This document shows positions 1 to 53,635 of a DNA stretch of 53,635 nt, piece after piece. A program made the translations under genes and the position numbers. Source of the DNA: Thermomicrobiales bacterium. GTDB taxonomy: Bacteria; Chloroflexota; Chloroflexia; Thermomicrobiales; UBA6265. Location: contig JAGQGU010000011.1 of NCBI GenBank assembly GCA_020432165.1, forward strand, positions 1 to 53,635, given 5' to 3'. The stretch's first letter is position 1. Every line of letters begins with the position of its first letter. The notes beneath the pieces were generated by a model, which did not search any database, was not told the origin of the DNA, and saw only the letters and a program-made list of their open reading frames with translations.

Positions 1-24
1 TCACATCTCCATAGTAGAGACAAG

Positions 25-45
25 CGCTGGGCCTTGTGCCCAGCG
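25..45 (-). terminator. Hairpin after the MarR gene
   Basis: An 8-bp perfect stem (25-32 pairs with 38-45) encloses a 5-base loop. It lies about 30 bases past the stop codon of the MarR gene on the minus strand. The tail on that strand is CTTGTCTCTACT, which is T-poor, so this is only a plausible rho-independent terminator. No gene is visible in bases 1-73. Confidence 0.4.
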
Positions 46-73
46 GGCCGGAGAAGATAGCTGATTCTGCGGA

Positions 74-541
74 CTATTCCTCGCATTCAAGTATTGCGAC
101 TTGCTGTTGGTAAAGAGCGGTGACTGCCTCATAGTGTTTCGTCAGAAAACATAGCTCTTCATGGGTATACTGATGCGCCATTTCCTGGAACGCTGTGCCG
201 TAAGCATGGTAGAAGGGCAAGATGCGTTCCCTCACCAGGGGCAGGTTTGGTGCCACGATAATTCGGCGCCGGTCAGTTTCGTCGATGGTACGCGTCACAT
301 ACCCTACACGTTCCAGACGATCAATCATGGCGGTCACACTGCTCTTGCTAAGGTGCATCGCCTGCGCGAGATCCGTTGCACTCGCCTGTCCCATGTCAAG
401 CAGGTAGTCGATACATTCAGCATCTGTGACATGTATTCCTGCGCTCTCAGCAATGAGCGCGCGCATCCGTAGAGAGGGACGTGACATCTCTTTCGCCGCT
501 TTACTGAGGTAAAAGACAAGAGCGGCGTGATTCGTTGACAT
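74..541 (-). CDS. MarR family transcriptional regulator
   Basis: This is a small dimeric winged-helix DNA-binding protein of 155 residues, the normal MarR length. A helix-turn-helix spans about residues 43-80 (recognition helix about 66-80, SKSSVTAMIDRLE). A wing follows around residues 88-96, carrying the typical D-R-R-R signature. The start is the ATG at 541. The gene lies 21 bases downstream of a small membrane-protein gene on the same strand, so the two are probably co-transcribed. A 15-bp perfect palindrome sits upstream of the pair, which suggests autorepression. The effector cannot be read from the sequence. Family assignment is firm; the target genes are inference. Confidence 0.9.
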   Translation of the reverse strand: MSTNHAALVFYLSKAAKEMSRPSLRMRALIAESAGIHVTDAECIDYLLDMGQASATDLAQAMHLSKSSVTAMIDRLERVGYVTRTIDETDRRRIIVAPNLPLVRERILPFYHAYGTAFQEMAHQYTHEELCFLTKHYEAVTALYQQQVAILECEE

Positions 542-562
542 ACTAAATCGATTCCTGCGGTG

Positions 563-757
563 TTAGTCCCGTGGCCAGCCGGGTTCGATTCCGGTGATTT
601 TGACGAAGACGACAAACGCCAGTGATATCAAAATGCCAACACCAATTGCATAGAGGATTGGGTGCACCAGGCCAAAGCTCAATGCGATGAGGACACCAAA
701 AACGAATAAGGCGATCCTGTTTGCCCAAACGTTTGGTTGAGGGGTGTTCCTGCTCAT
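563..757 (-). CDS. Small two-helix membrane protein
   Basis: This 64-residue protein has two hydrophobic segments, about residues 14-30 and 33-53, joined by a very short turn, with a polar N-terminus and a charged C-terminus. It is therefore probably a helical hairpin in the membrane. I do not recognise the family. It is the first gene of a two-gene unit with the MarR regulator that follows 21 bases later. Small membrane proteins next to MarR genes are sometimes transport or stress accessory proteins, but nothing here proves a function. Confidence 0.6.
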   Translation of the reverse strand: MSRNTPQPNVWANRIALFVFGVLIALSFGLVHPILYAIGVGILISLAFVVFVKITGIEPGWPRD

Positions 758-791
758 GTCGAGATTCCTTCATTGCCGGTAAATCACTTTG

Positions 792-806
792 GTTCGATTA
801 TCGAAC
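792..806. promoter_or_regulatory. Candidate MarR operator (15-bp palindrome)
   Basis: GTTCGATTATCGAAC is a perfect inverted repeat with 7-base arms and one central base. It lies 35 bases upstream of the small membrane-protein gene that precedes marR. On the minus strand it contains GATAAT, a good -10 candidate, so a bound dimer would block the promoter. No convincing -35 is visible. Operator function is inferred from symmetry, position and the adjacent MarR gene. Confidence 0.5.
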
Positions 807-923
807 TAATGTGATTGTAGTGAGCGTCGTTGAGATTGTCCAGCTACTTTGGGTGCGGCGCTATGGGGTCGTATCTCGTACGTCGGATTATGAGGCCGAG
901 CTCGATAGGATGTAGGTGAGGGG

Positions 924-1004
924 TGCGGGCGGCGGGAGTCGAACCCGCACGGGTCTCCCCAACGGAGTTTAAGTCCGCAGCGTCTGCCATTCCGCCACGC
1001 CCGC
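924..1004 (-). tRNA. tRNA-Leu(TAA)
   Basis: The cloverleaf reads on the minus strand. The acceptor stem is GCGGGCG/CGCCCGC with discriminator A at 924. The anticodon loop is CUUAAAC with anticodon UAA. A T-arm of GCGGG-TTCGACT-CCCGC is visible, and a longer variable arm is present, as expected for a class II tRNA. The CCA end is not encoded. It is separated from the upstream tRNA-Gly by a terminator, so it probably has its own promoter. Confidence 0.95.
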
Positions 1005-1014
1005 AGTGATAGTG

Positions 1015-1043
1015 AGTGTACGCGGTTGGGCGGATAGTCTCCA
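1015..1043 (-). promoter_or_regulatory. Candidate promoter of tRNA-Leu
   Basis: On the minus strand TGGAGA (1038-1043), a 17-base spacer and TACACT (1015-1020) precede the tRNA-Leu 5' end at 1004 by about 10 bases. The -35 is weak (4 of 6). The site is needed because a terminator separates this tRNA from the upstream tRNA-Gly. Confidence 0.45.
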
Positions 1044-1055
1044 CCGATTACCGGG

Positions 1056-1089
1056 AAAAACAACAAAGGCCAGACATCGTTGTCTGGCC
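1056..1089 (-). terminator. Rho-independent terminator of tRNA-Gly
   Basis: A perfect 9-bp stem (GGCCAGACA at 1068-1076 with TGTCTGGCC at 1081-1089) has a 4-base loop. On the minus strand it is followed by TTTGTTGTTTTT. It lies 20 bases past the 3' end of tRNA-Gly. Confidence 0.85.
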
Positions 1090-1108
1090 CGTTGTCACGT
1101 TCCTGTGG

Positions 1109-1180
1109 AGCGGAAGACGGGATTCGAACCCGCGACCTTCTCCTTGGCAAGGAGATGCTCTACCACTGAGCCACTTCCGC
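1109..1180 (-). tRNA. tRNA-Gly(GCC)
   Basis: The cloverleaf is read on the minus strand. The acceptor stem is GCGGAAG/CTTCCGC with discriminator U. The D-arm has GGCTCAGTGGTAGAGC, the anticodon loop is UUGCCAA (anticodon GCC), and the T-arm has GCGGG-TTCGAAT-CCCGT. CCA is not encoded. It forms a stand-alone unit with its own promoter and terminator. Confidence 0.97.
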
Positions 1181-1208
1181 GTACACCGATCATTTCGGCA
1201 GCGAAGGA

Positions 1209-1238
1209 AGTATAGGTCACCACTAATCTGTGTGTCAA
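1209..1238 (-). promoter_or_regulatory. Promoter of tRNA-Gly
   Basis: On the minus strand TTGACA (1233-1238), an 18-base spacer and TATACT (1209-1214) lie about 29 bases upstream of the tRNA 5' end. This is the best sigma-70-type promoter in the window by consensus match (6 of 6 and 5 of 6). Confidence 0.8.
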
Positions 1239-1288
1239 GCGATTTTCGGCCCCCGAATTCCTAGCGCACTCGTGCTGATCGTTCACTC

Positions 1289-1317
1289 TGTACATCCGTG
1301 ACAACTTGGCATATACT
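1289..1317 (+). promoter_or_regulatory. Candidate promoter of ftsK
   Basis: TGTACA (1289-1294), a 17-base spacer and TATACT (1312-1317) lie upstream of ftsK. The heptamer GTGACAA occurs twice, at 1298-1304 and 1329-1335, 31 bases (about three helical turns) apart and flanking the -10. A regulator could use these, but there is no direct evidence for one. Confidence 0.35.
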
Positions 1318-1393
1318 GTACGTACGTTGTGACAAGATGCTCCGCAGTCGATATTCATCTTGTCTCCCCGCATATTGAGGAAAGAGATTTCGC

Positions 1394-3655
1394 ATGGCGA
1401 CACAAACCCGCGCTCAGGGCGCCGCCACGAAAAAGAAAACGAAATCCACCAGAAAGGCGACACCGTCGCAGCCGACGGGGCTCTCGTTGCTGGCTATCCG
1501 TACACGTGCCCTTGTGCAGGGGGCCGTGCCGCAGCTGGATATGAGCGATCGCTTCAAGCGTGAGCTTCTTGGCGGAATCTTCGCTGTTTTGGCGTTGCTC
1601 AGTAGCTGGGCGATTGGTCGGGGTGCCCAGGATGGCGCGTTTGTGAAGTGGTGGGGCGGTGTGCTCCACGCGCTCGCGGGCGATGCCGCATTCGTTGTGC
1701 CTATCTTCTCGGTACTCATCGCTGTCCGCGCATTCACCGCTGGCGATGGCCCGGTTTTGCTCTTCCGCCATTACTTTGGTGGTATTGCCTTTGTTGCCGG
1801 TGCTGCCGGTCTCCTCGATTCCCGCAACGATGGTGGCGCCATCGGCAGCATCGTGAACGATCTGCTCACGGGCATGCTCGGTCGTGTCTTTGCAGGCATC
1901 GTTCTTTTCGGATTGGGTATTCTCTCGATCTTCCTGCTTTCAGGTCACGATCTGCATTCATTTGATCAGGAGATTCGTCGCCTGCTCCCAAAACGGGAGA
2001 CGGCCAATCCCAAACCGGTGGTCGCCCAGGTGCCAAACCAGACCCTGCGCTTCACCGCCGTCACACCGGTCGTTGAGAAGAAGAAGCGGGCACCAAAGCT
2101 TGTGGCTGAACCGGTGCTGGAGAAGCCAGTCGAGTTGGTGGTGAATCTGCCGGAGAAACCCAAGGAAGGGAAGGTCACTTCACCCGCCAAGGTGGTAGAG
2201 ACCAAAGCGGTTCAGGCAGGTTTGCCCTTCCCGCTGCCCGATCTGCAACTCTTGCCCTACTACGAGCAGGTGATTCCGGACCCCGACTTGCTCAAACGTA
2301 AGGCCGGCGTCATCGAATCCACGCTGCAGAGTTTCAGCGTGCGCGCCACCGTGCGCGAGATCAATCCCGGTCCGGCGGTAACGCAGTTCGCACTGGAGCC
2401 AGCCAATGGTGTCAAGGTGAGCAAGATTGTCTCGTTGCAGAACGATCTCGCCCTGGCTCTGGCTGCGCAAAGCATCCGCATGGAAGCACCAATTCCGGGC
2501 ATGGCGCGCGTTGGTATCGAGATCCCGAATCCGCAAATCGCCACGGTGGGTTTGCGTGAGGTGCTGGAATCGCCGGCCTTCCGCAAGAATAAGGCGAAGC
2601 TACCGCTGCCGTTGGGTCGCGATGTGAACGGCAAGTACATCGTTGGTGATCTCACCAAGATGCCGCATCTGTTGATCGCTGGTGCTACCGGCTCCGGTAA
2701 GTCGGTTTGTATCAACGGCATTATCAGCACGCTGATCAGCGTGAAACAGCCGGATGAACTCAAGCTGGTCATGATCGATCCGAAGATGGTCGAGCTGGTG
2801 GGCTACAACGGTGTACCACACCTGATGTGCCCGGTTGTGACCGAGATGGACAAGGTTGTTGGTGCGCTGCGCATGGTGCTGCGGGAGATGAACCGTCGCT
2901 ACGAGCTCTTCAAGCAGGTTGGTGTACGCAATCTCGATGGTTATCGCACCTGGGCTGCCGAAGAGTTGGAAGCCGAGAAGCTACCTTATATGGTGGTGAT
3001 CATCGACGAGCTCGCCGATCTCATGATGACGACACCAGACGAAGTCGAAACGCTGCTGGCCCGCCTCACGCAGATGGCGCGTGCCACCGGTATCCATCTC
3101 ATCATTGCCACGCAGCGACCATCGGTGAATGTGCTCACTGGTCTGATCAAGGCCAATGTGCCGGCCCGTATCGCCTTTGCGGTCAGTAGCCAAACCGATA
3201 GCCGGGTGGTGCTTGATCTTGGTGGTGCCGAACGGTTGCTTGGTCGTGGCGATATGCTCTATCTTCCGCCGGATGAGTCCAAACCAACCCGCGTGCAGGG
3301 TGCGTTTATTGATGATGAGGTGAAATCGATTGTCGACCACTGGAAGACGGTCTCGCCGAATCCGAACTACCACCCGGAATGGCTGAATCTGCCCAGTTCT
3401 GGCAAGAACGCGGATACCGGAGGTGGTGGCGACTTCGAGTTGGATGAGGACGAACCGCTGTATCAGCAGGCGCTGGATGTCGTGCGGTCACAGGGTACCG
3501 CCTCTGCCAGTATGCTGCAGCGTCGACTACGCGTCGGGTACAACCGCGCTGCGCGCATGATCGAGCAGATGGAAGAAGAGGGGATCATTGGTCCCGCCGA
3601 CGGTGCCAAGGGCCGCCCGGTTCTGCGCAACTACGAAGCAGTCGAGATCGATTAG
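1394..3655 (+). CDS. ftsK: DNA translocase FtsK/SpoIIIE
   Basis: FtsK is a membrane-anchored hexameric motor that pumps double-stranded DNA through the closing septum and helps resolve chromosome ends. The 753-residue protein has a basic N-terminus and four membrane segments (about 58-75, 95-113, 125-141, 162-183). A charged Lys/Pro-rich linker leads to the alpha/beta motor, with Walker A GATGSGKS near residues 430-437 and Walker B VVIIDE near 534-539. The C-terminal gamma winged helix (about 684-745) contains the typical SMLQRRLRVGYNRAARMIEQ stretch. The short linker fits SpoIIIE-like proteins. The ATG start follows a GAGGAAAGAG ribosome site. A strong hairpin follows the gene, so it appears to be its own unit. 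Confidence 0.97.
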   Translation: MATQTRAQGAATKKKTKSTRKATPSQPTGLSLLAIRTRALVQGAVPQLDMSDRFKRELLGGIFAVLALLSSWAIGRGAQDGAFVKWWGGVLHALAGDAAFVVPIFSVLIAVRAFTAGDGPVLLFRHYFGGIAFVAGAAGLLDSRNDGGAIGSIVNDLLTGMLGRVFAGIVLFGLGILSIFLLSGHDLHSFDQEIRRLLPKRETANPKPVVAQVPNQTLRFTAVTPVVEKKKRAPKLVAEPVLEKPVELVVNLPEKPKEGKVTSPAKVVETKAVQAGLPFPLPDLQLLPYYEQVIPDPDLLKRKAGVIESTLQSFSVRATVREINPGPAVTQFALEPANGVKVSKIVSLQNDLALALAAQSIRMEAPIPGMARVGIEIPNPQIATVGLREVLESPAFRKNKAKLPLPLGRDVNGKYIVGDLTKMPHLLIAGATGSGKSVCINGIISTLISVKQPDELKLVMIDPKMVELVGYNGVPHLMCPVVTEMDKVVGALRMVLREMNRRYELFKQVGVRNLDGYRTWAAEELEAEKLPYMVVIIDELADLMMTTPDEVETLLARLTQMARATGIHLIIATQRPSVNVLTGLIKANVPARIAFAVSSQTDSRVVLDLGGAERLLGRGDMLYLPPDESKPTRVQGAFIDDEVKSIVDHWKTVSPNPNYHPEWLNLPSSGKNADTGGGGDFELDEDEPLYQQALDVVRSQGTASASMLQRRLRVGYNRAARMIEQMEEEGIIGPADGAKGRPVLRNYEAVEID

Positions 3656-3676
3656 GTCACATTCAGAATCGAGATA

Positions 3677-3706
3677 ACGGGAGGTGTCATACACGACGCC
3701 TCCCGT
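3677..3706 (+). terminator. Hairpin terminator after ftsK
   Basis: A 12-bp stem (3677-3688 with 3695-3706, one G-T pair) with loop ATACAC lies about 20 bases past the ftsK stop. The following bases are only moderately T-rich (ACGCTTATATGGTTT), so termination may be partial. Confidence 0.65.
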
Positions 3707-3756
3707 ACGCTTATATGGTTTGCCAGGAATGTTGGCCGGACAATGAGGGGGCAGAA

Positions 3757-4392
3757 ATGGATCACAACACGTCGATGATTTCTGATCGCTCCCCATTGGT
3801 GCGGCTCTGGCGTGTTGGCTTTGCGCTGCTCTGCATCGTTGCCGTCGTGGTCCAGATGCAGAAGTCGCCGAACATTGCTCACTTCTTTAGCTTCTTTACG
3901 ATTCAGAGCAATATCATCGGCGCGGTTATCCTGCTCTATGGCGGACTGGTTATACCGGCAAAGACCCGGGTCTGGGATCTCATCCGCGGTGGTGCCACCA
4001 TCTACCTGATGCTGACTGGTGTTATCTACAATCTCCTTCTCGTCGACATCTCCGAGGAGCTGCAAACCACCATCCCCTGGGTGAATCATGTGCTGCATAT
4101 CGTTATGCCGTTGGTCATGGTGATCGATTTTCTGCTCATCCCGTTGGTGCACCGCTTGCAATTCCGGCAGACGATCGTCTGGTCACTCTATCCATTGGCA
4201 TATTTCGCCTATTCACTCATTCGCGGACCAATTGTGGACTGGTATCCCTATCCCTTCCTCGATCCACGTGAGAACGGCTATCCGCAGGTATTCGTGTTCA
4301 GCCTGATCGTGCTGGTGTGTTTCCTCGCCACCAGTTGGCTCCTGGCGGCGACTAACAATTGGCGGCTTGACAGGACCGAGCCTGCTCGCTGA
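3757..4392 (+). CDS. Pr6Pr family membrane protein
   Basis: This integral membrane protein of 211 residues has about six hydrophobic segments. The stretch HFFSFFTIQSNIIGA is the hallmark of the Pr6Pr family of bacterial multi-spanning proteins, whose biochemical role is unknown. A frame-open ATG lies further upstream at 3715, but GAGGGGG sits just before the ATG at 3757 and the residues before it are not family-like, so 3757 was chosen. Neighbours (ftsK, recR) do not suggest a role. A hairpin separates it from ftsK. Confidence 0.75.
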   Translation: MDHNTSMISDRSPLVRLWRVGFALLCIVAVVVQMQKSPNIAHFFSFFTIQSNIIGAVILLYGGLVIPAKTRVWDLIRGGATIYLMLTGVIYNLLLVDISEELQTTIPWVNHVLHIVMPLVMVIDFLLIPLVHRLQFRQTIVWSLYPLAYFAYSLIRGPIVDWYPYPFLDPRENGYPQVFVFSLIVLVCFLATSWLLAATNNWRLDRTEPAR

Positions 4393-4450
4393 TCGTCGCG
4401 TTTACTCCAGGTGGTAAAATAGAATAGATGTTCGAGTAACGAGGTGTTCC

Positions 4451-5062
4451 ATGAGTTCAGCATTCGGGTCGGGTGTCGCTCAGCCGGTCGCGACTCTTTC
4501 GCAGGAGCTGGCGAAGCTGCCCGGTATCGGTCCCAAGACAGCCAGTCGTCTGGCCTATCACATTCTTAAGGCGAGCCGTGAGGATGCGGTTGCGTTGGCC
4601 GAGGCGATTGTTGAGGTCAAGAATCGTATCAGCATGTGTCCCATCTGCTTCAATATGACCGAGCAGGTGCCATGCGAGATTTGTAGCGATCCTCGTCGGG
4701 AAAACACGATCTGCGTCGTTCAGGATCCGCTCGATGTGGTCGCGATCGAACGCACGCACGAATATCGTGGGAAGTACCACGTACTCCACGGCGCGATCTC
4801 GCCGGTCGATGGCATTACTCCGGATAAGCTCCGCATCTCCGAGCTGATCGAACGCGTGAAGGTAGATTCGCCGGATGAAGTGATCGTCTTCACGAATCTC
4901 GATCTCAATGGCGATGCCACCGCCGTCTATCTCCATCGCCAGTTGGCGCCGCTCGGTGTGAACGTATCACGACCAGCCAGTGGACTCCCGGTCGGTAGCG
5001 ATCTCGAGTATGTGGACGATATGACACTTGGCCGATCATTGGCGGGTCGGCGCATCTTTTAA
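4451..5062 (+). CDS. recR: Recombination mediator RecR
   Basis: RecR works with RecF and RecO to load RecA on SSB-coated single-stranded DNA at gaps. The 203-residue length is typical. Visible are an N-terminal helix-hairpin-helix (LAKLPGIGPKTASRLAYHIL, about 20-40) and a four-cysteine zinc finger, CPIC and CEIC, about residues 62-80. A Toprim domain follows with ICVVQDPLDVVAIE, HGAISPVDG and TNLDLNGDATAVYL; the usual Glu of the last motif is Asp here. The AT-rich TAAAAT at 4415-4420 could be a -10 but no -35 matches. Its place close to tmk and a DarA-type gene resembles the recR-tmk-yaaQ neighbourhood of Firmicutes. Confidence 0.97.
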   Translation: MSSAFGSGVAQPVATLSQELAKLPGIGPKTASRLAYHILKASREDAVALAEAIVEVKNRISMCPICFNMTEQVPCEICSDPRRENTICVVQDPLDVVAIERTHEYRGKYHVLHGAISPVDGITPDKLRISELIERVKVDSPDEVIVFTNLDLNGDATAVYLHRQLAPLGVNVSRPASGLPVGSDLEYVDDMTLGRSLAGRRIF

Positions 5063-5082
5063 CCTGGGCTTTGCAGCAATGC

Positions 5083-5111
5083 TTGTATCCAGGGAGGGTG
5101 GTCGCTAGAAT
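5083..5111 (+). promoter_or_regulatory. Candidate promoter giving a leaderless transcript
   Basis: TTGTAT (5083-5088), a 17-base spacer and TAGAAT (5106-5111) lie just upstream of the ATG at 5119. Initiation 7-8 bases past the -10 would fall on that ATG. The -35 matches only three positions, so the call is tentative. Confidence 0.4.
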
Positions 5112-5118
5112 CAGGGTA

Positions 5119-6228
5119 ATGGCTATACGAAGTAATCATGACGCCCAGCGCGTCCTCCAGTTCGGCAAGAAGGAGTCTGGCCCACGGCGGTTCGACAACC
5201 AGCCCAGTCAGCCACACACGAACGCGCCCCAGCAATCCGATATCTCTGTCCGTCCCTATCATCTTCTGGAATCCAACGCCCTGGCGGGATTCGCCGAGCG
5301 TATCGAGCTGCGATTCCCCGAAAGTTCATTCGTGCAACCGGGAGCGGTGAAGCTGGTGTTGCGTCGGCTCTTCCGCGCCGAGAATACCGATCAACCGATC
5401 TATCTGGCGGTGGACAAACGATCAGGTAAAAAGCTCGGAGCGTTGCAGTGTCGGCAACAGCCTGCAGATGATCGCTGGCATTTGCAATTCATGGCCATAC
5501 ATGAATGTGACCTTTCCGATTTTGAGATTCCGGTAGCGTTACTGGAGCATGCCGTTGGCGAAGCCGGGAGCAGAGGCGCGCGCCGTATTCTCGCTCGGGT
5601 CGATGTCGATAGTCCGATTGCCGCGGCTATGCGTGCGGTTGGCTTTGCGGCATACACGCGGGAACAGGTTTGCCTGATCCATGACCGCGCTGTTGCTCAC
5701 CTCGATCAGCGGGTACGCAGCCAGCAGAAGTCGGATGTTTGGGGAGTGCACCAGCTCTATCTCCATACAACTCCGCGCGAGGTTCAGACTGCTGAAGCGC
5801 TCACCAGCCACGCCTGGGATGTTGATACCGAAGGTCGCACCCAGCGAGGATGGTTTGTCGCTAACAATGGCGATATCTCCGCGTTTATCCGGGTGCGAAC
5901 GGAACGACACTTCCACGTGCTGGATGTGATGACCACACCCATGGATCGGGCGGATGTCGCGTCCCTGCTCGGCAGCGTGTTGCTGGCCCTGCGCAGCGAA
6001 ACATCTCGCCCAATCTATCTATTGTTGCGAGGTTATCAGGCCGACCTGAGCAGCAGTCTGGCGGAGTACATCGGTGAGCCCGTTGCCGAGCAGTTCCTGA
6101 TGGTGAAATACACCACTGTTCCAGCCGCCAGGCGTGCTGCGGAGACATTTGAGTTGCTCCGGCCAGTCGAATCAGATCCGCAACGAGTACCGTCGTTTTA
6201 TGTGAGGGATATCCATGAGCAGTGCTGA
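5119..6228 (+). CDS. GNAT-like acyltransferase-fold protein
   Basis: This 369-residue protein has the pattern of two GNAT-type halves. Strands such as [19 protein letters not shown] are followed by [11 protein letters not shown] and [23 protein letters not shown] (about residues 120-200), which resemble the beta4, acetyl-CoA loop and C-terminal part of an N-acetyltransferase. A second, more degenerate half follows. The frame is open 48 bases further upstream, but no ribosome site supports that start and the promoter candidate points to 5119. It overlaps the next gene by 14 bases, so the two products are probably made together. Fold is inferred; substrate is unknown. Confidence 0.6.
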
Positions 6229-8056
6229 GAACCAGACAAATGCATCTCACATTCTCGTGTCTGACGATCAAGCTCAGGAAGAACAAATGAGTAGTAACGG
6301 TAATGGCAATGAACACGCTATCACGGATGACATACAGGTATTGCTGGAGGTGCTTCCCGAAGCAATCGCCAGCGAGGTAAAACAGCTTCAAGCCGCTCAT
6401 CCGGAGTACGGGCCGCTGGTCGAGATCGTGATTGATCTCGGACGCCTGCCGGAAGCTCGCTTCCAGCACGAAGAGATCGAGCTGAGTGCCATCGATGTCA
6501 CGCGTCAAGACCTGGCGATGGTCGCGGAGCGTATTGGCACCTTTGGCGATGATAATCGTGCCGGTATCGAACGCACCCTGCATCGTATCTCCGCCATTCG
6601 CAATCGTACCGGCGAGATCGTCGGGCTGACGTGTCGTATTGGTCGTGCTGTTTACGGCACAATCGCCATCATTAGCGATCTGATCGAGAGCGGCGAGAGT
6701 GTGCTCATTCTCGGTCGACCGGGCGTCGGCAAAACGACTCTGTTACGCGAGACCGCGCGCGTACTGGCGGATGAACTGCGCAAACGCGTGGTGGTGGTCG
6801 ATACCAGCAATGAGATCGCTGGCGACGGCGATATTCCGCATCCGGCTATCGGTCGGGCCCGACGCATGCAGGTGCCGACACCGACAGCTCAGGATCGCAT
6901 CATGATTGAGGCTGTGGAGAACCACATGCCACAGGTGGTGGTGATCGACGAAATTGGTACTGAGCTGGAGGCTATGGCTGCGCGCACGATCGCTGAGCGC
7001 GGTGTGCAGCTTATTGGCACGGCACATGGGAATACGCTTGAGAACCTGATGCTGAATCCCACGCTGACGGATCTCATTGGTGGTATTCAGAGCGTCACGC
7101 TTTCCGACGAGGAGGCACGCCGCCGCGGCACCCAGAAATCGATCCTGGAGCGCAAGGCTCCACCGACGTTCGGAGTGATGGTCGAGATCGTTGAACGCGA
7201 CGAGGTGATCGTGCACAAGGATGTCGCCGCCACCGTCGATGCCTTGCTTCGCGGTGCTCCACCGCGTTCTGAGCGTCGTACACGGCACAGCGATGGCTCG
7301 ATCACCAGCGCAGCCTCGGAGGATGAGCGACGCGATCCGACCAATCGCCAGCGCTCAGGTCGCCAAAACTCAATCGCACCGCGGACCGAGCCGATCTTCG
7401 ATGATGCGCTTTTCGCCGAGGCGCTGGAGCGATCACAACATCTCGAGGAACCCACAGATGTTGGCGTTATCGATGCTCGTACCGTCATTCCGCCACTGGC
7501 AGCAATGGCCAAAGGCCGCGGTACACCGGAGAAGCCGATTCGGATCTTCCCCTTTGGCTTGAGTCGACACCGGCTCGATGCTTCGATCAGTCGGCTGAAT
7601 GCACCCGCTATTATCGTCAAGACCGAGCGCGAAGCCGATATTGTAATGACGCTGAAGAATACCTATCGCAACAAGGCCGAACCAGTACGTGAGGCGGAGA
7701 TGCGCGGCATACCTGTCTATGTGCTGCGCAGCAATACCGGTGTGCAGATGGAGAATGTACTGCGTTCGATCTTTCCATCCACCATTGATGATGATATCGA
7801 TGACGGGGAGGATACCTCTGCCCCAAAACTGAGTTCGCGCGAACGTCGGATGCATGATGTGACGATCGCGCTCTCGGAAGCCGAGGAAGCAATCAATGCC
7901 ATCATGCAAGGAGCCCCGGCGACCGCGCTGCGACCGCAAGCACCCACGATCCGGCGCATGCAGCATGAGCTCGCCGAACGCTACAATCTTGGCTCCCGTA
8001 GTCGGGGACGTGATCCCTTCCGTCATGTCGAGATCTATCGCCCCGGAGTGCAGTAG
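6215..8056 (+). CDS. R3H domain AAA ATPase (SpoIIIAA/Ycf45-like)
   Basis: This 613-residue protein has a RecA-like ATPase of the SpoIIIAA/Ycf45 group, with Walker A GRPGVGKT at residues 167-174, a Walker B around [10 protein letters not shown] and a downstream sensor region [12 protein letters not shown] low-complexity charged linker (about 345-420) comes next, then a globular part and a C-terminal R3H single-strand nucleic-acid-binding domain ending near [12 protein letters not shown]. The likely role is nucleotide-dependent binding of RNA or single-stranded DNA; the exact function of these proteins is not established. The ATG lies inside the end of the preceding gene, with GAGGGA as ribosome site, and tmk follows 2 bases after the stop. 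Confidence 0.8.
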
Positions 8057-8058
8057 CG

Positions 8059-8688
8059 GTGTTCATTGTGCTGGAAGGACCGGATGGAGCGGGGAAGTCC
8101 GTGCAGGCTACGCGTCTGGCGGAGTGGCTCTGTGTTCGTGGATTGACTGTCGTGCAGACGCGAGAACCGGGTGGTACCGCCACCGGTGATGAGATTCGCG
8201 CCATCCTGCTGCAGAGCGATCACCTCCATCTCCATGCGGAGACGGAAGCGCTTCTCATGAGCGCCGCGCGTGCGCAACATGTGCACGAGGTGCTGCTGCC
8301 TGCACTCGAGCGTGGCGATGCCATTGTCTGTGATCGCTATGCCGATTCCACCTATGCCTATCAAGGTGGCGGGCGCCAACTGAATATGGAGCAACTGGCT
8401 GTCATTCAGCACTTCGCCACTGGTGGGTTGGTTCCGAATCTCCGCATTCTGCTCGATTTGCCAGTGGAAGTGGGGCTGAACCGTCGTCATGGTGATGCCG
8501 GACAAATCAATCGTATTGATCGTGAATCCCTCGCATTCCATGAACGCGTGCGGCAAACCTTTCTCGAACTGGCTCACGCCGATCCATCCTCATGGACAAT
8601 CATTGATGCCAGCGCCGATATTGAAACGGTCACGGCTGCGATTCGGATAGCTGTGGTGGCGCACTTTCATCTGGCGGTGACATCATGA
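8059..8688 (+). CDS. tmk: Thymidylate kinase
   Basis: This enzyme phosphorylates dTMP to dTDP with ATP, an essential step of dTTP synthesis in the cytosol. The 209-residue length is normal. The P-loop EGPDGAGKS lies at residues 6-14, the thymidylate motif REPGGT follows, and DRYADSTYAYQGGGR matches the family DRY signature that contacts substrate. The start is GTG at 8059, two bases after the preceding stop, so translation is probably coupled. It overlaps the next gene by four bases (ATGA). Confidence 0.97.
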   Translation: MFIVLEGPDGAGKSVQATRLAEWLCVRGLTVVQTREPGGTATGDEIRAILLQSDHLHLHAETEALLMSAARAQHVHEVLLPALERGDAIVCDRYADSTYAYQGGGRQLNMEQLAVIQHFATGGLVPNLRILLDLPVEVGLNRRHGDAGQINRIDRESLAFHERVRQTFLELAHADPSSWTIIDASADIETVTAAIRIAVVAHFHLAVTS

Positions 8689-9014
8689 AGCTCGTGATCG
8701 CGGTGGTTCAGGGATCAGATGCGGAAGACGTGCTCGATGCTCTGCACGAGGGAGGCTTTCGCGCTACCCAGATCAATAGCGCAGGCGGGTTCCTGCGCGT
8801 TTCAAATGTCACCTTTCTGATTGGCGTTGACGATGATCAGGTACCGGCCGTCGCTCGCATTGTTGGACGCAACACCAACGCCCGTCGGGCCTTCGTCAAT
8901 CCCCTCATGCCGTTTGCCTCGGTGAGCGTGGCGGATGCCGATTTTGAGCCGGTGCGGGTGGGGGCCAGCATCTTCGTTCTTCCGGTTCGGCGCTTCGAGC
9001 GTCTGACGGGGTAG
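8685..9014 (+). CDS. Cyclic-di-AMP receptor, DarA/PstA family
   Basis: This is a 109-residue PII-like protein. The family (DUF970, DarA of B. subtilis, PstA of Listeria/Staphylococcus) binds the second messenger c-di-AMP as a trimer. Visible family marks are MKLVIAVVQ at the start, GFRATQINSAGGFLRVSNVTFLIGVDDD (residues 27-54, T-loop region and binding Gly-Gly) and the C-terminal FVLPVRRFERL. It overlaps tmk by 4 bases, the same partner that darA/yaaQ has in Firmicutes. The binding residues appear kept; the downstream target is unknown. Confidence 0.88.
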   Translation: MKLVIAVVQGSDAEDVLDALHEGGFRATQINSAGGFLRVSNVTFLIGVDDDQVPAVARIVGRNTNARRAFVNPLMPFASVSVADADFEPVRVGASIFVLPVRRFERLTG

Positions 9015-9078
9015 AATACTTCCGCACGCCGCGATCAATCGATCGTTCGCACCAGTTCGCGGCCGAGGAGCTTTCTGT

Positions 9079-9705
9079 TTGAATTACGAAGGAATCATCG
9101 CCAGGTCACTGCAGATACTCATCGCCCTTGGCGGTGCGTATTTTGTAGCCACCTGGTTTGTACTTATCACCTGGACCTTCCGCGATATCGAGTCACGCAG
9201 CAAGAATGTGGTCACTCAGGTCTTTAGCACGCTTCTGGCTGTCTTCTTCTGGTTCCCGGGCGTACTGCTCTATATGATGCTGCGACCAAAAGAGACCCTG
9301 GACGAGGCCTACCAGAAATCGCTGGAGGAGGAGTATCTGCTCCAGGATCTACAGGAACTCCCCACCTGTCCGAACTGCCATCACTTCATGCAGGATGACT
9401 GGCAGATTTGCCCCCACTGCAATACCCAGCTACGAGAGCCATGCCATACCTGTGGCAAGCTGGTCGATTTGCGCTGGGATATCTGTCCGTATTGTGGCTC
9501 GGAGCAGCAGGAGCATGCGCCGGTGCAGCCACTGGTGCAGATTCAACCTGTCGATCCCGAAGCGAAGAAGATTGGTTGGGTCGATCCCGCCCAAATTGAG
9601 CGACGCCTAAAGGCAGAAGCCGCCCAGCAGACGCAGAGCGCCTATGAAGCCAAGCCGCTTGTCACCGCCGAAATCCCGGCTGTCAGCACCAAGCAGGACG
9701 AGTAG
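9079..9705 (+). CDS. Membrane-anchored double zinc-ribbon protein
   Basis: The start is TTG at 9079, set by GAGGAG 11 bases upstream. The 208-residue protein has two N-terminal membrane segments (about residues 9-29 and 47-68). A short acidic linker follows, then two C-x2-C ... C-x2-C zinc ribbons (CPNC/CPHC and CHTC/CPYC, about residues 95-143). A flexible Pro/Ala-rich tail closes it. Such double zinc ribbons usually mediate protein or nucleic acid contacts. No catalytic domain is visible and the role is unknown. It is the last gene on this strand before a convergent NAD kinase. Confidence 0.8.
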   Translation: MNYEGIIARSLQILIALGGAYFVATWFVLITWTFRDIESRSKNVVTQVFSTLLAVFFWFPGVLLYMMLRPKETLDEAYQKSLEEEYLLQDLQELPTCPNCHHFMQDDWQICPHCNTQLREPCHTCGKLVDLRWDICPYCGSEQQEHAPVQPLVQIQPVDPEAKKIGWVDPAQIERRLKAEAAQQTQSAYEAKPLVTAEIPAVSTKQDE

Positions 9706-9710
9706 TCGTA

Positions 9711-9733
9711 GCACCGCGTATGAAACGCGGTGC
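9711..9733. terminator. Hairpin between convergent genes
   Basis: A 9-bp perfect stem (GCACCGCGT with ACGCGGTGC) lies in the 44-base gap between two converging genes. It has no T-run on either strand, so it may be a weak bidirectional terminator or an mRNA 3' stabiliser. Confidence 0.4.
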
Positions 9734-9749
9734 ACACTCCAGACCCGCA

Positions 9750-10610
9750 TTACGCCTCTTCCTTGGCACCTGGTAACGCCATCCGACTCGGGATAGCGTT
9801 CGGACGCGTCTGGAAATTGAACTTCTCCCGGAACGCGGTATAGAAGCTCGTTGTCTTGACGCGTACGAGCATGAACTTGTGAATGCCGCGAGTGACTCGC
9901 ACCATATCGTACTGACGCAGATGCGCAGTCGACTGCCCATCCAGAATCAGACTGGCGGGATGTGCATTCGCTGAGACGAGTTCAATGACGCTATCCTCTG
10001 CCGCAATCATCGGGGTGCGAATCGGGGAGTGGCTACTGATCGGTACCACTGCGAATCCCTTGACTCCGGGTGTGAGGATTGGTCCACCTGCAGCCATGCA
10101 ATAGGCGGTGGAACCGCGGGGTGTGCTGACGATTAGGCCATCACTTGGATACTGATTGACGAAGAAGCCATCGATATAGACCTCCACCTCAATCATCCGG
10201 TTACCGGCGCGAATCACCACATCGTTGATTGCCCAGCCCTGATCTTCCTGCTGATCACCGCGCACCAGGGTGCTCTGGAGTGTGCTGCTTTCATCGAGAT
10301 CGTAGTCGCCAGCCAGAAAGAGATCGAGCGTTTGTTGCCAATCGCTCTGCTCCACCAACGCCAAAAATCCCACCTTGCCGAAGTTGATACCGATCAGAGG
10401 GATATCCGGGAAGGTGTTGGCCATGCGCATCATCAACCCGTCGCCACCGAGCACGACAATGGCATCGACATTGCACTCATCCCCAGCCTTGATCTCGGTT
10501 TCAATCAGGGTGGCGATGCCTTTGGTCTCGAGATAGCTCCTGATCGTGGCCGCGAGCTCGCGCGCTTCGGGTTTGCTGAATGCCGCCACAATACCAATGC
10601 GCTCGGTCAT
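9750..10610 (-). CDS. nadK: NAD kinase
   Basis: This enzyme phosphorylates NAD to NADP in the cytosol. The 286-residue protein shows the catalytic GGDG at residues 55-58 (VVLGGDGLMMRMA). The second diagnostic stretch, SDGLIVSTPRGSTAYCMAAGGPI, is split over strand and glycine-rich loop. The usual N-E-hydrophobic motif appears as IND-V-V-I. The start at 10610 is preceded by GGAG seven bases away and overlaps the end of an NrtR-type regulator gene by four bases, so the two are translationally coupled. That links NADP production to a regulator family that senses ADP-ribose or other NAD derivatives. Confidence 0.95.
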   Translation of the reverse strand: MTERIGIVAAFSKPEARELAATIRSYLETKGIATLIETEIKAGDECNVDAIVVLGGDGLMMRMANTFPDIPLIGINFGKVGFLALVEQSDWQQTLDLFLAGDYDLDESSTLQSTLVRGDQQEDQGWAINDVVIRAGNRMIEVEVYIDGFFVNQYPSDGLIVSTPRGSTAYCMAAGGPILTPGVKGFAVVPISSHSPIRTPMIAAEDSVIELVSANAHPASLILDGQSTAHLRQYDMVRVTRGIHKFMLVRVKTTSFYTAFREKFNFQTRPNAIPSRMALPGAKEEA

Positions 10611-11245
10611 GCCGGTGTCTCCTCCGAGATGATGCTTACTGGCGTGAGATAGGAGGAGCGGTCTGCTCGCCCCGAGAATCGGTAAAGTGCAGCGGGTCGA
10701 TGCGGACCCTCGCGACGTTTCTCCCCGGTCTCGATCAACATGCCACTCGTGGTCATGCGCCGACGGAAGTTTCGCTTGTCGAGGCGCTCATCCAGAATAG
10801 CTTCATACGCGCTCTGAAGTTCGGCGATGGTGAACACAGGCGGCATCAGGTGGAAGACGATGCTTGTGTACTCGAGTTTGGCGCGAAGTCGTACGACGGC
10901 GTAGTCCAGCACGGTAGCGTCGCGAAGAGCGAGACCGTTCGGCTTGCACCATTCCACGCTGCCGCGCACATCGGGTGCGAAAAGCGCGATATAGGTCACT
11001 AACGTTTCGCGAATGTCGCAATGAACATGGCTGAAGGTATAGAGCTGTTCGACATAGGCTGCTGGTTCGGGAAAGATATCGCCCAGAATCCGGGTGGCGG
11101 TGGTATCGAGCGACTCATCGCGCTCGGAGAGTGTCGATGGCAGCGTGCCATCGGTCTGGACAATCGTCTCAAGCGCAGCGCCATTCCAGCGAAAGCACGC
11201 CACCGAAACACGCAGTGTAGACGGGAGAGTGTGCGTTTCGTTCAT
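10607..11245 (-). CDS. nrtR: NrtR-type Nudix-fold transcriptional regulator
   Basis: NrtR proteins pair an N-terminal Nudix-like ADP-ribose sensor with a C-terminal winged helix and repress NAD metabolism genes. In this 212-residue protein residues 1-125 follow the Nudix fold, but the Nudix box is degenerate: no REUxEE catalytic helix is visible. It is therefore probably a sensor, not a hydrolase. Residues about 130-195 give the strong NrtR signature: FTIAELQSAYEAIL, LDKRNFRRRM, then GPHRPAALYRF. The ATG at 11245 was chosen because the frame further upstream runs into the divergent tRNA-Gln. The gene overlaps nadK by 4 bases. A small palindrome sits 22 bases upstream. Confidence 0.85.
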   Translation of the reverse strand: MNETHTLPSTLRVSVACFRWNGAALETIVQTDGTLPSTLSERDESLDTTATRILGDIFPEPAAYVEQLYTFSHVHCDIRETLVTYIALFAPDVRGSVEWCKPNGLALRDATVLDYAVVRLRAKLEYTSIVFHLMPPVFTIAELQSAYEAILDERLDKRNFRRRMTTSGMLIETGEKRREGPHRPAALYRFSGRADRSSYLTPVSIISEETPA

Positions 11246-11266
11246 GATGCAGATGCCGGATGAAAA

Positions 11267-11278
11267 CACGATAACGTG
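11267..11278. promoter_or_regulatory. Candidate operator upstream of nrtR-nadK
   Basis: CACG-ATAA-CGTG is an inverted repeat with 4-base arms, 21 bases before the nrtR ATG and close to the divergent tRNA-Gln promoter. It is short and could be chance. It does not match NrtR sites I know from Proteobacteria. Confidence 0.25.
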
Positions 11279-11285
11279 GCGGAAA

Positions 11286-11315
11286 TTGGCATGCGCAGTG
11301 GATTCCCGGTAAACT
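11286..11315 (+). promoter_or_regulatory. Candidate promoter of tRNA-Gln and glmU
   Basis: TTGGCA (11286-11291), an 18-base spacer and TAAACT (11310-11315) end 14 bases before the tRNA-Gln 5' end. No further promoter is evident between the tRNA and glmU, so this site may drive both. Confidence 0.55.
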
Positions 11316-11329
11316 GACCATGGCCGCAT

Positions 11330-11403
11330 TCGCGGATGGTGAAATGGTATCACAAGGGCCTTTGGAGCCTTTATTCCAGGTTCGAATCCTGGTCCGCGAG
11401 CCA
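11330..11403 (+). tRNA. tRNA-Gln(TTG)
   Basis: The acceptor stem is TCGCGGA/TCCGCGA, the discriminator is G, and CCA is encoded at 11401-11403. The anticodon loop is CUUUGGA with anticodon UUG. The T-arm is CCAGG-TTCGAAT-CCTGG. It ends 40 bases before glmU with no terminator between, unlike the other tRNAs here, whose CCA is not encoded. Confidence 0.96.
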
Positions 11404-11443
11404 GAGGCTGCCCACGTGGTTTTCGGAAGAGTGACCCCCTATT

Positions 11444-12856
11444 GTGACATTGCAATCTGACTCACAGCGCGAGCCGGTATCCCTTGCTGTTGCCATTCTG
11501 GCGGCAGGCAAAAGCACACGCTTCAACTCCTCAGGGCCGAAGCATGTCCACCCGGTGGCCGGTGTGCCGATCGTAAAGCGCATCATTTCCGCGGCCCGAG
11601 CGATTAATCCGGATCACATCTGTGTTGTGATCAATCCGGAAATGACCGATCTTGCCACGCAACTCGATATGGAAGGGCAATTCGATACTGCCATCATGGA
11701 GGTGCCAACTGGCACCGCACATGCGGTGCTGGCAGCGATTGAGGCTCTCCCGGAAGTCGACTACATCATTAGCGTGCTTGGCGACAATCCACTGCTTACC
11801 GATGAAATTATGCTCAAGCTTGTTCAGGATGCTCTCGAGAAGGATGCAACTGTCACTCTCCTGACGTGCAAGCTCGATGATGCCGCCAAATATGGTCGCA
11901 TTGCTCGCGACGACGAGGGGCGTGTGACCGCGATCATTGAGTTTGTTAACGACGATCCTTCTCAACGCGAGGGTATCACCGAGATCAATAGCGGCATCAT
12001 GGTCTTGAAGCGAAACTGGGCGTTGGAAGCGATTCGCACACTGCCGATGGACCCGGTGAAGAAGGAATTCTTCCTTACCGATCTGGTTACGGTGGCAGTT
12101 GCCGAACACCAGGATGGCGAGCCATGGCCGGTTGATGCCGTAATCGGCCCTGAGAATGTGAGCGTCGGTATCAACACACGAGTGGAGCAGGCGAACGCGG
12201 ATGCAATCGTTCGCAAGGAAATGCGCCTGAAGCATATGACCGCTGGTGTCTCGATGGTTGGCCCGGAAACCATCTTCATTGACGAGACGGTCACCATTGG
12301 TCAGGACACGACGTTGCTCCCCGGAACCATCTTGCTTGGTAACACTTCTATTGGCCGCGGCTGCACAATTGGTCCGTATGCGGTGCTGATTGACGCGACG
12401 ATTGGAGACAATGTCACCATTCGCACCAGCACCGTGGAGAAATCGACGGTCCGCAACGATGCCGATACTGGCCCCTATGCGCATGTCCGTGAAGGATGTG
12501 ATATCGGTGAGCGCAGCCATATTGGCAGCTTCGCCGAGCTCAAGAACGCGCACCTTGATGCCGATGTGAAGAACGGTCACTTCGGTTATCTGGGCGATGT
12601 TCATATTGGTGAGAACACGAACATTGGTGCCGGAACCGTTACCGCCAACTATGATGGTATCCAGAAGCATCACACCGAGATCGGCAAGGACGTCTTCATT
12701 GGCTCCGATACGGTGCTGGTTGCTCCTGTTACTGTTGAAGACGGTAGTCGCACGGGCGCCGGGAGTGTTGTGAACAAACCGGTCAGGAGCGGACAAACCG
12801 TCGTCGGTATACCCGCCCGCCCGATCGCTTCTCGCAAATCGCACGTCAAGGAGTAG
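11444..12856 (+). CDS. glmU: Bifunctional GlmU (GlcN-1-P acetyltransferase / GlcNAc-1-P uridylyltransferase)
   Basis: GlmU makes UDP-GlcNAc for the cell envelope in two steps. The 470-residue length is typical. The N-terminal nucleotidyltransferase domain shows VAILAAGKSTRFNSSGPKHV (a divergent G-x-G-T-R motif) and LGDNPLLTDE with the metal-binding Asp. The C-terminal left-handed beta helix shows many hexapeptide repeats, the catalytic His in NGHFGYLGDVHIG and the ENTNIGAGTVTANYDG segment. The GTG at 11444 is the first in-frame start after tRNA-Gln; its ribosome site (GGAAGA) is rather distant. prs follows 3 bases later. Confidence 0.93.
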   Translation: MTLQSDSQREPVSLAVAILAAGKSTRFNSSGPKHVHPVAGVPIVKRIISAARAINPDHICVVINPEMTDLATQLDMEGQFDTAIMEVPTGTAHAVLAAIEALPEVDYIISVLGDNPLLTDEIMLKLVQDALEKDATVTLLTCKLDDAAKYGRIARDDEGRVTAIIEFVNDDPSQREGITEINSGIMVLKRNWALEAIRTLPMDPVKKEFFLTDLVTVAVAEHQDGEPWPVDAVIGPENVSVGINTRVEQANADAIVRKEMRLKHMTAGVSMVGPETIFIDETVTIGQDTTLLPGTILLGNTSIGRGCTIGPYAVLIDATIGDNVTIRTSTVEKSTVRNDADTGPYAHVREGCDIGERSHIGSFAELKNAHLDADVKNGHFGYLGDVHIGENTNIGAGTVTANYDGIQKHHTEIGKDVFIGSDTVLVAPVTVEDGSRTGAGSVVNKPVRSGQTVVGIPARPIASRKSHVKE

Positions 12857-12859
12857 CAC

Positions 12860-13795
12860 GTGGAAGGCCGCCTGCAGGTATTCACCGGAAACGCGCACCC
12901 AGCCCTGGCTGAGGCGATCTGTCGTGAACTTGAAGTTGATCTCGGTCGGGCCATCGTCTCCCGGTTCCAGAATGGCGAAACGCGGGTCAAGCTGGACGAG
13001 AATGTTCGTGGCGCCGATGTCTTCGTGATTCAGCCGACCTCCGAGCCGGTGAACGACTACATCATGGAACTCCTGTTGATGATCGACGCCCTCCGACGAG
13101 CCTCGGCTGACCGCATTACCGCCGTGATTCCATACTATGGCTATGCCAAGCAGGAGAAGAAGACCAGCGGTCGTGAGCCGATTTCCGCCAAGCTGGTTGC
13201 CAATCTGATCACCACCGCAGGAGCCGACCGCGTGTTGGCCGTCGATTTGCACTCGCCCGCCATTGAGGGTTTCTTCGATATCCCGGTCGATCATCTCCGC
13301 GCCACACCGTTGCTGGCACGCGCATTCCGGGCCAGGGTTCATGGTGATATTGTCGTGGTGAGTCCGGACGCCGGTGGTGTCGGCCGTGCGCAAGATTTTC
13401 GCACCCGCGCCAAGGGATCGCTCGCGATCATTTCCAAACAGCACCCCGATGCTGACAAGACTGAAATGCTCGATATCGTGGGTGATGTCGACGGCAAAAC
13501 CTGCGTGATCGTTGACGATATGATCTCTACGGGCGGTACCTTGATTGAGGCGGTCAAGCTACTGAAATCGCGAGGCGCTGACAGAATCTATGTCTGTGCC
13601 ACCCACGGTATTTATGCTGGTCAGGCGCTCGATCTGATCGCGAACTCCGAGATCGAGGAACTCTTTGTCACGGATACGATTCCGCTGCCTCAGGATTCAC
13701 CGGCAAATGTGACCGTCGTTAGTGTTGCGCCGCTTCTCGCTGAGGCGATTATGCGCACCCACAAGGGCATGAGTATCAGCGCCCTCTTTACCTAG
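12860..13795 (+). CDS. prs: Ribose-phosphate pyrophosphokinase
   Basis: This enzyme makes PRPP from ribose 5-phosphate and ATP, feeding nucleotide, histidine and NAD synthesis. The 311-residue length matches class I enzymes. Visible are the flexible-loop region YYGYAKQEKKTSGREPISAK, the metal-binding DLHSPAIEGFF, and the PRPP-binding VIVDDMISTGGTL. The start is GTG at 12860, three bases after the glmU stop, inside one operon. GlmU and Prs are also adjacent in many bacteria. PRPP made here is the substrate of HisG, encoded elsewhere in this window. Confidence 0.97.
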   Translation: MEGRLQVFTGNAHPALAEAICRELEVDLGRAIVSRFQNGETRVKLDENVRGADVFVIQPTSEPVNDYIMELLLMIDALRRASADRITAVIPYYGYAKQEKKTSGREPISAKLVANLITTAGADRVLAVDLHSPAIEGFFDIPVDHLRATPLLARAFRARVHGDIVVVSPDAGGVGRAQDFRTRAKGSLAIISKQHPDADKTEMLDIVGDVDGKTCVIVDDMISTGGTLIEAVKLLKSRGADRIYVCATHGIYAGQALDLIANSEIEELFVTDTIPLPQDSPANVTVVSVAPLLAEAIMRTHKGMSISALFT

Positions 13796-13816
13796 GCTTC
13801 GTAAGGGGAACCCTAC

Positions 13817-15184
13817 TTGGACGCCAGTGACTGGCAACATCTCGTTATCACCCTCATCGCACTGATCGTGCTTGTGCTGGCAGGGTGTGTGCTCACGCTC
13901 TCAGGTCAAACCAGCAATCAAAAGCTGATTCCCAAAGATGACAAGCCGAATGGTCGTGGTCATCGTAGTCTTGCCAACTACCTGAACTCGCGACGCTCGC
14001 TGGCTGGCGCCATGCGCTTGCTTGAGCTGTTGGCGACCGTTATTGCTGCCAGCGAGCTTTCCGCCCTGATGGGTGATCGTATCTTCGACTGGGTCAGCAT
14101 CGTCTTTGTGGTGCTTATCTATCTCATCTTTGGTCGGGCGATTCCGCGCGCAATCGCTTCCCGACAACTCTCAGATGCTCGTCTCAGTCGCATGTTTGGC
14201 CTCGGTCGTATGGGTGAGACGTTGTTGACACCCCTGATCTGGATCGAGACAACCATTGCCGATGGACTCGCGAAGCTTCTCCCGGGCGAGCCGATTGATG
14301 ACCGTGCTGTAGGCACCGAAGACGAACTCAAACTGCGCGTTTTGGAGACCGATGATGGTGTCATCGGCGAAATCGAGCGGCAAATGATCGATGGCATTCT
14401 CAGCCTAGAAGAGATGACCGTCCGCGATGTCATGGTGCCTCGACTCGACGTGGTTGCGCTCGATAGACGCGCTCGGGCCACAGATGTGATCGACACGATT
14501 CGGGAGAGTGGCCATAGTCGCTTGCCCGTCTATCAGGAGAATCTGGATCGCATTCTGGGTGTGCTTTATGTGAAGGATTTGTTGCCGTACGTGATCGGTA
14601 ATACTACCCGGCTACCACTGCTTGATCTCATCCGACCCGCGTATGTGGTACCGGAAAGCAAAAAACTTCCTGAACTCTTTGCCGATCTCAAACGCATGCG
14701 TATACACCTTGCGATTGTCACCGACGAATACGGTGGCACGGCTGGTTTGGTGACTATCGAGGATATCCTCGAAGAGATCGTTGGTGAAATTCAGGACGAA
14801 TACGACTCCGAAGAAGAGATGATGGTCGATTCCGGTAATGGTGTGGTTGTGGCCGATGGACGCCTGCCGCTGGAAGATCTCGCCGAGTTCCTCGATGTCG
14901 ATTTCGAAGAGGAAGAGGATTTCTCCACGCTGGGTGGGTTCGTGCACAAGCACCTGGGCCGTCTCGCCGTGGCTGGCGATACGTTTGAGGCCGAGGGCGT
15001 ACGAGTGGAGATTCTTTCGGTAGAACGCCACCGCGTTCGCAAGATGCGGGTTACCCGCCTGGCTCTGCCTGAACCCGAACCCGAGGAAGAAGAGCAGGAG
15101 AGCTGGCTCCAGCGCCTTCGCTCGGATTCTGATGACAAGAAGGAGAAGGCGGACGAGAAGGAATCCGAGCAGGACGAATCGTGA
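13817..15184 (+). CDS. CNNM/CBS-pair membrane protein (HlyC/CorC family)
   Basis: The 455-residue protein has an N-terminal membrane region (about residues 7-30 and further segments to about 120) of the CNNM type. A tandem CBS pair follows (about 200-320) with VRDVMVPRLDVVAL and the second-CBS motif VTDEYGGTAGLVTIEDILEE. The CorC/HlyC transporter-associated domain spans about 340-425, and the C-tail is very acidic and Lys-rich. Such proteins are linked to Mg2+ or Co2+ efflux; the old haemolysin label is probably misleading. The start is TTG at 13817. The gene overlaps birA by four bases (GTGA). Confidence 0.9.
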   Translation: MDASDWQHLVITLIALIVLVLAGCVLTLSGQTSNQKLIPKDDKPNGRGHRSLANYLNSRRSLAGAMRLLELLATVIAASELSALMGDRIFDWVSIVFVVLIYLIFGRAIPRAIASRQLSDARLSRMFGLGRMGETLLTPLIWIETTIADGLAKLLPGEPIDDRAVGTEDELKLRVLETDDGVIGEIERQMIDGILSLEEMTVRDVMVPRLDVVALDRRARATDVIDTIRESGHSRLPVYQENLDRILGVLYVKDLLPYVIGNTTRLPLLDLIRPAYVVPESKKLPELFADLKRMRIHLAIVTDEYGGTAGLVTIEDILEEIVGEIQDEYDSEEEMMVDSGNGVVVADGRLPLEDLAEFLDVDFEEEEDFSTLGGFVHKHLGRLAVAGDTFEAEGVRVEILSVERHRVRKMRVTRLALPEPEPEEEEQESWLQRLRSDSDDKKEKADEKESEQDES

Positions 15185-15924
15185 TCGGTCGTACGCGCTG
15201 GCACTTCCGTTCGGTCGATAGCACCCAAAACCTTGCGTTTGCTCTTGCCCAGATGGGAGCAAATGCGGGCACTGTGGTGAGGGCGGAATTTCAGCGTGCA
15301 GGTCGGGGTCGACTCGGACGAAGCTGGAAGGTTCCATCCGGGACCTCGCTTATGTTCAGCACCATCCTCCGACCCGACTATCCCGTGCATCAACTCGGTA
15401 GCCTTTCACTGGCCATCGCCGATGCTCTGGCCGGCGTTTTCGCGCCGCTGGTGGATGGCGATGTCCGTATCAAATGGCCGAATGACGTGCTTATTGATGG
15501 CCAGAAGGTGAGTGGTATTCTCCTGCAAACCCGCATGCTCAATGCGCTGGTGGCTGTCGTCGGTATCGGCATCAATGTCGCCCAACAACCTGATCAACTC
15601 CCTGAAGGTGCGACCAGCCTGACCCTGGCATCGGCTCAACTCATTGATCGTGAACGTCTCTTTGACGATATCCTTACCGCCCTAAACACCATGAACGAGG
15701 CCTGGACACCCATGCTGGCTCCCGAAATCGTGGCGAGGATCGAGTCGAAGCTCTATCTGAAAAACCAGCCAGTCACGATAATCGATGCGGAGAGAGAGAT
15801 CACAGGCATCATCGCTGGCATTGCTCCTACTGGCGAACTCAGGCTCATCGTCGCTGGACACGAGCGGTGGATTAACGCCGGTGAGATTCAACGTGGACCG
15901 CGCGCAACCACACCGGATTCATAA
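15181..15924 (+). CDS. birA: Biotin--[acetyl-CoA-carboxylase] ligase (class I)
   Basis: This enzyme activates biotin as biotinyl-AMP and attaches it to the carrier lysine of biotin-dependent carboxylases. The 247-residue protein has the family marks FRSVDSTQN, the nucleotide loop QRAGRGRLGRSW and the biotin-binding IKWPNDVLIDGQKVSGIL, then VVGIGINV. There is no N-terminal helix-turn-helix, so it is a pure ligase and not a biotin repressor. The start is GTG at 15181, overlapping the preceding stop. It is the last gene of the glmU operon. Confidence 0.95.
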   Translation: MIGRTRWHFRSVDSTQNLAFALAQMGANAGTVVRAEFQRAGRGRLGRSWKVPSGTSLMFSTILRPDYPVHQLGSLSLAIADALAGVFAPLVDGDVRIKWPNDVLIDGQKVSGILLQTRMLNALVAVVGIGINVAQQPDQLPEGATSLTLASAQLIDRERLFDDILTALNTMNEAWTPMLAPEIVARIESKLYLKNQPVTIIDAEREITGIIAGIAPTGELRLIVAGHERWINAGEIQRGPRATTPDS

Positions 15925-16006
15925 CCCTGATCAGATGATCCTCGGGTATACTTCCAGCAGTCCTGAAACTGGCCAATTGGGCTAAATCAAAGGGTAATCA
16001 CGCGTC

Positions 16007-17203
16007 ATGAATTTTGAATACACTGAAGAACAGCAGCAAGTACGCGAGATGGTGCGCGAGTTCGCCAATCGCGAAGCCGCGCCGCACATCCGCGAATGGG
16101 ATACGAAGCAGAACTACAGTCGCGCCATCATCGACAAGATGGGTGAAGCTGGCATTCTCGGTCTGCCGATTCCGGAAGAGTACGGTGGATTGGGGCTGGA
16201 CTACATCAGTTTTGCCCTGTCATGCGAGGAGATGGAGTATGTCGATACCACACTCCGTGTTGCCCTTAGCGTGCACGTTGGCCTGAACAGTCTCACGCTC
16301 CTTCAGTGGGCCAATGAGGATCAGAAGCAGCGCTTCCTCGTACCGCAGGCGCAGGGTACCAAGATCGCCACATTTGGTCTTACAGAACCCGGTGCAGGTT
16401 CTGATGCCGCTGCTATCGATACCACCGCTCGCAAGGATGGCGATGATTACATCCTCAACGGTGCCAAGATGTGGATCTCGCTGGCCGATATTGCCGACAA
16501 CTTCCTCGTCTTCGCCACATTGGACAAGTCTCAGGGCCACAAGGGCATGACCGCCTTTGTGGTTGAGCGTGGCATGGAAGGCTTCACCACTGGCACCATT
16601 CACGGCAAGCTCGGCGTACGCGCTGGTAACACCGGCGAGATGAGCTTCAACAATGTACGCGTTCCCGCAGCCAATCGTATCGGCGAGGAAGGCGAGGGCT
16701 TCAAGATCGCCATGAGCGCTATCGATCAGGGCCGCTTTACCGTTGCTGCTGGTGCTGTTGGTCTAACCAAGGCCGCACTCGATGCCAGCACCAAATATGC
16801 CAACGAGCGCTATACCTTCGGTGTGCCGATCGGCAAGCACCAGCTGGTGCAGCAGATGATCGCGAAGATGGTCGCCGGACGCGAAGCCAGCGAGTTGCTG
16901 GTGATGAAGGCTGCCGAACTCAAGAATCGCGGTATTCGCAATACCAAAGAGACCAGCCTTGCCAAGTGGTACGCCTGCGATGTTGCACTTCAGAGCGCCG
17001 ATGATGCGGTGCAGATCCACGGCAGCTACGGTTTCGCCAACGACTATCCGGTCGAGCGCATGCTGCGCAACGCCCGCGGTGCGGTGATTTATGAAGGCAC
17101 CCGCGAGATTCACCAGATCGTGCAGGCGGAATATGAGCTTGGCTACCGCGTCGACAAGGAACTGAACAAGCCGCAGCCACCGGCTCAGGGCTTCGGCGAG
17201 TAG
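16007..17203 (+). CDS. Acyl-CoA dehydrogenase
   Basis: This FAD enzyme oxidises an acyl-CoA at C2-C3 and passes electrons to ETF. The 398-residue protein shows FGLTEPGAGSDAA (flavin-binding signature), WISLADIADNF, and the C-terminal signature DAVQIHGSYGFANDYPVERMLRNARGAVIYEGTREI. The catalytic base is probably the Glu of YEGT, as in short-chain/butyryl-CoA type enzymes. EtfB and EtfA are encoded in the same cluster. A -10-like TATACT lies at 15947-15952 but with no good -35. The C-tail after residue 380 is Pro/Gln-rich. The chain length of the substrate is not readable. Confidence 0.95.
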   Translation: MNFEYTEEQQQVREMVREFANREAAPHIREWDTKQNYSRAIIDKMGEAGILGLPIPEEYGGLGLDYISFALSCEEMEYVDTTLRVALSVHVGLNSLTLLQWANEDQKQRFLVPQAQGTKIATFGLTEPGAGSDAAAIDTTARKDGDDYILNGAKMWISLADIADNFLVFATLDKSQGHKGMTAFVVERGMEGFTTGTIHGKLGVRAGNTGEMSFNNVRVPAANRIGEEGEGFKIAMSAIDQGRFTVAAGAVGLTKAALDASTKYANERYTFGVPIGKHQLVQQMIAKMVAGREASELLVMKAAELKNRGIRNTKETSLAKWYACDVALQSADDAVQIHGSYGFANDYPVERMLRNARGAVIYEGTREIHQIVQAEYELGYRVDKELNKPQPPAQGFGE

Positions 17204-17227
17204 TCTGCGGAGCATGTGATGAACCTC

Positions 17228-17266
17228 AATGCGGGCCAGCGGTGTGAACTGCCTCAGGCCCGCATT
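17228..17266 (+). terminator. Hairpin between acyl-CoA dehydrogenase and thiolase
   Basis: A 10-bp perfect stem (AATGCGGGCC at 17228-17237 with GGCCCGCATT at 17257-17266) has a 19-base loop and the tail GTGTTG. The tail is poor, so it may attenuate rather than end transcription between the two functionally linked genes. Confidence 0.45.
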
Positions 17267-17285
17267 GTGTTGATGGGAGCATAGA

Positions 17286-18464
17286 TTGGGAAGTGTCATC
17301 CTTAGCGGTGCGCGGACACCCTTCGGCAAGATGAATGGAGCGTTGGCCGCGCTTTCGGCTGTAGACCTTGGCGTGATCGCCGCACAGGGCGCGATCGCAC
17401 GCTCCGGGCTCACCGACGCTGATATTGAACACGTGATCCTCGGGCAGGTGTTGCAGGCGGGTGTTGGTCAGAATCCCGCCCGGCAGGTCACCCTGCGGGC
17501 AGGGTTGGATCGAACAGTCACTGCAGAGACGATCAATCGGGTCTGCGGATCGGGTCTGCGTGCGATCAGCCTGGCGGATATGCAGATTCGGCTCGGCGAG
17601 GGTGCGGTGATGCTGGCAGGTGGCATGGAGAGCATGAGCAATGCCCCCTATGCGCTCGCAGGTGCTCGTGCCGGATATCGCATGGGCGACGGCCAACTGC
17701 TCGATCTCATGGTGCATGATGGCCTCACCTGCGCCATCGCCCATGTGCACATGGGGATTCACGGTGGCAATGTCGCCGCCGAAGTTGGTGTCGGACGCGA
17801 AGAGCAGGATGCCTGGGCACTGCGTTCCCATGAACGCGCCTTCGTGGCGATGGATGCGGGTTATCTGGCCGAGGAGATCGTGCCGGTCGAGATCGCTTCT
17901 CGCAAGGGCACGACCATTGTTGATATCGATGAAGCCCCGCGACGCGATACCAGCCTGGAAGCACTGACCAAGTTGAAGCCTGCCTTCGATCCCCAGAGTA
18001 CTGTCACCGCCGGCAACGCACCGGGTGTGAACGATGGTGCCGCCGTCGTGATCGTTGCCGATAGTGCCTATGCCCAGGCGCGTGACTTGACCCCAATTGC
18101 CGAAATAGTTGCTTCCGGGCAGTCTGCCTGGGATGCACCCTATCTTGCCTTTACTCCGGAGCTGGCCATTCGCAATGCGCTCGCCAAGGCTGATCTGGAG
18201 GTGGAGGATGTCGATCTCTTTGAGATCAATGAGGCCTTCGCCAGCGTCGCCATGATCAGCGCCCAACGCCTCGGGATCGATCCCGAAAGAGTGAATGTGA
18301 ATGGTGGGGCAGTGGCTTTTGGTCACCCGATCGGTGCCAGCGGTGCGCGGATAGTAATTGCGCTCATCAATGAACTGAAGCGTCGTGGCGGTGGCATCGG
18401 TGCAGTTGGCATATGCTCGGGGGGCGGTCAGGGTGATGCCATGATCTTGCGGGTACCGGCATGA
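17286..18464 (+). CDS. Acetyl-CoA acetyltransferase (thiolase)
   Basis: Thiolase cleaves 3-oxoacyl-CoA with CoA, or condenses two acetyl-CoA. All catalytic residues are present: nucleophile Cys87 in NRVCGSGLRA, His347 in FGHPIGASGAR and Cys377 in GICSGGGQGDA. At 392 residues it has the usual biosynthetic/degradative thiolase size. The start is TTG at 17286, supported by GGGAGC ten bases upstream. The stop overlaps the next gene by four bases. Position between an acyl-CoA dehydrogenase and an enoyl-CoA hydratase points to a degradative role. No 3-hydroxyacyl-CoA dehydrogenase is present in the cluster. Confidence 0.95.
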   Translation: MGSVILSGARTPFGKMNGALAALSAVDLGVIAAQGAIARSGLTDADIEHVILGQVLQAGVGQNPARQVTLRAGLDRTVTAETINRVCGSGLRAISLADMQIRLGEGAVMLAGGMESMSNAPYALAGARAGYRMGDGQLLDLMVHDGLTCAIAHVHMGIHGGNVAAEVGVGREEQDAWALRSHERAFVAMDAGYLAEEIVPVEIASRKGTTIVDIDEAPRRDTSLEALTKLKPAFDPQSTVTAGNAPGVNDGAAVVIVADSAYAQARDLTPIAEIVASGQSAWDAPYLAFTPELAIRNALAKADLEVEDVDLFEINEAFASVAMISAQRLGIDPERVNVNGGAVAFGHPIGASGARIVIALINELKRRGGGIGAVGICSGGGQGDAMILRVPA

Positions 18465-19036
18465 GCCAGGCGGACTTCGCCCACCGCTTTCCGGGCGCGA
18501 TCATCCTTCCTTATCAGGGTGTTTGGCCAACGATAGCGGATTCCGCTTTCGTTGCTCCCGGTGCCGTTGTCATTGGCAATGTCACTGTCGGCGGGGAAAG
18601 TAGCATCTGGTTCCACACGGTGGTTCGCGGTGATATCGCCCCGATCACCATTGGAAATCGCACCAGCGTTCAGGATTGCACCTTGGTCCACGTCAATATG
18701 GATGCACCCACGATCATCGGTGACGATGTCACCATCGGCCACAGCGCACTGGTACACGGCACAACCATCCACGATGGCGTGCTGGTGGGCATGGGTGCCA
18801 TCATCATGAGCTATTCGGAGGTGGGTACCGGAGCGGTTATCGCCGCAGGTGCTGTCATTACCGAGCGTACTGTGGTTCCGCCTCACGCGGTGATGGTAGG
18901 AATGCCGGCGAAACAGCGCTCGGCGCTCGATGAAACGCAGGCATCACATCTGGCAGCCATACCGGGTCGATACGTGCGCGTTAGCCGACAATACATCCAC
19001 GAGCTGGGTGAACTGGAGGAGAAGCATGAGCATTGA
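18461..19036 (+). CDS. Gamma-carbonic-anhydrase-like protein (PaaY/CaiE type)
   Basis: This 191-residue protein is a left-handed beta-helix trimer of the gamma-carbonic anhydrase superfamily. Metal-binding His residues are visible at 77, 94 and 99 (DCTLVHVN and IGHSALVHG). It overlaps the thiolase upstream by 4 bases and the enoyl-CoA hydratase downstream by 11. In phenylacetate and carnitine operons the same family (PaaY, CaiE) sits with CoA enzymes and acts as a thioesterase that clears dead-end CoA esters. By context I favour that over CO2 hydration; sequence alone cannot decide. Confidence 0.85.
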   Translation: MSQADFAHRFPGAIILPYQGVWPTIADSAFVAPGAVVIGNVTVGGESSIWFHTVVRGDIAPITIGNRTSVQDCTLVHVNMDAPTIIGDDVTIGHSALVHGTTIHDGVLVGMGAIIMSYSEVGTGAVIAAGAVITERTVVPPHAVMVGMPAKQRSALDETQASHLAAIPGRYVRVSRQYIHELGELEEKHEH

Positions 19037-19805
19037 TCTCAGCGTTAATGGCGCGATCGCCACAGTAACGATCAACAATCCCGCTGAACTCAATGCGCTG
19101 GATGTCCGGCATCTGCGCGACCTTGTTGCGATCTTCGAGTCAGTTGGCAAACGAGGCGATATTCGCGCGGTTCTGCTCACGGGAGCAGGGGAGCGGGCGT
19201 TTGTTGCCGGTGCCAATATCAAGCGCATGAGTGTGATGAGCATCGCAGAGGCGCAGGAGTTCGGTGCGCTTGGTCACGTGGTTGCGCGTGCGATCGAATC
19301 GACACCCCAGCCGGTAATCGCCGCGATCAACGGGTTTGCCCTGGGCGGAGGCTGCGAGCTGTCGCTCGCCTGCGATATCCGTATTGCCAGCACTACTGCC
19401 GTCTTTGCTCAACCGGAGGTTGCTCTTGGTATCCCTCCCGGTTGGGGAGGAAGTCAGCGATTGCCGCGACTTGTGGGGAAGGGTATCGCCAGCGAGCTGA
19501 TCTTCACCGGCCGACGGGTCAAGGCTGAGGAAGCATTGCGGATAGGTCTCGTCAATCAGGTGGTTGCACCAGAGGACCTGGTGGCCACTGCCACCTCCCT
19601 GGCGGAGAGTATTGCGGCGAACAGCCCCGACGCTGTCCGGAAGAGCAAGCGACTCATTGCTCGTGCGTTTGATGCCGATTTTCAGGCATCGCTGGATCAC
19701 GAGGCACAGGTATTTGCTCAGACGTTCGAAGGTCACGATCAACGTGAGGGTATGACGGCCTTTGTCGAGAAGCGCCAGGCCGTATTTGAGGATGTGAAGG
19801 AATAG
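19026..19805 (+). CDS. Enoyl-CoA hydratase/isomerase
   Basis: This crotonase-fold enzyme adds water to trans-2-enoyl-CoA. The 259-residue protein shows the oxyanion-hole stretch AFVAGANIKRM, then FALGGGCELSLACD with the first catalytic Glu, and AQPEVALGIPPGWGGSQRL with the second, so both catalytic glutamates appear kept. The ATG at 19026 is preceded by GGAGGAGAAG and lies inside the end of the preceding gene; an earlier in-frame ATG (18930) would add 32 residues of non-family sequence and was rejected. etfB follows 4 bases later. Confidence 0.95.
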   Translation: MSIDLSVNGAIATVTINNPAELNALDVRHLRDLVAIFESVGKRGDIRAVLLTGAGERAFVAGANIKRMSVMSIAEAQEFGALGHVVARAIESTPQPVIAAINGFALGGGCELSLACDIRIASTTAVFAQPEVALGIPPGWGGSQRLPRLVGKGIASELIFTGRRVKAEEALRIGLVNQVVAPEDLVATATSLAESIAANSPDAVRKSKRLIARAFDADFQASLDHEAQVFAQTFEGHDQREGMTAFVEKRQAVFEDVKE

Positions 19806-19809
19806 CAGT

Positions 19810-20562
19810 ATGAAAATCGCGGTGCTCATCAAGCACGCTGTGGATGTACGGAGTGTGCGTATTGATCCGGAGACGGGTACACCCAGCTTCACCGGTAAGC
19901 CGGGCCTGGATCGGGCTGATCTCCACGCCATTAGTGATGCGGTCGATCTCAAGGAGACGTGTGCTGGTCATATCACCGCGGTCGGTATTGGTCCGGCAGC
20001 GTTGAAGGACGATCTTGTCACCGCTATGGCCACGGGCGTGGATGAGGCAATACACATCCAGTTCGAGGGCGAGGCCGATACGCTCTTCGTTGCTCAGCAA
20101 TTGGCAGACGCGCTCCGGGACGGAGAATTCGATGTCATTCTCACTGGCAAGCTCAGCGAGGACTACGGCACTGGACAGGTCGGTCAGCAGGTGGCAGAAC
20201 TTCTCGGCATCCCGCACCTGGCGAATGTCATCAGCGCCAACGGTGCTGATGGTGTGCTCACGGTGAACTACGAGCTCGATGGCTTCGCCGATGAGATTGA
20301 GGTGCCAACACCGATCCTGCTGGTGAATGGTGCGCGCGAGGGTGAGCCAAAGCGGCATTCCTCGCTGCGCGGTATGATGACCGCGCGCAAGAAGGCCGTG
20401 GCCGTGATCGATGCTCCCGATGCTCCGGCATCGGCGTTGACCTGGTCTGCACCGATGGCTGCCCGTCGTGGTGGCGATCGCATTGTTGTGCGTGACGAAG
20501 ATCCGGTTGAGGCTGCCAAGAAGCTGGCAGCATGGCTGCGTGAACACCGCCTGGTCGGATAG
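19810..20562 (+). CDS. etfB: Electron transfer flavoprotein beta subunit
   Basis: EtfB with EtfA forms the soluble flavoprotein that takes electrons from acyl-CoA dehydrogenase. The 250-residue protein begins MKIAVLIKHAVDVRSVRID and contains DVILTGKLSEDYGTGQVGQQVAELLGIPHL, the AMP-binding region. The usual signature near residue 200 is modified. There is one base pair or less of slack to the ribosome site of etfA, which starts 2 bases after this stop. It belongs to the same cluster as the dehydrogenase it serves. Confidence 0.93.
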   Translation: MKIAVLIKHAVDVRSVRIDPETGTPSFTGKPGLDRADLHAISDAVDLKETCAGHITAVGIGPAALKDDLVTAMATGVDEAIHIQFEGEADTLFVAQQLADALRDGEFDVILTGKLSEDYGTGQVGQQVAELLGIPHLANVISANGADGVLTVNYELDGFADEIEVPTPILLVNGAREGEPKRHSSLRGMMTARKKAVAVIDAPDAPASALTWSAPMAARRGGDRIVVRDEDPVEAAKKLAAWLREHRLVG

Positions 20563-20564
20563 AA

Positions 20565-21551
20565 ATGGATACAACAATGACCGACAGATCAGGCATTCTC
20601 GTGCTCGGTGAAGTCTTCGCTGGCATCATCTCTCCCCATACGCATGAGATGTTTACAGCAGGCACAACCCTCGCTGAAGCGCTCGGCCAGCCACTCACGC
20701 TTGCCATGCTTGGCACGGGGTTCGAAGACGCCGAACCTTATCTCGAGTCACTCGATGAGAGCATTAATGTCGTTTGGCACGAGGTACTGGAGGAAGAGCC
20801 CTTCCCCTACATGGCGTGGGTGGATATCGCGGCGCAATTGGTGACGGATGGCAATTGGCGTGTGGTGGTTGCGCCAGGAACAGGTATTGGCGTTGACTGG
20901 ACTCCACGCCTTGCCGCCCGTACTGGCTTGCCGCTTGCCAGTTGGAGCACCGGTGTCGAGGTGATCGATGGCCAGGTAGCGGTTACACGTGACGTCCTTG
21001 GTGGTCGGGCGGAAACAACCGTCACCTGCAATGCCGATGCCACCTTCATCATCGCGATGGAACCCGGCATGATTGCACCGAGTAACATCGGCTCTGCCGA
21101 AGCGCTGACGTTGGCCGACGTCTTTGCCGAGTTCTCAGTCGATGCCAGTGCGACATCTGTCGATACATCAGTGAACCGACCGCCGCTCAAGGAAGCGGAG
21201 CGCGTGGTTTCCGGTGGACGTGGCCTGGTGGATGCCGAGGGTGTCAAGAAGCTGGAAGCTCTGGCCGATGCGCTAAATGCCGCAGTTGGTGCTTCAGGAG
21301 CGGCTGTGTTGCAGGAGATTCTGCCGCACGAGATGCAGGTCGGCTCCAGCGGTGTCGTGATCCGACCCAAGCTCTATCTCGCGGTCGGTTTGAGCGGTTC
21401 GCCACAGCACACCTACGGCATGAAGGACGCGCAGTACATCGTTGCGATCAATCAGGATGAGGGTGCACCCATCTTCCAGATGGCCGACTTCGGTGTCGTG
21501 GGTGATCTGCACAAGATCTTGCCTGCACTTGTCGAAGAACTGAAGAGCTAA
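20565..21551 (+). CDS. etfA: Electron transfer flavoprotein alpha subunit
   Basis: This is the 328-residue FAD-binding partner of EtfB. The C-terminal half shows VVSGGRGLVDAEGVKKLEALA, AAVGASGAAV and PKLYLAVGLSGSPQHTYGMKDAQYIVAINQDEGAPIF, the typical FAD-binding signature of EtfA. The arginine of the usual RAAVDAG stretch is replaced by a small-residue version (LNAAVGASGAAV). The next gene begins directly after the stop codon and encodes a FixC-like flavoprotein, so electrons from ETF probably go to quinone or to a ferredoxin partner through it. Confidence 0.93.
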   Translation: MDTTMTDRSGILVLGEVFAGIISPHTHEMFTAGTTLAEALGQPLTLAMLGTGFEDAEPYLESLDESINVVWHEVLEEEPFPYMAWVDIAAQLVTDGNWRVVVAPGTGIGVDWTPRLAARTGLPLASWSTGVEVIDGQVAVTRDVLGGRAETTVTCNADATFIIAMEPGMIAPSNIGSAEALTLADVFAEFSVDASATSVDTSVNRPPLKEAERVVSGGRGLVDAEGVKKLEALADALNAAVGASGAAVLQEILPHEMQVGSSGVVIRPKLYLAVGLSGSPQHTYGMKDAQYIVAINQDEGAPIFQMADFGVVGDLHKILPALVEELKS

Positions 21552-22571
21552 ATGCCGAGTCACGATGTGCTCATCATCGGTAGCGGACTCGGCGCCTCGG
21601 CCATCGCCCGGCGGCTGGTCGATGCCGGGGCCGATGTTGCCATGATCACCGGTGTTGGTTGCGCGCGCTTCAAACATCTCGATGGTGGCGTGATCGATCG
21701 GTCGCTGTTGGATGCGGCCTTTGGCGAGACAGGCGCTGCGCCATTGCAACAGAGCGATAAGGCCACCGTTTTTAGGCGCAACCTTCTCGAGACGTGGGCT
21801 GTGGCGAAATCGGGCGTTGTACATCACGATGGCTTCAACGAGGGGAAGTGTCTGCCGAATGATCGTGGAGAGTACACGGTTGTTGACGAATCCGGCGCGC
21901 AGTCCATCCAGGCTCGCCTGGTGCTGCTGACCGAAGGCGCCAATCCGAAGATCGGTATGGCGGCACGGCTCCGCCCGGATTTTGCTCCCGAGGATATGGT
22001 CCATTTCGGTAGAGCATTCGTGGCCGGTGCGCGTCTCAATCGCGCCATCTACGGAGATTGGCGAACCTCCTGGAATATGCCGGCGTGGTACTCCGCTGTC
22101 CCGGTCGAGGGTGGTGCACTCGTCAGCGCATCTACTCGCATCGAGAACGTCATGCGGTCCAGTCGCGATGGTCGCGATACGCTGCGCGATCTGCTCGATA
22201 GCCCCTTCGCCGAGGAGTTGGATGTTTTCGATTTCACGGGCGAAATTGGTATGGAACTCGTGCCGTTGCAGCCAACGCTCCCGGTTGAGACTGTCGGATT
22301 CGACAATCTTGGCATCACCGCGGACGCGAATGGCATGATCGATCCTCGTGCCGAGAACCGATATGATCAGGTTTTGCGTGCGGCCTTGATTTACGCAGAG
22401 GCCCTTTCAACTGCAGGGGCGTTTCAGGTTGATTGGGATCGCATTGCCATCTCGCTTGGTGACATGTTCAGTAACCAGCGAACACCGTATCATGACAGTA
22501 GCGACACCGGCTTCATCGAAGAAGGAGCGGGTGAACGACGAGGCCTGATAGGCCGATTATTCAAGCGATAG
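21552..22571 (+). CDS. FixC-like FAD oxidoreductase, shortened
   Basis: The protein begins DVLIIGSGLGASAIARRLVD, a Rossmann dinucleotide-binding motif, so it binds FAD. In line with its position directly after etfA it resembles FixC/ETF:quinone oxidoreductase. At 339 residues it is about 90 shorter than usual FixC, and it has no cysteine cluster for a 4Fe-4S centre. No fixX-type ferredoxin gene lies nearby. It therefore probably accepts electrons from ETF and hands them on by an unknown route. The C-terminal part (GEIGMELVPL, DQVLRAALIYAEALSTAGAF) shows the family helix. Assignment beyond FAD oxidoreductase is inference. Confidence 0.65.
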   Translation: MPSHDVLIIGSGLGASAIARRLVDAGADVAMITGVGCARFKHLDGGVIDRSLLDAAFGETGAAPLQQSDKATVFRRNLLETWAVAKSGVVHHDGFNEGKCLPNDRGEYTVVDESGAQSIQARLVLLTEGANPKIGMAARLRPDFAPEDMVHFGRAFVAGARLNRAIYGDWRTSWNMPAWYSAVPVEGGALVSASTRIENVMRSSRDGRDTLRDLLDSPFAEELDVFDFTGEIGMELVPLQPTLPVETVGFDNLGITADANGMIDPRAENRYDQVLRAALIYAEALSTAGAFQVDWDRIAISLGDMFSNQRTPYHDSSDTGFIEEGAGERRGLIGRLFKR

Positions 22572-22599
22572 TAGTAGAACCAGCACGGAAGGAAGACGA

Positions 22600-24177
22600 A
22601 TGGCAGCTCTCGATCCCAAGATCACATACACCTCGACGCCCGAAGAAATAGAGGCGATGCATGGCAAGTTCGATGCCGCGCTGGCCGAGGTAGAGGCAAA
22701 CTTCGGCAAGGCCTATCCGATGATCATCAATGGTGAGGATCGCTCCGGTGAGAATCGCTTCGATGTGGTTGCCCCTGCTCACACCGATATGGTGCTAGGT
22801 ACATTCCCGAAGGGCACGCATCAGGATGTCGATGATGCCGTCGCCACAGCCAAGGCCTACCAAAAGGAATGGGCTGCGCTAACGCCGGAAGAGCGCGTGG
22901 AGAAGATCCGTAGCGCTGCCAACAAGATTCGTGAGCGCAAGTTCGTCATCAGCGCCATCATGATCCACGAGGCGGGCAAGAGCCGCACAGAAGCCATTGG
23001 TGAAGTGGAAGAGGGTGCCGACCTGCTCGATTACTACGCCACGGTCTACCTGGAGAATCATGCCTACGTGAAGCAGATGGGCAATGAGGATCCGCGTGAG
23101 CGTAACAAGTCCGTTGGTCGCCCCTTCGGCGTCTGGGGCATTATGGCGCCGTTCAACTTCCCGCACGCATTGGCCGCTGGTCCGATTGCTGGTGCATTGG
23201 TGACCGGGAACACGGTCGTCTTCAAGCCCGCCAGCGCCACCGCGCTGAGCGGCTATTATCTCGCTCGCACACTGCTGGACGGTGGCATTCCGGCCGGTGC
23301 TCTGCAGTTCGTCACCGGTGGTGGCGAGCAGGTGGGCAACTACCTGGTGCATCATCCTGATATCGATGGCGTCGTCTTCACCGGCTCCAAGGAGACCGGT
23401 ATGGAGCTCTATAACAGCTTCAGCGTGGTCTATCCCAAGCCGATCATTATCGAGATGGGCGGCAAGAATCCGACAATCGTTACGAAGAATGCCGACCTCT
23501 CCAAGGCGGTCGAAGGTGTGGCGCGCTCGGCCTTTGGCTTCTCCGGCCAGAAGTGCTCCGCTTGCAGCCGTGCCTATGTCGACGCCGCTATTTACGATGA
23601 ATTCATGGATCGCCTGGTCGCCCGCACCGCCGAGATGAAGGTCGGTGAGCCGGTTGACAAGGCCACTTTCGTCGGTCCGGTGATCGATGAAGCTGCGGTT
23701 GCCCGTTTCGAAGAGGCCGTACAGGTAGCCAAGGCTGCCGGCGGCACGATTCGCTACGGTGGTGAGCGTCTGACAGAAGGCGAACTGGCCGAAGGTACCT
23801 TCGTGGCTCCGACCATCGTCGACGGATTGCCGCTGGACAACGAGCTCTTCAAGCGCGAACTCTTCCTGCCGTTCCTCGCTGTTGGTGCGGTCGAGAATCT
23901 GGAGCAGGCCGTGCGTGAAGCAAACGATGTTGAGTACGGTCTCACCGCCGGTATCTTCACCGAAGATCAGGACGAGATCGACTACTTCTTTAATAATGTC
24001 GAGGCCGGTGTGGTCTATGCCAATCGCAAGGGCGGTGCCACCACCGGCGCGTGGCCGGGCAGCCAGGCGTTCAGTGGTTGGAAGGGTAGCGGTTCATCCG
24101 GCAAGGGTGCACTCGGTAGCTACTATCCAAGCCTCTTTGTGCGGGAACAGAGCCGCACGGTGGTTATCGACGAGTAG
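22600..24177 (+). CDS. L-glutamate gamma-semialdehyde (P5C) dehydrogenase
   Basis: This aldehyde dehydrogenase of 525 residues most resembles 1-pyrroline-5-carboxylate dehydrogenase, which oxidises glutamate semialdehyde to glutamate with NAD. The diagnostic stretch is GFSGQKCSACSRAYV with the catalytic Cys; the general base Glu is in IEMGGKNPTIV and the NAD loop in GSKETGMELYN. A GGAAGGAAGACGA ribosome site precedes the ATG. It is the last gene before a strong terminator. No proline dehydrogenase gene is in the window, so the enzyme may serve proline, arginine or another amino acid route. Confidence 0.88.
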   Translation: MAALDPKITYTSTPEEIEAMHGKFDAALAEVEANFGKAYPMIINGEDRSGENRFDVVAPAHTDMVLGTFPKGTHQDVDDAVATAKAYQKEWAALTPEERVEKIRSAANKIRERKFVISAIMIHEAGKSRTEAIGEVEEGADLLDYYATVYLENHAYVKQMGNEDPRERNKSVGRPFGVWGIMAPFNFPHALAAGPIAGALVTGNTVVFKPASATALSGYYLARTLLDGGIPAGALQFVTGGGEQVGNYLVHHPDIDGVVFTGSKETGMELYNSFSVVYPKPIIIEMGGKNPTIVTKNADLSKAVEGVARSAFGFSGQKCSACSRAYVDAAIYDEFMDRLVARTAEMKVGEPVDKATFVGPVIDEAAVARFEEAVQVAKAAGGTIRYGGERLTEGELAEGTFVAPTIVDGLPLDNELFKRELFLPFLAVGAVENLEQAVREANDVEYGLTAGIFTEDQDEIDYFFNNVEAGVVYANRKGGATTGAWPGSQAFSGWKGSGSSGKGALGSYYPSLFVREQSRTVVIDE

Positions 24178-24191
24178 CGATTGCACGACAT

Positions 24192-24221
24192 GGCCCCAGG
24201 GTTGAATCCCTGGGGCCTTTT
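24192..24221 (+). terminator. Rho-independent terminator of the acyl-CoA/ETF cluster
   Basis: A perfect 10-bp G+C-rich stem (GGCCCCAGGG with CCCTGGGGCC) with a 6-base loop is followed by TTTT. It lies 14 bases past the stop of the dehydrogenase gene. Confidence 0.9.
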
Positions 24222-24250
24222 GCTGCCGCAGAATATCCGCCCCTATTGGT

Positions 24251-25210
24251 TCAGACGGCCCGAGTGACAGCCTCCTCGACCTCATCCCAGTGTTCCATCT
24301 GCCAGTTCGCTGCGGCGATAGCGTCCGCCGTGGTTTGATCGTGATCTGGCAACATGCGTCTGATCAGGATTCCTGTCCTTACTTCAAGGTAATAGCTCAC
24401 CTCCAGCACATTCCCTGCCAGAATCATGGCAGAAAGCCCCAGGTCTTCCTCATCCGCTAATGGACTCTCCGTGTGATATCCGTGCAAGAATGCAGTGATG
24501 TGATCCAGGCACTGGTTGTCTGGCATGGCCACCTCACCTCGCCAACCAGTACGAATGCGCCGCGATAGATATTTGCCGATATCCCAAATTCTGGGAGCAT
24601 AGGGGAGATGGTCAAAATCGATGAATCCGGGTACAACCCCGGATGCTGCCAGCAGGATGTTACCGGGGGTGAAATCTCCATGAACGGGTTGGATCGGTAA
24701 GTTAGCTATGCGTCCGATAACCTCGTCTCGCCGACGTTCGAACAATTCCCTCGTTTTTGGTGGTAACACGAGGTCACCAGCGAGGCTACCCGCCAGATTC
24801 TCGGTATAGGAGTTGGTTTGCCAGGGATAGCTGGCCAGTGCTGTATGAAGCCGGGCTGTGGCGCTGCCAGCGGCGGCTTCACCTGCCAGGGTTTCAGCAG
24901 GAGTGAGTTCAGATTCCTCCAGGCGTGTCAGAAGAACATACTGATCTTCTCCAACCGCAGCCGCGATCGTCGCCTGATCGGTCAGGAGGAACTCAGCGAC
25001 ATCAATCCCCTGATGGGAGAGATACGCCACCACTCTGGCTTCGTCCGCAAGGGGGAGATTTCGCCAAGGATCAAGCTTTTTGAGGAAGTATCGCCTCCCA
25101 TCGATTGCCTCGATTGGCCAGATCTCGCGACCTGTGTACTCCTGACCGGTTTCGGGGGCGCCTCCGAGTATTGTTGTCCAACTCTGTAGTACTGCGAACT
25201 GCGTTGCCAC
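24251..25210 (-). CDS. Aminoglycoside phosphotransferase-family kinase
   Basis: This 319-residue kinase of the APH/choline/homoserine-kinase fold shows the catalytic loop VHGDFTPGNILL and the metal-binding GFIDFDHLPYAPRIWDIG. The N-lobe begins with residues around YFLKKLDPW, the Lys being the likely ATP contact. The start is GTG at 25210, six bases after GGAGG; ATG codons further upstream lack a ribosome site. The phosphorylated substrate is unknown. The family includes antibiotic-modifying enzymes as well as sugar, homoserine and fructosamine-type kinases, so no resistance is implied. A small inverted repeat (ATGTG-CTGA-CACAT, 25233-25246) lies in its leader. Confidence 0.8.
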   Translation of the reverse strand: MATQFAVLQSWTTILGGAPETGQEYTGREIWPIEAIDGRRYFLKKLDPWRNLPLADEARVVAYLSHQGIDVAEFLLTDQATIAAAVGEDQYVLLTRLEESELTPAETLAGEAAAGSATARLHTALASYPWQTNSYTENLAGSLAGDLVLPPKTRELFERRRDEVIGRIANLPIQPVHGDFTPGNILLAASGVVPGFIDFDHLPYAPRIWDIGKYLSRRIRTGWRGEVAMPDNQCLDHITAFLHGYHTESPLADEEDLGLSAMILAGNVLEVSYYLEVRTGILIRRMLPDHDQTTADAIAAANWQMEHWDEVEEAVTRAV

Positions 25211-25306
25211 GATCTTCCTCCCCGAATGCGACATGTGCTGACACATATCTAGCACGGGCCGTGCGGTCTACGCACGACTTGCGGGAGAAATTGATGTTGG
25301 GACTAT

Positions 25307-26440
25307 CTACCCAATCGATCGCAGGAACTCGGTTGTTCTGGCCAGACCTTCGCTGAAGATCGTAGTATCCTGTCCGATACCGATACGCAATGCGCCAGGC
25401 ATGCCAAAGGCATCTCCCGGCGCCAGCATCACCCCGACTTCGCCAGCGAGGCGATCGGCGATCGTCGTTGAGTCGATATCCAGCGCATAGCGCATCATCG
25501 CCAGCAGACCGGCTTTTGGTGCTTGCCAGCTAACCAGGTCGCTATTTGCTGCAAACCATGTATTCGCTGTCTCGAGGTTCGCGCCGATGATCGCGGCATT
25601 GCGGGCGAAAATCGCATCGCGGTTACGAATCACCGCCTCCACAATCAGATCGCTGAGCTTGGCAGGACTGAGGCTGACGTAATCGCGCACGCCCCACGCT
25701 GCCTGAGTGATCTCCGTCGGTGCCGCGAACCAGCCTATCCGGAGACCAGGCACGCCAAACGGCTTGCTTACCGTGCCGACGCTGATGCCCTTTTCATACC
25801 GACCGCGCATTGGTGCGGGAATATGCGTGCCGCCGGGATGCTCGATCCAGCGGTAGGCTTCGTCGCAAAGAATCCAGCAGTCGTTGGCTTGGGCCATCGC
25901 CACAATCTCATCGAGATCGGCATCGCTCAACATGCACCCGGTCGGATTGTGGGGCGTATTGATCACGATCATCTTCGTTTCGGGCCGCACCAGCGCCCGG
26001 AGTTCATCGAGATCGTAGTAGTAGCCATCATCGTGCACGACGCTGAGCTTGCTCACTTCGCAGCCGATCGCCTTGGGTACGCTGCCAAGCTGCTGGTAGG
26101 CGGGATCGACTACCACCACATGATCGCCAGCCTGCAGCAACACGCTAAAGAGCAGATAGTTGGCTTCGATTGCACCGGTGGTGACGAGAATGTTGTCCGC
26201 CGATGTATTCGCATAAGTAGCAGCCAGGGTGGAGCGTAGCGCTTCCGTTCCGCGAGCTTCGCTGTAACCGAGCGGTAACTCGTGGATGCGTTGTTCCAGC
26301 GTGCTCGCTTCGGCGGCCGGTATCAGATCCAGCACATTCTGCAGCGAGAGCGGTTTGATGCCGCTTTCGCAGATGTCGTGCGTGACCACGAGCTCCCATC
26401 GGGTCATCCAGCGTTCGAGAAGAAATGGTTCCAACTGCAT
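25307..26440 (-). CDS. PLP-dependent aminotransferase, class I/II
   Basis: This is a fold-type I aminotransferase of 377 residues. Visible are INTPHNPTGCML (Asn contacting PLP), CDEAYRWIE (Asp), and SVGTVSKPFGVPGLRIGW with the Schiff-base Lys and the phosphate-binding Arg. It starts at ATG 26440, overlapping the stop of the preceding transporter by one base (TGATG); a GTG three bases earlier is possible. Amino-acid specificity is not readable. Coupling to a transporter suggests uptake or export of the same compound. The APH-family kinase follows after a 96-base gap. Confidence 0.9.
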   Translation of the reverse strand: MQLEPFLLERWMTRWELVVTHDICESGIKPLSLQNVLDLIPAAEASTLEQRIHELPLGYSEARGTEALRSTLAATYANTSADNILVTTGAIEANYLLFSVLLQAGDHVVVVDPAYQQLGSVPKAIGCEVSKLSVVHDDGYYYDLDELRALVRPETKMIVINTPHNPTGCMLSDADLDEIVAMAQANDCWILCDEAYRWIEHPGGTHIPAPMRGRYEKGISVGTVSKPFGVPGLRIGWFAAPTEITQAAWGVRDYVSLSPAKLSDLIVEAVIRNRDAIFARNAAIIGANLETANTWFAANSDLVSWQAPKAGLLAMMRYALDIDSTTIADRLAGEVGVMLAPGDAFGMPGALRIGIGQDTTIFSEGLARTTEFLRSIG

Positions 26441-27840
26441 CACTTCTTTATCCTTTTGATCTTCACTTTACTGGTTCGTTCCGCGCGATTCGCTACCGGA
26501 TGCACTTCCGCCCGAAGGTCGGGTACAAGGCGTCTGCGCGCCTGACGCTTGCGTCGGCTTGCGAGAAAGCCGGTACTGACAAATGCCACGAATGCGACAC
26601 CCGCTGCGATAGCCACGGTGGTTTGCATACTGGTCGCGTTAATCAGCAGAACGCCAACAAGCATTGAGAGCGATGTCACCACCACCACGATATTCAGCAC
26701 CATATCGGCCGCCGGGAAGAGCTTGCCATCGCGCAAGCGTTGCATGGCGTAGTGCTGTTCGTTCCGTGTAATCGTATTCTGTGCCAGCCCGAGCAGGAAG
26801 AAAACACCGACGAAACACCAGTTGGCAAAGGTGCGGCTTTCGAACGTGGATGCATACCAGTCCGATGTCGCCATAAAGGGCACGGCCACCGCCAGCGTGA
26901 GCGCTGCGAAGCGCAGGAGTGCTGCCATCTGAATAGACTTTCGCGATCCCGTAAGTTCGCCAAAGAAGGTCCAGAGAGCGCCGCCAATGACCTGAGCGAG
27001 GACAACAGTAGCGACGGCAGCGCCGACGTACCAGAGTCCGAATTGCATCCGCTGCATGCCAAAGATGATCAGGAATGGATCGACCAGCGCCGCCATGCCA
27101 ATGAGCGTGCGTACACCGAGATAGCGACGGAACTCAGGATGCTGAAGCACGCGTTCGATATCGCTCCACGGTGGCACAGGTAAGCGCTGATGCAAATCCT
27201 GGTACCGGACCGGTGCCGTTACCTGGAACCAGACCGCACCCAGCCCGGCGAAGCCGCCGAGGAAGAGCAGCATACCGGCTGAGGACTGGAAACTAAGAGC
27301 GCTGTTTCCAAGCGCACGCCAGGCGACCAGGCCGCCGATGACACCCGCGACTGCACCCACAACCTGCCGCGAACGCGCGGAAGTCGGTTGATCCTGATTG
27401 GCAATAAACGAACGTGGATTCCGATGCACATTGGCGGCGGAACTGACCTGATAGAAAAGCATCCCGATGACGATCCAGGTCACCATGGTGTCGTTGCTAA
27501 AGCGTTCCGATCGCCAGCCAATGAGGGCGACAATGCCACTCGCGGCGGCCCGCACACTGCCAGCACCGAGTAGCACCAGCCGGATATCGTCCACCCTGGC
27601 GAGCGCAAAGGGCATCACGATCGAGCCGAGCGCATAGCTCATAGCAGCGGCCATGGCGACCACCGCGACATCCATAAAGGTGCCGCCGTAGAGCCATATC
27701 ACCGCCGCCAGAAAGGTGGCCGGTTGCCAGATAGCATCTACGAGTCGCTGCAGCGAGACCTGGGTCCATGAATGGACCTTGGCGAGTTCGGCCGCGGTAG
27801 GCGCGCGTATCAACTCTTCCTGTACACCGGATGGATTCAT
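26440..27840 (-). CDS. Major facilitator-like transporter
   Basis: This integral membrane protein of 466 residues has about ten to twelve hydrophobic segments. The N-terminal cytoplasmic helix is rather long, and the C-terminal tail after about residue 430 is extremely basic (RRKRQARRR and KVKIKRIKK), a typical positive-inside tail. Between the two halves lies a hydrophilic loop (about 205-235). The pattern fits an MFS-type carrier; no subfamily signature is clear. It is the first gene of a unit with the aminotransferase. Its ribosome site AGGAG lies 4 bases before the ATG at 27840. Confidence 0.65.
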   Translation of the reverse strand: MNPSGVQEELIRAPTAAELAKVHSWTQVSLQRLVDAIWQPATFLAAVIWLYGGTFMDVAVVAMAAAMSYALGSIVMPFALARVDDIRLVLLGAGSVRAAASGIVALIGWRSERFSNDTMVTWIVIGMLFYQVSSAANVHRNPRSFIANQDQPTSARSRQVVGAVAGVIGGLVAWRALGNSALSFQSSAGMLLFLGGFAGLGAVWFQVTAPVRYQDLHQRLPVPPWSDIERVLQHPEFRRYLGVRTLIGMAALVDPFLIIFGMQRMQFGLWYVGAAVATVVLAQVIGGALWTFFGELTGSRKSIQMAALLRFAALTLAVAVPFMATSDWYASTFESRTFANWCFVGVFFLLGLAQNTITRNEQHYAMQRLRDGKLFPAADMVLNIVVVVTSLSMLVGVLLINATSMQTTVAIAAGVAFVAFVSTGFLASRRKRQARRRLVPDLRAEVHPVANRAERTSKVKIKRIKK

Positions 27841-27937
27841 GAGGCTCCTGTAGATGCGTCATCCCTTCAGGTTCCCATTATAGATGGCGCGGTATAGTTG
27901 AACGAATGTCGGATCGCCTTCGCGATGCAGGAACCAC

Positions 27938-29473
27938 ATGACGACCAATCTGGCCGAATCTCAACATCATCAGGATGCCCCCACCTATCTCCTGCCAGAG
28001 TTGGCGCAGGTGAATACATCCGCGCGACCTTCTCACCGACTGGAAATGAATATCCAGATCGTCTCTGTGCTGCTGGATATTTGCTCGATCTTCCTGGCAT
28101 TCTGGGCTGCCTACGAACTCCGCTACCGTTGGCGTATCGGTGCCATTGTGCCGGTGAGCAAGGATACGCTGGAACTCTGGCAGTGGAGCCGCCACGCTCT
28201 GGCTGCCATCGCGTTTGCGCTCGTTGTCTTTACAGCCCGGGGTGTCTATCGGGTTACGATCAAGCGGAGCCTTGGCGATTACGTGCCACTGGTCGCGATC
28301 AGCTTTGGCATGTCGATCGCACTGGTTATTCTCTTCGCATTCTTCGTTCAGTTTTCTCCCAGTCGTGCGGTCTACATCTACGTATTGTGTATCGGCACGT
28401 CTCTCATGCTTGGTCATCGGGCGATTTCGGCCAGCATTCGCCGCCGCCTCTTCATGCGAGGGCAGGGTGTCGATAACGCGATGATTGTGGGGGAATCAGA
28501 GAATGCGCGCAGATTGGCGCAGTCATTGCTCGGCCAACCGCAATGGGGTTATCGGCTGGTGGGGTTCGTCAGCGACGAAGCGGGCATACATCAACTCAGC
28601 GTGGCGACCGAGGATGGCATTCGTTCTACCGATCGCCTGGGGGGCACGACCGATGTAGCTACTCTGGTTGGGCAACTGGGCGTCGACGAAGTGTTCATCG
28701 TTGAAGAGGACAACTCTCACGAACAAATCGCGCAGATGATCGAGAGTTGTCGCAGTATGGGTGTGCAGTTTCGCGTCGTTCCCGAGTTGCTTCAGATCAG
28801 TATGGATCGTGTCGATATCTCCGAGATCAATGGTGTGCCACTGATTGGCGTGCGCGATGCCTCGATCCGTGGCTGGAGCGCGATCCTTAAGCGCAGCAGC
28901 GATATTCTGCTATCGTTCGTCCTTCTCGTTGTGCTGGGTATTCCCGCAGCAATCATCGCGATGCTGATCAAACGAGACGATGCTGGCTCGGCGTTTTATC
29001 GGCAAATCAGAATCGGTCAGTACGGCAGACCGTTCAGTATGGTCAAGTTTCGGACGATGGTGACCGATGCCGACAATCAGCGTGTCGATGTTATGGAACA
29101 GGTCGGTGGCGATACGCGCTTGTTCAAGGACAAGGATGATCCTCGCATCACCAGAACCGGACGATGGCTGCGCAAGTACAGCATCGATGAGATGCCTCAG
29201 ATCTGGAATGTTTTTCGAGGCGATATGACCTTTGTCGGACCGCGTCCACCACTACCTGCTGAGGTGGTCGAGTACCAGCCCTGGCATCAGCAGCGCCTGC
29301 TGGTGCGACCGGGAATGACCGGATTGTGGCAGGTGAGCGGCCGCAGCGAGCTCAGTTTCGATCAAATGGTCCGGCTGGATCTTTACTACGCCGAGAACTG
29401 GAGTCTGTGGCTGGATATCAAGATCATTCTCCGTACCATTCCGGCAGTCATCTTTGGGCGAGGGGCGTACTAG
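27938..29473 (+). CDS. Polyprenyl-phosphate sugar-1-phosphate transferase (WcaJ/CpsE type)
   Basis: This enzyme starts repeat-unit assembly of a surface polysaccharide by moving sugar 1-phosphate from a nucleotide sugar to a polyprenyl phosphate. The 511-residue protein has N-terminal membrane helices (about 30-150) and a central Rossmann-like region (about 175-290). The C-terminal catalytic domain begins with a membrane helix (RSSDILLSFVLLVVLGIPAA) and continues with MVKFRTM, RKYSIDEMPQIWNVFRGDM, FVGPRPPLPAE and PGMTGLWQVSGRS, all family hallmarks. RBS AGGA precedes the ATG. It overlaps the next gene by one base. The downstream glycosyltransferases are not in the window. Confidence 0.93.
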   Translation: MTTNLAESQHHQDAPTYLLPELAQVNTSARPSHRLEMNIQIVSVLLDICSIFLAFWAAYELRYRWRIGAIVPVSKDTLELWQWSRHALAAIAFALVVFTARGVYRVTIKRSLGDYVPLVAISFGMSIALVILFAFFVQFSPSRAVYIYVLCIGTSLMLGHRAISASIRRRLFMRGQGVDNAMIVGESENARRLAQSLLGQPQWGYRLVGFVSDEAGIHQLSVATEDGIRSTDRLGGTTDVATLVGQLGVDEVFIVEEDNSHEQIAQMIESCRSMGVQFRVVPELLQISMDRVDISEINGVPLIGVRDASIRGWSAILKRSSDILLSFVLLVVLGIPAAIIAMLIKRDDAGSAFYRQIRIGQYGRPFSMVKFRTMVTDADNQRVDVMEQVGGDTRLFKDKDDPRITRTGRWLRKYSIDEMPQIWNVFRGDMTFVGPRPPLPAEVVEYQPWHQQRLLVRPGMTGLWQVSGRSELSFDQMVRLDLYYAENWSLWLDIKIILRTIPAVIFGRGAY

Positions 29474-30090
29474 TGGATCTGTGGGATTGGCTGCGTGGTC
29501 TTAAGCGTTGGTGGTGGATATTGGTGCTCTTTCCTGGGTTGGCAGGAGTCACTACCTGGATAGTTGCGCCGAAACCCGCATACGAGACGACCTGGACCGT
29601 CAACGTCCTGCTGGACGATCCGGAATACGCCAACAACCAGAACTACTTCGATTTCCTGTTACTGGATGATCTCGACAGCCTGATGCGCTCGGGTGCCCTG
29701 GGCGATGTGATGTATCTGAAACTGCCGGAAGCGACGCAGAGCAAGATCAGCCGAGAGAAGTTTGGCGACATGATCGAGAGCCGTCGCCAGGGGCGATCGG
29801 TGGAGATCACCATTTCAGGTGATGATGCGGATACGGTGCAGGTTGTGGCCGAAACGATCACTGCGAACCTGGAGGGTGTCGCCAATCAGTATCTTCTCCC
29901 GGCCGATAACACGCGCGGACCGGTGACGATCAATATTCTGGACGATATCCCGGCACCAACGTTGAACACGACGAAGCGCCTGGTGACGGTTGGTGCAATC
30001 ACCACGGGCGCAATGCTGCTCTCGCTGGCAGCGACGGGTGTGGCAGAATGGTTGCGCATGAGTTATCGCGCGAAGAACTCCGCCAGATAA
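29473..30090 (+). CDS. Wzz/YveK-like chain-length determinant protein
   Basis: The start is GTG at 29473 in a TAGTG overlap with the sugar transferase. The 205-residue protein has an N-terminal membrane segment (about 15-32), a periplasmic coiled region (about 40-165) and a C-terminal membrane segment (about 177-197). That is the Wzz/YveK layout controlling polysaccharide chain length. The usual proline-rich motif before the second helix appears as PAPTLN. An upstream in-frame ATG would give 49 extra residues overlapping the transferase and is not likely. The last 28 bases overlap the end of the convergent hisI gene. Confidence 0.75.
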   Translation: MDLWDWLRGLKRWWWILVLFPGLAGVTTWIVAPKPAYETTWTVNVLLDDPEYANNQNYFDFLLLDDLDSLMRSGALGDVMYLKLPEATQSKISREKFGDMIESRRQGRSVEITISGDDADTVQVVAETITANLEGVANQYLLPADNTRGPVTINILDDIPAPTLNTTKRLVTVGAITTGAMLLSLAATGVAEWLRMSYRAKNSAR

Positions 30091-30956
30091 GGCTTGCCCT
30101 GCAACTCCGCCAGATCGCGCTCGATCACGGCTCGTGGATCGATATCGAGTGTGCGCACGGCTTCCGCGATCATACGCAGTAGATGCATGGCAGTCCCTGC
30201 GGTAATCTGTTCCAGAGATAGCGCTTCCGCACGTAGCACCAGAGAGGCAGTGATGGCACCCACTGTCGCCTCTGGCACATCCAACGCCCGATCTGGTCGC
30301 ACAGCTTCGTAACCGATTCCCTGCAGCAGGCATTCGATCACAATCCAGTAGGCGCACTGGCTGGCTTCCAGTAGTGCATCCTCCCGCTGGTCCTGGTGCA
30401 TATGTGTGCCATCCAGTACACCAGCCAGTTCCTGCAGTTCATCCTGAATACGCGGCAAGACAGACGCATCAGATGATCGCAGGAGACGACTGGTGGTGGA
30501 GACCGCCGCCAGATCATGATCGCGCAGATACTCGTAGGCACCCCACCAGCGTTGCGTCAGCCCCACCAGCCCAAAGCCATCACCGTAGACATCACGAGGA
30601 TCGAAGAGTCGATCCTGGGTGCGCTCCAGTGTCCCATCGGGCAGCAGCTCACGATAATAGCAAGTGGCATAACCATCGTGACAGACAGCACCGATCTGTT
30701 CGACGCGGATAAGCAGGCTGTTCAGCTCGCAGTTCACAGCTATATTGCGCACACGTTGAATGTGACCGCTACTCGCCCCCTTGTGCCACAACTCGTTGCG
30801 CGATCGACTCCAGAAATGCACTTCGCCAGTAGATCTGGTGGCGGTCAACGCCTCGGCGTTCATGAAACCAACCATCAGGACGGCATCCGTCGCGTCGTCC
30901 TGAATCACCGCCGGAATCAACCCGTCATCGGGCCAGCGAATCGGCAGCTCGCTCAC
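30063..30956 (-). CDS. hisI: HisI phosphoribosyl-AMP cyclohydrolase with unusual C-terminal domain
   Basis: Residues 1-105 are a PRA-cyclohydrolase: [30 protein letters not shown] and [15 protein letters not shown] are clear. The three zinc cysteines (76, 92, 99) are present. The magnesium-binding D-x-D-x-D is N75-C-E77-L-N79 here. Residues 110-297 are not a normal HisE. There is a helical, MazG/HisE-reminiscent stretch (QDELQELAG at about 171-179 and [18 protein letters not shown] at about 197-214), but the E-E-x-x-E catalytic motif is lacking. PRA-pyrophosphohydrolase activity is uncertain. It overlaps hisF by 4 bases and is last in the operon. Confidence 0.85.
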
Positions 30957-31735
30957 ACCGCTGCCTCCATGCGTACATCAATACCATCGTCTGCCAGGTA
31001 TGCCTTGACATCACGAATGCGCATTGTCCCGAAGTGGAAGAGTGATGCCGCAAGGACGGCATCAGCATGGCCTTGTTGGATCACCTCTGCAAAGTCACTC
31101 AGTTCACCGGCACCACCGCTGGCAATGACAGGGATATTTACGGCTGCATCAATGGCCTGATGCAAAGCGATATCGTAACCACTCAGCGTGCCATCGCGAT
31201 CCATGCTGGTCAGCAAAATCTCACCGGCACCACGTTCTTTACACTCGCGAGCCCACACGATGGCATCGATTCCGGTTGGAGTACGGCCACCATGTGTGAA
31301 GACCTCCCAGCGATCCTCTTCTGGGACCCGGCGGGCATCGATTGCTACCACCACGCATTGGGTTCCGAACTTTGCCGCCCCCTGGTTGATCAGATCTGGA
31401 TTGTTGACTGCGGCAGTGTTCATCGCCACCTTGTCCGCACCAGCGGCGAGTAATCGACGCATATCTTCTACGCTGCGGACACCACCACCCACCGTAAGCG
31501 GAATGAAGACCTGATCGGCTGTCTTCTGGACGACATCGATAATCGTGTCGCGATTGTCCGAACTGGCGGTGATATCGAGGAAGACCAGTTCGTCGGCACC
31601 CTCGTCGTTGTAGAAGGCGGCCATCTCTACAGGATCGCCCGCATCGCGGAGATCAACGAAGTTCACGCCTTTCACTACGCGTCCGGCTTTCACATCCAGG
31701 CAGGGAATGACGCGTGCTATCAGCTTGCTTGTCAT
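30953..31735 (-). CDS. hisF: Imidazole glycerol phosphate synthase, cyclase subunit
   Basis: HisF is a beta/alpha barrel that joins PRFAR and ammonia from HisH to form IGP and AICAR. The 260-residue protein begins [21 protein letters not shown] with the catalytic first Asp, has [28 protein letters not shown] for the phosphate site and [15 protein letters not shown] with the second catalytic Asp. It overlaps hisA and hisI by four bases each, so this operon is tightly coupled. Confidence 0.97.
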
Positions 31736-32451
31736 GATGCGGCTCCTGCGGTGATGGCCTCGGCCAGGCTGATACGTTCGTGGTAAAGTGCTGCGCCCAC
31801 AATGACACCGGCCGCCCGCGTGCGCTTGATGCTGCGAATATCGGCGATACTGCTGACACCGCCGGAGGCGATGACATTGGCATCGATGCTCATCGTCATA
31901 TCGATCAATCCGGCGATGTTTGGGCCTTCCAGTTTGCCATCGCGTCCGATATCGGTATAGATAATGTTCTGCACGCCCATCGCCGCGAAAGTGATGCCCG
32001 CATGGATAGCTGTTACGCGTGTCTGCTCGGTCCAGCCCTGAGTGGCGAGTCTGCCATCGCGGGCATCAAGACCGACAGCTATGCGCTCGCCATACTTCTT
32101 GACGGCGAACTCCACCATGACGGGATTCGTCACCGCTGCCGAACCGATGACGACGCGGTTGATGCCTGCAGCGATCATGGCATCGATATCCTCAATCGTG
32201 CGTAACCCGCCCCCGAGCTGGATCGGGACATTGATTTCCTTGCGAATGCGCAGGATCGTCTCCGCATTCGCACGCACACCATCGCGCGCGCCATCGAGAT
32301 CGACAATGTGAATCCACTCGGCTCCTTCCGCTTGCCAACGCAGCGCAGCATCCAGAGGGTCGGCATCGAAGACCGTCTCGCGATCGTAATCTCCCTCGAC
32401 CAGGCGGACTGCCTTGCCGCCGCGGATATCGATAGCAGGATAGATAATCAT
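31732..32451 (-). CDS. hisA: ProFAR isomerase
   Basis: HisA isomerises the aminoaldose ProFAR to the aminoketose PRFAR. This 239-residue barrel shows [14 protein letters not shown] (catalytic Asp), [28 protein letters not shown] and [17 protein letters not shown] (second Asp), then [11 protein letters not shown]. It lies 14 bases after hisH and overlaps hisF by 4. It could in principle be PriA-like (also TrpF), but I see no evidence for that. Confidence 0.96.
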
Positions 32452-32465
32452 GGAGACCTCCTCGT

Positions 32466-33056
32466 CTACGATCTGAGCCAGACACCCAGCAGATCAAGAC
32501 CGGCGCGGTGACTCTTCTCCGGGTGAAACTGCGTTCCCCAGATGTTCTCGTGAATCACCACACTTGCAAATGGTTCGCCATATCCGGTGACCCCGGCGAT
32601 ATCGCGCTCATCGTCTGGTTGCACCACATAGCTATGGACAAAGTAGAAATACCCTTCCGGTTGGTCAGCCAATGACGAATGTCCGGTGAACTGCACGGTG
32701 TTCCAGCCCATATGTGGCACTTTGAGACCATCGCCCAACTTCACAGCATTGCCTTCAAGCAGACCGAGGCCGGTTGTGGGGCCTTCCTCCTGATCGCCAA
32801 AGAGCAGTTGCATTCCCAGACAGACTCCAAGGAGTGGTGTGCCTTTGTGTGCTATTCCCGTCACCGCATCCGCGATGCCGGTATCGTGCAGTTGTTCCAT
32901 CGCGGCTTTGGCGTTGCCCACACCGGGCAGCACCACGCGGTCGGCGGCCAGGATACGCTCCGGTGCGCTGGTGATCTCCACCTGCGCGCCATGTGATTCC
33001 AGTGCGCGTTGAATCGAGCGCAGGTTCCCGGCACCGTAGTCAATAATCGCGATCAT
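32466..33056 (-). CDS. hisH: Imidazole glycerol phosphate synthase, glutamine amidotransferase subunit
   Basis: HisH releases ammonia from glutamine and channels it to HisF. The 196-residue protein has the triad: Cys in LLGVCLGMQLLFG, and His and Glu in GTQFHPEKSHRAG. The start begins MIAIIDYGAGNLRSIQRAL, a class I amidotransferase signature. It overlaps hisB by 4 bases. Confidence 0.97.
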   Translation of the reverse strand: MIAIIDYGAGNLRSIQRALESHGAQVEITSAPERILAADRVVLPGVGNAKAAMEQLHDTGIADAVTGIAHKGTPLLGVCLGMQLLFGDQEEGPTTGLGLLEGNAVKLGDGLKVPHMGWNTVQFTGHSSLADQPEGYFYFVHSYVVQPDDERDIAGVTGYGEPFASVVIHENIWGTQFHPEKSHRAGLDLLGVWLRS

Positions 33057-33649
33057 GCCAGCACACCTTTGGTGCTGGGTACGGTGGCAGTGTCGCCACC
33101 GACTCGCACCGCCATGCGGAAGGCGACCGCCGCTGCCTTAAAGATTGCCTCAGCGGCATGGTGACTATTACGTGCGCGGATGAGATCGATATGCATCGTG
33201 AGTCCGGCATTCATTGCCACCGATCGCCAGAATTCCTCGACCAGACTGGCCGCGAAGTCCGCCCCAATCACTGCTTCGGGCATGGCGGCTTCAAAGTGCA
33301 GAAATGGACGCCCGGAGATGTCCAGAACCACGCGAGCCAGAGCCTCATCCAGGGGAGCGTAGGCGAAACCGTAGCGATCGATACCGCGGCGATCGCCAAG
33401 CGCTTCCTTCAGCGCCTGTCCGAGGGCGATACCGGTATCTTCCACCGTGTGATGCGGATCCATCGCGGCATCGCCACGGGCGGTGACACTAAGGTCCCAG
33501 CGCGCGTGCCGACCGAGGGCATCAAGCATGTGGTCCAGGAAGAGCACACCGGTCTCTGCCCGAACAACACCCGTCCCATCGATACTGAGTTCCAGGTTGA
33601 CATCTGTTTCTCCCGTTGTGCGGGAGACCGAAGCTATGCGCTCACTCAT
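33053..33649 (-). CDS. hisB: Imidazoleglycerol-phosphate dehydratase
   Basis: This manganese enzyme makes imidazole acetol phosphate. The 198-residue protein is the single-domain form, without histidinol phosphatase. Visible are FLDHMLDALGRHARWDL, HHTVEDTGIALGQAL and the metal motif NSHHAAEAIFKA. Overlap is four bases with both hisC and hisH. A histidinol-phosphate phosphatase must come from elsewhere. Confidence 0.97.
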   Translation of the reverse strand: MSERIASVSRTTGETDVNLELSIDGTGVVRAETGVLFLDHMLDALGRHARWDLSVTARGDAAMDPHHTVEDTGIALGQALKEALGDRRGIDRYGFAYAPLDEALARVVLDISGRPFLHFEAAMPEAVIGADFAASLVEEFWRSVAMNAGLTMHIDLIRARNSHHAAEAIFKAAAVAFRMAVRVGGDTATVPSTKGVLA

Positions 33650-34722
33650 GCCAGCACCTCTTCCAGTGCGTTCAGGAAGGCTGAATTCTCATCAGGGAGT
33701 CCGATACTGACACGCAGGTGATCGCCTAGATCCAAATGTGGTTGTGGGTAGTGACGGACATAGATGTGGCGGTCATTCAGTTGAGCCAGGATATCTGGCG
33801 CGCTATCGCCAGGGAGTTTGAAGAGAACGAAATTGGTCGCGCTTGGGTAGGCGACTACACCGGGCAACTCGTTCAAACAGGCGGTAACGCGTTCGCGTTC
33901 GGCCACTTGCTCGTCGCGATTGGCCTTGAGCGCATCCAGATCGTTCAGGCTGGCAATAGCTATCGCAGCGCTTACCGAAGAGACATTGGCAAATGCTGGC
34001 GTAGCCGCACTGACATAGGGCACCAGATCCTCCGGGAAGATACCGTAACCCACGCGATAACCCGCGAGGCCAGCGAACTTGCTCAACGTCCTCAGCACGA
34101 TTGCGTTCGGGAAGCGATTGGCGAAGTCGAGATGATCGGTACCACTGAATTCGGCGTACGCTTCATCAATCGCAACCGGACACGACACATTCGCGCAGAT
34201 CTCCGCGATCTGCTCCAGCGGAAAGAGCGTGCCCGTCGGATTGTTCGGATTGCAGACGATCACCATCGCGGTATTCTCGTTCACCGCATCGATCACACCC
34301 TGCAGATTCAGCGCGAAATCGGGTGCCGGTCCCAACGGCACATCCACAATCACACCACCGTGCAAGGGGAAGAAGGTCTCATACATCCCGAAAGTGGGAT
34401 TGGAAATGACCACTTCCTTACCGGGCGAGATGAAGAGCGTGGCCAGAATCTGGAAAACATCATCCAGCCCAGCGCCGCAGGCGATACGCTCGGGAGCAAA
34501 CCCGACATAGTCGCCAATAGCGGTGCGGAGTTCTACCTGGCTGAAATCTGGATAGCGATTGCCGTTGTGGAAGGTTTCCAGCAGCGCCTGTGCCTTGGGC
34601 GCGAGCGGGTAGGGCGATTCGTTCAGATTGAGAAAGATGCTATCCGCATGTACCTGGCGCTGCGCCAGCTTGTACGCTGCTGCCGGTGAGACTTCCTTGC
34701 GGACGTAGTTGGTGATAGACAT
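33646..34722 (-). CDS. hisC: Histidinol-phosphate aminotransferase
   Basis: This PLP enzyme makes L-histidinol phosphate. The 358-residue protein has LNLNESPYPLAPKAQALL at the start, MVIVCNPNNPTGTLFPLEQI, IDEAYAEFSG, and VLRTLSKFAGLAGYRVGYG with the PLP lysine. An earlier in-frame ATG exists, but the sequence ahead of 34722 overlaps hisG and is not family-like. It follows hisG by 17 bases and overlaps hisB by four. Confidence 0.96.
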   Translation of the reverse strand: MSITNYVRKEVSPAAAYKLAQRQVHADSIFLNLNESPYPLAPKAQALLETFHNGNRYPDFSQVELRTAIGDYVGFAPERIACGAGLDDVFQILATLFISPGKEVVISNPTFGMYETFFPLHGGVIVDVPLGPAPDFALNLQGVIDAVNENTAMVIVCNPNNPTGTLFPLEQIAEICANVSCPVAIDEAYAEFSGTDHLDFANRFPNAIVLRTLSKFAGLAGYRVGYGIFPEDLVPYVSAATPAFANVSSVSAAIAIASLNDLDALKANRDEQVAERERVTACLNELPGVVAYPSATNFVLFKLPGDSAPDILAQLNDRHIYVRHYPQPHLDLGDHLRVSIGLPDENSAFLNALEEVLA

Positions 34723-34739
34723 GGGAATGAACCTTTCGC

Positions 34740-35633
34740 TTACAGCAACAGCTTGTCGAGCGCCGATACCAGAATCTCGGTGGCACCAGCGGCGCGGAGT
34801 TCTTCTATCTTCTCCCAGAATTCGTCTTCGCGGATAGCCGTGTGAATGGCAATAAAGCCGGAATCCGCCAGCGGGATCACCGTGGGTGCTTTCAGCCCGG
34901 GCAGCACCGCCCGGATTGCGGCCAGGCAATCTTCCGGTGCGTTCATCATGATGTATTTGAACTTGCTGGCGTCGTTCACCGCCCGCATTCGCATCACCAG
35001 GCGATCGATATTCTCTTTCTTGACCGGATCGGCCAATGCCGCCTTGTTCGCGATGAGCACAGCCTCACTCTCGAGAATGGTGTGGATCGAGCGCAGATCG
35101 TTGAGTTGCAGTGACGATCCGGTCGCTGTAAGTTCGACGATCGCATCCGCCACACCGAGCGCCGGTGCTACTTCCACCGAGCCGCTGATTTTGACGATCT
35201 CGGGCGAGCCACCCAGACTCTCGAAGAAGAGTCTGGCGCTCTCCGGATAGCTGGTTGCTATCCGCGCGCTCAGCAGATCCTCTGGCTTCTGATAGGGAGA
35301 GTCGTTCGGCACGGCTACGACCAGCTGACAGTAGCCGAAGCCGAGCGCGAAAAGCTCCACCACATCGGCTTGCTGTTCATGCACCAGGTTGCGGCCTACA
35401 ATTCCCAGATCAACTGATTCGAGCAGGACATAGTCCGGAATATCGTCGTCGCGGGCGTAAAGGATGCTCAGCGGAAAGTTGCGGGTTTGGCTAAAGAGCC
35501 GTTGACCGTAGCTCTCGAAGCTGAGTCCGATTTGGTGAAGTACGGATATCGTGTGATCGGTGAGCCGACCTGATCGTTGTACCGCGAGTTTGAGGCGGCC
35601 CGAACCATTAATCAGCGAACGTGCAGAAGTCAT
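34740..35633 (-). CDS. hisG: ATP phosphoribosyltransferase, long form
   Basis: HisG catalyses the first step of histidine synthesis, from ATP and PRPP. The 297-residue length and a C-terminal ACT-like regulatory domain (about 225-297: PTVIPLADSGFIAIHTAI) mark it as the homohexameric long form, which needs no HisZ and is normally inhibited by histidine. The catalytic region includes LESVDLGIVGRNLV, RIATSYPESARLFFESLG and IVELTATGSSLQLNDL (PRPP loop). The ATG is preceded by AAGGACGACGAG. It is the first gene of the his operon; a clear promoter was not found in the 79 bases behind DUF983. Confidence 0.96.
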   Translation of the reverse strand: MTSARSLINGSGRLKLAVQRSGRLTDHTISVLHQIGLSFESYGQRLFSQTRNFPLSILYARDDDIPDYVLLESVDLGIVGRNLVHEQQADVVELFALGFGYCQLVVAVPNDSPYQKPEDLLSARIATSYPESARLFFESLGGSPEIVKISGSVEVAPALGVADAIVELTATGSSLQLNDLRSIHTILESEAVLIANKAALADPVKKENIDRLVMRMRAVNDASKFKYIMMNAPEDCLAAIRAVLPGLKAPTVIPLADSGFIAIHTAIREDEFWEKIEELRAAGATEILVSALDKLLL

Positions 35634-35712
35634 CTCGTCGTCCTTGAGTTGTCAATACGAAAGGGGAAGGGTCGATTTTCCGGCGCAGCCAAAGCAAAGG
35701 CGTCAACTGCGC

Positions 35713-36159
35713 CTAGGCGTGATGATGCTCGCTGACGCGAAGGGGATCGTTATCGGGATCAAACTTTTTGGTGGAGTTGAAGATGAGATCGATACAGATC
35801 CAAAAGAGCTGGGCATAGCCATAGAGGAAGAGGGGAAAGCCCACAACCAAAACGACTGCTGCTATCTGGGTGGCCACCACGGAGAGATCGGTGCCGAAGA
35901 CGACATAGAAGACGAAGAAGACACCAAGGACTGCCGTCAGACCCAGATTCACGACATAGGAACCGAGCATGTAACCATCTTCTGGTTCGAAGCGGCTCCC
36001 GCAGCCCGGACACTGCTTTTTCAGTGTGAACCAATTTTCGAAGATGTGGTTCTCACCGCAGAATGGACAGCGCCGAAACAACGCTCGACCAAGACCAACA
36101 GCGAACCGCTGCAGACCGTTCGTCGAAGAGTTGGGTTGCCGAGGAAATGCCGATTCCAT
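35713..36159 (-). CDS. DUF983 family membrane protein
   Basis: This 148-residue protein has an N-terminal zinc-ribbon-like motif (CPFC and CPGC, about residues 32-55) and two membrane helices (about 68-88 and 94-118). These are the standard DUF983 features. The role of DUF983 is unknown; it is often encoded near respiratory or cytochrome oxidase genes. A TTG three bases before the ATG is an equally possible start. It ends 79 bases before hisG on the same strand, so it could lead the his operon. Its promoter must lie in the 121-base divergent gap to comM. Confidence 0.85.
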   Translation of the reverse strand: MESAFPRQPNSSTNGLQRFAVGLGRALFRRCPFCGENHIFENWFTLKKQCPGCGSRFEPEDGYMLGSYVVNLGLTAVLGVFFVFYVVFGTDLSVVATQIAAVVLVVGFPLFLYGYAQLFWICIDLIFNSTKKFDPDNDPLRVSEHHHA

Positions 36160-36280
36160 CAATGCTCCACGTTACTTGCAGATGCGTGGAATTCGCCACT
36201 CATCTGTTCTGTCTATCATGCTACAGTTGCTCCAGTTACGCCAGAATGAAACGCAATCAACGGTGAATAAAGGGGTCCAC

Positions 36281-37804
36281 GTGCTAACCAGGGTCAACAG
36301 TTGTGCAGTGGTCGGGTTGGATGGTGTGCTGATCGAGGTCGAAGTCGATCGGGGAGACGGCCAGCCCGGAATGATCATTGTGGGCCTGCCAGATACCGCT
36401 GTGCAGGAGAGCCGCGAACGCGTTCGCAGCGCTATCCGCAATAGCGGTGGCAAGGTTCCGCACGGGCGCATCACCATCAACCTGGCTCCGGCCGATATTC
36501 GCAAGGCAGGACCAACCTACGATCTCCCCATCGCGATCGGTATTCTCATCGCCAGTACGCAGGTTCTGGCCGATCTGGATGATGCTTTGGTCGTCGGCGA
36601 GCTATCGCTTGATGGCGAGGTGCGGCACACACCTGGCATCATCAGCATGATGACCATGGCTGCGGAGAAGGGCATCAAGCGGGCGTTTGTGCCTGCCGAG
36701 GATGTGCGTGAGGCCGCCCTGATTCGTGGTGTCGAGGTCTATCCGGTTCGTACCCTGATTGAACTGGTTCACCATCTTACTGGTGAGGAGATGATATCGC
36801 CGGTTGAGGGCGACTTCGCCGCGTTCACACTGCCGGATGATGCCACGCTGACCGACTTCTCCGATATTCGGGGGCAGGAGCATGTCAAACGTGGGATGGA
36901 AGTTGCGGCTGCGGGTGGACACAATCTGCTCATGAGTGGACCTCCCGGTTCGGGCAAGACCTTGCTGGCGCGAAGTATGCCGGGGATCCTGCCACCGATG
37001 AGTCTGGAGGAATCGCTGGAGGTCACGCGTATCTACAGCGTTCGTGGAATGCTGCCGCCAGAGACACCATTGATTCGGCAGCGACCCTTCCGCTCACCGC
37101 ATCACACCACCAGTCACGCTGGGCTGGTCGGCGGTGGCACTCACCCGAAGCCCGGCGAGATCAGCCTGGCGCATCGTGGTGTGCTTTTCCTGGACGAGCT
37201 ACCGGAGTTCAGTGTGCAGACCCTGGAGGTATTGCGACAGCCGCTTGAGGACCACAAGGTCACCCTCGCCCGTGCCTCCGGTTCGATTCAATTTCCGGCC
37301 AATCTGGCGCTGGTGGCGGCCATGAATCCATGCCCATGTGGTTTCTACGGCGATCCGGTGCGGGAATGCCGCTGTAGCCAACAGCAGATTCAACGCTATC
37401 AGAAGCGGATTAGCGGACCACTGCTTGACCGTATCGATATCCACCTCGAAGTCCCTCGTATCGAATATGAACAGTTGGCAGATCGCAGGCCAGGGGAGCG
37501 TTCGGCGGACGTCCGGCAGCGGGTTGAGGCAGCGAGAGCAATCCAGGAGAAGCGCTACGCTGGCACCGGGCGGTATACCAATGCTGATATGGGACCGCGG
37601 GAGGTGCAGAAGTACGTGCAGCTTGATGAGCACGGCGAGCAGATCATTCGCATGGCGGTACGCCAGCTTAATCTCAGTGCGCGTGCCTACCATCGGGTGC
37701 TCAAGCTCTCTCGCACCATCGCCGATCTGGCCGCATCCGAGCGGGTGCTACCATCCCATGTCGCCGAGGCACTGCAATATCGTCCGAAGCAGACGGAAGG
37801 ATAA
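36281..37804 (+). CDS. comM: ComM/YifB Mg-chelatase-like AAA ATPase
   Basis: ComM is a hexameric helicase that promotes branch migration during natural transformation. The 507-residue protein has the N-terminal Lon-like domain (IVGLPDTAVQESRERVRSAI, ITINLAPADIRKAGP), Walker A GPPGSGKT, Walker B LFLDELPEF, and the AAA region with AMNPCPCGFYGDP and the zinc-like cluster ECRCSQQQIQRYQKRISGPLLDRID split over the loop. GTG at 36281 was chosen because AGGGG lies 5 bases upstream and the length matches the family; a GTG at 36263 is possible. The next gene starts 5 bases after the stop. Whether this organism is competent is not shown. Confidence 0.95.
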   Translation: MLTRVNSCAVVGLDGVLIEVEVDRGDGQPGMIIVGLPDTAVQESRERVRSAIRNSGGKVPHGRITINLAPADIRKAGPTYDLPIAIGILIASTQVLADLDDALVVGELSLDGEVRHTPGIISMMTMAAEKGIKRAFVPAEDVREAALIRGVEVYPVRTLIELVHHLTGEEMISPVEGDFAAFTLPDDATLTDFSDIRGQEHVKRGMEVAAAGGHNLLMSGPPGSGKTLLARSMPGILPPMSLEESLEVTRIYSVRGMLPPETPLIRQRPFRSPHHTTSHAGLVGGGTHPKPGEISLAHRGVLFLDELPEFSVQTLEVLRQPLEDHKVTLARASGSIQFPANLALVAAMNPCPCGFYGDPVRECRCSQQQIQRYQKRISGPLLDRIDIHLEVPRIEYEQLADRRPGERSADVRQRVEAARAIQEKRYAGTGRYTNADMGPREVQKYVQLDEHGEQIIRMAVRQLNLSARAYHRVLKLSRTIADLAASERVLPSHVAEALQYRPKQTEG

Positions 37805-37809
37805 AACTC

Positions 37810-38706
37810 GTGAGCGAACTCGACTTCTATCGTCAACAGTCCGTGTTTACCGATCCGGGAGAATTCGCGGCACTGTGGGACACCATCAATCCCACAATCG
37901 ATGAGATGGCTGCCGCCATCACCCCACTCTTGTTTCATTATCGTGGCGATGGCGATTACGCGGAGAATGGTATTGCTCCGGAGAGAGTGGAGGAGATCAA
38001 CCTTCGCTACGCAGCAGATATGCTCAGCTGTGTCCAAAGGATGGAACCGATTACACCCGGTGCTCCCCGCGATGCGAACAAGCGTATGGTTGGCTGTTGT
38101 CGGGATTGGGCGCTACTCTTTGTCTCGCTTGCTCGTCATCATCGCTTTGCGGCGAGGAATCGGGTTGGATTTGCCGGTTACTTCGCCGAAGGTTGGTGGA
38201 TCGACCATACGATTGCCGAGATATGGGATGACGTCGCTGGCCGATGGCGACTCGTTGATCCGGAACTGCGTGGCCCGTGGACACTGTCCGGCGGTCAGGA
38301 AGTGAATCCGGTCGATATCTCCCGTGAGATTTTCCTGCCAGGTCTGGACGCCTGGAGACGATCCCGTGCTGGCGAGTTCGATGCCGAGAAGTTTGTGGTT
38401 GCGCCTGACTTGATGGTGCCTGATCTGCGTGGTTGGCCCTATCTCCGCCACAACGTTGTGCAGGATATCGCGGCGCTGAATCGATCCGAAATGCTTCTGT
38501 GGGATGTTTGGGGAATTGATCAGATCGAAGGGCGAGAGCCAACCACGGAAGAACTGGCAGTGCTAGACGAGGCCGCGAATGCTTCCACGCAGGCTGAATG
38601 GCAAGCACTCTACGCGACAGACGGATTCCGGGTCCCTGCGACAGTGATGAGCTTTCACCCGGCGGAGCCAGGGCGAATGGATTTCGTCGAGCTGCGCACT
38701 CTCTAG
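37810..38706 (+). CDS. Transglutaminase-like superfamily protein
   Basis: This 298-residue protein has a papain-like transglutaminase core. The likely triad is Cys in MVGCCRDWALLFVSLAR, His in WWIDHTIAEIWD and Asp in WRLVDPELRGPW, about residues 95-160. The C-terminal 120 residues show no known domain. There is no signal peptide, so it is cytosolic. It starts with GTG five bases after comM and is probably co-translated with it. The reaction (protease, amidase or cross-linking) cannot be told from sequence. Confidence 0.75.
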   Translation: MSELDFYRQQSVFTDPGEFAALWDTINPTIDEMAAAITPLLFHYRGDGDYAENGIAPERVEEINLRYAADMLSCVQRMEPITPGAPRDANKRMVGCCRDWALLFVSLARHHRFAARNRVGFAGYFAEGWWIDHTIAEIWDDVAGRWRLVDPELRGPWTLSGGQEVNPVDISREIFLPGLDAWRRSRAGEFDAEKFVVAPDLMVPDLRGWPYLRHNVVQDIAALNRSEMLLWDVWGIDQIEGREPTTEELAVLDEAANASTQAEWQALYATDGFRVPATVMSFHPAEPGRMDFVELRTL

Positions 38707-38742
38707 ATCAGTCTTCATAGGCATCGAACGGGCGACCGATCG

Positions 38743-39036
38743 TCAGTATCCTTCTGGCTTGGTCGCCTTGCCGTCCAGCCACAGCCGGTCGGAGGCATCG
38801 GCATGTGATCCACCCGAACCAACATGCTTGTCGCTAATCTGGTCGCCTTTGGTGATCACATGGACCATTGCCATCGCGTGTCCACGTCCGAGACCGTAAT
38901 CTTCCTTCAGCCACTCGATGATCGGTGTCGCCTTGGTGTCTGGTCCGAATCCTTTCCCCTGCGCGAGCACCAACAATTCCCGTGGTGTGAGCCCGGTCTT
39001 CGTTTCGACTGCGTCGAGATATGCCTGGAATGACAT
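38743..39036 (-). CDS. DUF4287 domain protein
   Basis: This 97-residue protein begins MSFQAYLDAVETKTGLTP and has IIEWLKEDYGLGRGHAMAMVHVI, the hallmark of DUF4287, a small helical domain of unknown function (sometimes fused to DUF5655). The C-tail carries many charged and Gly residues. A clear AAAGGAGG lies 6 bases before the ATG. It is the last gene of a three-gene unit on this strand. Confidence 0.85.
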   Translation of the reverse strand: MSFQAYLDAVETKTGLTPRELLVLAQGKGFGPDTKATPIIEWLKEDYGLGRGHAMAMVHVITKGDQISDKHVGSGGSHADASDRLWLDGKATKPEGY

Positions 39037-39065
39037 CTATGGCCTCCTTTCCGTAGGTGTTAACG

Positions 39066-39686
39066 CTAACTTGCCCGTCGCTCGTTGATTTGGCCGCGAC
39101 GCTCCGCTGCTAACCTAACGATCAACTCGTGCGCGGCCTCGATACTTTCGCGCAACTCGGCGGCCAGAGTCTCATCCTTGATGTACGGTAGATTGGCCTG
39201 AACATTGATGACGCAGATATCGACCGTCGCCTGTGCCAGCACGACTGCGGTCTCTGCATCGCCTAGCACGGTTTTATTGCCCTCGGCGATCACCGCTTTG
39301 AGCGCATTCAGAATCTCAATGGCGGTCACCGCCAGATGGAGGGGCACACGCGCCGCTTCTTCGAGGGCATCCGCCATGGCGTGTTTGCGCGCCGCTTTCT
39401 CCTCGGATGTCTCTTTTGGCAGCTTCATCGCCGCGATATAGGTACCATAGGCCATCTCGTCCGCACGGGCGGAGGTCAGCGCGCTCGCTCTCAGTTCCTG
39501 CAGCTGTATCGCGGCTTCCCTGAGCGAGGTGGATGGATCACGAGTGAGACTTGCCAGCATTTCTGCCGCCGCCGCTGCCAATGCTCCAACCACACCGGCC
39601 GCACTGCCGCCGCCAGGTGCCGATTGTTCACCAGCAAGCGCCGCCAGATATCCCCCGATTGTTCTCTCCGCCACCGCTTCCTGCAT
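39066..39686 (-). CDS. FTCD-type cyclodeaminase/cyclohydrolase
   Basis: This 206-residue helical protein belongs to the formiminotransferase-cyclodeaminase C-terminal family, which includes methenyl-tetrahydrofolate cyclohydrolase (FchA). The diagnostic stretch is the Gly-rich APGGGSAAGVVGALAAAAAE near residue 23, followed by long helices ending in EAAHELIVRLAAERRG. The likely role is one-carbon folate metabolism in the cytosol. It starts 2 bases after the upstream zinc-ribbon gene, and its AAGGAG ribosome site lies within that gene's end. A DUF4287 gene follows. Confidence 0.88.
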   Translation of the reverse strand: MQEAVAERTIGGYLAALAGEQSAPGGGSAAGVVGALAAAAAEMLASLTRDPSTSLREAAIQLQELRASALTSARADEMAYGTYIAAMKLPKETSEEKAARKHAMADALEEAARVPLHLAVTAIEILNALKAVIAEGNKTVLGDAETAVVLAQATVDICVINVQANLPYIKDETLAAELRESIEAAHELIVRLAAERRGQINERRAS

Positions 39687-39688
39687 GG

Positions 39689-40150
39689 TTAATCTCCTTC
39701 GGTCAGTGCCGCTTCCGGGCCGGATAGTGTCTGTAGTTCGTTCAGGAACCGATTTTCATCGATCACCTTGAGCGCATAGAGCCCTTCGTCATCCTTTGGA
39801 CTCGGCGGCATACTGAATTCCACCCAGCCCTCATCGGCACCGCGACAGAGCAGATTGGTCATGGCTGTCTCAAATCTGGCGTAGCTCATCTCAGGGGCGA
39901 GCAGACGATAGTATTCTTCGCCAGCGTTGTTACGCGTCCAGATCAGTTTCACCAGCTGCCGATGCTTGCTTGTGAGGGGGCTCGGATTCAGTTCATTGGC
40001 CATTAAGCCGCGCAGAATTGCATTGAACTTGCCGACTGGTTTCACCGGCTCCTTACAAATAGGGCAGACACCATCCGCAGCATCTTCGTGATTGAAGCTG
40101 CGCCGACAGTGATCGCACCAGAGATAGCTGTTGTTGGAAGTAGCGGGCAT
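39689..40150 (-). CDS. Zinc-ribbon protein of unknown function
   Basis: This 153-residue protein has an N-terminal zinc ribbon (CDHC and CPIC, residues about 12-34), then a helical region with two Trp-containing stretches that may be a winged helix, with an acidic C-tail. I do not recognise a characterised family. The ATG at 40150 was chosen because CGGAG precedes it by five bases; an in-frame ATG at 40177 would add 9 residues. It is the first gene of a unit with the FTCD-like and DUF4287 genes. Confidence 0.65.
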   Translation of the reverse strand: MPATSNNSYLWCDHCRRSFNHEDAADGVCPICKEPVKPVGKFNAILRGLMANELNPSPLTSKHRQLVKLIWTRNNAGEEYYRLLAPEMSYARFETAMTNLLCRGADEGWVEFSMPPSPKDDEGLYALKVIDENRFLNELQTLSGPEAALTEGD

Positions 40151-40177
40151 GGGTGCTCCGGGGGGGATGAAACGCAA

Positions 40178-40206
40178 CAGGAGCCCAACGTGAAATCAGG
40201 CTCCTG
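40178..40206 (-). terminator. Terminator-like hairpin after the cytochrome bc operon
   Basis: An 8-bp stem (CAGGAGCC with GGCTCCTG) has a 13-base loop; on the minus strand it is followed by TTGCGTTTC. It lies about 30 bases past the last gene of the cytochrome operon and before the next unit on the same strand. Confidence 0.6.
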
Positions 40207-40235
40207 CTAGTATCGCGTATTTGTGTTGATCCAGC

Positions 40236-40442
40236 CTAACTGCGCATCGTGTTCTGTTCGCGCGGTTCCGGATTCGCCTTACCGAGGTTTACCGCCCCCG
40301 GGTGTTCCTCACTGGTCTTGTCAGCCCATTTCTGGACGACCCAGGTGAGGAAGATACCGCTGAACATCAACGCCAGCGCGAGAAAGAGTTCAACCGTCTC
40401 CGCGAGTGTACCGAACTGGGTAGCGAGATTGGTTACAAGCAT
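40236..40442 (-). CDS. Small single-span membrane protein of the bc operon
   Basis: This 68-residue protein has one hydrophobic helix (about 15-37) and a charged tail rich in Glu, Lys and Pro. A good AAGGGAG lies before the ATG, and the gene begins 15 bases after the cytochrome c-cupredoxin gene. By size and place it could be a small structural subunit of the bc complex or an assembly factor (compare PetG/PetL/PetM-type subunits); no homology is visible. Confidence 0.65.
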   Translation of the reverse strand: MLVTNLATQFGTLAETVELFLALALMFSGIFLTWVVQKWADKTSEEHPGAVNLGKANPEPREQNTMRS

Positions 40443-40457
40443 GGTTCCTGTTCTCCC

Positions 40458-41441
40458 TTACGGTGCTTCAACGGTGATAGTGCCCTGCATACCGGCTTCC
40501 TTGTGGCCAGAAACTGTGCACCAGAACTGGTATTCACCAGGAGCGGCGTCCGCTGGAATGGTGATGGTTTGGCTATCACCATTGCCCAAGAGCTCGGTCT
40601 CAATACCAAGCCCGTCAACATAGAGATCGTGATCAAGGAAGCCGTTATTTGTGAGCGTAATCGTATCGCCAGGTTTCACGGTGATGGCATTGGTATCAAA
40701 CGCGGTATCGACAGATGTAATCGCGTGATCGGTACCAGTGCCTGTGTTCTCGCCACCAGTGTTGGCTTCCGGTGTCGCCTCAGCGGTGCCTTCTTCTTCA
40801 CCTTCCGGTACTGCGGTTGGCGGTACGGTCGGGTAGGCGACAGCGTCATGCATATCACCCTCGCACATACCGGTACGATCAGCTTCTGGCGTGGCTTCGC
40901 AGACGGCGAGACCGGTGGTATGCAGTGCGGTGTTATACACATAGTTCCAGTTACCGTGCATGATCAGATAGACGAGATCGTTGATCTGCTCAACACCCAG
41001 GTCATGTCGGAATGACGGCATTTGGACGGGAACATTGCTATCCTGTTTTACCTGAGACTCAGCAGGAATTCCGTACATGATACGGAAACGAATCCAGTCC
41101 TCGGCGATTCCCTGCTTCACGGGATCATCTGACTGGAAGACGACAGCAAGGCCATCGAGCTGTTCTTCACTGTAGATAGACTGGTTCAGGATGCCGCCAA
41201 CGCGCCCCATCTTACCGGTGCCATCAGCGTTATCTTCTGCCATACCAAGTCCAGCTGGCCCATGGCACTGCAGACAGTAGGTGATGTAGAGCGAGGTTCC
41301 GCGCTCGATCGCGACATCCTCTTGCTCTGTCGTCTCACTACCGCGGCGATTCGGCTCGTTTGCCGTATAAACGGTTATGGCTGTGGAGATGGCAATAAGC
41401 CCAATCACCACCACCATTGCCAATTTGCGAACTGATCCCAC
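40458..41441 (-). CDS. Cytochrome c-cupredoxin fusion protein
   Basis: This 327-residue protein has an N-terminal membrane anchor (about 8-26) and a periplasmic cytochrome c domain with CxxCH at 56-60 and a later MPSF Met ligand candidate. A Thr/Glu/Pro-rich linker (about 200-240) follows. The C-terminal cupredoxin has type 1 copper ligands His271, Cys308, His313 and Met318 (C-x4-H-x4-M). It probably carries electrons from the bc complex onward. The start is GTG at 41441, with AAGGAG six bases before; the frame is open 21 bases further but without a ribosome site. It lies between the Rieske gene and the small membrane protein. Confidence 0.88.
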   Translation of the reverse strand: MGSVRKLAMVVVIGLIAISTAITVYTANEPNRRGSETTEQEDVAIERGTSLYITYCLQCHGPAGLGMAEDNADGTGKMGRVGGILNQSIYSEEQLDGLAVVFQSDDPVKQGIAEDWIRFRIMYGIPAESQVKQDSNVPVQMPSFRHDLGVEQINDLVYLIMHGNWNYVYNTALHTTGLAVCEATPEADRTGMCEGDMHDAVAYPTVPPTAVPEGEEEGTAEATPEANTGGENTGTGTDHAITSVDTAFDTNAITVKPGDTITLTNNGFLDHDLYVDGLGIETELLGNGDSQTITIPADAAPGEYQFWCTVSGHKEAGMQGTITVEAP

Positions 41442-41498
41442 CCTTGTTCTCCTTACAATCACGCTGCCGAGGCAGCATCTGACGTTTGAATCTCGCGA

Positions 41499-42098
41499 CT
41501 ACGGGTAGGGAGTCGCATCCGTCGGCAAGTAGTCTGTACGACCGCTGGCGGCCTCAATCATTGTCGGATTGGTGGTTACCGTGATGCTGCCATCACCGTT
41601 GACCACGATCGGCATGCGATCAAGGCGGCGGGTAGCCGGGCCACCGGTACGGGCACCGTCAATATTGAAGATCGAACCATGGCATGGGCAGTGGAAATCG
41701 TTCTCACCGGCGTTCCACGGCACCGTGCAACCCAGGTGTACGCACTTCCAGTAGAGCGCCTGAATACCATCCTCGTTGCGGACAATATAGAACTTGCCTG
41801 CCTGATTACGGAATGGCGTTGCCCCCGGTTCCGGGATATTGCCAGCGCTTACGGTGATATCGCTACCGAAATCGCCGGTTTTGTTCGGCCACATCAGCAT
41901 ACCAAAGGCGACACCGAGATTCGCCAGCACCACAGCGCTCGCACCCAGGGCGGCATTGCGTGTGAAAGAGCGTCGGTCCGAGACCTTGGCCGCGGCTGCC
42001 TCACCGTGGGTGGCCTGCAGGCGGCTGGCTACTGCCATACCCCGGGCTGCCACCCAGCCAGTACCCAAACCGGCAACTGTTCTCAACAGTGGATTCAT
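41499..42098 (-). CDS. qcrA: Rieske iron-sulfur protein
   Basis: This 199-residue protein has a membrane anchor about 50-72 with a preceding S-D-R-R-S-F stretch that fits a Tat-type signal, and a periplasmic Rieske domain. The two cluster motifs are CVHLGC and CPCHGS (2Fe-2S bound by two Cys and two His, with the disulfide pair). It is the third gene of the bc operon, where it passes electrons from quinol to cytochrome c. Confidence 0.95.
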   Translation of the reverse strand: MNPLLRTVAGLGTGWVAARGMAVASRLQATHGEAAAAKVSDRRSFTRNAALGASAVVLANLGVAFGMLMWPNKTGDFGSDITVSAGNIPEPGATPFRNQAGKFYIVRNEDGIQALYWKCVHLGCTVPWNAGENDFHCPCHGSIFNIDGARTGGPATRRLDRMPIVVNGDGSITVTTNPTMIEAASGRTDYLPTDATPYP

Positions 42099-42153
42099 AC
42101 GATCAACTTCCTTGTCATGGCAGCCCCCGTCCCCGCGGCTGCGATTCCAGCGT

Positions 42154-42936
42154 CTAGTGATGCACCAGCGGCAGGTTCCACGGCAGGATCAAATCCTGAC
42201 CCGGGCCACGGAACGATGTTCCGATAATGGCCAGAAACCAGTAGCTGACGAAGAAACCGGTATAGAGAGCGATGATGAGTTCGCGCGTTGTCGGATTGAA
42301 AATCTTCTTCACGGCGACAACCAAAGCAGCAATGAAGATACCGATAACGATGGTTGGCATCACCATACCGCTGGACCACTCTGGCAGACCCCAGTCATTG
42401 AAGAGAGTCTTCAGCCAGAAGCCGGTGCGACCACTGGCTTCATCCAGCAGGATCAGACCGGTTTCCACCACGATCGTGAAGACGGTGGTGAACCAGATGA
42501 TCTTGCGACCCTTGGTGGAGGTACCGAGGATACCTACACCCAACGGACTGCGATCGATATACGGAATCGCTGCAATCATGATCAGTGCCACACTCGGCAC
42601 GATGATACCGGCGAGCGCAGGATCCATATGGAGCAGCATTTCCTGCAGATTCAGGAAGTACCACGGCGCCTTGGCCGGATTCGGGGTCTTGTTGGGGTCG
42701 GCCATTTCCAGCAGCGGGGCATTCACCATCACGCTGAGGAAGACCATGATCGCCAGGAAGATCGTGGCGGATACCGCCTCGATAACTACCAGGCTTGGCC
42801 ACACCATCACCTCGTCATCAGCGAGATCGGTGGGGCGAGCGACCGCGCGACCGCGGACCAGCTCAAGCAGCTTTTGCTTCTTCTTTTCGTCGATTTGTGC
42901 CGGCGCGTCAGTCGGCTGATGTACCAGTTCTGCCAT
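42154..42936 (-). CDS. Cytochrome b C-terminal half (PetD-like subunit IV)
   Basis: This 260-residue protein has a cytoplasmic N-terminus and about five membrane helices. NPAKAPWYFLNLQEMLLHMDP is the quinol-site PEWY-type region of cytochrome b C-terminal subunits, here as P-W-Y-F. It is longer than plant PetD (160) because of extra helices (about 190-250). It completes the PetB-like subunit encoded directly upstream, so the cytochrome b is split as in b6f and Bacillus-type enzymes. Confidence 0.9.
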   Translation of the reverse strand: MAELVHQPTDAPAQIDEKKKQKLLELVRGRAVARPTDLADDEVMVWPSLVVIEAVSATIFLAIMVFLSVMVNAPLLEMADPNKTPNPAKAPWYFLNLQEMLLHMDPALAGIIVPSVALIMIAAIPYIDRSPLGVGILGTSTKGRKIIWFTTVFTIVVETGLILLDEASGRTGFWLKTLFNDWGLPEWSSGMVMPTIVIGIFIAALVVAVKKIFNPTTRELIIALYTGFFVSYWFLAIIGTSFRGPGQDLILPWNLPLVHH

Positions 42937-42967
42937 ATCCTTAGCCTCTCCTCAGGGTATGTGCCGA

Positions 42968-43696
42968 CTAAAGCGGACCGGAAATACCGCCGTCCTTGCG
43001 AATTCTCCAGAAGTGCACGGCCATCAGGAAGGCCGCCACCAATGGCAGGAAGATCACATGCAGCGTATAGAAGCGAATGAGTGTGTTCTGACCGATCTGG
43101 AAGTCGCCCAGGAGCACGCGGCTCACCTGCGGGCCGATGATCGGGGTAGCGCCACCGATATTGGCACCTACGGTAACTGCCCAGTAAGCCAGCTGATCCC
43201 ACGGGAGCAGATAGCCAGTGAAGGAGAGCAGGAAGGTGACGACCAGAAGGAGTACACCGATAACCCAGTTGAACTCTCGCGGTGGCTTGTAGGAGCCGGT
43301 GTAAAAGACGCGACCCATGTGCAGGAAGACGGCGATCACCATACCCTGCGCCGCCCAGCGATGCATATTGCGCATGAGCTGACCGAAGGTCACGCTTCCT
43401 TCAATATCCTTCATGCTCTGATAGGCCAGATCGGTGGATGGCACATAGTAGAACATGAGCAGCACACCGGTCATGACCAGCACGAGGAACATGAAGAAGG
43501 AAAGACCACCCAAACAGAAGGTGTAGGTCACCTTGGTGGCGTAGCGCTTGATCTTGACCGGGTGAATGTGCAGGAAGACATTGCTGGCGATGATCAAAGC
43601 CTGGTTACGCTGGGTATCGGGATACCCATGCCGAACCACCGACCGCCACAATGCAGAGCCCGAAATACGGTCTGCCAGCGTTTGTTCGCGCCTCAT
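42968..43696 (-). CDS. qcrB: Cytochrome b N-terminal half (PetB/QcrB-like)
   Basis: This 242-residue protein has four membrane helices. The two heme pairs are visible: His in MRNMHRWAAQG and FLHMGRVF, and His in FYTLHVIFLP and FLMAVHFWRI. The motif FCLGG with Cys61 corresponds to the cysteine that binds heme ci in cytochrome b6 and in Bacillus QcrB, so a covalent third heme is likely. The substrate would be menaquinol. GAGGAGGA lies 6 bases before the ATG. It is the first gene of the operon. Confidence 0.93.
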   Translation of the reverse strand: MRREQTLADRISGSALWRSVVRHGYPDTQRNQALIIASNVFLHIHPVKIKRYATKVTYTFCLGGLSFFMFLVLVMTGVLLMFYYVPSTDLAYQSMKDIEGSVTFGQLMRNMHRWAAQGMVIAVFLHMGRVFYTGSYKPPREFNWVIGVLLLVVTFLLSFTGYLLPWDQLAYWAVTVGANIGGATPIIGPQVSRVLLGDFQIGQNTLIRFYTLHVIFLPLVAAFLMAVHFWRIRKDGGISGPL

Positions 43697-44095
43697 GCGA
43701 TGTCCTCCTCAAGAGATTCTCGCCCTCCCGGCGCGATATCTCCACAATAGTTGCTTTCCTACACGTGGTGGTAGTGCCGCTACGCGTGCGTTTCCAGATG
43801 CACGCACAGTGGCCCCCACCTTCATCCACGTGGTGCGTGGCTGTATTGTGCTGCCATTGTCACAGTTGGGTCAAGTGATTTGCGCACGTACAGTGGCCCA
43901 ATTGTCAGGAGATTCCCGTCAGCTTTGTCATGGTTGCTGGTATTCGCGCCCAGAGTGGCCTGGTGCTTCATGTGTGAGAGATACGGGATTGGTCTGGTAT
44001 GACAGAAATCGTCTCAGACCAACGCCCGGAGGCGTCCAGTTTCCAGGGATTGGATCGCAGCTGAGGCATTGTCCGTCGCCGCCTGGGGTATCGGA
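43697..44095. other. 399-base region without a gene, upstream of the bc operon
   Basis: No credible coding frame is present. It contains the promoter candidate at 43845-43874, about 140 bases of leader for the bc operon, and two copies of CACGTGGTG at 43762-43770 and 43827-43835. The rest, next to the end of the DUF3052-like gene, shows nothing I can name. Confidence 0.5.
43845..43874 (-). promoter_or_regulatory. Candidate promoter of the cytochrome bc operon
   Basis: On the minus strand TTGACC (43869-43874), an 18-base spacer and CACAAT (43845-43850). The -10 is weak (4 of 6). The resulting leader would be about 140 bases and includes repeated CACGTGGTG. Confidence 0.4.
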
Positions 44096-44698
44096 TCAGA
44101 GATCATGACTGCGACGGATGTAGCGAGTGGCGGTATTTTGCACCGAGACGGCACTGACCTTGGTATCGATGAATCCGCTGGCCCGCATCCGGCTGCGCAC
44201 AATGGCTTCGCTTAAGCCGTCCCGCTTACCTTTTGGGTAGATACACCATATGGGGAGGCAGGAGGCGGAATCCGCCTCCTGAAGGGCTGTCTCGAGATCG
44301 GACTCGGTGGTCAGTATGGCCACAATAACTTTGGCCAGATCCAGGGTGTCCGTGACGACGTCAACCAGAGCGGCGCGAAGTGTGTCATCGGTGACCTCCC
44401 CGATAACGAATGCTCGTTTCTCCTGTGAAATACCGAGCTTCTCGGCGAGAGTGGGTAGTGGTTTGAGCATGGCGGTGACCCAGCGATTCACCTCGGGCTC
44501 ACCGAGATTGAGCGCAAGAGGCTCTCCATGGGCGACCAGACAGAGATCATCGCCATCTGCAGTTACAGAGGAGATGGCAGATCGAGGGATGCGTGCCTTG
44601 ATCTCCCCACGGAGTATCAACTCCTGGCTCTCAAGGAGTACTCGTACCGTCCCGATCGCACCCCGCCAGTGCGCCGTCGCCTCTGCTTCACGTCCCAT
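44096..44698 (-). CDS. DUF3052-like protein
   Basis: This 200-residue protein has an N-terminal half with LLESQELILRGEIKARIP and ISSVTADGDDLCLVAHGEPL, forming a beta-rich domain. The C-terminal half has LPIWCIYPKGKRDGLSEAIVRSRM and ASGFIDTKVSAVSVQNTATRYI, which fit the pattern of DUF3052 proteins (small proteins of unknown function). No catalytic residues stand out. It is a single gene between the bc leader and tRNA-Val, ending convergent with nothing. Its own promoter is not clear. Confidence 0.65.
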   Translation of the reverse strand: MGREAEATAHWRGAIGTVRVLLESQELILRGEIKARIPRSAISSVTADGDDLCLVAHGEPLALNLGEPEVNRWVTAMLKPLPTLAEKLGISQEKRAFVIGEVTDDTLRAALVDVVTDTLDLAKVIVAILTTESDLETALQEADSASCLPIWCIYPKGKRDGLSEAIVRSRMRASGFIDTKVSAVSVQNTATRYIRRSHDL

Positions 44699-44789
44699 GT
44701 TTTCGTTTCACTTCCATGCTCGGTCTACCGGATTAGCGGATGCTTTGGAATGAGGATATCTTACCCAGCCTCCGGCACCATCTGCGCGG

Positions 44790-44827
44790 AGAAAACAACA
44801 AAACCGCCTGTCGTCGACAAGCGGTTT
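44790..44827 (-). terminator. Rho-independent terminator of tRNA-Val
   Basis: A 12-bp stem (44801-44812 with 44816-44827, one G-T pair) has a 3-base loop, and on the minus strand it is followed by TGTTGTTTTC. It lies 5 bases past the tRNA-Val 3' end. Confidence 0.88.
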
Positions 44828-44832
44828 GAGGG

Positions 44833-44906
<74 letters not shown>

Positions 44907-44921
44907 TCAATCAGCGTTCGG

Positions 44922-44951
44922 ATTATACACATTGGGTGGGTATGGCGACAA
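44922..44951 (-). promoter_or_regulatory. Promoter of tRNA-Val
   Basis: On the minus strand TTGTCG (44946-44951), an 18-base spacer and a perfect TATAAT (44922-44927). It ends 15 bases before the tRNA 5' end. Confidence 0.7.
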
Positions 44952-44999
44952 TGCGATCCGCGTAAGTTTCGGTCCCGATTGCGCCTTCGTGCCGAGCCA

Positions 45000-45029
45000 T
45001 TGACTTCGAGCGCTCGAAGTTTCTACGCT
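45000..45029 (+). promoter_or_regulatory. MerR-type promoter/operator of operon A
   Basis: TTGACT (45000-45005), an 18-base spacer and TACGCT (45024-45029). A perfect 18-bp palindrome, ACTTCGAGCGCTCGAAGT, spans 45003-45020 inside the long spacer. That layout (dyad between -35 and -10, spacer longer than 17) is the classic one for MerR activators, which bend the DNA to align the elements. The same architecture recurs before the aldo/keto reductase operon at 50445-50474. Confidence 0.85.
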
Positions 45030-45071
45030 CAACACATGATGTCAGCCCTTGTTCAAAAGAGGAGGATGGAT

Positions 45072-45521
45072 TTGGCGGATTATCCAATCCGAGAGGCTGC
45101 TCGTCTCGCTGGTCTTGCCGCAACAGCTATTCGCTATTACGAATCGATCGGTTTGCTGGATCCCCCGAAGCGCGACGCCAGTAGCGGTCACCGCGTGTAC
45201 TCCGACGCCGATCTGATGACGCTCGAAGCAGTGGCTTGCCTTCATGCGACCGGGCTCTCGATTCCTGATATGCGGAACTATCTGCAGAACAGTCGGCGTG
45301 GGATTGATGGAGCAGCATTGCAGATCGAACTGTTGAATGCTCAGGCCGAGCAGCTTGAGCGCGAGAGCGAGTATCTGGAACTAAGGCGCAGATATGTCGA
45401 TCTGAAAACCCGATTCTGGCAAGCAACGCTTGCCGGCGACGATTCCCTGGCCACGCGGTTGGCTGGAGAGGCATCAGCGATGGCAACTCGATTGTCTGAA
45501 GGTACGAGGAGATTTAAGTGA
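45072..45521 (+). CDS. MerR family regulator, AdhR/NmlR type (MerR1)
   Basis: This 149-residue MerR protein has an N-terminal winged helix (IREAARLAGLAATAIRYYE, then HRVYSDADLMTLEAVACLHATG) and a long C-terminal dimerisation coiled coil (about 80-125). Cys56 aligns with Cys52 of B. subtilis AdhR, the aldehyde/thiol-sensing residue; no other conserved metal cysteines are present. AGGAGG at 45060-45065 fixes the start at TTG 45072 (6-base spacing), which also aligns with MerR2. ATG codons at 45066 and 45036 are possible alternatives. It overlaps the adh gene by 4 bases and sits directly under the palindromic promoter. Confidence 0.9.
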   Translation: MADYPIREAARLAGLAATAIRYYESIGLLDPPKRDASSGHRVYSDADLMTLEAVACLHATGLSIPDMRNYLQNSRRGIDGAALQIELLNAQAEQLERESEYLELRRRYVDLKTRFWQATLAGDDSLATRLAGEASAMATRLSEGTRRFK

Positions 45522-46561
45522 AGGCAGCAATCTTTCGTGGTCCCGGAAGTATCGTCGTGGAAGAGCGACCTATCCCCACTATTCGGAATAATGGCGATGC
45601 GGTGGTGCGTATTGTTCGCTCCTGCGTCTGTGGCTCGGATCTCTGGTTTTACCGTGGCATCTCCGATCTGCCCCACGGGGGAGTTGGGCACGAGTTCATT
45701 GGTGTTGTGCATGAGACTGGCGCGGATGTGCACCACATCAAGCCAGGCGATTTTGTGATTGCACCATTCGCTTATAGCGACGGTACCTGTCCGAACTGCC
45801 AGGCAGGCTTTCAGACCGCCTGTGTGAGTGTTGGCTTCTTTGGTCAGGGTGGAGAGGACGATGGTGGTCAGGCGGAGTATGTGCGCGTACCAATGGCCGA
45901 TGGAACACTCTATCCGATCCCACGCGGAGACTATGCAGATGATGTGTTGGCCTCGTTGCTGACCCTCTCCGATGTCATGGGTACTGGCTATCACGCCGCC
46001 GTCAGTGCTCAGGTGAAAGCAGGGGATACGGTTGCTGTTGTTGGTGACGGAGCCGTGGGACTCTGCGGAGTGCTTTCCGCGAAAATGCTTGGTGCGACGC
46101 GCATTATCGCCATGAGTCGGCATGCTGACCGCCAGGCGCTTGCCCGCGAATTTGGGGCTACCGACATTGTTGAAGAACGCGGTGCCGATGCATTGGCTCG
46201 CATTATGGAACTCACAGATGGTGTTGGGGTCGATGCTGTTTTGGAGTGTGTCGGCACCCACGAATCCAATGAGACCTCCTTCGCCGTGGCACGGGCGGGG
46301 GCCATCGTCGGACGTGTCGGTGTCCCGCATGGGGTGGAGATTCCGGTAGAAGAGACCTTCTTTCGCAATGTGGGTATGCGCGGTGGGCCAGCGCCGGTGC
46401 GGGCATATATGGATACATTGTTACCCGAGGTGCTCTCAGGGCGAATCAATCCTGGCAAGGTGTTCGATCTCGAAATCGATCTGGACAATATCGCCGAAGG
46501 CTACGCTGCTATGGACGAACGCCGCGCCATTAAGGCATTGATCAAGGTGAGCGACCTGTGA
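45518..46561 (+). CDS. Zinc-dependent alcohol dehydrogenase
   Basis: This 347-residue medium-chain dehydrogenase has a catalytic zinc site with Cys in CVCGSD and GHEF (His-Glu), a structural-zinc loop with only three cysteines visible (CPNC and a later Cys, a variant seen in some bacterial ADHs), and an NAD(P) Rossmann fold with VVGDGAVGLCGVLSAKMLG. The start is GTG at 45518, overlapping merR1. Substrates are likely small alcohols or aldehydes, by analogy with AdhA controlled by AdhR. A hairpin (46573-46582 with 46593-46600, one bulge) lies before the next gene. Confidence 0.92.
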   Translation: MKAAIFRGPGSIVVEERPIPTIRNNGDAVVRIVRSCVCGSDLWFYRGISDLPHGGVGHEFIGVVHETGADVHHIKPGDFVIAPFAYSDGTCPNCQAGFQTACVSVGFFGQGGEDDGGQAEYVRVPMADGTLYPIPRGDYADDVLASLLTLSDVMGTGYHAAVSAQVKAGDTVAVVGDGAVGLCGVLSAKMLGATRIIAMSRHADRQALAREFGATDIVEERGADALARIMELTDGVGVDAVLECVGTHESNETSFAVARAGAIVGRVGVPHGVEIPVEETFFRNVGMRGGPAPVRAYMDTLLPEVLSGRINPGKVFDLEIDLDNIAEGYAAMDERRAIKALIKVSDL

Positions 46562-46613
46562 GTGATGTATGTATGAACACGGTTGCACAGTGCCGTTCAT
46601 GTGAAAGGGCTCT

Positions 46614-47150
46614 ATGGATACCAACCGACGAAGCATTCTTACCGCTATGGTTGGGGGAGTGATCTTCGCTCTCCTGGGAGGTAATCAGATGGCCAGGCTG
46701 CGGTTCGGGAAGATTCAGGATGATTCTGCGACTCCAGCGGCAAGCCCTGCGGCAACACCGGCTGCCCATACGGGCATTACGATTACGTTCGGGGATGTTG
46801 TTGTTCAGGGTGAGCTGTGGGACAACCCCACAGCTCGAGACCTGGTCTCTCTCCTGCCACTCGAACTGGTCTTCAGCGACTACAACTCTGTAGAGAAAAC
46901 TGCCAGCCTTCCTCGCGCGTTGACGATGAATGGCGTCCCTGCAGGTGCCGATCCCGAACCGTCCGATATTGGCTATTACGCACCGGGCAATGTGCTGGTG
47001 CTGTACTACGGTGATGTCGGCTACTGGAATGGAATCGTGCGACTCGGCAGAATGCTCGACAATGGAGAGGGAATCGTTGCGCAAACGAGCGATTTCACCG
47101 CTCGTATTGAGATTGCGACCGATGAAGTGAAAAGCGAGGCGACGCCATGA
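46614..47150 (+). CDS. Exported cyclophilin-like fold protein
   Basis: The 178-residue protein begins MDTNRRSILTAMVGGVIFAL, a signal peptide with twin Arg (Tat-like), then a low-complexity S/A/T/P linker (about 36-52). The C-terminal domain matches the cyclophilin-like (TM1367-type) family: GELWDNPTARDLVSLLPLEL, DYNSVEKTASLPRALTMNG, DIGYYAPGNVLVLYYGD and GIVRLGRM. This fold lacks the proline isomerase active site and has no known reaction. AAAGGG precedes the ATG. It overlaps the cupin gene by 4 bases. Confidence 0.85.
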   Translation: MDTNRRSILTAMVGGVIFALLGGNQMARLRFGKIQDDSATPAASPAATPAAHTGITITFGDVVVQGELWDNPTARDLVSLLPLELVFSDYNSVEKTASLPRALTMNGVPAGADPEPSDIGYYAPGNVLVLYYGDVGYWNGIVRLGRMLDNGEGIVAQTSDFTARIEIATDEVKSEATP

Positions 47151-47527
47151 AGCGATATACCTATCCAACTAACCTGGGACCGTCCGACTGGTTTACCGGT
47201 GCTGTCTATGTCGACACCATTCGTGTGCCTGATAGTAACACGGCTATTGGTGCTTCTCATGTGCATTTCACCCCGGGTGCCCGCACGCATTGGCATACCC
47301 ATCCCAAAGGGCAGACGCTCTATGTTACGGAGGGTGTTGGCTACGTATGCCGACGCGGAAGTGCACCCGAGGAGATTCGGGCCGGAGATATCATCTATTT
47401 TGAACCGAATGAGGAACATTGGCACGGCGCCACCTCTGATCGATTCATGGCGCACATCGCCATGCAGGAGGCAGATGCCGATGGCAAGGTCGTGATCTGG
47501 CTGGAGCCAGCAGAATTGGAGCAGTAG
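47147..47527 (+). CDS. Cupin domain protein
   Basis: This 126-residue single-domain cupin has HVHFTPGARTHWHTHPKGQTLYV (motif 1 with its histidines) and FEPNEEHWHGATSDRFMAHIAMQE (motif 2), so a metal site is likely. Related cupins are often fused or adjacent to carboxymuconolactone decarboxylase and sometimes act as lyases or oxygenases. It overlaps the preceding gene by four bases and the next by one (TAGTG). A degraded relative lies in operon B at 48601-48731. Confidence 0.9.
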   Translation: MKRYTYPTNLGPSDWFTGAVYVDTIRVPDSNTAIGASHVHFTPGARTHWHTHPKGQTLYVTEGVGYVCRRGSAPEEIRAGDIIYFEPNEEHWHGATSDRFMAHIAMQEADADGKVVIWLEPAELEQ

Positions 47528-47901
47528 TGTCCGCATCAGCATCGTGGTTGGCACCAATTGCCGACGAATCGTTCATGTATCTCACCACCACTGGCCGCGT
47601 AAGTGGCACCCCGCATCGCATCGAGATCTGGTTCGGTGTGGATCAGAATCGCATCTTGTTGATGGCTGGTGGCAGGGACAAATCAGACTGGGTGAAGAAC
47701 CTGATAGCTGATCCGCATGTGACTGTGGAAGTGGGGAATCAGACGCGCTCGGGTATGGCGTACGTTGTGTCACCAGATTCCGAAGATGATGCCCGCGCTC
47801 GCGAGCTCCTTGTCAGCAAATACGGCAAGGATCGCGATCTCGACGATTGGCGGGCTCGCTCGTTACCGGTTGTCATCACTTTCCCGGGCAACGATGTGTG
47901 A
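47527..47901 (+). CDS. Nitroreductase/quinone reductase, F420-type (DDN-like)
   Basis: This 124-residue protein begins with FMYLTTTGRVSGTPHRIEIWF and has GRDKSDWVKNLIADPHVTVEV, the marks of the split-barrel family that includes the deazaflavin F420-dependent DDN and pyridoxamine oxidase-like proteins. The family can use F420 or FMN; the cofactor here cannot be told. It starts with GTG in a TAGTG overlap with the cupin gene. A quinone- or aldehyde-reducing role would fit the operon. Confidence 0.85.
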   Translation: MSASASWLAPIADESFMYLTTTGRVSGTPHRIEIWFGVDQNRILLMAGGRDKSDWVKNLIADPHVTVEVGNQTRSGMAYVVSPDSEDDARARELLVSKYGKDRDLDDWRARSLPVVITFPGNDV

Positions 47902-47919
47902 GATGGCAAGGAGTCAGCA

Positions 47920-48294
47920 ATGAGTAATTGGACACCCGAGGAGCTTGCTGTGGTCGATCGCACCGATGAACTGCATGTTGCGGTAGAGCGGAGCGATGGT
48001 ACGCTGCGGGATTCCAGGATCGTTTGGGTTGTGCGTGTTGGTGATGACCTCTAGATCCGTTCAGCGCACGGCCTGGATGGTGCCTGGTATCGGGCGGCGG
48101 TGAAAACGCGCCTGGGACGTGTTACGGTCGCCGGCATTGAGCGCGATGTTCATCTGGAAGATGCTGCCGATCAGCTGAACCAGGAGATTGATGACGCGTT
48201 CTGGGCGAAGTACGGGCGGTATCCCGCTCAATACGTCGAGCCAGTGACCAACGAAGCGTCTCACTCCACAACGATCAGGCTGGTACCCAGATAG
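47920..48294 (+). pseudogene. DUF2255 gene interrupted by an amber codon
   Basis: The frame starts at ATG 47920, with AAGGAG before it, and reads DUF2255-like sequence on both sides of one TAG at 48052-48054. The 44 residues before the stop (ending VVRVGDDL) and 80 residues after it (IRSAHGLDGAWYRAAVKTR, then AQYVEPVTNE and IRLVPR) match the family with nothing missing. A Tyr codon usually stands at the stop position, so TAC to TAG would explain it. TAG is a normal stop in this genome (ftsK, glmU, prs and others end in TAG), so recoding is unlikely. A sequencing error is possible. Confidence 0.85.
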
Positions 48295-48304
48295 ATTCGG
48301 TCAG

Positions 48305-48595
48305 CTAGTCATTGAGGGGAGGATGATCGGTATGGATGGCCATTGACCGCCATACCGATTCGCCTTGGCGTTTGATGATGTGCCAACGATGCGCAGCCAC
48401 CGTGTTTCCCTTTGATGTTGTGTATTCCGGGACAGTAATCTCGTACTCATTGTCTTTCGCCAGGCTCACGCCCCCGATCACTGTCACGCCATCGGCAAAC
48501 TCGATGATGCAATCGGTAGACGATTCGCCGCCATCGTCCACGCCAAGTTGACCACCATGGAATGCATGGCTATGTGGAAAACTGAAACGGAGCAT
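48305..48595 (-). CDS. Conserved-looking protein of unknown function
   Basis: This 96-residue protein shows FADGVTVIGGVSLAKDNEYEI and TVAAHRWHIIKRQGESVWRSM, beta-rich with no recognised domain, signal or membrane segment. ATG 48595 is preferred because a GAAAGGG site lies upstream; a TTG at 48604 overlaps the stop of the cupin relic. It is the last frame of operon B. I cannot assign a function. Confidence 0.5.
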   Translation of the reverse strand: MLRFSFPHSHAFHGGQLGVDDGGESSTDCIIEFADGVTVIGGVSLAKDNEYEITVPEYTTSKGNTVAAHRWHIIKRQGESVWRSMAIHTDHPPLND

Positions 48596-48600
48596 CGTGG

Positions 48601-48731
48601 TCAAGCCCTTTCGGCATACTCGTCATCGGTCACGTGTTCACCCCAGTTTACGAGATGTCTCTGGTCATTAGGCTCTGCAATCGCCATATGGGCCATGAAG
48701 CGGCGCCCTGCCAATGCTCCTCACCGGGGCT
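48601..48731 (-). pseudogene. C-terminal remnant of a cupin gene
   Basis: Directly after, and in part overlapping, the end of the decarboxylase gene, the minus strand reads SPGEEHWQGA in one frame (cupin motif 2, compare PNEEHWHGA of the intact cupin). After a frame change near 48697 it reads RRFMAHMAIAEPNDQRHLVN, then WGEHVTDDEYAERA and stop. The intact cupin has RFMAHIAMQE at the same place. About the first two thirds of the gene and a few bases inside it are missing. It is probably the remains of a cupin that once followed, or was fused to, the decarboxylase. Confidence 0.7.
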
Positions 48732-49059
48732 CTGCCTCCTCGCGCTCTTCAAGGACAGTCCGCAATGTGGTCACCGCATTGATGGCGCACGGCCAGCCAG
48801 CATAGAACGCCAACTGCGTAATCACTTCGACCAGCTCCTCCTGGGTGACGCCGTTGTCGAGTGCTCGTCCCATGTGAGACTTCAGTTGACTGCTGCGATC
48901 AAGAGAGAGCAGGGCCGCTACGGTGATCAGACTGCGATCTCGTTGCGAAAGTCCTGGTCGCGCATAGACATCGCCAAACAGAACATCGTCGGTAAGCTCT
49001 GCCAGTTTCGGTGCAATATCGCCCATAAGTTGCTGGGCGCGGCTTGGTTCCTGGGTCAT
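48721..49059 (-). CDS. Carboxymuconolactone decarboxylase (AhpD-like fold) protein
   Basis: This 112-residue helical protein has RPGLSQRDRSLITVAALLSLDRSSQL, HMGRALDNGVTQEELVEVITQLAFYAGWPCAINAV, the CMD family signature. The Cys in GWPCAINA is the only Cys and is not the usual CxxC, so a thiol peroxidase role like AhpD is unlikely. In B. subtilis the AdhR regulon also contains a CMD protein (YraC). It lies 23 bases downstream of merR2. The C-terminal residues after VLEEREEAEPR run into the cupin relic. Confidence 0.9.
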   Translation of the reverse strand: MTQEPSRAQQLMGDIAPKLAELTDDVLFGDVYARPGLSQRDRSLITVAALLSLDRSSQLKSHMGRALDNGVTQEELVEVITQLAFYAGWPCAINAVTTLRTVLEEREEAEPR

Positions 49060-49082
49060 CTTGTTTCCTCTAAAGCATGCCG

Positions 49083-49541
49083 TTAAGCCTCGGTTCGTGA
49101 GAGAGGTCTGGGCAGATTCATTTCGTCGGCGATGGCATTTGTCGTGGCACCACAGGCAGCGATGGCGACAGGATCACCCTGTTCGACCGCGTGCCAGTAG
49201 GCGATCTTCGCCTCCACGTACCTGATGCGGGCTGTGATCTGCTCGATCTCATGCGCCAGATGATCGCGTTGGGTCGTCAGCAGCTCGGCCTGCTCGCGCG
49301 CTTTGTCAGCACCCATGCGGCGGTTGCTCAGATAGGAGCGCATATCTGCAATCGACATCCCCGTCGCGCTCAGGCAGGCGATCATCGTCAGGTGATCGAC
49401 ATCATCCTGGCTATAGACGCGTTGCTTGCTGCTGGTATCGCGATTGATCCGCTCTATCAGACCAATGCGTTCGTAATAGCGCAGCGTGCTATCCGGTAGT
49501 CCGCATATCTGCGCGGTTTCGCTGATGGTGTATGTCTTCAT
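49083..49541 (-). CDS. MerR family regulator, AdhR/NmlR type (MerR2)
   Basis: This 152-residue protein is a paralogue of MerR1 with the same layout. The DNA-binding part is TISETAQICGLPDSTLRYYERIGLI and QRVYSQDDVDHLTMIACLSATGMSIADM, followed by a coiled coil (about 80-120). Cys56 again aligns with AdhR Cys52; the additional Cys13 is not in MerR1. The gene lies 4 bases after the aldo/keto reductase and before the decarboxylase, so it is autoregulated with them from the palindromic promoter at 50445-50474. Confidence 0.9.
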   Translation of the reverse strand: MKTYTISETAQICGLPDSTLRYYERIGLIERINRDTSSKQRVYSQDDVDHLTMIACLSATGMSIADMRSYLSNRRMGADKAREQAELLTTQRDHLAHEIEQITARIRYVEAKIAYWHAVEQGDPVAIAACGATTNAIADEMNLPRPLSRTEA

Positions 49542-49545
49542 ACGA

Positions 49546-50403
49546 TTAGTCCGGAAGCACGCGGCTGAAGAGCATCTTCACAAAGGCCGGATCCTCGTGA
49601 TCGACAAAGAGCTTCTTCTCCTCATCGAGTTCAGCAATCCGCTGCATATCGCTATCGTCCAGCTCGAAATCGAAGATGGCGAAGTTTTCGGCGATACGGT
49701 CTCTCCGCACGGATTTAGGAATGGAAACGACCTCTCGCTGAAGATCCCAGCGCAGCACGACCTGTCCAACACTCTTTCCGTGCTTGTTGGCAATTGCCAC
49801 CAGCGTTTCGTTGCTGAAGAGTCCGGACCTTCCTTCGGCGAAGGGTGCCCATCCTTCGTGAACTACACCTTCGGCTTGCATCAGTTCGTGCGCCGCCACC
49901 TGCTGATGGAACGGATGCGTCTCGATCTGGTTCACCATGGGCTTGATGCGGTTATTCAGCATGAGATCCGTCAGACGGGCAGGGGAGAAGTTGGAAACGC
50001 CGATCGCTTTGACCTTGCCTTCCTCATAGAGATCTTCCAGCGCGCGCCAGGCACCATAGATATCTCCATATGGCTGGTGGATGAGATAGAGATCAAGATA
50101 CTCAAGTCCGAGCTTGTCGAGTGATCGTTGATAGGCGGTTATCGTGCCGTCGTACGATGCATCCGCCACCCAGAGTTTACTGGTAACGAAGAGATCTTCT
50201 CTGGCAATACCAACCCGGGCGATCCCTCGACCAACCGCCCGCTCGTTCATATAGGAAGTGGCGGTATCGATCAGGCGATAGCCGATGTCGATGGCATCCA
50301 CCACGCTCTGCTCGGCTTCCTCATCCGTCATCTGAAACACACCGAAGCCGAGTAGTGGCATCGCTATGCCGTTGTGTAGCTGAATCGTTGGTACGGTACC
50401 CAT
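49546..50403 (-). CDS. Aldo/keto reductase
   Basis: This 285-residue (beta/alpha)8 NADPH reductase has the tetrad: Asp and Tyr in LIDTATSYMNERAVG, Lys in FVTSKLWV and His in LYLIHQPYG. The NADPH-binding IPKSVRRDRIAEN lies near the C-terminus. Members of this group reduce methylglyoxal, 2,5-diketogluconate and other carbonyls. The ATG at 50403 has GGGAG upstream; longer in-frame starts run through the promoter and are not credible. It is the first gene of operon B. Confidence 0.95.
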   Translation of the reverse strand: MGTVPTIQLHNGIAMPLLGFGVFQMTDEEAEQSVVDAIDIGYRLIDTATSYMNERAVGRGIARVGIAREDLFVTSKLWVADASYDGTITAYQRSLDKLGLEYLDLYLIHQPYGDIYGAWRALEDLYEEGKVKAIGVSNFSPARLTDLMLNNRIKPMVNQIETHPFHQQVAAHELMQAEGVVHEGWAPFAEGRSGLFSNETLVAIANKHGKSVGQVVLRWDLQREVVSIPKSVRRDRIAENFAIFDFELDDSDMQRIAELDEEKKLFVDHEDPAFVKMLFSRVLPD

Positions 50404-50444
50404 AATTTGCGCTCCCTGCGTCCAGGCTCGATTGACCTCTTTCG

Positions 50445-50474
50445 AGCCTACGAACTTGAAGCGCTTCAAGTCAA
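50445..50474 (-). promoter_or_regulatory. MerR-type promoter/operator of operon B
   Basis: On the minus strand TTGACT (50469-50474), an 18-base spacer and TAGGCT (50445-50450). A perfect 18-bp palindrome, ACTTGAAGCGCTTCAAGT, spans 50454-50471. It shares the same -35, spacer length, palindrome core AGCGCT, outer ACTT/AAGT arms and flanking CCATTG with the merR1 promoter. It lies 42 bases before the aldo/keto reductase start, directly behind the S9 peptidase gene. Confidence 0.85.
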
Positions 50475-50479
50475 TGGGG

Positions 50480-52555
50480 CTAGTCGGTAATAACGAATCC
50501 TCGTGGTGGCGAGGCATGCAATGCATGCTCGGTGAGGTAATCCCAGATGCGGCGCTCGACGTAGCGATGGTGGTGCGTGAAGGTGTGATCGTCACCCGGG
50601 ATCACAAGGAGATCGAAATCGCGATTGGCGGCAATCATCCTGTCAATAAGCCGATACGCGTGGAAGATGGTGCAGTCCACATCCATCTCCCCATGCACGA
50701 TGAGAAACCTGCCCGTAATCTGGCCTGCTGCTTCCACCGCGGAGGATCGTGCCCACACCTCGGCATCGGAGGGATCGTCGTAGGCTTCGAGAATCATGGA
50801 CATCACCATGCGCCCCTCGAAACGTCCAGCCGCGGCAATACCGACCTTGTAGAAATCCGGGAAGAGTTCCATCGCGCGAGCAGTAGCGAACCCTCCCGCG
50901 GATCTTCCGTGTACGCTGACATTCTCGGCATCAATCCACGCGTGTTTTCGGGCCAACTCCCGGATTGCGGATACATGATCGGCCAGACCTGATCCTGCTC
51001 CCACATTCCGCCATGAATGATCGTAGAATGCCCGATCTCGGCCTGGTGTTCCTCTGCCATCGATAGTCACGCCGACCATACCCAGGCCGACGTAGGGCTC
51101 GATGTCATCGGCGTGAAACCAGGGATACGCGCGATGCATTTGCGGACCGGGATAGACGTGGTCGATTACAGGATAACTCAGCTGTTCGTCGAAGTAGGGT
51201 GGGTAATAGAGCGTGCCATAAACGGTGGTTTCACCATCTTCTGCCAATGCGGCGAAGCGCTGGGGTGCGCGCCAACCGGTTGCTTCCAGTCGGCTGACAT
51301 CCGTGTGACCCAGATCAACCAGTACCTGGCCTTCCCAATCGCGAACAGTGAAATGGGGCGGATCACTGACCGTTGAGGCCGCATCCACGAACCACGGTAG
51401 CTCATGAGCCATCGGCGAGAAGATCGCGCGATGATCTTGATCATCGTTGAGGAGCCGCGTCATCGCGCCCGTGGTGAGATCGAAGCGGCACATCGTCTCG
51501 CGATAGAGATCGTCCGCAATCAGTCCGGCTACATTGGCCCAGAGCGTGCGCGTGGACCAATCCACCTTCTGGATACTCGCGATGACGAACTCGCCATCTG
51601 TGACCAACTGCGGTTCTTTATCGTTAGCAAAATCATAGAGATAGAGCTGTCCCCAACCATCGCGTTCGCTGAACCAGAGCGCTTCGACCGGATGACCATC
51701 CACGTCATGGACGGCCACCGTCGGTGGCTGGTGAAACTCCAGATTGGGCCGGATACGTTTCTCCGCTTGCTCATGGATCAGTGTTGTCGCCTCTCCGGTG
51801 GCCGGATTCACGGCCACGAGTGAGAGGTGAAGCCAGTCGCGACTGGACAGGACGAGGTAGAGCGTATCCGATGTCGCGTTCCACCAGACATCCCGGCGTA
51901 CGATCGGGGAAGTGTGGGTGCACGGAATCGGTGGCAGATCTGGTTGAAGGGCAATACCTTTCTCGGCATCAACGATGATCAACGTTGCCATGGGCACATG
52001 CTCATCACCGGGATAGGTATCGTAGTAGGGGTGAGCTATCGGATCGCCACCATCCCGCGGTGCACTTTCTGTGACAGTGACCTCGCGCACCCCACGCAAA
52101 TCCAGGCGCTGTGTCGCCACGTAGCGTCCATCCGACGACCACTGGGCAATGAAGCTCCAGTTGAGATCGTGTGGTCGGCTCTGGCGCGCGCGGCCATAGG
52201 CGAACTCGGCAGTGCCATCAGTAGTGAGTTGTATCTGGCCAGAACCATCGGTATGGATCAGCCACAGGTTGTGGTCCCGCACATCCAGCAGGTAGCGACC
52301 ACAAGGGCTCTGCTTACCTCGCAATATGGCTGGCATCACGGGCTCGGCATCGTCCCCAAAATCGACGATTTCACCTGTGCGCACATCAAACTGCATGACC
52401 CGTTCATCACCGGCGTCGTTGTAGACGGCGAGACCATTGCCATCCGGGAGCAGCATTACCTGCTTCAGGTCGTTACGCAGCAGGGAATCGCGTACTTCAG
52501 GTCGCCAGCTGCTTGCGGTGTCATACGAAGAGCGCATATCTCGAGTGGCTGACAT
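50480..52555 (-). CDS. S9 family prolyl oligopeptidase
   Basis: This 691-residue serine peptidase has an N-terminal beta-propeller (about 30-440) and a C-terminal alpha/beta hydrolase. The nucleophile is Ser552 in VHGRSAGGFA; the Asp is in HGEMDVDCTIF and the His in GDDHTFTHHH, so the triad is complete. There is no signal peptide, so it is cytosolic and would act on short, often proline-containing peptides. The closest types are oligopeptidase B and prolyl oligopeptidase. The ribosome site is GGAG about 12 bases from the ATG. The gene ends within the operator region of the aldo/keto reductase operon. Confidence 0.9.
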   Translation of the reverse strand: MSATRDMRSSYDTASSWRPEVRDSLLRNDLKQVMLLPDGNGLAVYNDAGDERVMQFDVRTGEIVDFGDDAEPVMPAILRGKQSPCGRYLLDVRDHNLWLIHTDGSGQIQLTTDGTAEFAYGRARQSRPHDLNWSFIAQWSSDGRYVATQRLDLRGVREVTVTESAPRDGGDPIAHPYYDTYPGDEHVPMATLIIVDAEKGIALQPDLPPIPCTHTSPIVRRDVWWNATSDTLYLVLSSRDWLHLSLVAVNPATGEATTLIHEQAEKRIRPNLEFHQPPTVAVHDVDGHPVEALWFSERDGWGQLYLYDFANDKEPQLVTDGEFVIASIQKVDWSTRTLWANVAGLIADDLYRETMCRFDLTTGAMTRLLNDDQDHRAIFSPMAHELPWFVDAASTVSDPPHFTVRDWEGQVLVDLGHTDVSRLEATGWRAPQRFAALAEDGETTVYGTLYYPPYFDEQLSYPVIDHVYPGPQMHRAYPWFHADDIEPYVGLGMVGVTIDGRGTPGRDRAFYDHSWRNVGAGSGLADHVSAIRELARKHAWIDAENVSVHGRSAGGFATARAMELFPDFYKVGIAAAGRFEGRMVMSMILEAYDDPSDAEVWARSSAVEAAGQITGRFLIVHGEMDVDCTIFHAYRLIDRMIAANRDFDLLVIPGDDHTFTHHHRYVERRIWDYLTEHALHASPPRGFVITD

Positions 52556-52610
52556 AGAAAGGGATGCTCCTTGGCGGGTGTGTGATTGCTTGCCACGGTG
52601 TAGTGGTAAT

Positions 52611-52623
52611 ATCTTATCAAGAT
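52611..52623. promoter_or_regulatory. Small inverted repeat in the divergent gap
   Basis: ATCTT-ATC-AAGAT (5-base arms) lies in the AT-rich 112-base gap between the divergent S9 peptidase and binding-protein genes. An iron-responsive site would fit the binding protein, but the repeat does not match the Fur or DtxR consensus I know. No clear promoter was found. Confidence 0.2.
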
Positions 52624-52667
52624 GGTAGGATATGCATGGTTATTCGACAACACCGGAGGATTCCGTC

Positions 52668-53635
52668 ATGTCCCGTTCTCTCAATCGTCGTTCTTTTGCA
52701 GCTGGCCTTGGTGCCGCTGGTGTATTTGCCGCGATGCCAAAGGGTTTCGCGCAGGATTCGACTCCGTCCGCATCGCCAGCTGCTGGCGATGCCCGTGTCG
52801 TGAGCGCCGCCAATGGCGAGATCGAAGTTACTGGTACTCCTCAACGTATCGCCGCGATGGAATACGAGCTGGTTGAACACCTGCAGACGGTTGGCGTCAC
52901 ACCGGCTGGCGTCTGCGAGCGTGATTCAGTCAACACCTGGGTCAATCTCCCCGAGCCGTTGGGCGAGGATGTGGTTGATCTGGGCACGCGCGACGAGCCG
53001 GATATGGAAGCCATCATCATGCTGGAGCCTGATCTGATTCTGGCTGCTCATCCCCGCCAGGATGGATTTGTGGAGCAGTTGGAGGGCATCGCGACCACCG
53101 TTCAGCTTGAGACCTATTCACCTCGTTTCACCCCGACCGGCGATGAGACCTCGCTCGATCATGCCAAGGGTGTGCTGCGCGGAGTGGCTCAGGCAACCAA
53201 TACCATGGATATCGCCGAGCAGAAGATCACCGAGTTCGATACCTTCATTGGCGCGTGTGCTGGTCGGCTCGCCCAGATCGGATACGAAGGGCAGCCGTAT
53301 GTCTACGGATCGCTCATTCAGTCCGATAGTGGCACGGTGAACCTCTTCACCGATCTTTCTCGCATCGCTGGCACCATCACCGGTCTGGGTCTGGCCAATG
53401 CCATCTCGTTGGACGAGAATCCTGGTTCCCACTTTGTCGAGATCTCCCTGGAGCAGATCGGGACTCTGCCAGACGATATCCTCTTCTTCTACTCCGTGAG
53501 TGAGGCGGCTGTGGATCAGATCAACGAGACGATCGAGAGTGATACCTGGAAGGCAGCCGGTTTTGTACAGAACGGTGGTGTCATTGATCTGGGTTCACCG
53601 AATATCTGGACCGCGGGCGGATTGATCACCATGAC
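52668..53635 (+). CDS. Iron/siderophore ABC transporter substrate-binding protein (partial)
   Basis: The gene starts at ATG 52668 behind GGAGG and continues past the window end, so about 322 residues are seen. It has a Tat-type signal (NRRSFAAGLGAAG) and a T/S/P/A linker (DSTPSASPAAGD). The domain begins with GEIEVTGTPQRIAAMEYELVEHLQTVGVTPAGV and has DMEAIIMLEPDLILAAHPRQ, a FecB/FepB-type periplasmic binding fold for iron complexes or heme. The rest of the transporter is presumably beyond the window. It is divergent from the S9 peptidase. Confidence 0.88.
   Translation, partial: MSRSLNRRSFAAGLGAAGVFAAMPKGFAQDSTPSASPAAGDARVVSAANGEIEVTGTPQRIAAMEYELVEHLQTVGVTPAGVCERDSVNTWVNLPEPLGEDVVDLGTRDEPDMEAIIMLEPDLILAAHPRQDGFVEQLEGIATTVQLETYSPRFTPTGDETSLDHAKGVLRGVAQATNTMDIAEQKITEFDTFIGACAGRLAQIGYEGQPYVYGSLIQSDSGTVNLFTDLSRIAGTITGLGLANAISLDENPGSHFVEISLEQIGTLPDDILFFYSVSEAAVDQINETIESDTWKAAGFVQNGGVIDLGSPNIWTAGGLITM

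Follow-up and report, generated by a model that had tools for sequence, protein, structure and literature searches.

The B. subtilis AdhR (YraB) regulon, which comprises adhA-yraA and yraC (PMC11577753), and the NmlR-adhC-estD systems of H. influenzae and Neisseria are among the closest known relatives of the locus described here, and the formaldehyde response is lost in the AdhR C52A and NmlR C54A mutants (PMC4776306). The genes of B. spizizenii were named after their counterparts in the B. subtilis regulon of PMC11577753; its AdhR locus consists of AdhR, AdhA, a DJ-1 protein and YraC, 244 aa long, which joins a carboxymuconolactone decarboxylase (CMD) to a cupin. The window, i.e., the whole stretch of 53,635 nucleotides that was analysed, comes from a Thermomicrobiales bacterium with a 3.2-Mb genome (98% complete) and carries two facing (convergent) operons at positions 45000-50474, which probably constitute a MerR regulon with two promoters that responds by thiol sensing to stress from electrophiles (aldehydes and/or quinones). 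Like the AdhR regulon, it combines a MerR protein that has the cysteine, an alcohol dehydrogenase (ADH) and a CMD accompanied by a cupin of the same family as that of operon A, the latter two being fused in the YraC of B. spizizenii. The CMD of the window shares 45% identity with the CMD portion of YraC, but its cupin is only a remnant, and the intact cupin lies in operon A. Further differences are an ADH of another subfamily (28% identity to AdhA over part of the protein), two regulators and no DJ-1 gene (the YraA counterpart) at the locus, while an aldo/keto reductase (AKR), an F420 reductase, a DUF2255 protein and an exported cyclophilin-like protein are added. The first-pass annotation had compared the locus with the AdhR regulon and considered its gene set to be larger; the resemblance proved closer than was claimed, and the enlargement stands for the four added members but not for the cupin, since YraC already contains one. 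The NmlR-adhC-estD systems provide the closest solved regulators, which are also short MerR proteins without a sensor domain and with the cysteine conserved, whereas the window operons have neither a class III ADH nor an S-formylglutathione hydrolase.

Operon A runs on the plus strand in the order merR1, zinc ADH, cyclophilin-like gene, cupin, Ddn-type F420H2 reductase and DUF2255, and operon B on the minus strand in the order AKR, merR2, CMD, cupin tail and a 99-aa ORF (Table 1). All of the genes that had been named in the first-pass annotation were found, including the two that it called relics, DUF2255 and the operon B cupin, which are indeed broken. Overlaps of 1-4 bases (merR1/ADH, cyclophilin-like/cupin and cupin/F420 reductase) and a gap of 4 bases between the AKR gene and merR2 support co-transcription. 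The 99-aa ORF was rejected as a member of the regulon and is probably a passenger because its relatives are located elsewhere, on plasmids of Shinella and Agrobacterium, where they adjoin dinB/imuA-type genes. Judged by merR1, the nearest named relative of the genome was a Thermomicrobiales MAG. Insertion of the locus as an island at tRNA-Val was not borne out: in the congener (L050, which is the G204:C47 contig; genome 91% complete), a recombinase lies 3' of the tRNA gene and operon A on its other side, which does not place operon A within that element. No counterpart of the S9 peptidase that adjoins the locus was found in the congener.

Table 1. Features of the two operons and their tRNA neighbour (positions in the window).
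Feature	Position	Strand	Remark
tRNA-Val(CAC)	44831..44906	-	adjoins operon A, also in congener
operator of operon A, TTGACTTCGAGCGCTCGAAGTT	45000..45021	+	-35 TTGACT, -10 TACGCT 18 bases on; identical in congener G204
merR1, NmlR/AdhR-like MerR with sensor-position cysteine	45072..45521	+	TTG start at 45072 by comparison with L050, homologous to the congener's start
zinc-type alcohol dehydrogenase (MDR)	45518..46561	+	congener copy 88% identical
exported cyclophilin-like protein (PF18050), Tat-like N-terminus NRRSILT	46614..47150	+	sequence, profile match
cupin, (R)-mandelonitrile lyase family	47147..47527	+	profile match
Ddn-type F420H2-dependent quinone/nitro reductase (PF04075)	47527..47901	+	profile match
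DUF2255 gene, in-frame TAG at 48052-48054	47920..48294	+	congener copy intact
99-aa ORF, probably passenger	48305..48604	-	
cupin C-terminal remnant, family of the operon A cupin, two frames, directly behind CMD	48607..48728	-	
CMD-family protein; one cysteine, no CXXC	48721..49059	-	45% identical to CMD half of YraC
merR2, NmlR/AdhR-like MerR, cysteine as in merR1	49083..49541	-	
aldo/keto reductase (AKR), DkgA-like	49546..50403	-	
operator of operon B, TTGACTTGAAGCGCTTCAAGTT	50453..50474	-	-10 TAGGCT 18 bases on

Both operons begin with a near-perfect palindrome, TTGACTTNNAGCGCTNNAAGTT, which overlaps TTGACT; 18 bases on from that hexamer stands TACGCT in operon A or TAGGCT in operon B. Two such sites were observed in the window against 0.03 that were expected by chance, no shuffle had two, and with up to one mismatch the palindrome occurs in the entire 3.2-Mb genome only at these two promoters, which agrees with the operator common to both operons that had been proposed at the outset. 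Moreover, it is present with 0-2 mismatches directly upstream of homologous merR genes in Nocardioides, Arthrobacter, Pedococcus, Mycobacterium, Microbacterium, Rhodococcus and an actinomycete MAG, and in the family member G206 it lies in front of an esterase-like gene and, after that, a merR2-like gene, a layout like that of operon B. At both promoters the palindrome is perfect and sits between the -35 and the -10. The spacer of MerR promoters is usually 19-20 bases, and MerR proteins act by bending this long spacer (PMC9909328); the spacer that was read here, with 18 bases, is shorter, which counts against a MerR-type reading.

The two regulators, 149 and 152 aa in length, are homologues with 44% identity, and a profile search found no C-terminal sensor family in either of them. 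Their best solved relatives are the H. influenzae NmlR chains (HI_0186), and the cysteine equivalent to NmlR Cys54/AdhR Cys52 is aligned and conserved in both, as the AdhR type that had been assigned to them implies. Both proteins missed the cut-off of the NmlR equivalog NF041849 (59.8 and 72.1 bits vs 175), and hence they are NmlR-like rather than NmlR orthologues. In a tree of 44 rows, MerR1 and MerR2 fell into one clade (100/98) in which the cysteine was present in 14/14 rows; MerR1 grouped with actinobacterial proteins and MerR2 branched outside them, and the deep branching of this clade to the Firmicutes AdhR group was weakly supported. A recent duplication of merR1/merR2 was rejected by the tree, as they are not each other's closest relatives, and the label "paralogous" in the first-pass annotation is correct in the wide sense of homology but not in that of a recently duplicated pair. 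In the mechanism that we propose, a dimer of each MerR protein would occupy the palindrome and hold the promoter off; once the conserved cysteine next to the DNA-binding domain became modified, the dimer would bend the DNA and switch the promoter on. Each operon would feed back through its own merR, and because both promoters share the operator, either regulator can probably act on both.

It is also conceivable that the two operons are separate and merely happen to be neighbours, each answering to a regulator and a signal of its own. The fact that MerR1 and MerR2 are not sister proteins is in line with this, as is the congener, in which an operon A-type set faces a truncated AKR gene convergently with no merR2 or CMD between them. 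We consider it quite unlikely, as the operator design is identical at both promoters and the AKR gene keeps its operator in a genome in which only merR1 was found. The congener locus reads operator, merR1, ADH, MFS, cyclophilin, F420 reductase, tandem cyclophilin, cupin and DUF2255, and its genome has three operators, one before merR1 and one before each of the two AKR copies. A search with MerR2 gave only MerR1 as a close relative in this 91%-complete genome, and at that completeness the absence of merR2 is not certain. With the AKR operators kept and no merR2 found, MerR1 must serve the AKR genes in the congener, unless merR2 is located in the missing 9%. These operators are the strongest argument for cross-regulation that we could derive from the sequences, and the congener pattern lends support to one regulon with two promoters.

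In such a regulon, the enzyme content fits carbonyl or quinone electrophiles, and the inducer would presumably be an electrophile of the aldehyde or quinone type. The ADH and the AKR would reduce carbonyls, and the F420H2-dependent Ddn-type reductase would reduce quinones. The latter scored 58.5 bits with PF04075 (cut-off 22) and 55.4 with TIGR00026 (46.35), and the F420 ligase CofE is present in the genome (239 bits); the CofD family that was also searched matches genomes without F420 as well, e.g., E. coli. Quinones are known substrates of Ddn-type enzymes, and in M. tuberculosis F420 gives protection from oxidative stress (PMC3567243). A further step may be taken by the CMD and the metal cupin. 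The operon A cupin matched NF049940 with 161 bits (cut-off 140) and retained HxH...Q...H in the alignment to 4bif, residues that we take to be the metal ligands. A different reading of these enzymes is a substrate-induced catabolic or xenobiotic-conversion module, in which a particular aromatic, enone or cyanohydrin-like compound is degraded and is itself sensed by the MerR proteins. MFS pumps, alpha/beta hydrolases, SDRs and, in some cases, a 4-oxalocrotonate tautomerase are found in related kits, and there are catabolic namesakes of both the CMD and the HNL-type cupin; against this, MerR proteins of approximately 150 aa that lack a ligand-binding domain and keep the NmlR cysteine, in operons with no ring-cleavage or CoA genes, make such a module unlikely. 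The CMD was rejected as an AhpD-like peroxidase, having a single cysteine and not the CXXC of its peroxidase relatives. The same feature bears on a response to reactive chlorine or to oxidants in general, similar to P. aeruginosa RclR-RclX, in which RclX, a protein of the AhpD/CMD family, protects against HOCl and HOSCN (PMC7950407). Even though thiol regulators often respond to oxidants, the lack of CXXC and the partner genes, which are mostly carbonyl or quinone reductases, render it very improbable.

The cyclophilin-like protein, which matched PF18050 at 111 bits, is the most unusual steady member of the kit and would act in the cell envelope. Its kinship to the cyclophilins (PPIases) rests on membership in PF18050, a cyclophilin-like family; a sequence search of the PDB gave no match, and the structure prediction was poor (mean pLDDT 49). 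When the N-termini of the window protein and of those from 11 plasmid loci were inspected by eye, all 12 looked exported by one of three different routes: Tat-like (the window, Microvirga, Rhizobium, Gemmobacter and Aminobacter), with a lipobox (Streptomyces, Priestia, Acinetobacter and Scytonema) or Sec-like (E. coli, Klebsiella and Enterobacter). Similarly, also by eye, a congener copy has a Tat-like SRRSFL motif and that of the Chloroflexota genome G092 a lipobox-like N-terminus. Strong, near full-length matches to PF18050 were found in two of the 201 sampled Chloroflexota genomes, with 36 others giving weak, mostly partial matches.

The neighbourhoods of 79 related MerR genes were partly in line with the grouping that had been suggested. 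Within 2.5 kb, AKR was found at 27 loci, CMD at 11, cupin at seven and ADH at five, compared to 3, 0, 0 and 3, respectively, at 2.5-6 kb; the cyclophilin-like gene did not follow, as it was present at none of the 79 within 2.5 kb and only once at 2.5-6 kb (Pedococcus). The set of cyclophilin-like, cupin, ADH, CMD and AKR genes is not peculiar to this locus, as had been assumed, but is met again on plasmids from several phyla, in most cases together with a LysR or AraC regulator and an MFS pump. Among 14 annotated plasmid sites of the cyclophilin-like gene, which were chosen from match lists and not at random, the regulators were LysR at ten, AraC/HTH at two and MerR at none; MFS pumps adjoined in 11 and an ADH, cupin, CMD or AKR was annotated in eight. 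This indicates that the kit is common and its control by MerR is the rare part. The kits of E. coli p417H-90, Microvirga pR24_1 and Streptomyces anulatus have the same enzyme families and the same exported protein as the window, but they are under LysR or AraC and their annotated neighbours include neither an F420 reductase nor a DUF2255 gene. In the Chloroflexota kits of G092, G217 and G250, the ADH is 53-54% identical to that of the window, and CMD, F420 reductase, DUF2255, cupin or cyclophilin-like genes occur in varied combinations; unlike at the window locus, no MerR gene and no palindrome within two mismatches was found there, and G217 has an AraC-type regulator. In G092, the second genome with a strong PF18050 match, the genes for ADH, cyclophilin, F420 reductase, DUF2255 and cupin lie together, a weak match to CMD being located upstream of them, and the G217 locus has AraC, MFS, DUF2255, CMD, ADH and F420 reductase. 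The Ddn-type reductase and DUF2255, which were otherwise met only in Chloroflexota kits, appear to be new as kit members, as do the capture of the kit by an NmlR-type MerR and the export of the cyclophilin-like protein in every case inspected. The paper searches, whose coverage excluded most subscription journals, turned up no account of the kit as a single system.

Part of the regulon appears to be decaying, with an in-frame stop in DUF2255 and a frameshifted tail in place of the operon B cupin, and selection on it may accordingly be weak. The DUF2255 break is either recent or an assembly error because the congener copy is intact and the stretch past the TAG still scores 52 bits. The remnant of the cupin aligns with intact cupins first through PGEEHWQGAA and then, in another frame, through RFMAHMAI...WGEHVTDDEY, and even the stop codon of the CMD gene falls within sequence of cupin origin; this is what would be left by a deletion and a frameshift in a CMD-cupin pair or fusion.

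Tentatively, the exported PF18050 protein may serve in the cell envelope as part of an electrophile-defence kit that spans phyla and further comprises carbonyl and quinone reductases, CMD and cupin; the regulators of this kit would be interchangeable, and here it would have come under a pair of thiol-sensing MerR proteins with one operator in common. The locus would tie a well-studied type of regulator (NmlR/AdhR) to a common gene kit, whose cyclophilin-like member, at least, is found on hundreds of Klebsiella plasmids. It also makes the exported cyclophilin-like family accessible to tests, as well as the question of why CMD and HNL-type cupins travel with aldehyde reductases.

The operon B protein of 99 aa, conserved and without a recognised family, has relatives on Shinella and Agrobacterium plasmids, close to translesion polymerase genes. 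On a Klebsiella plasmid (L165), the exported cyclophilin-like gene lies immediately 5' of an aldo/keto reductase gene with overlapping gene ends, and an ABC transporter set adjoins the pair; 482 Klebsiella plasmid records were found as matches. At L142, an ORF has a start resembling that of a short-chain dehydrogenase but a DUF2255 end, and could be either a fusion of the two or a decayed dehydrogenase.

The congener (genome G204) carries two aldo/keto reductase copies (L138 and L156), each with the operator, on two contigs, where each adjoins similar stretches that code for large secreted repeat proteins, which is to be read as either a duplication or an assembly split. At its merR1 locus (L050), a protein with two tandem cyclophilin-like domains is encoded beside a single-domain cyclophilin-like gene. 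Because a TraG/FtsK-like ATPase and a serine recombinase there both end at tRNA-Val(CAC), the same tRNA that adjoins operon A, an integrated element is suggested on its far side from operon A.

Coordinates of the features discussed
Locus	Positions	Feature
Window	48305-48604	99-aa protein
L165	5872-7187	cyclophilin-like and aldo/keto reductase genes
L142	7076-7873	composite ORF
L050	673-5816	ATPase and recombinase
L050	9841-10749	two-domain cyclophilin-like protein, 302 aa
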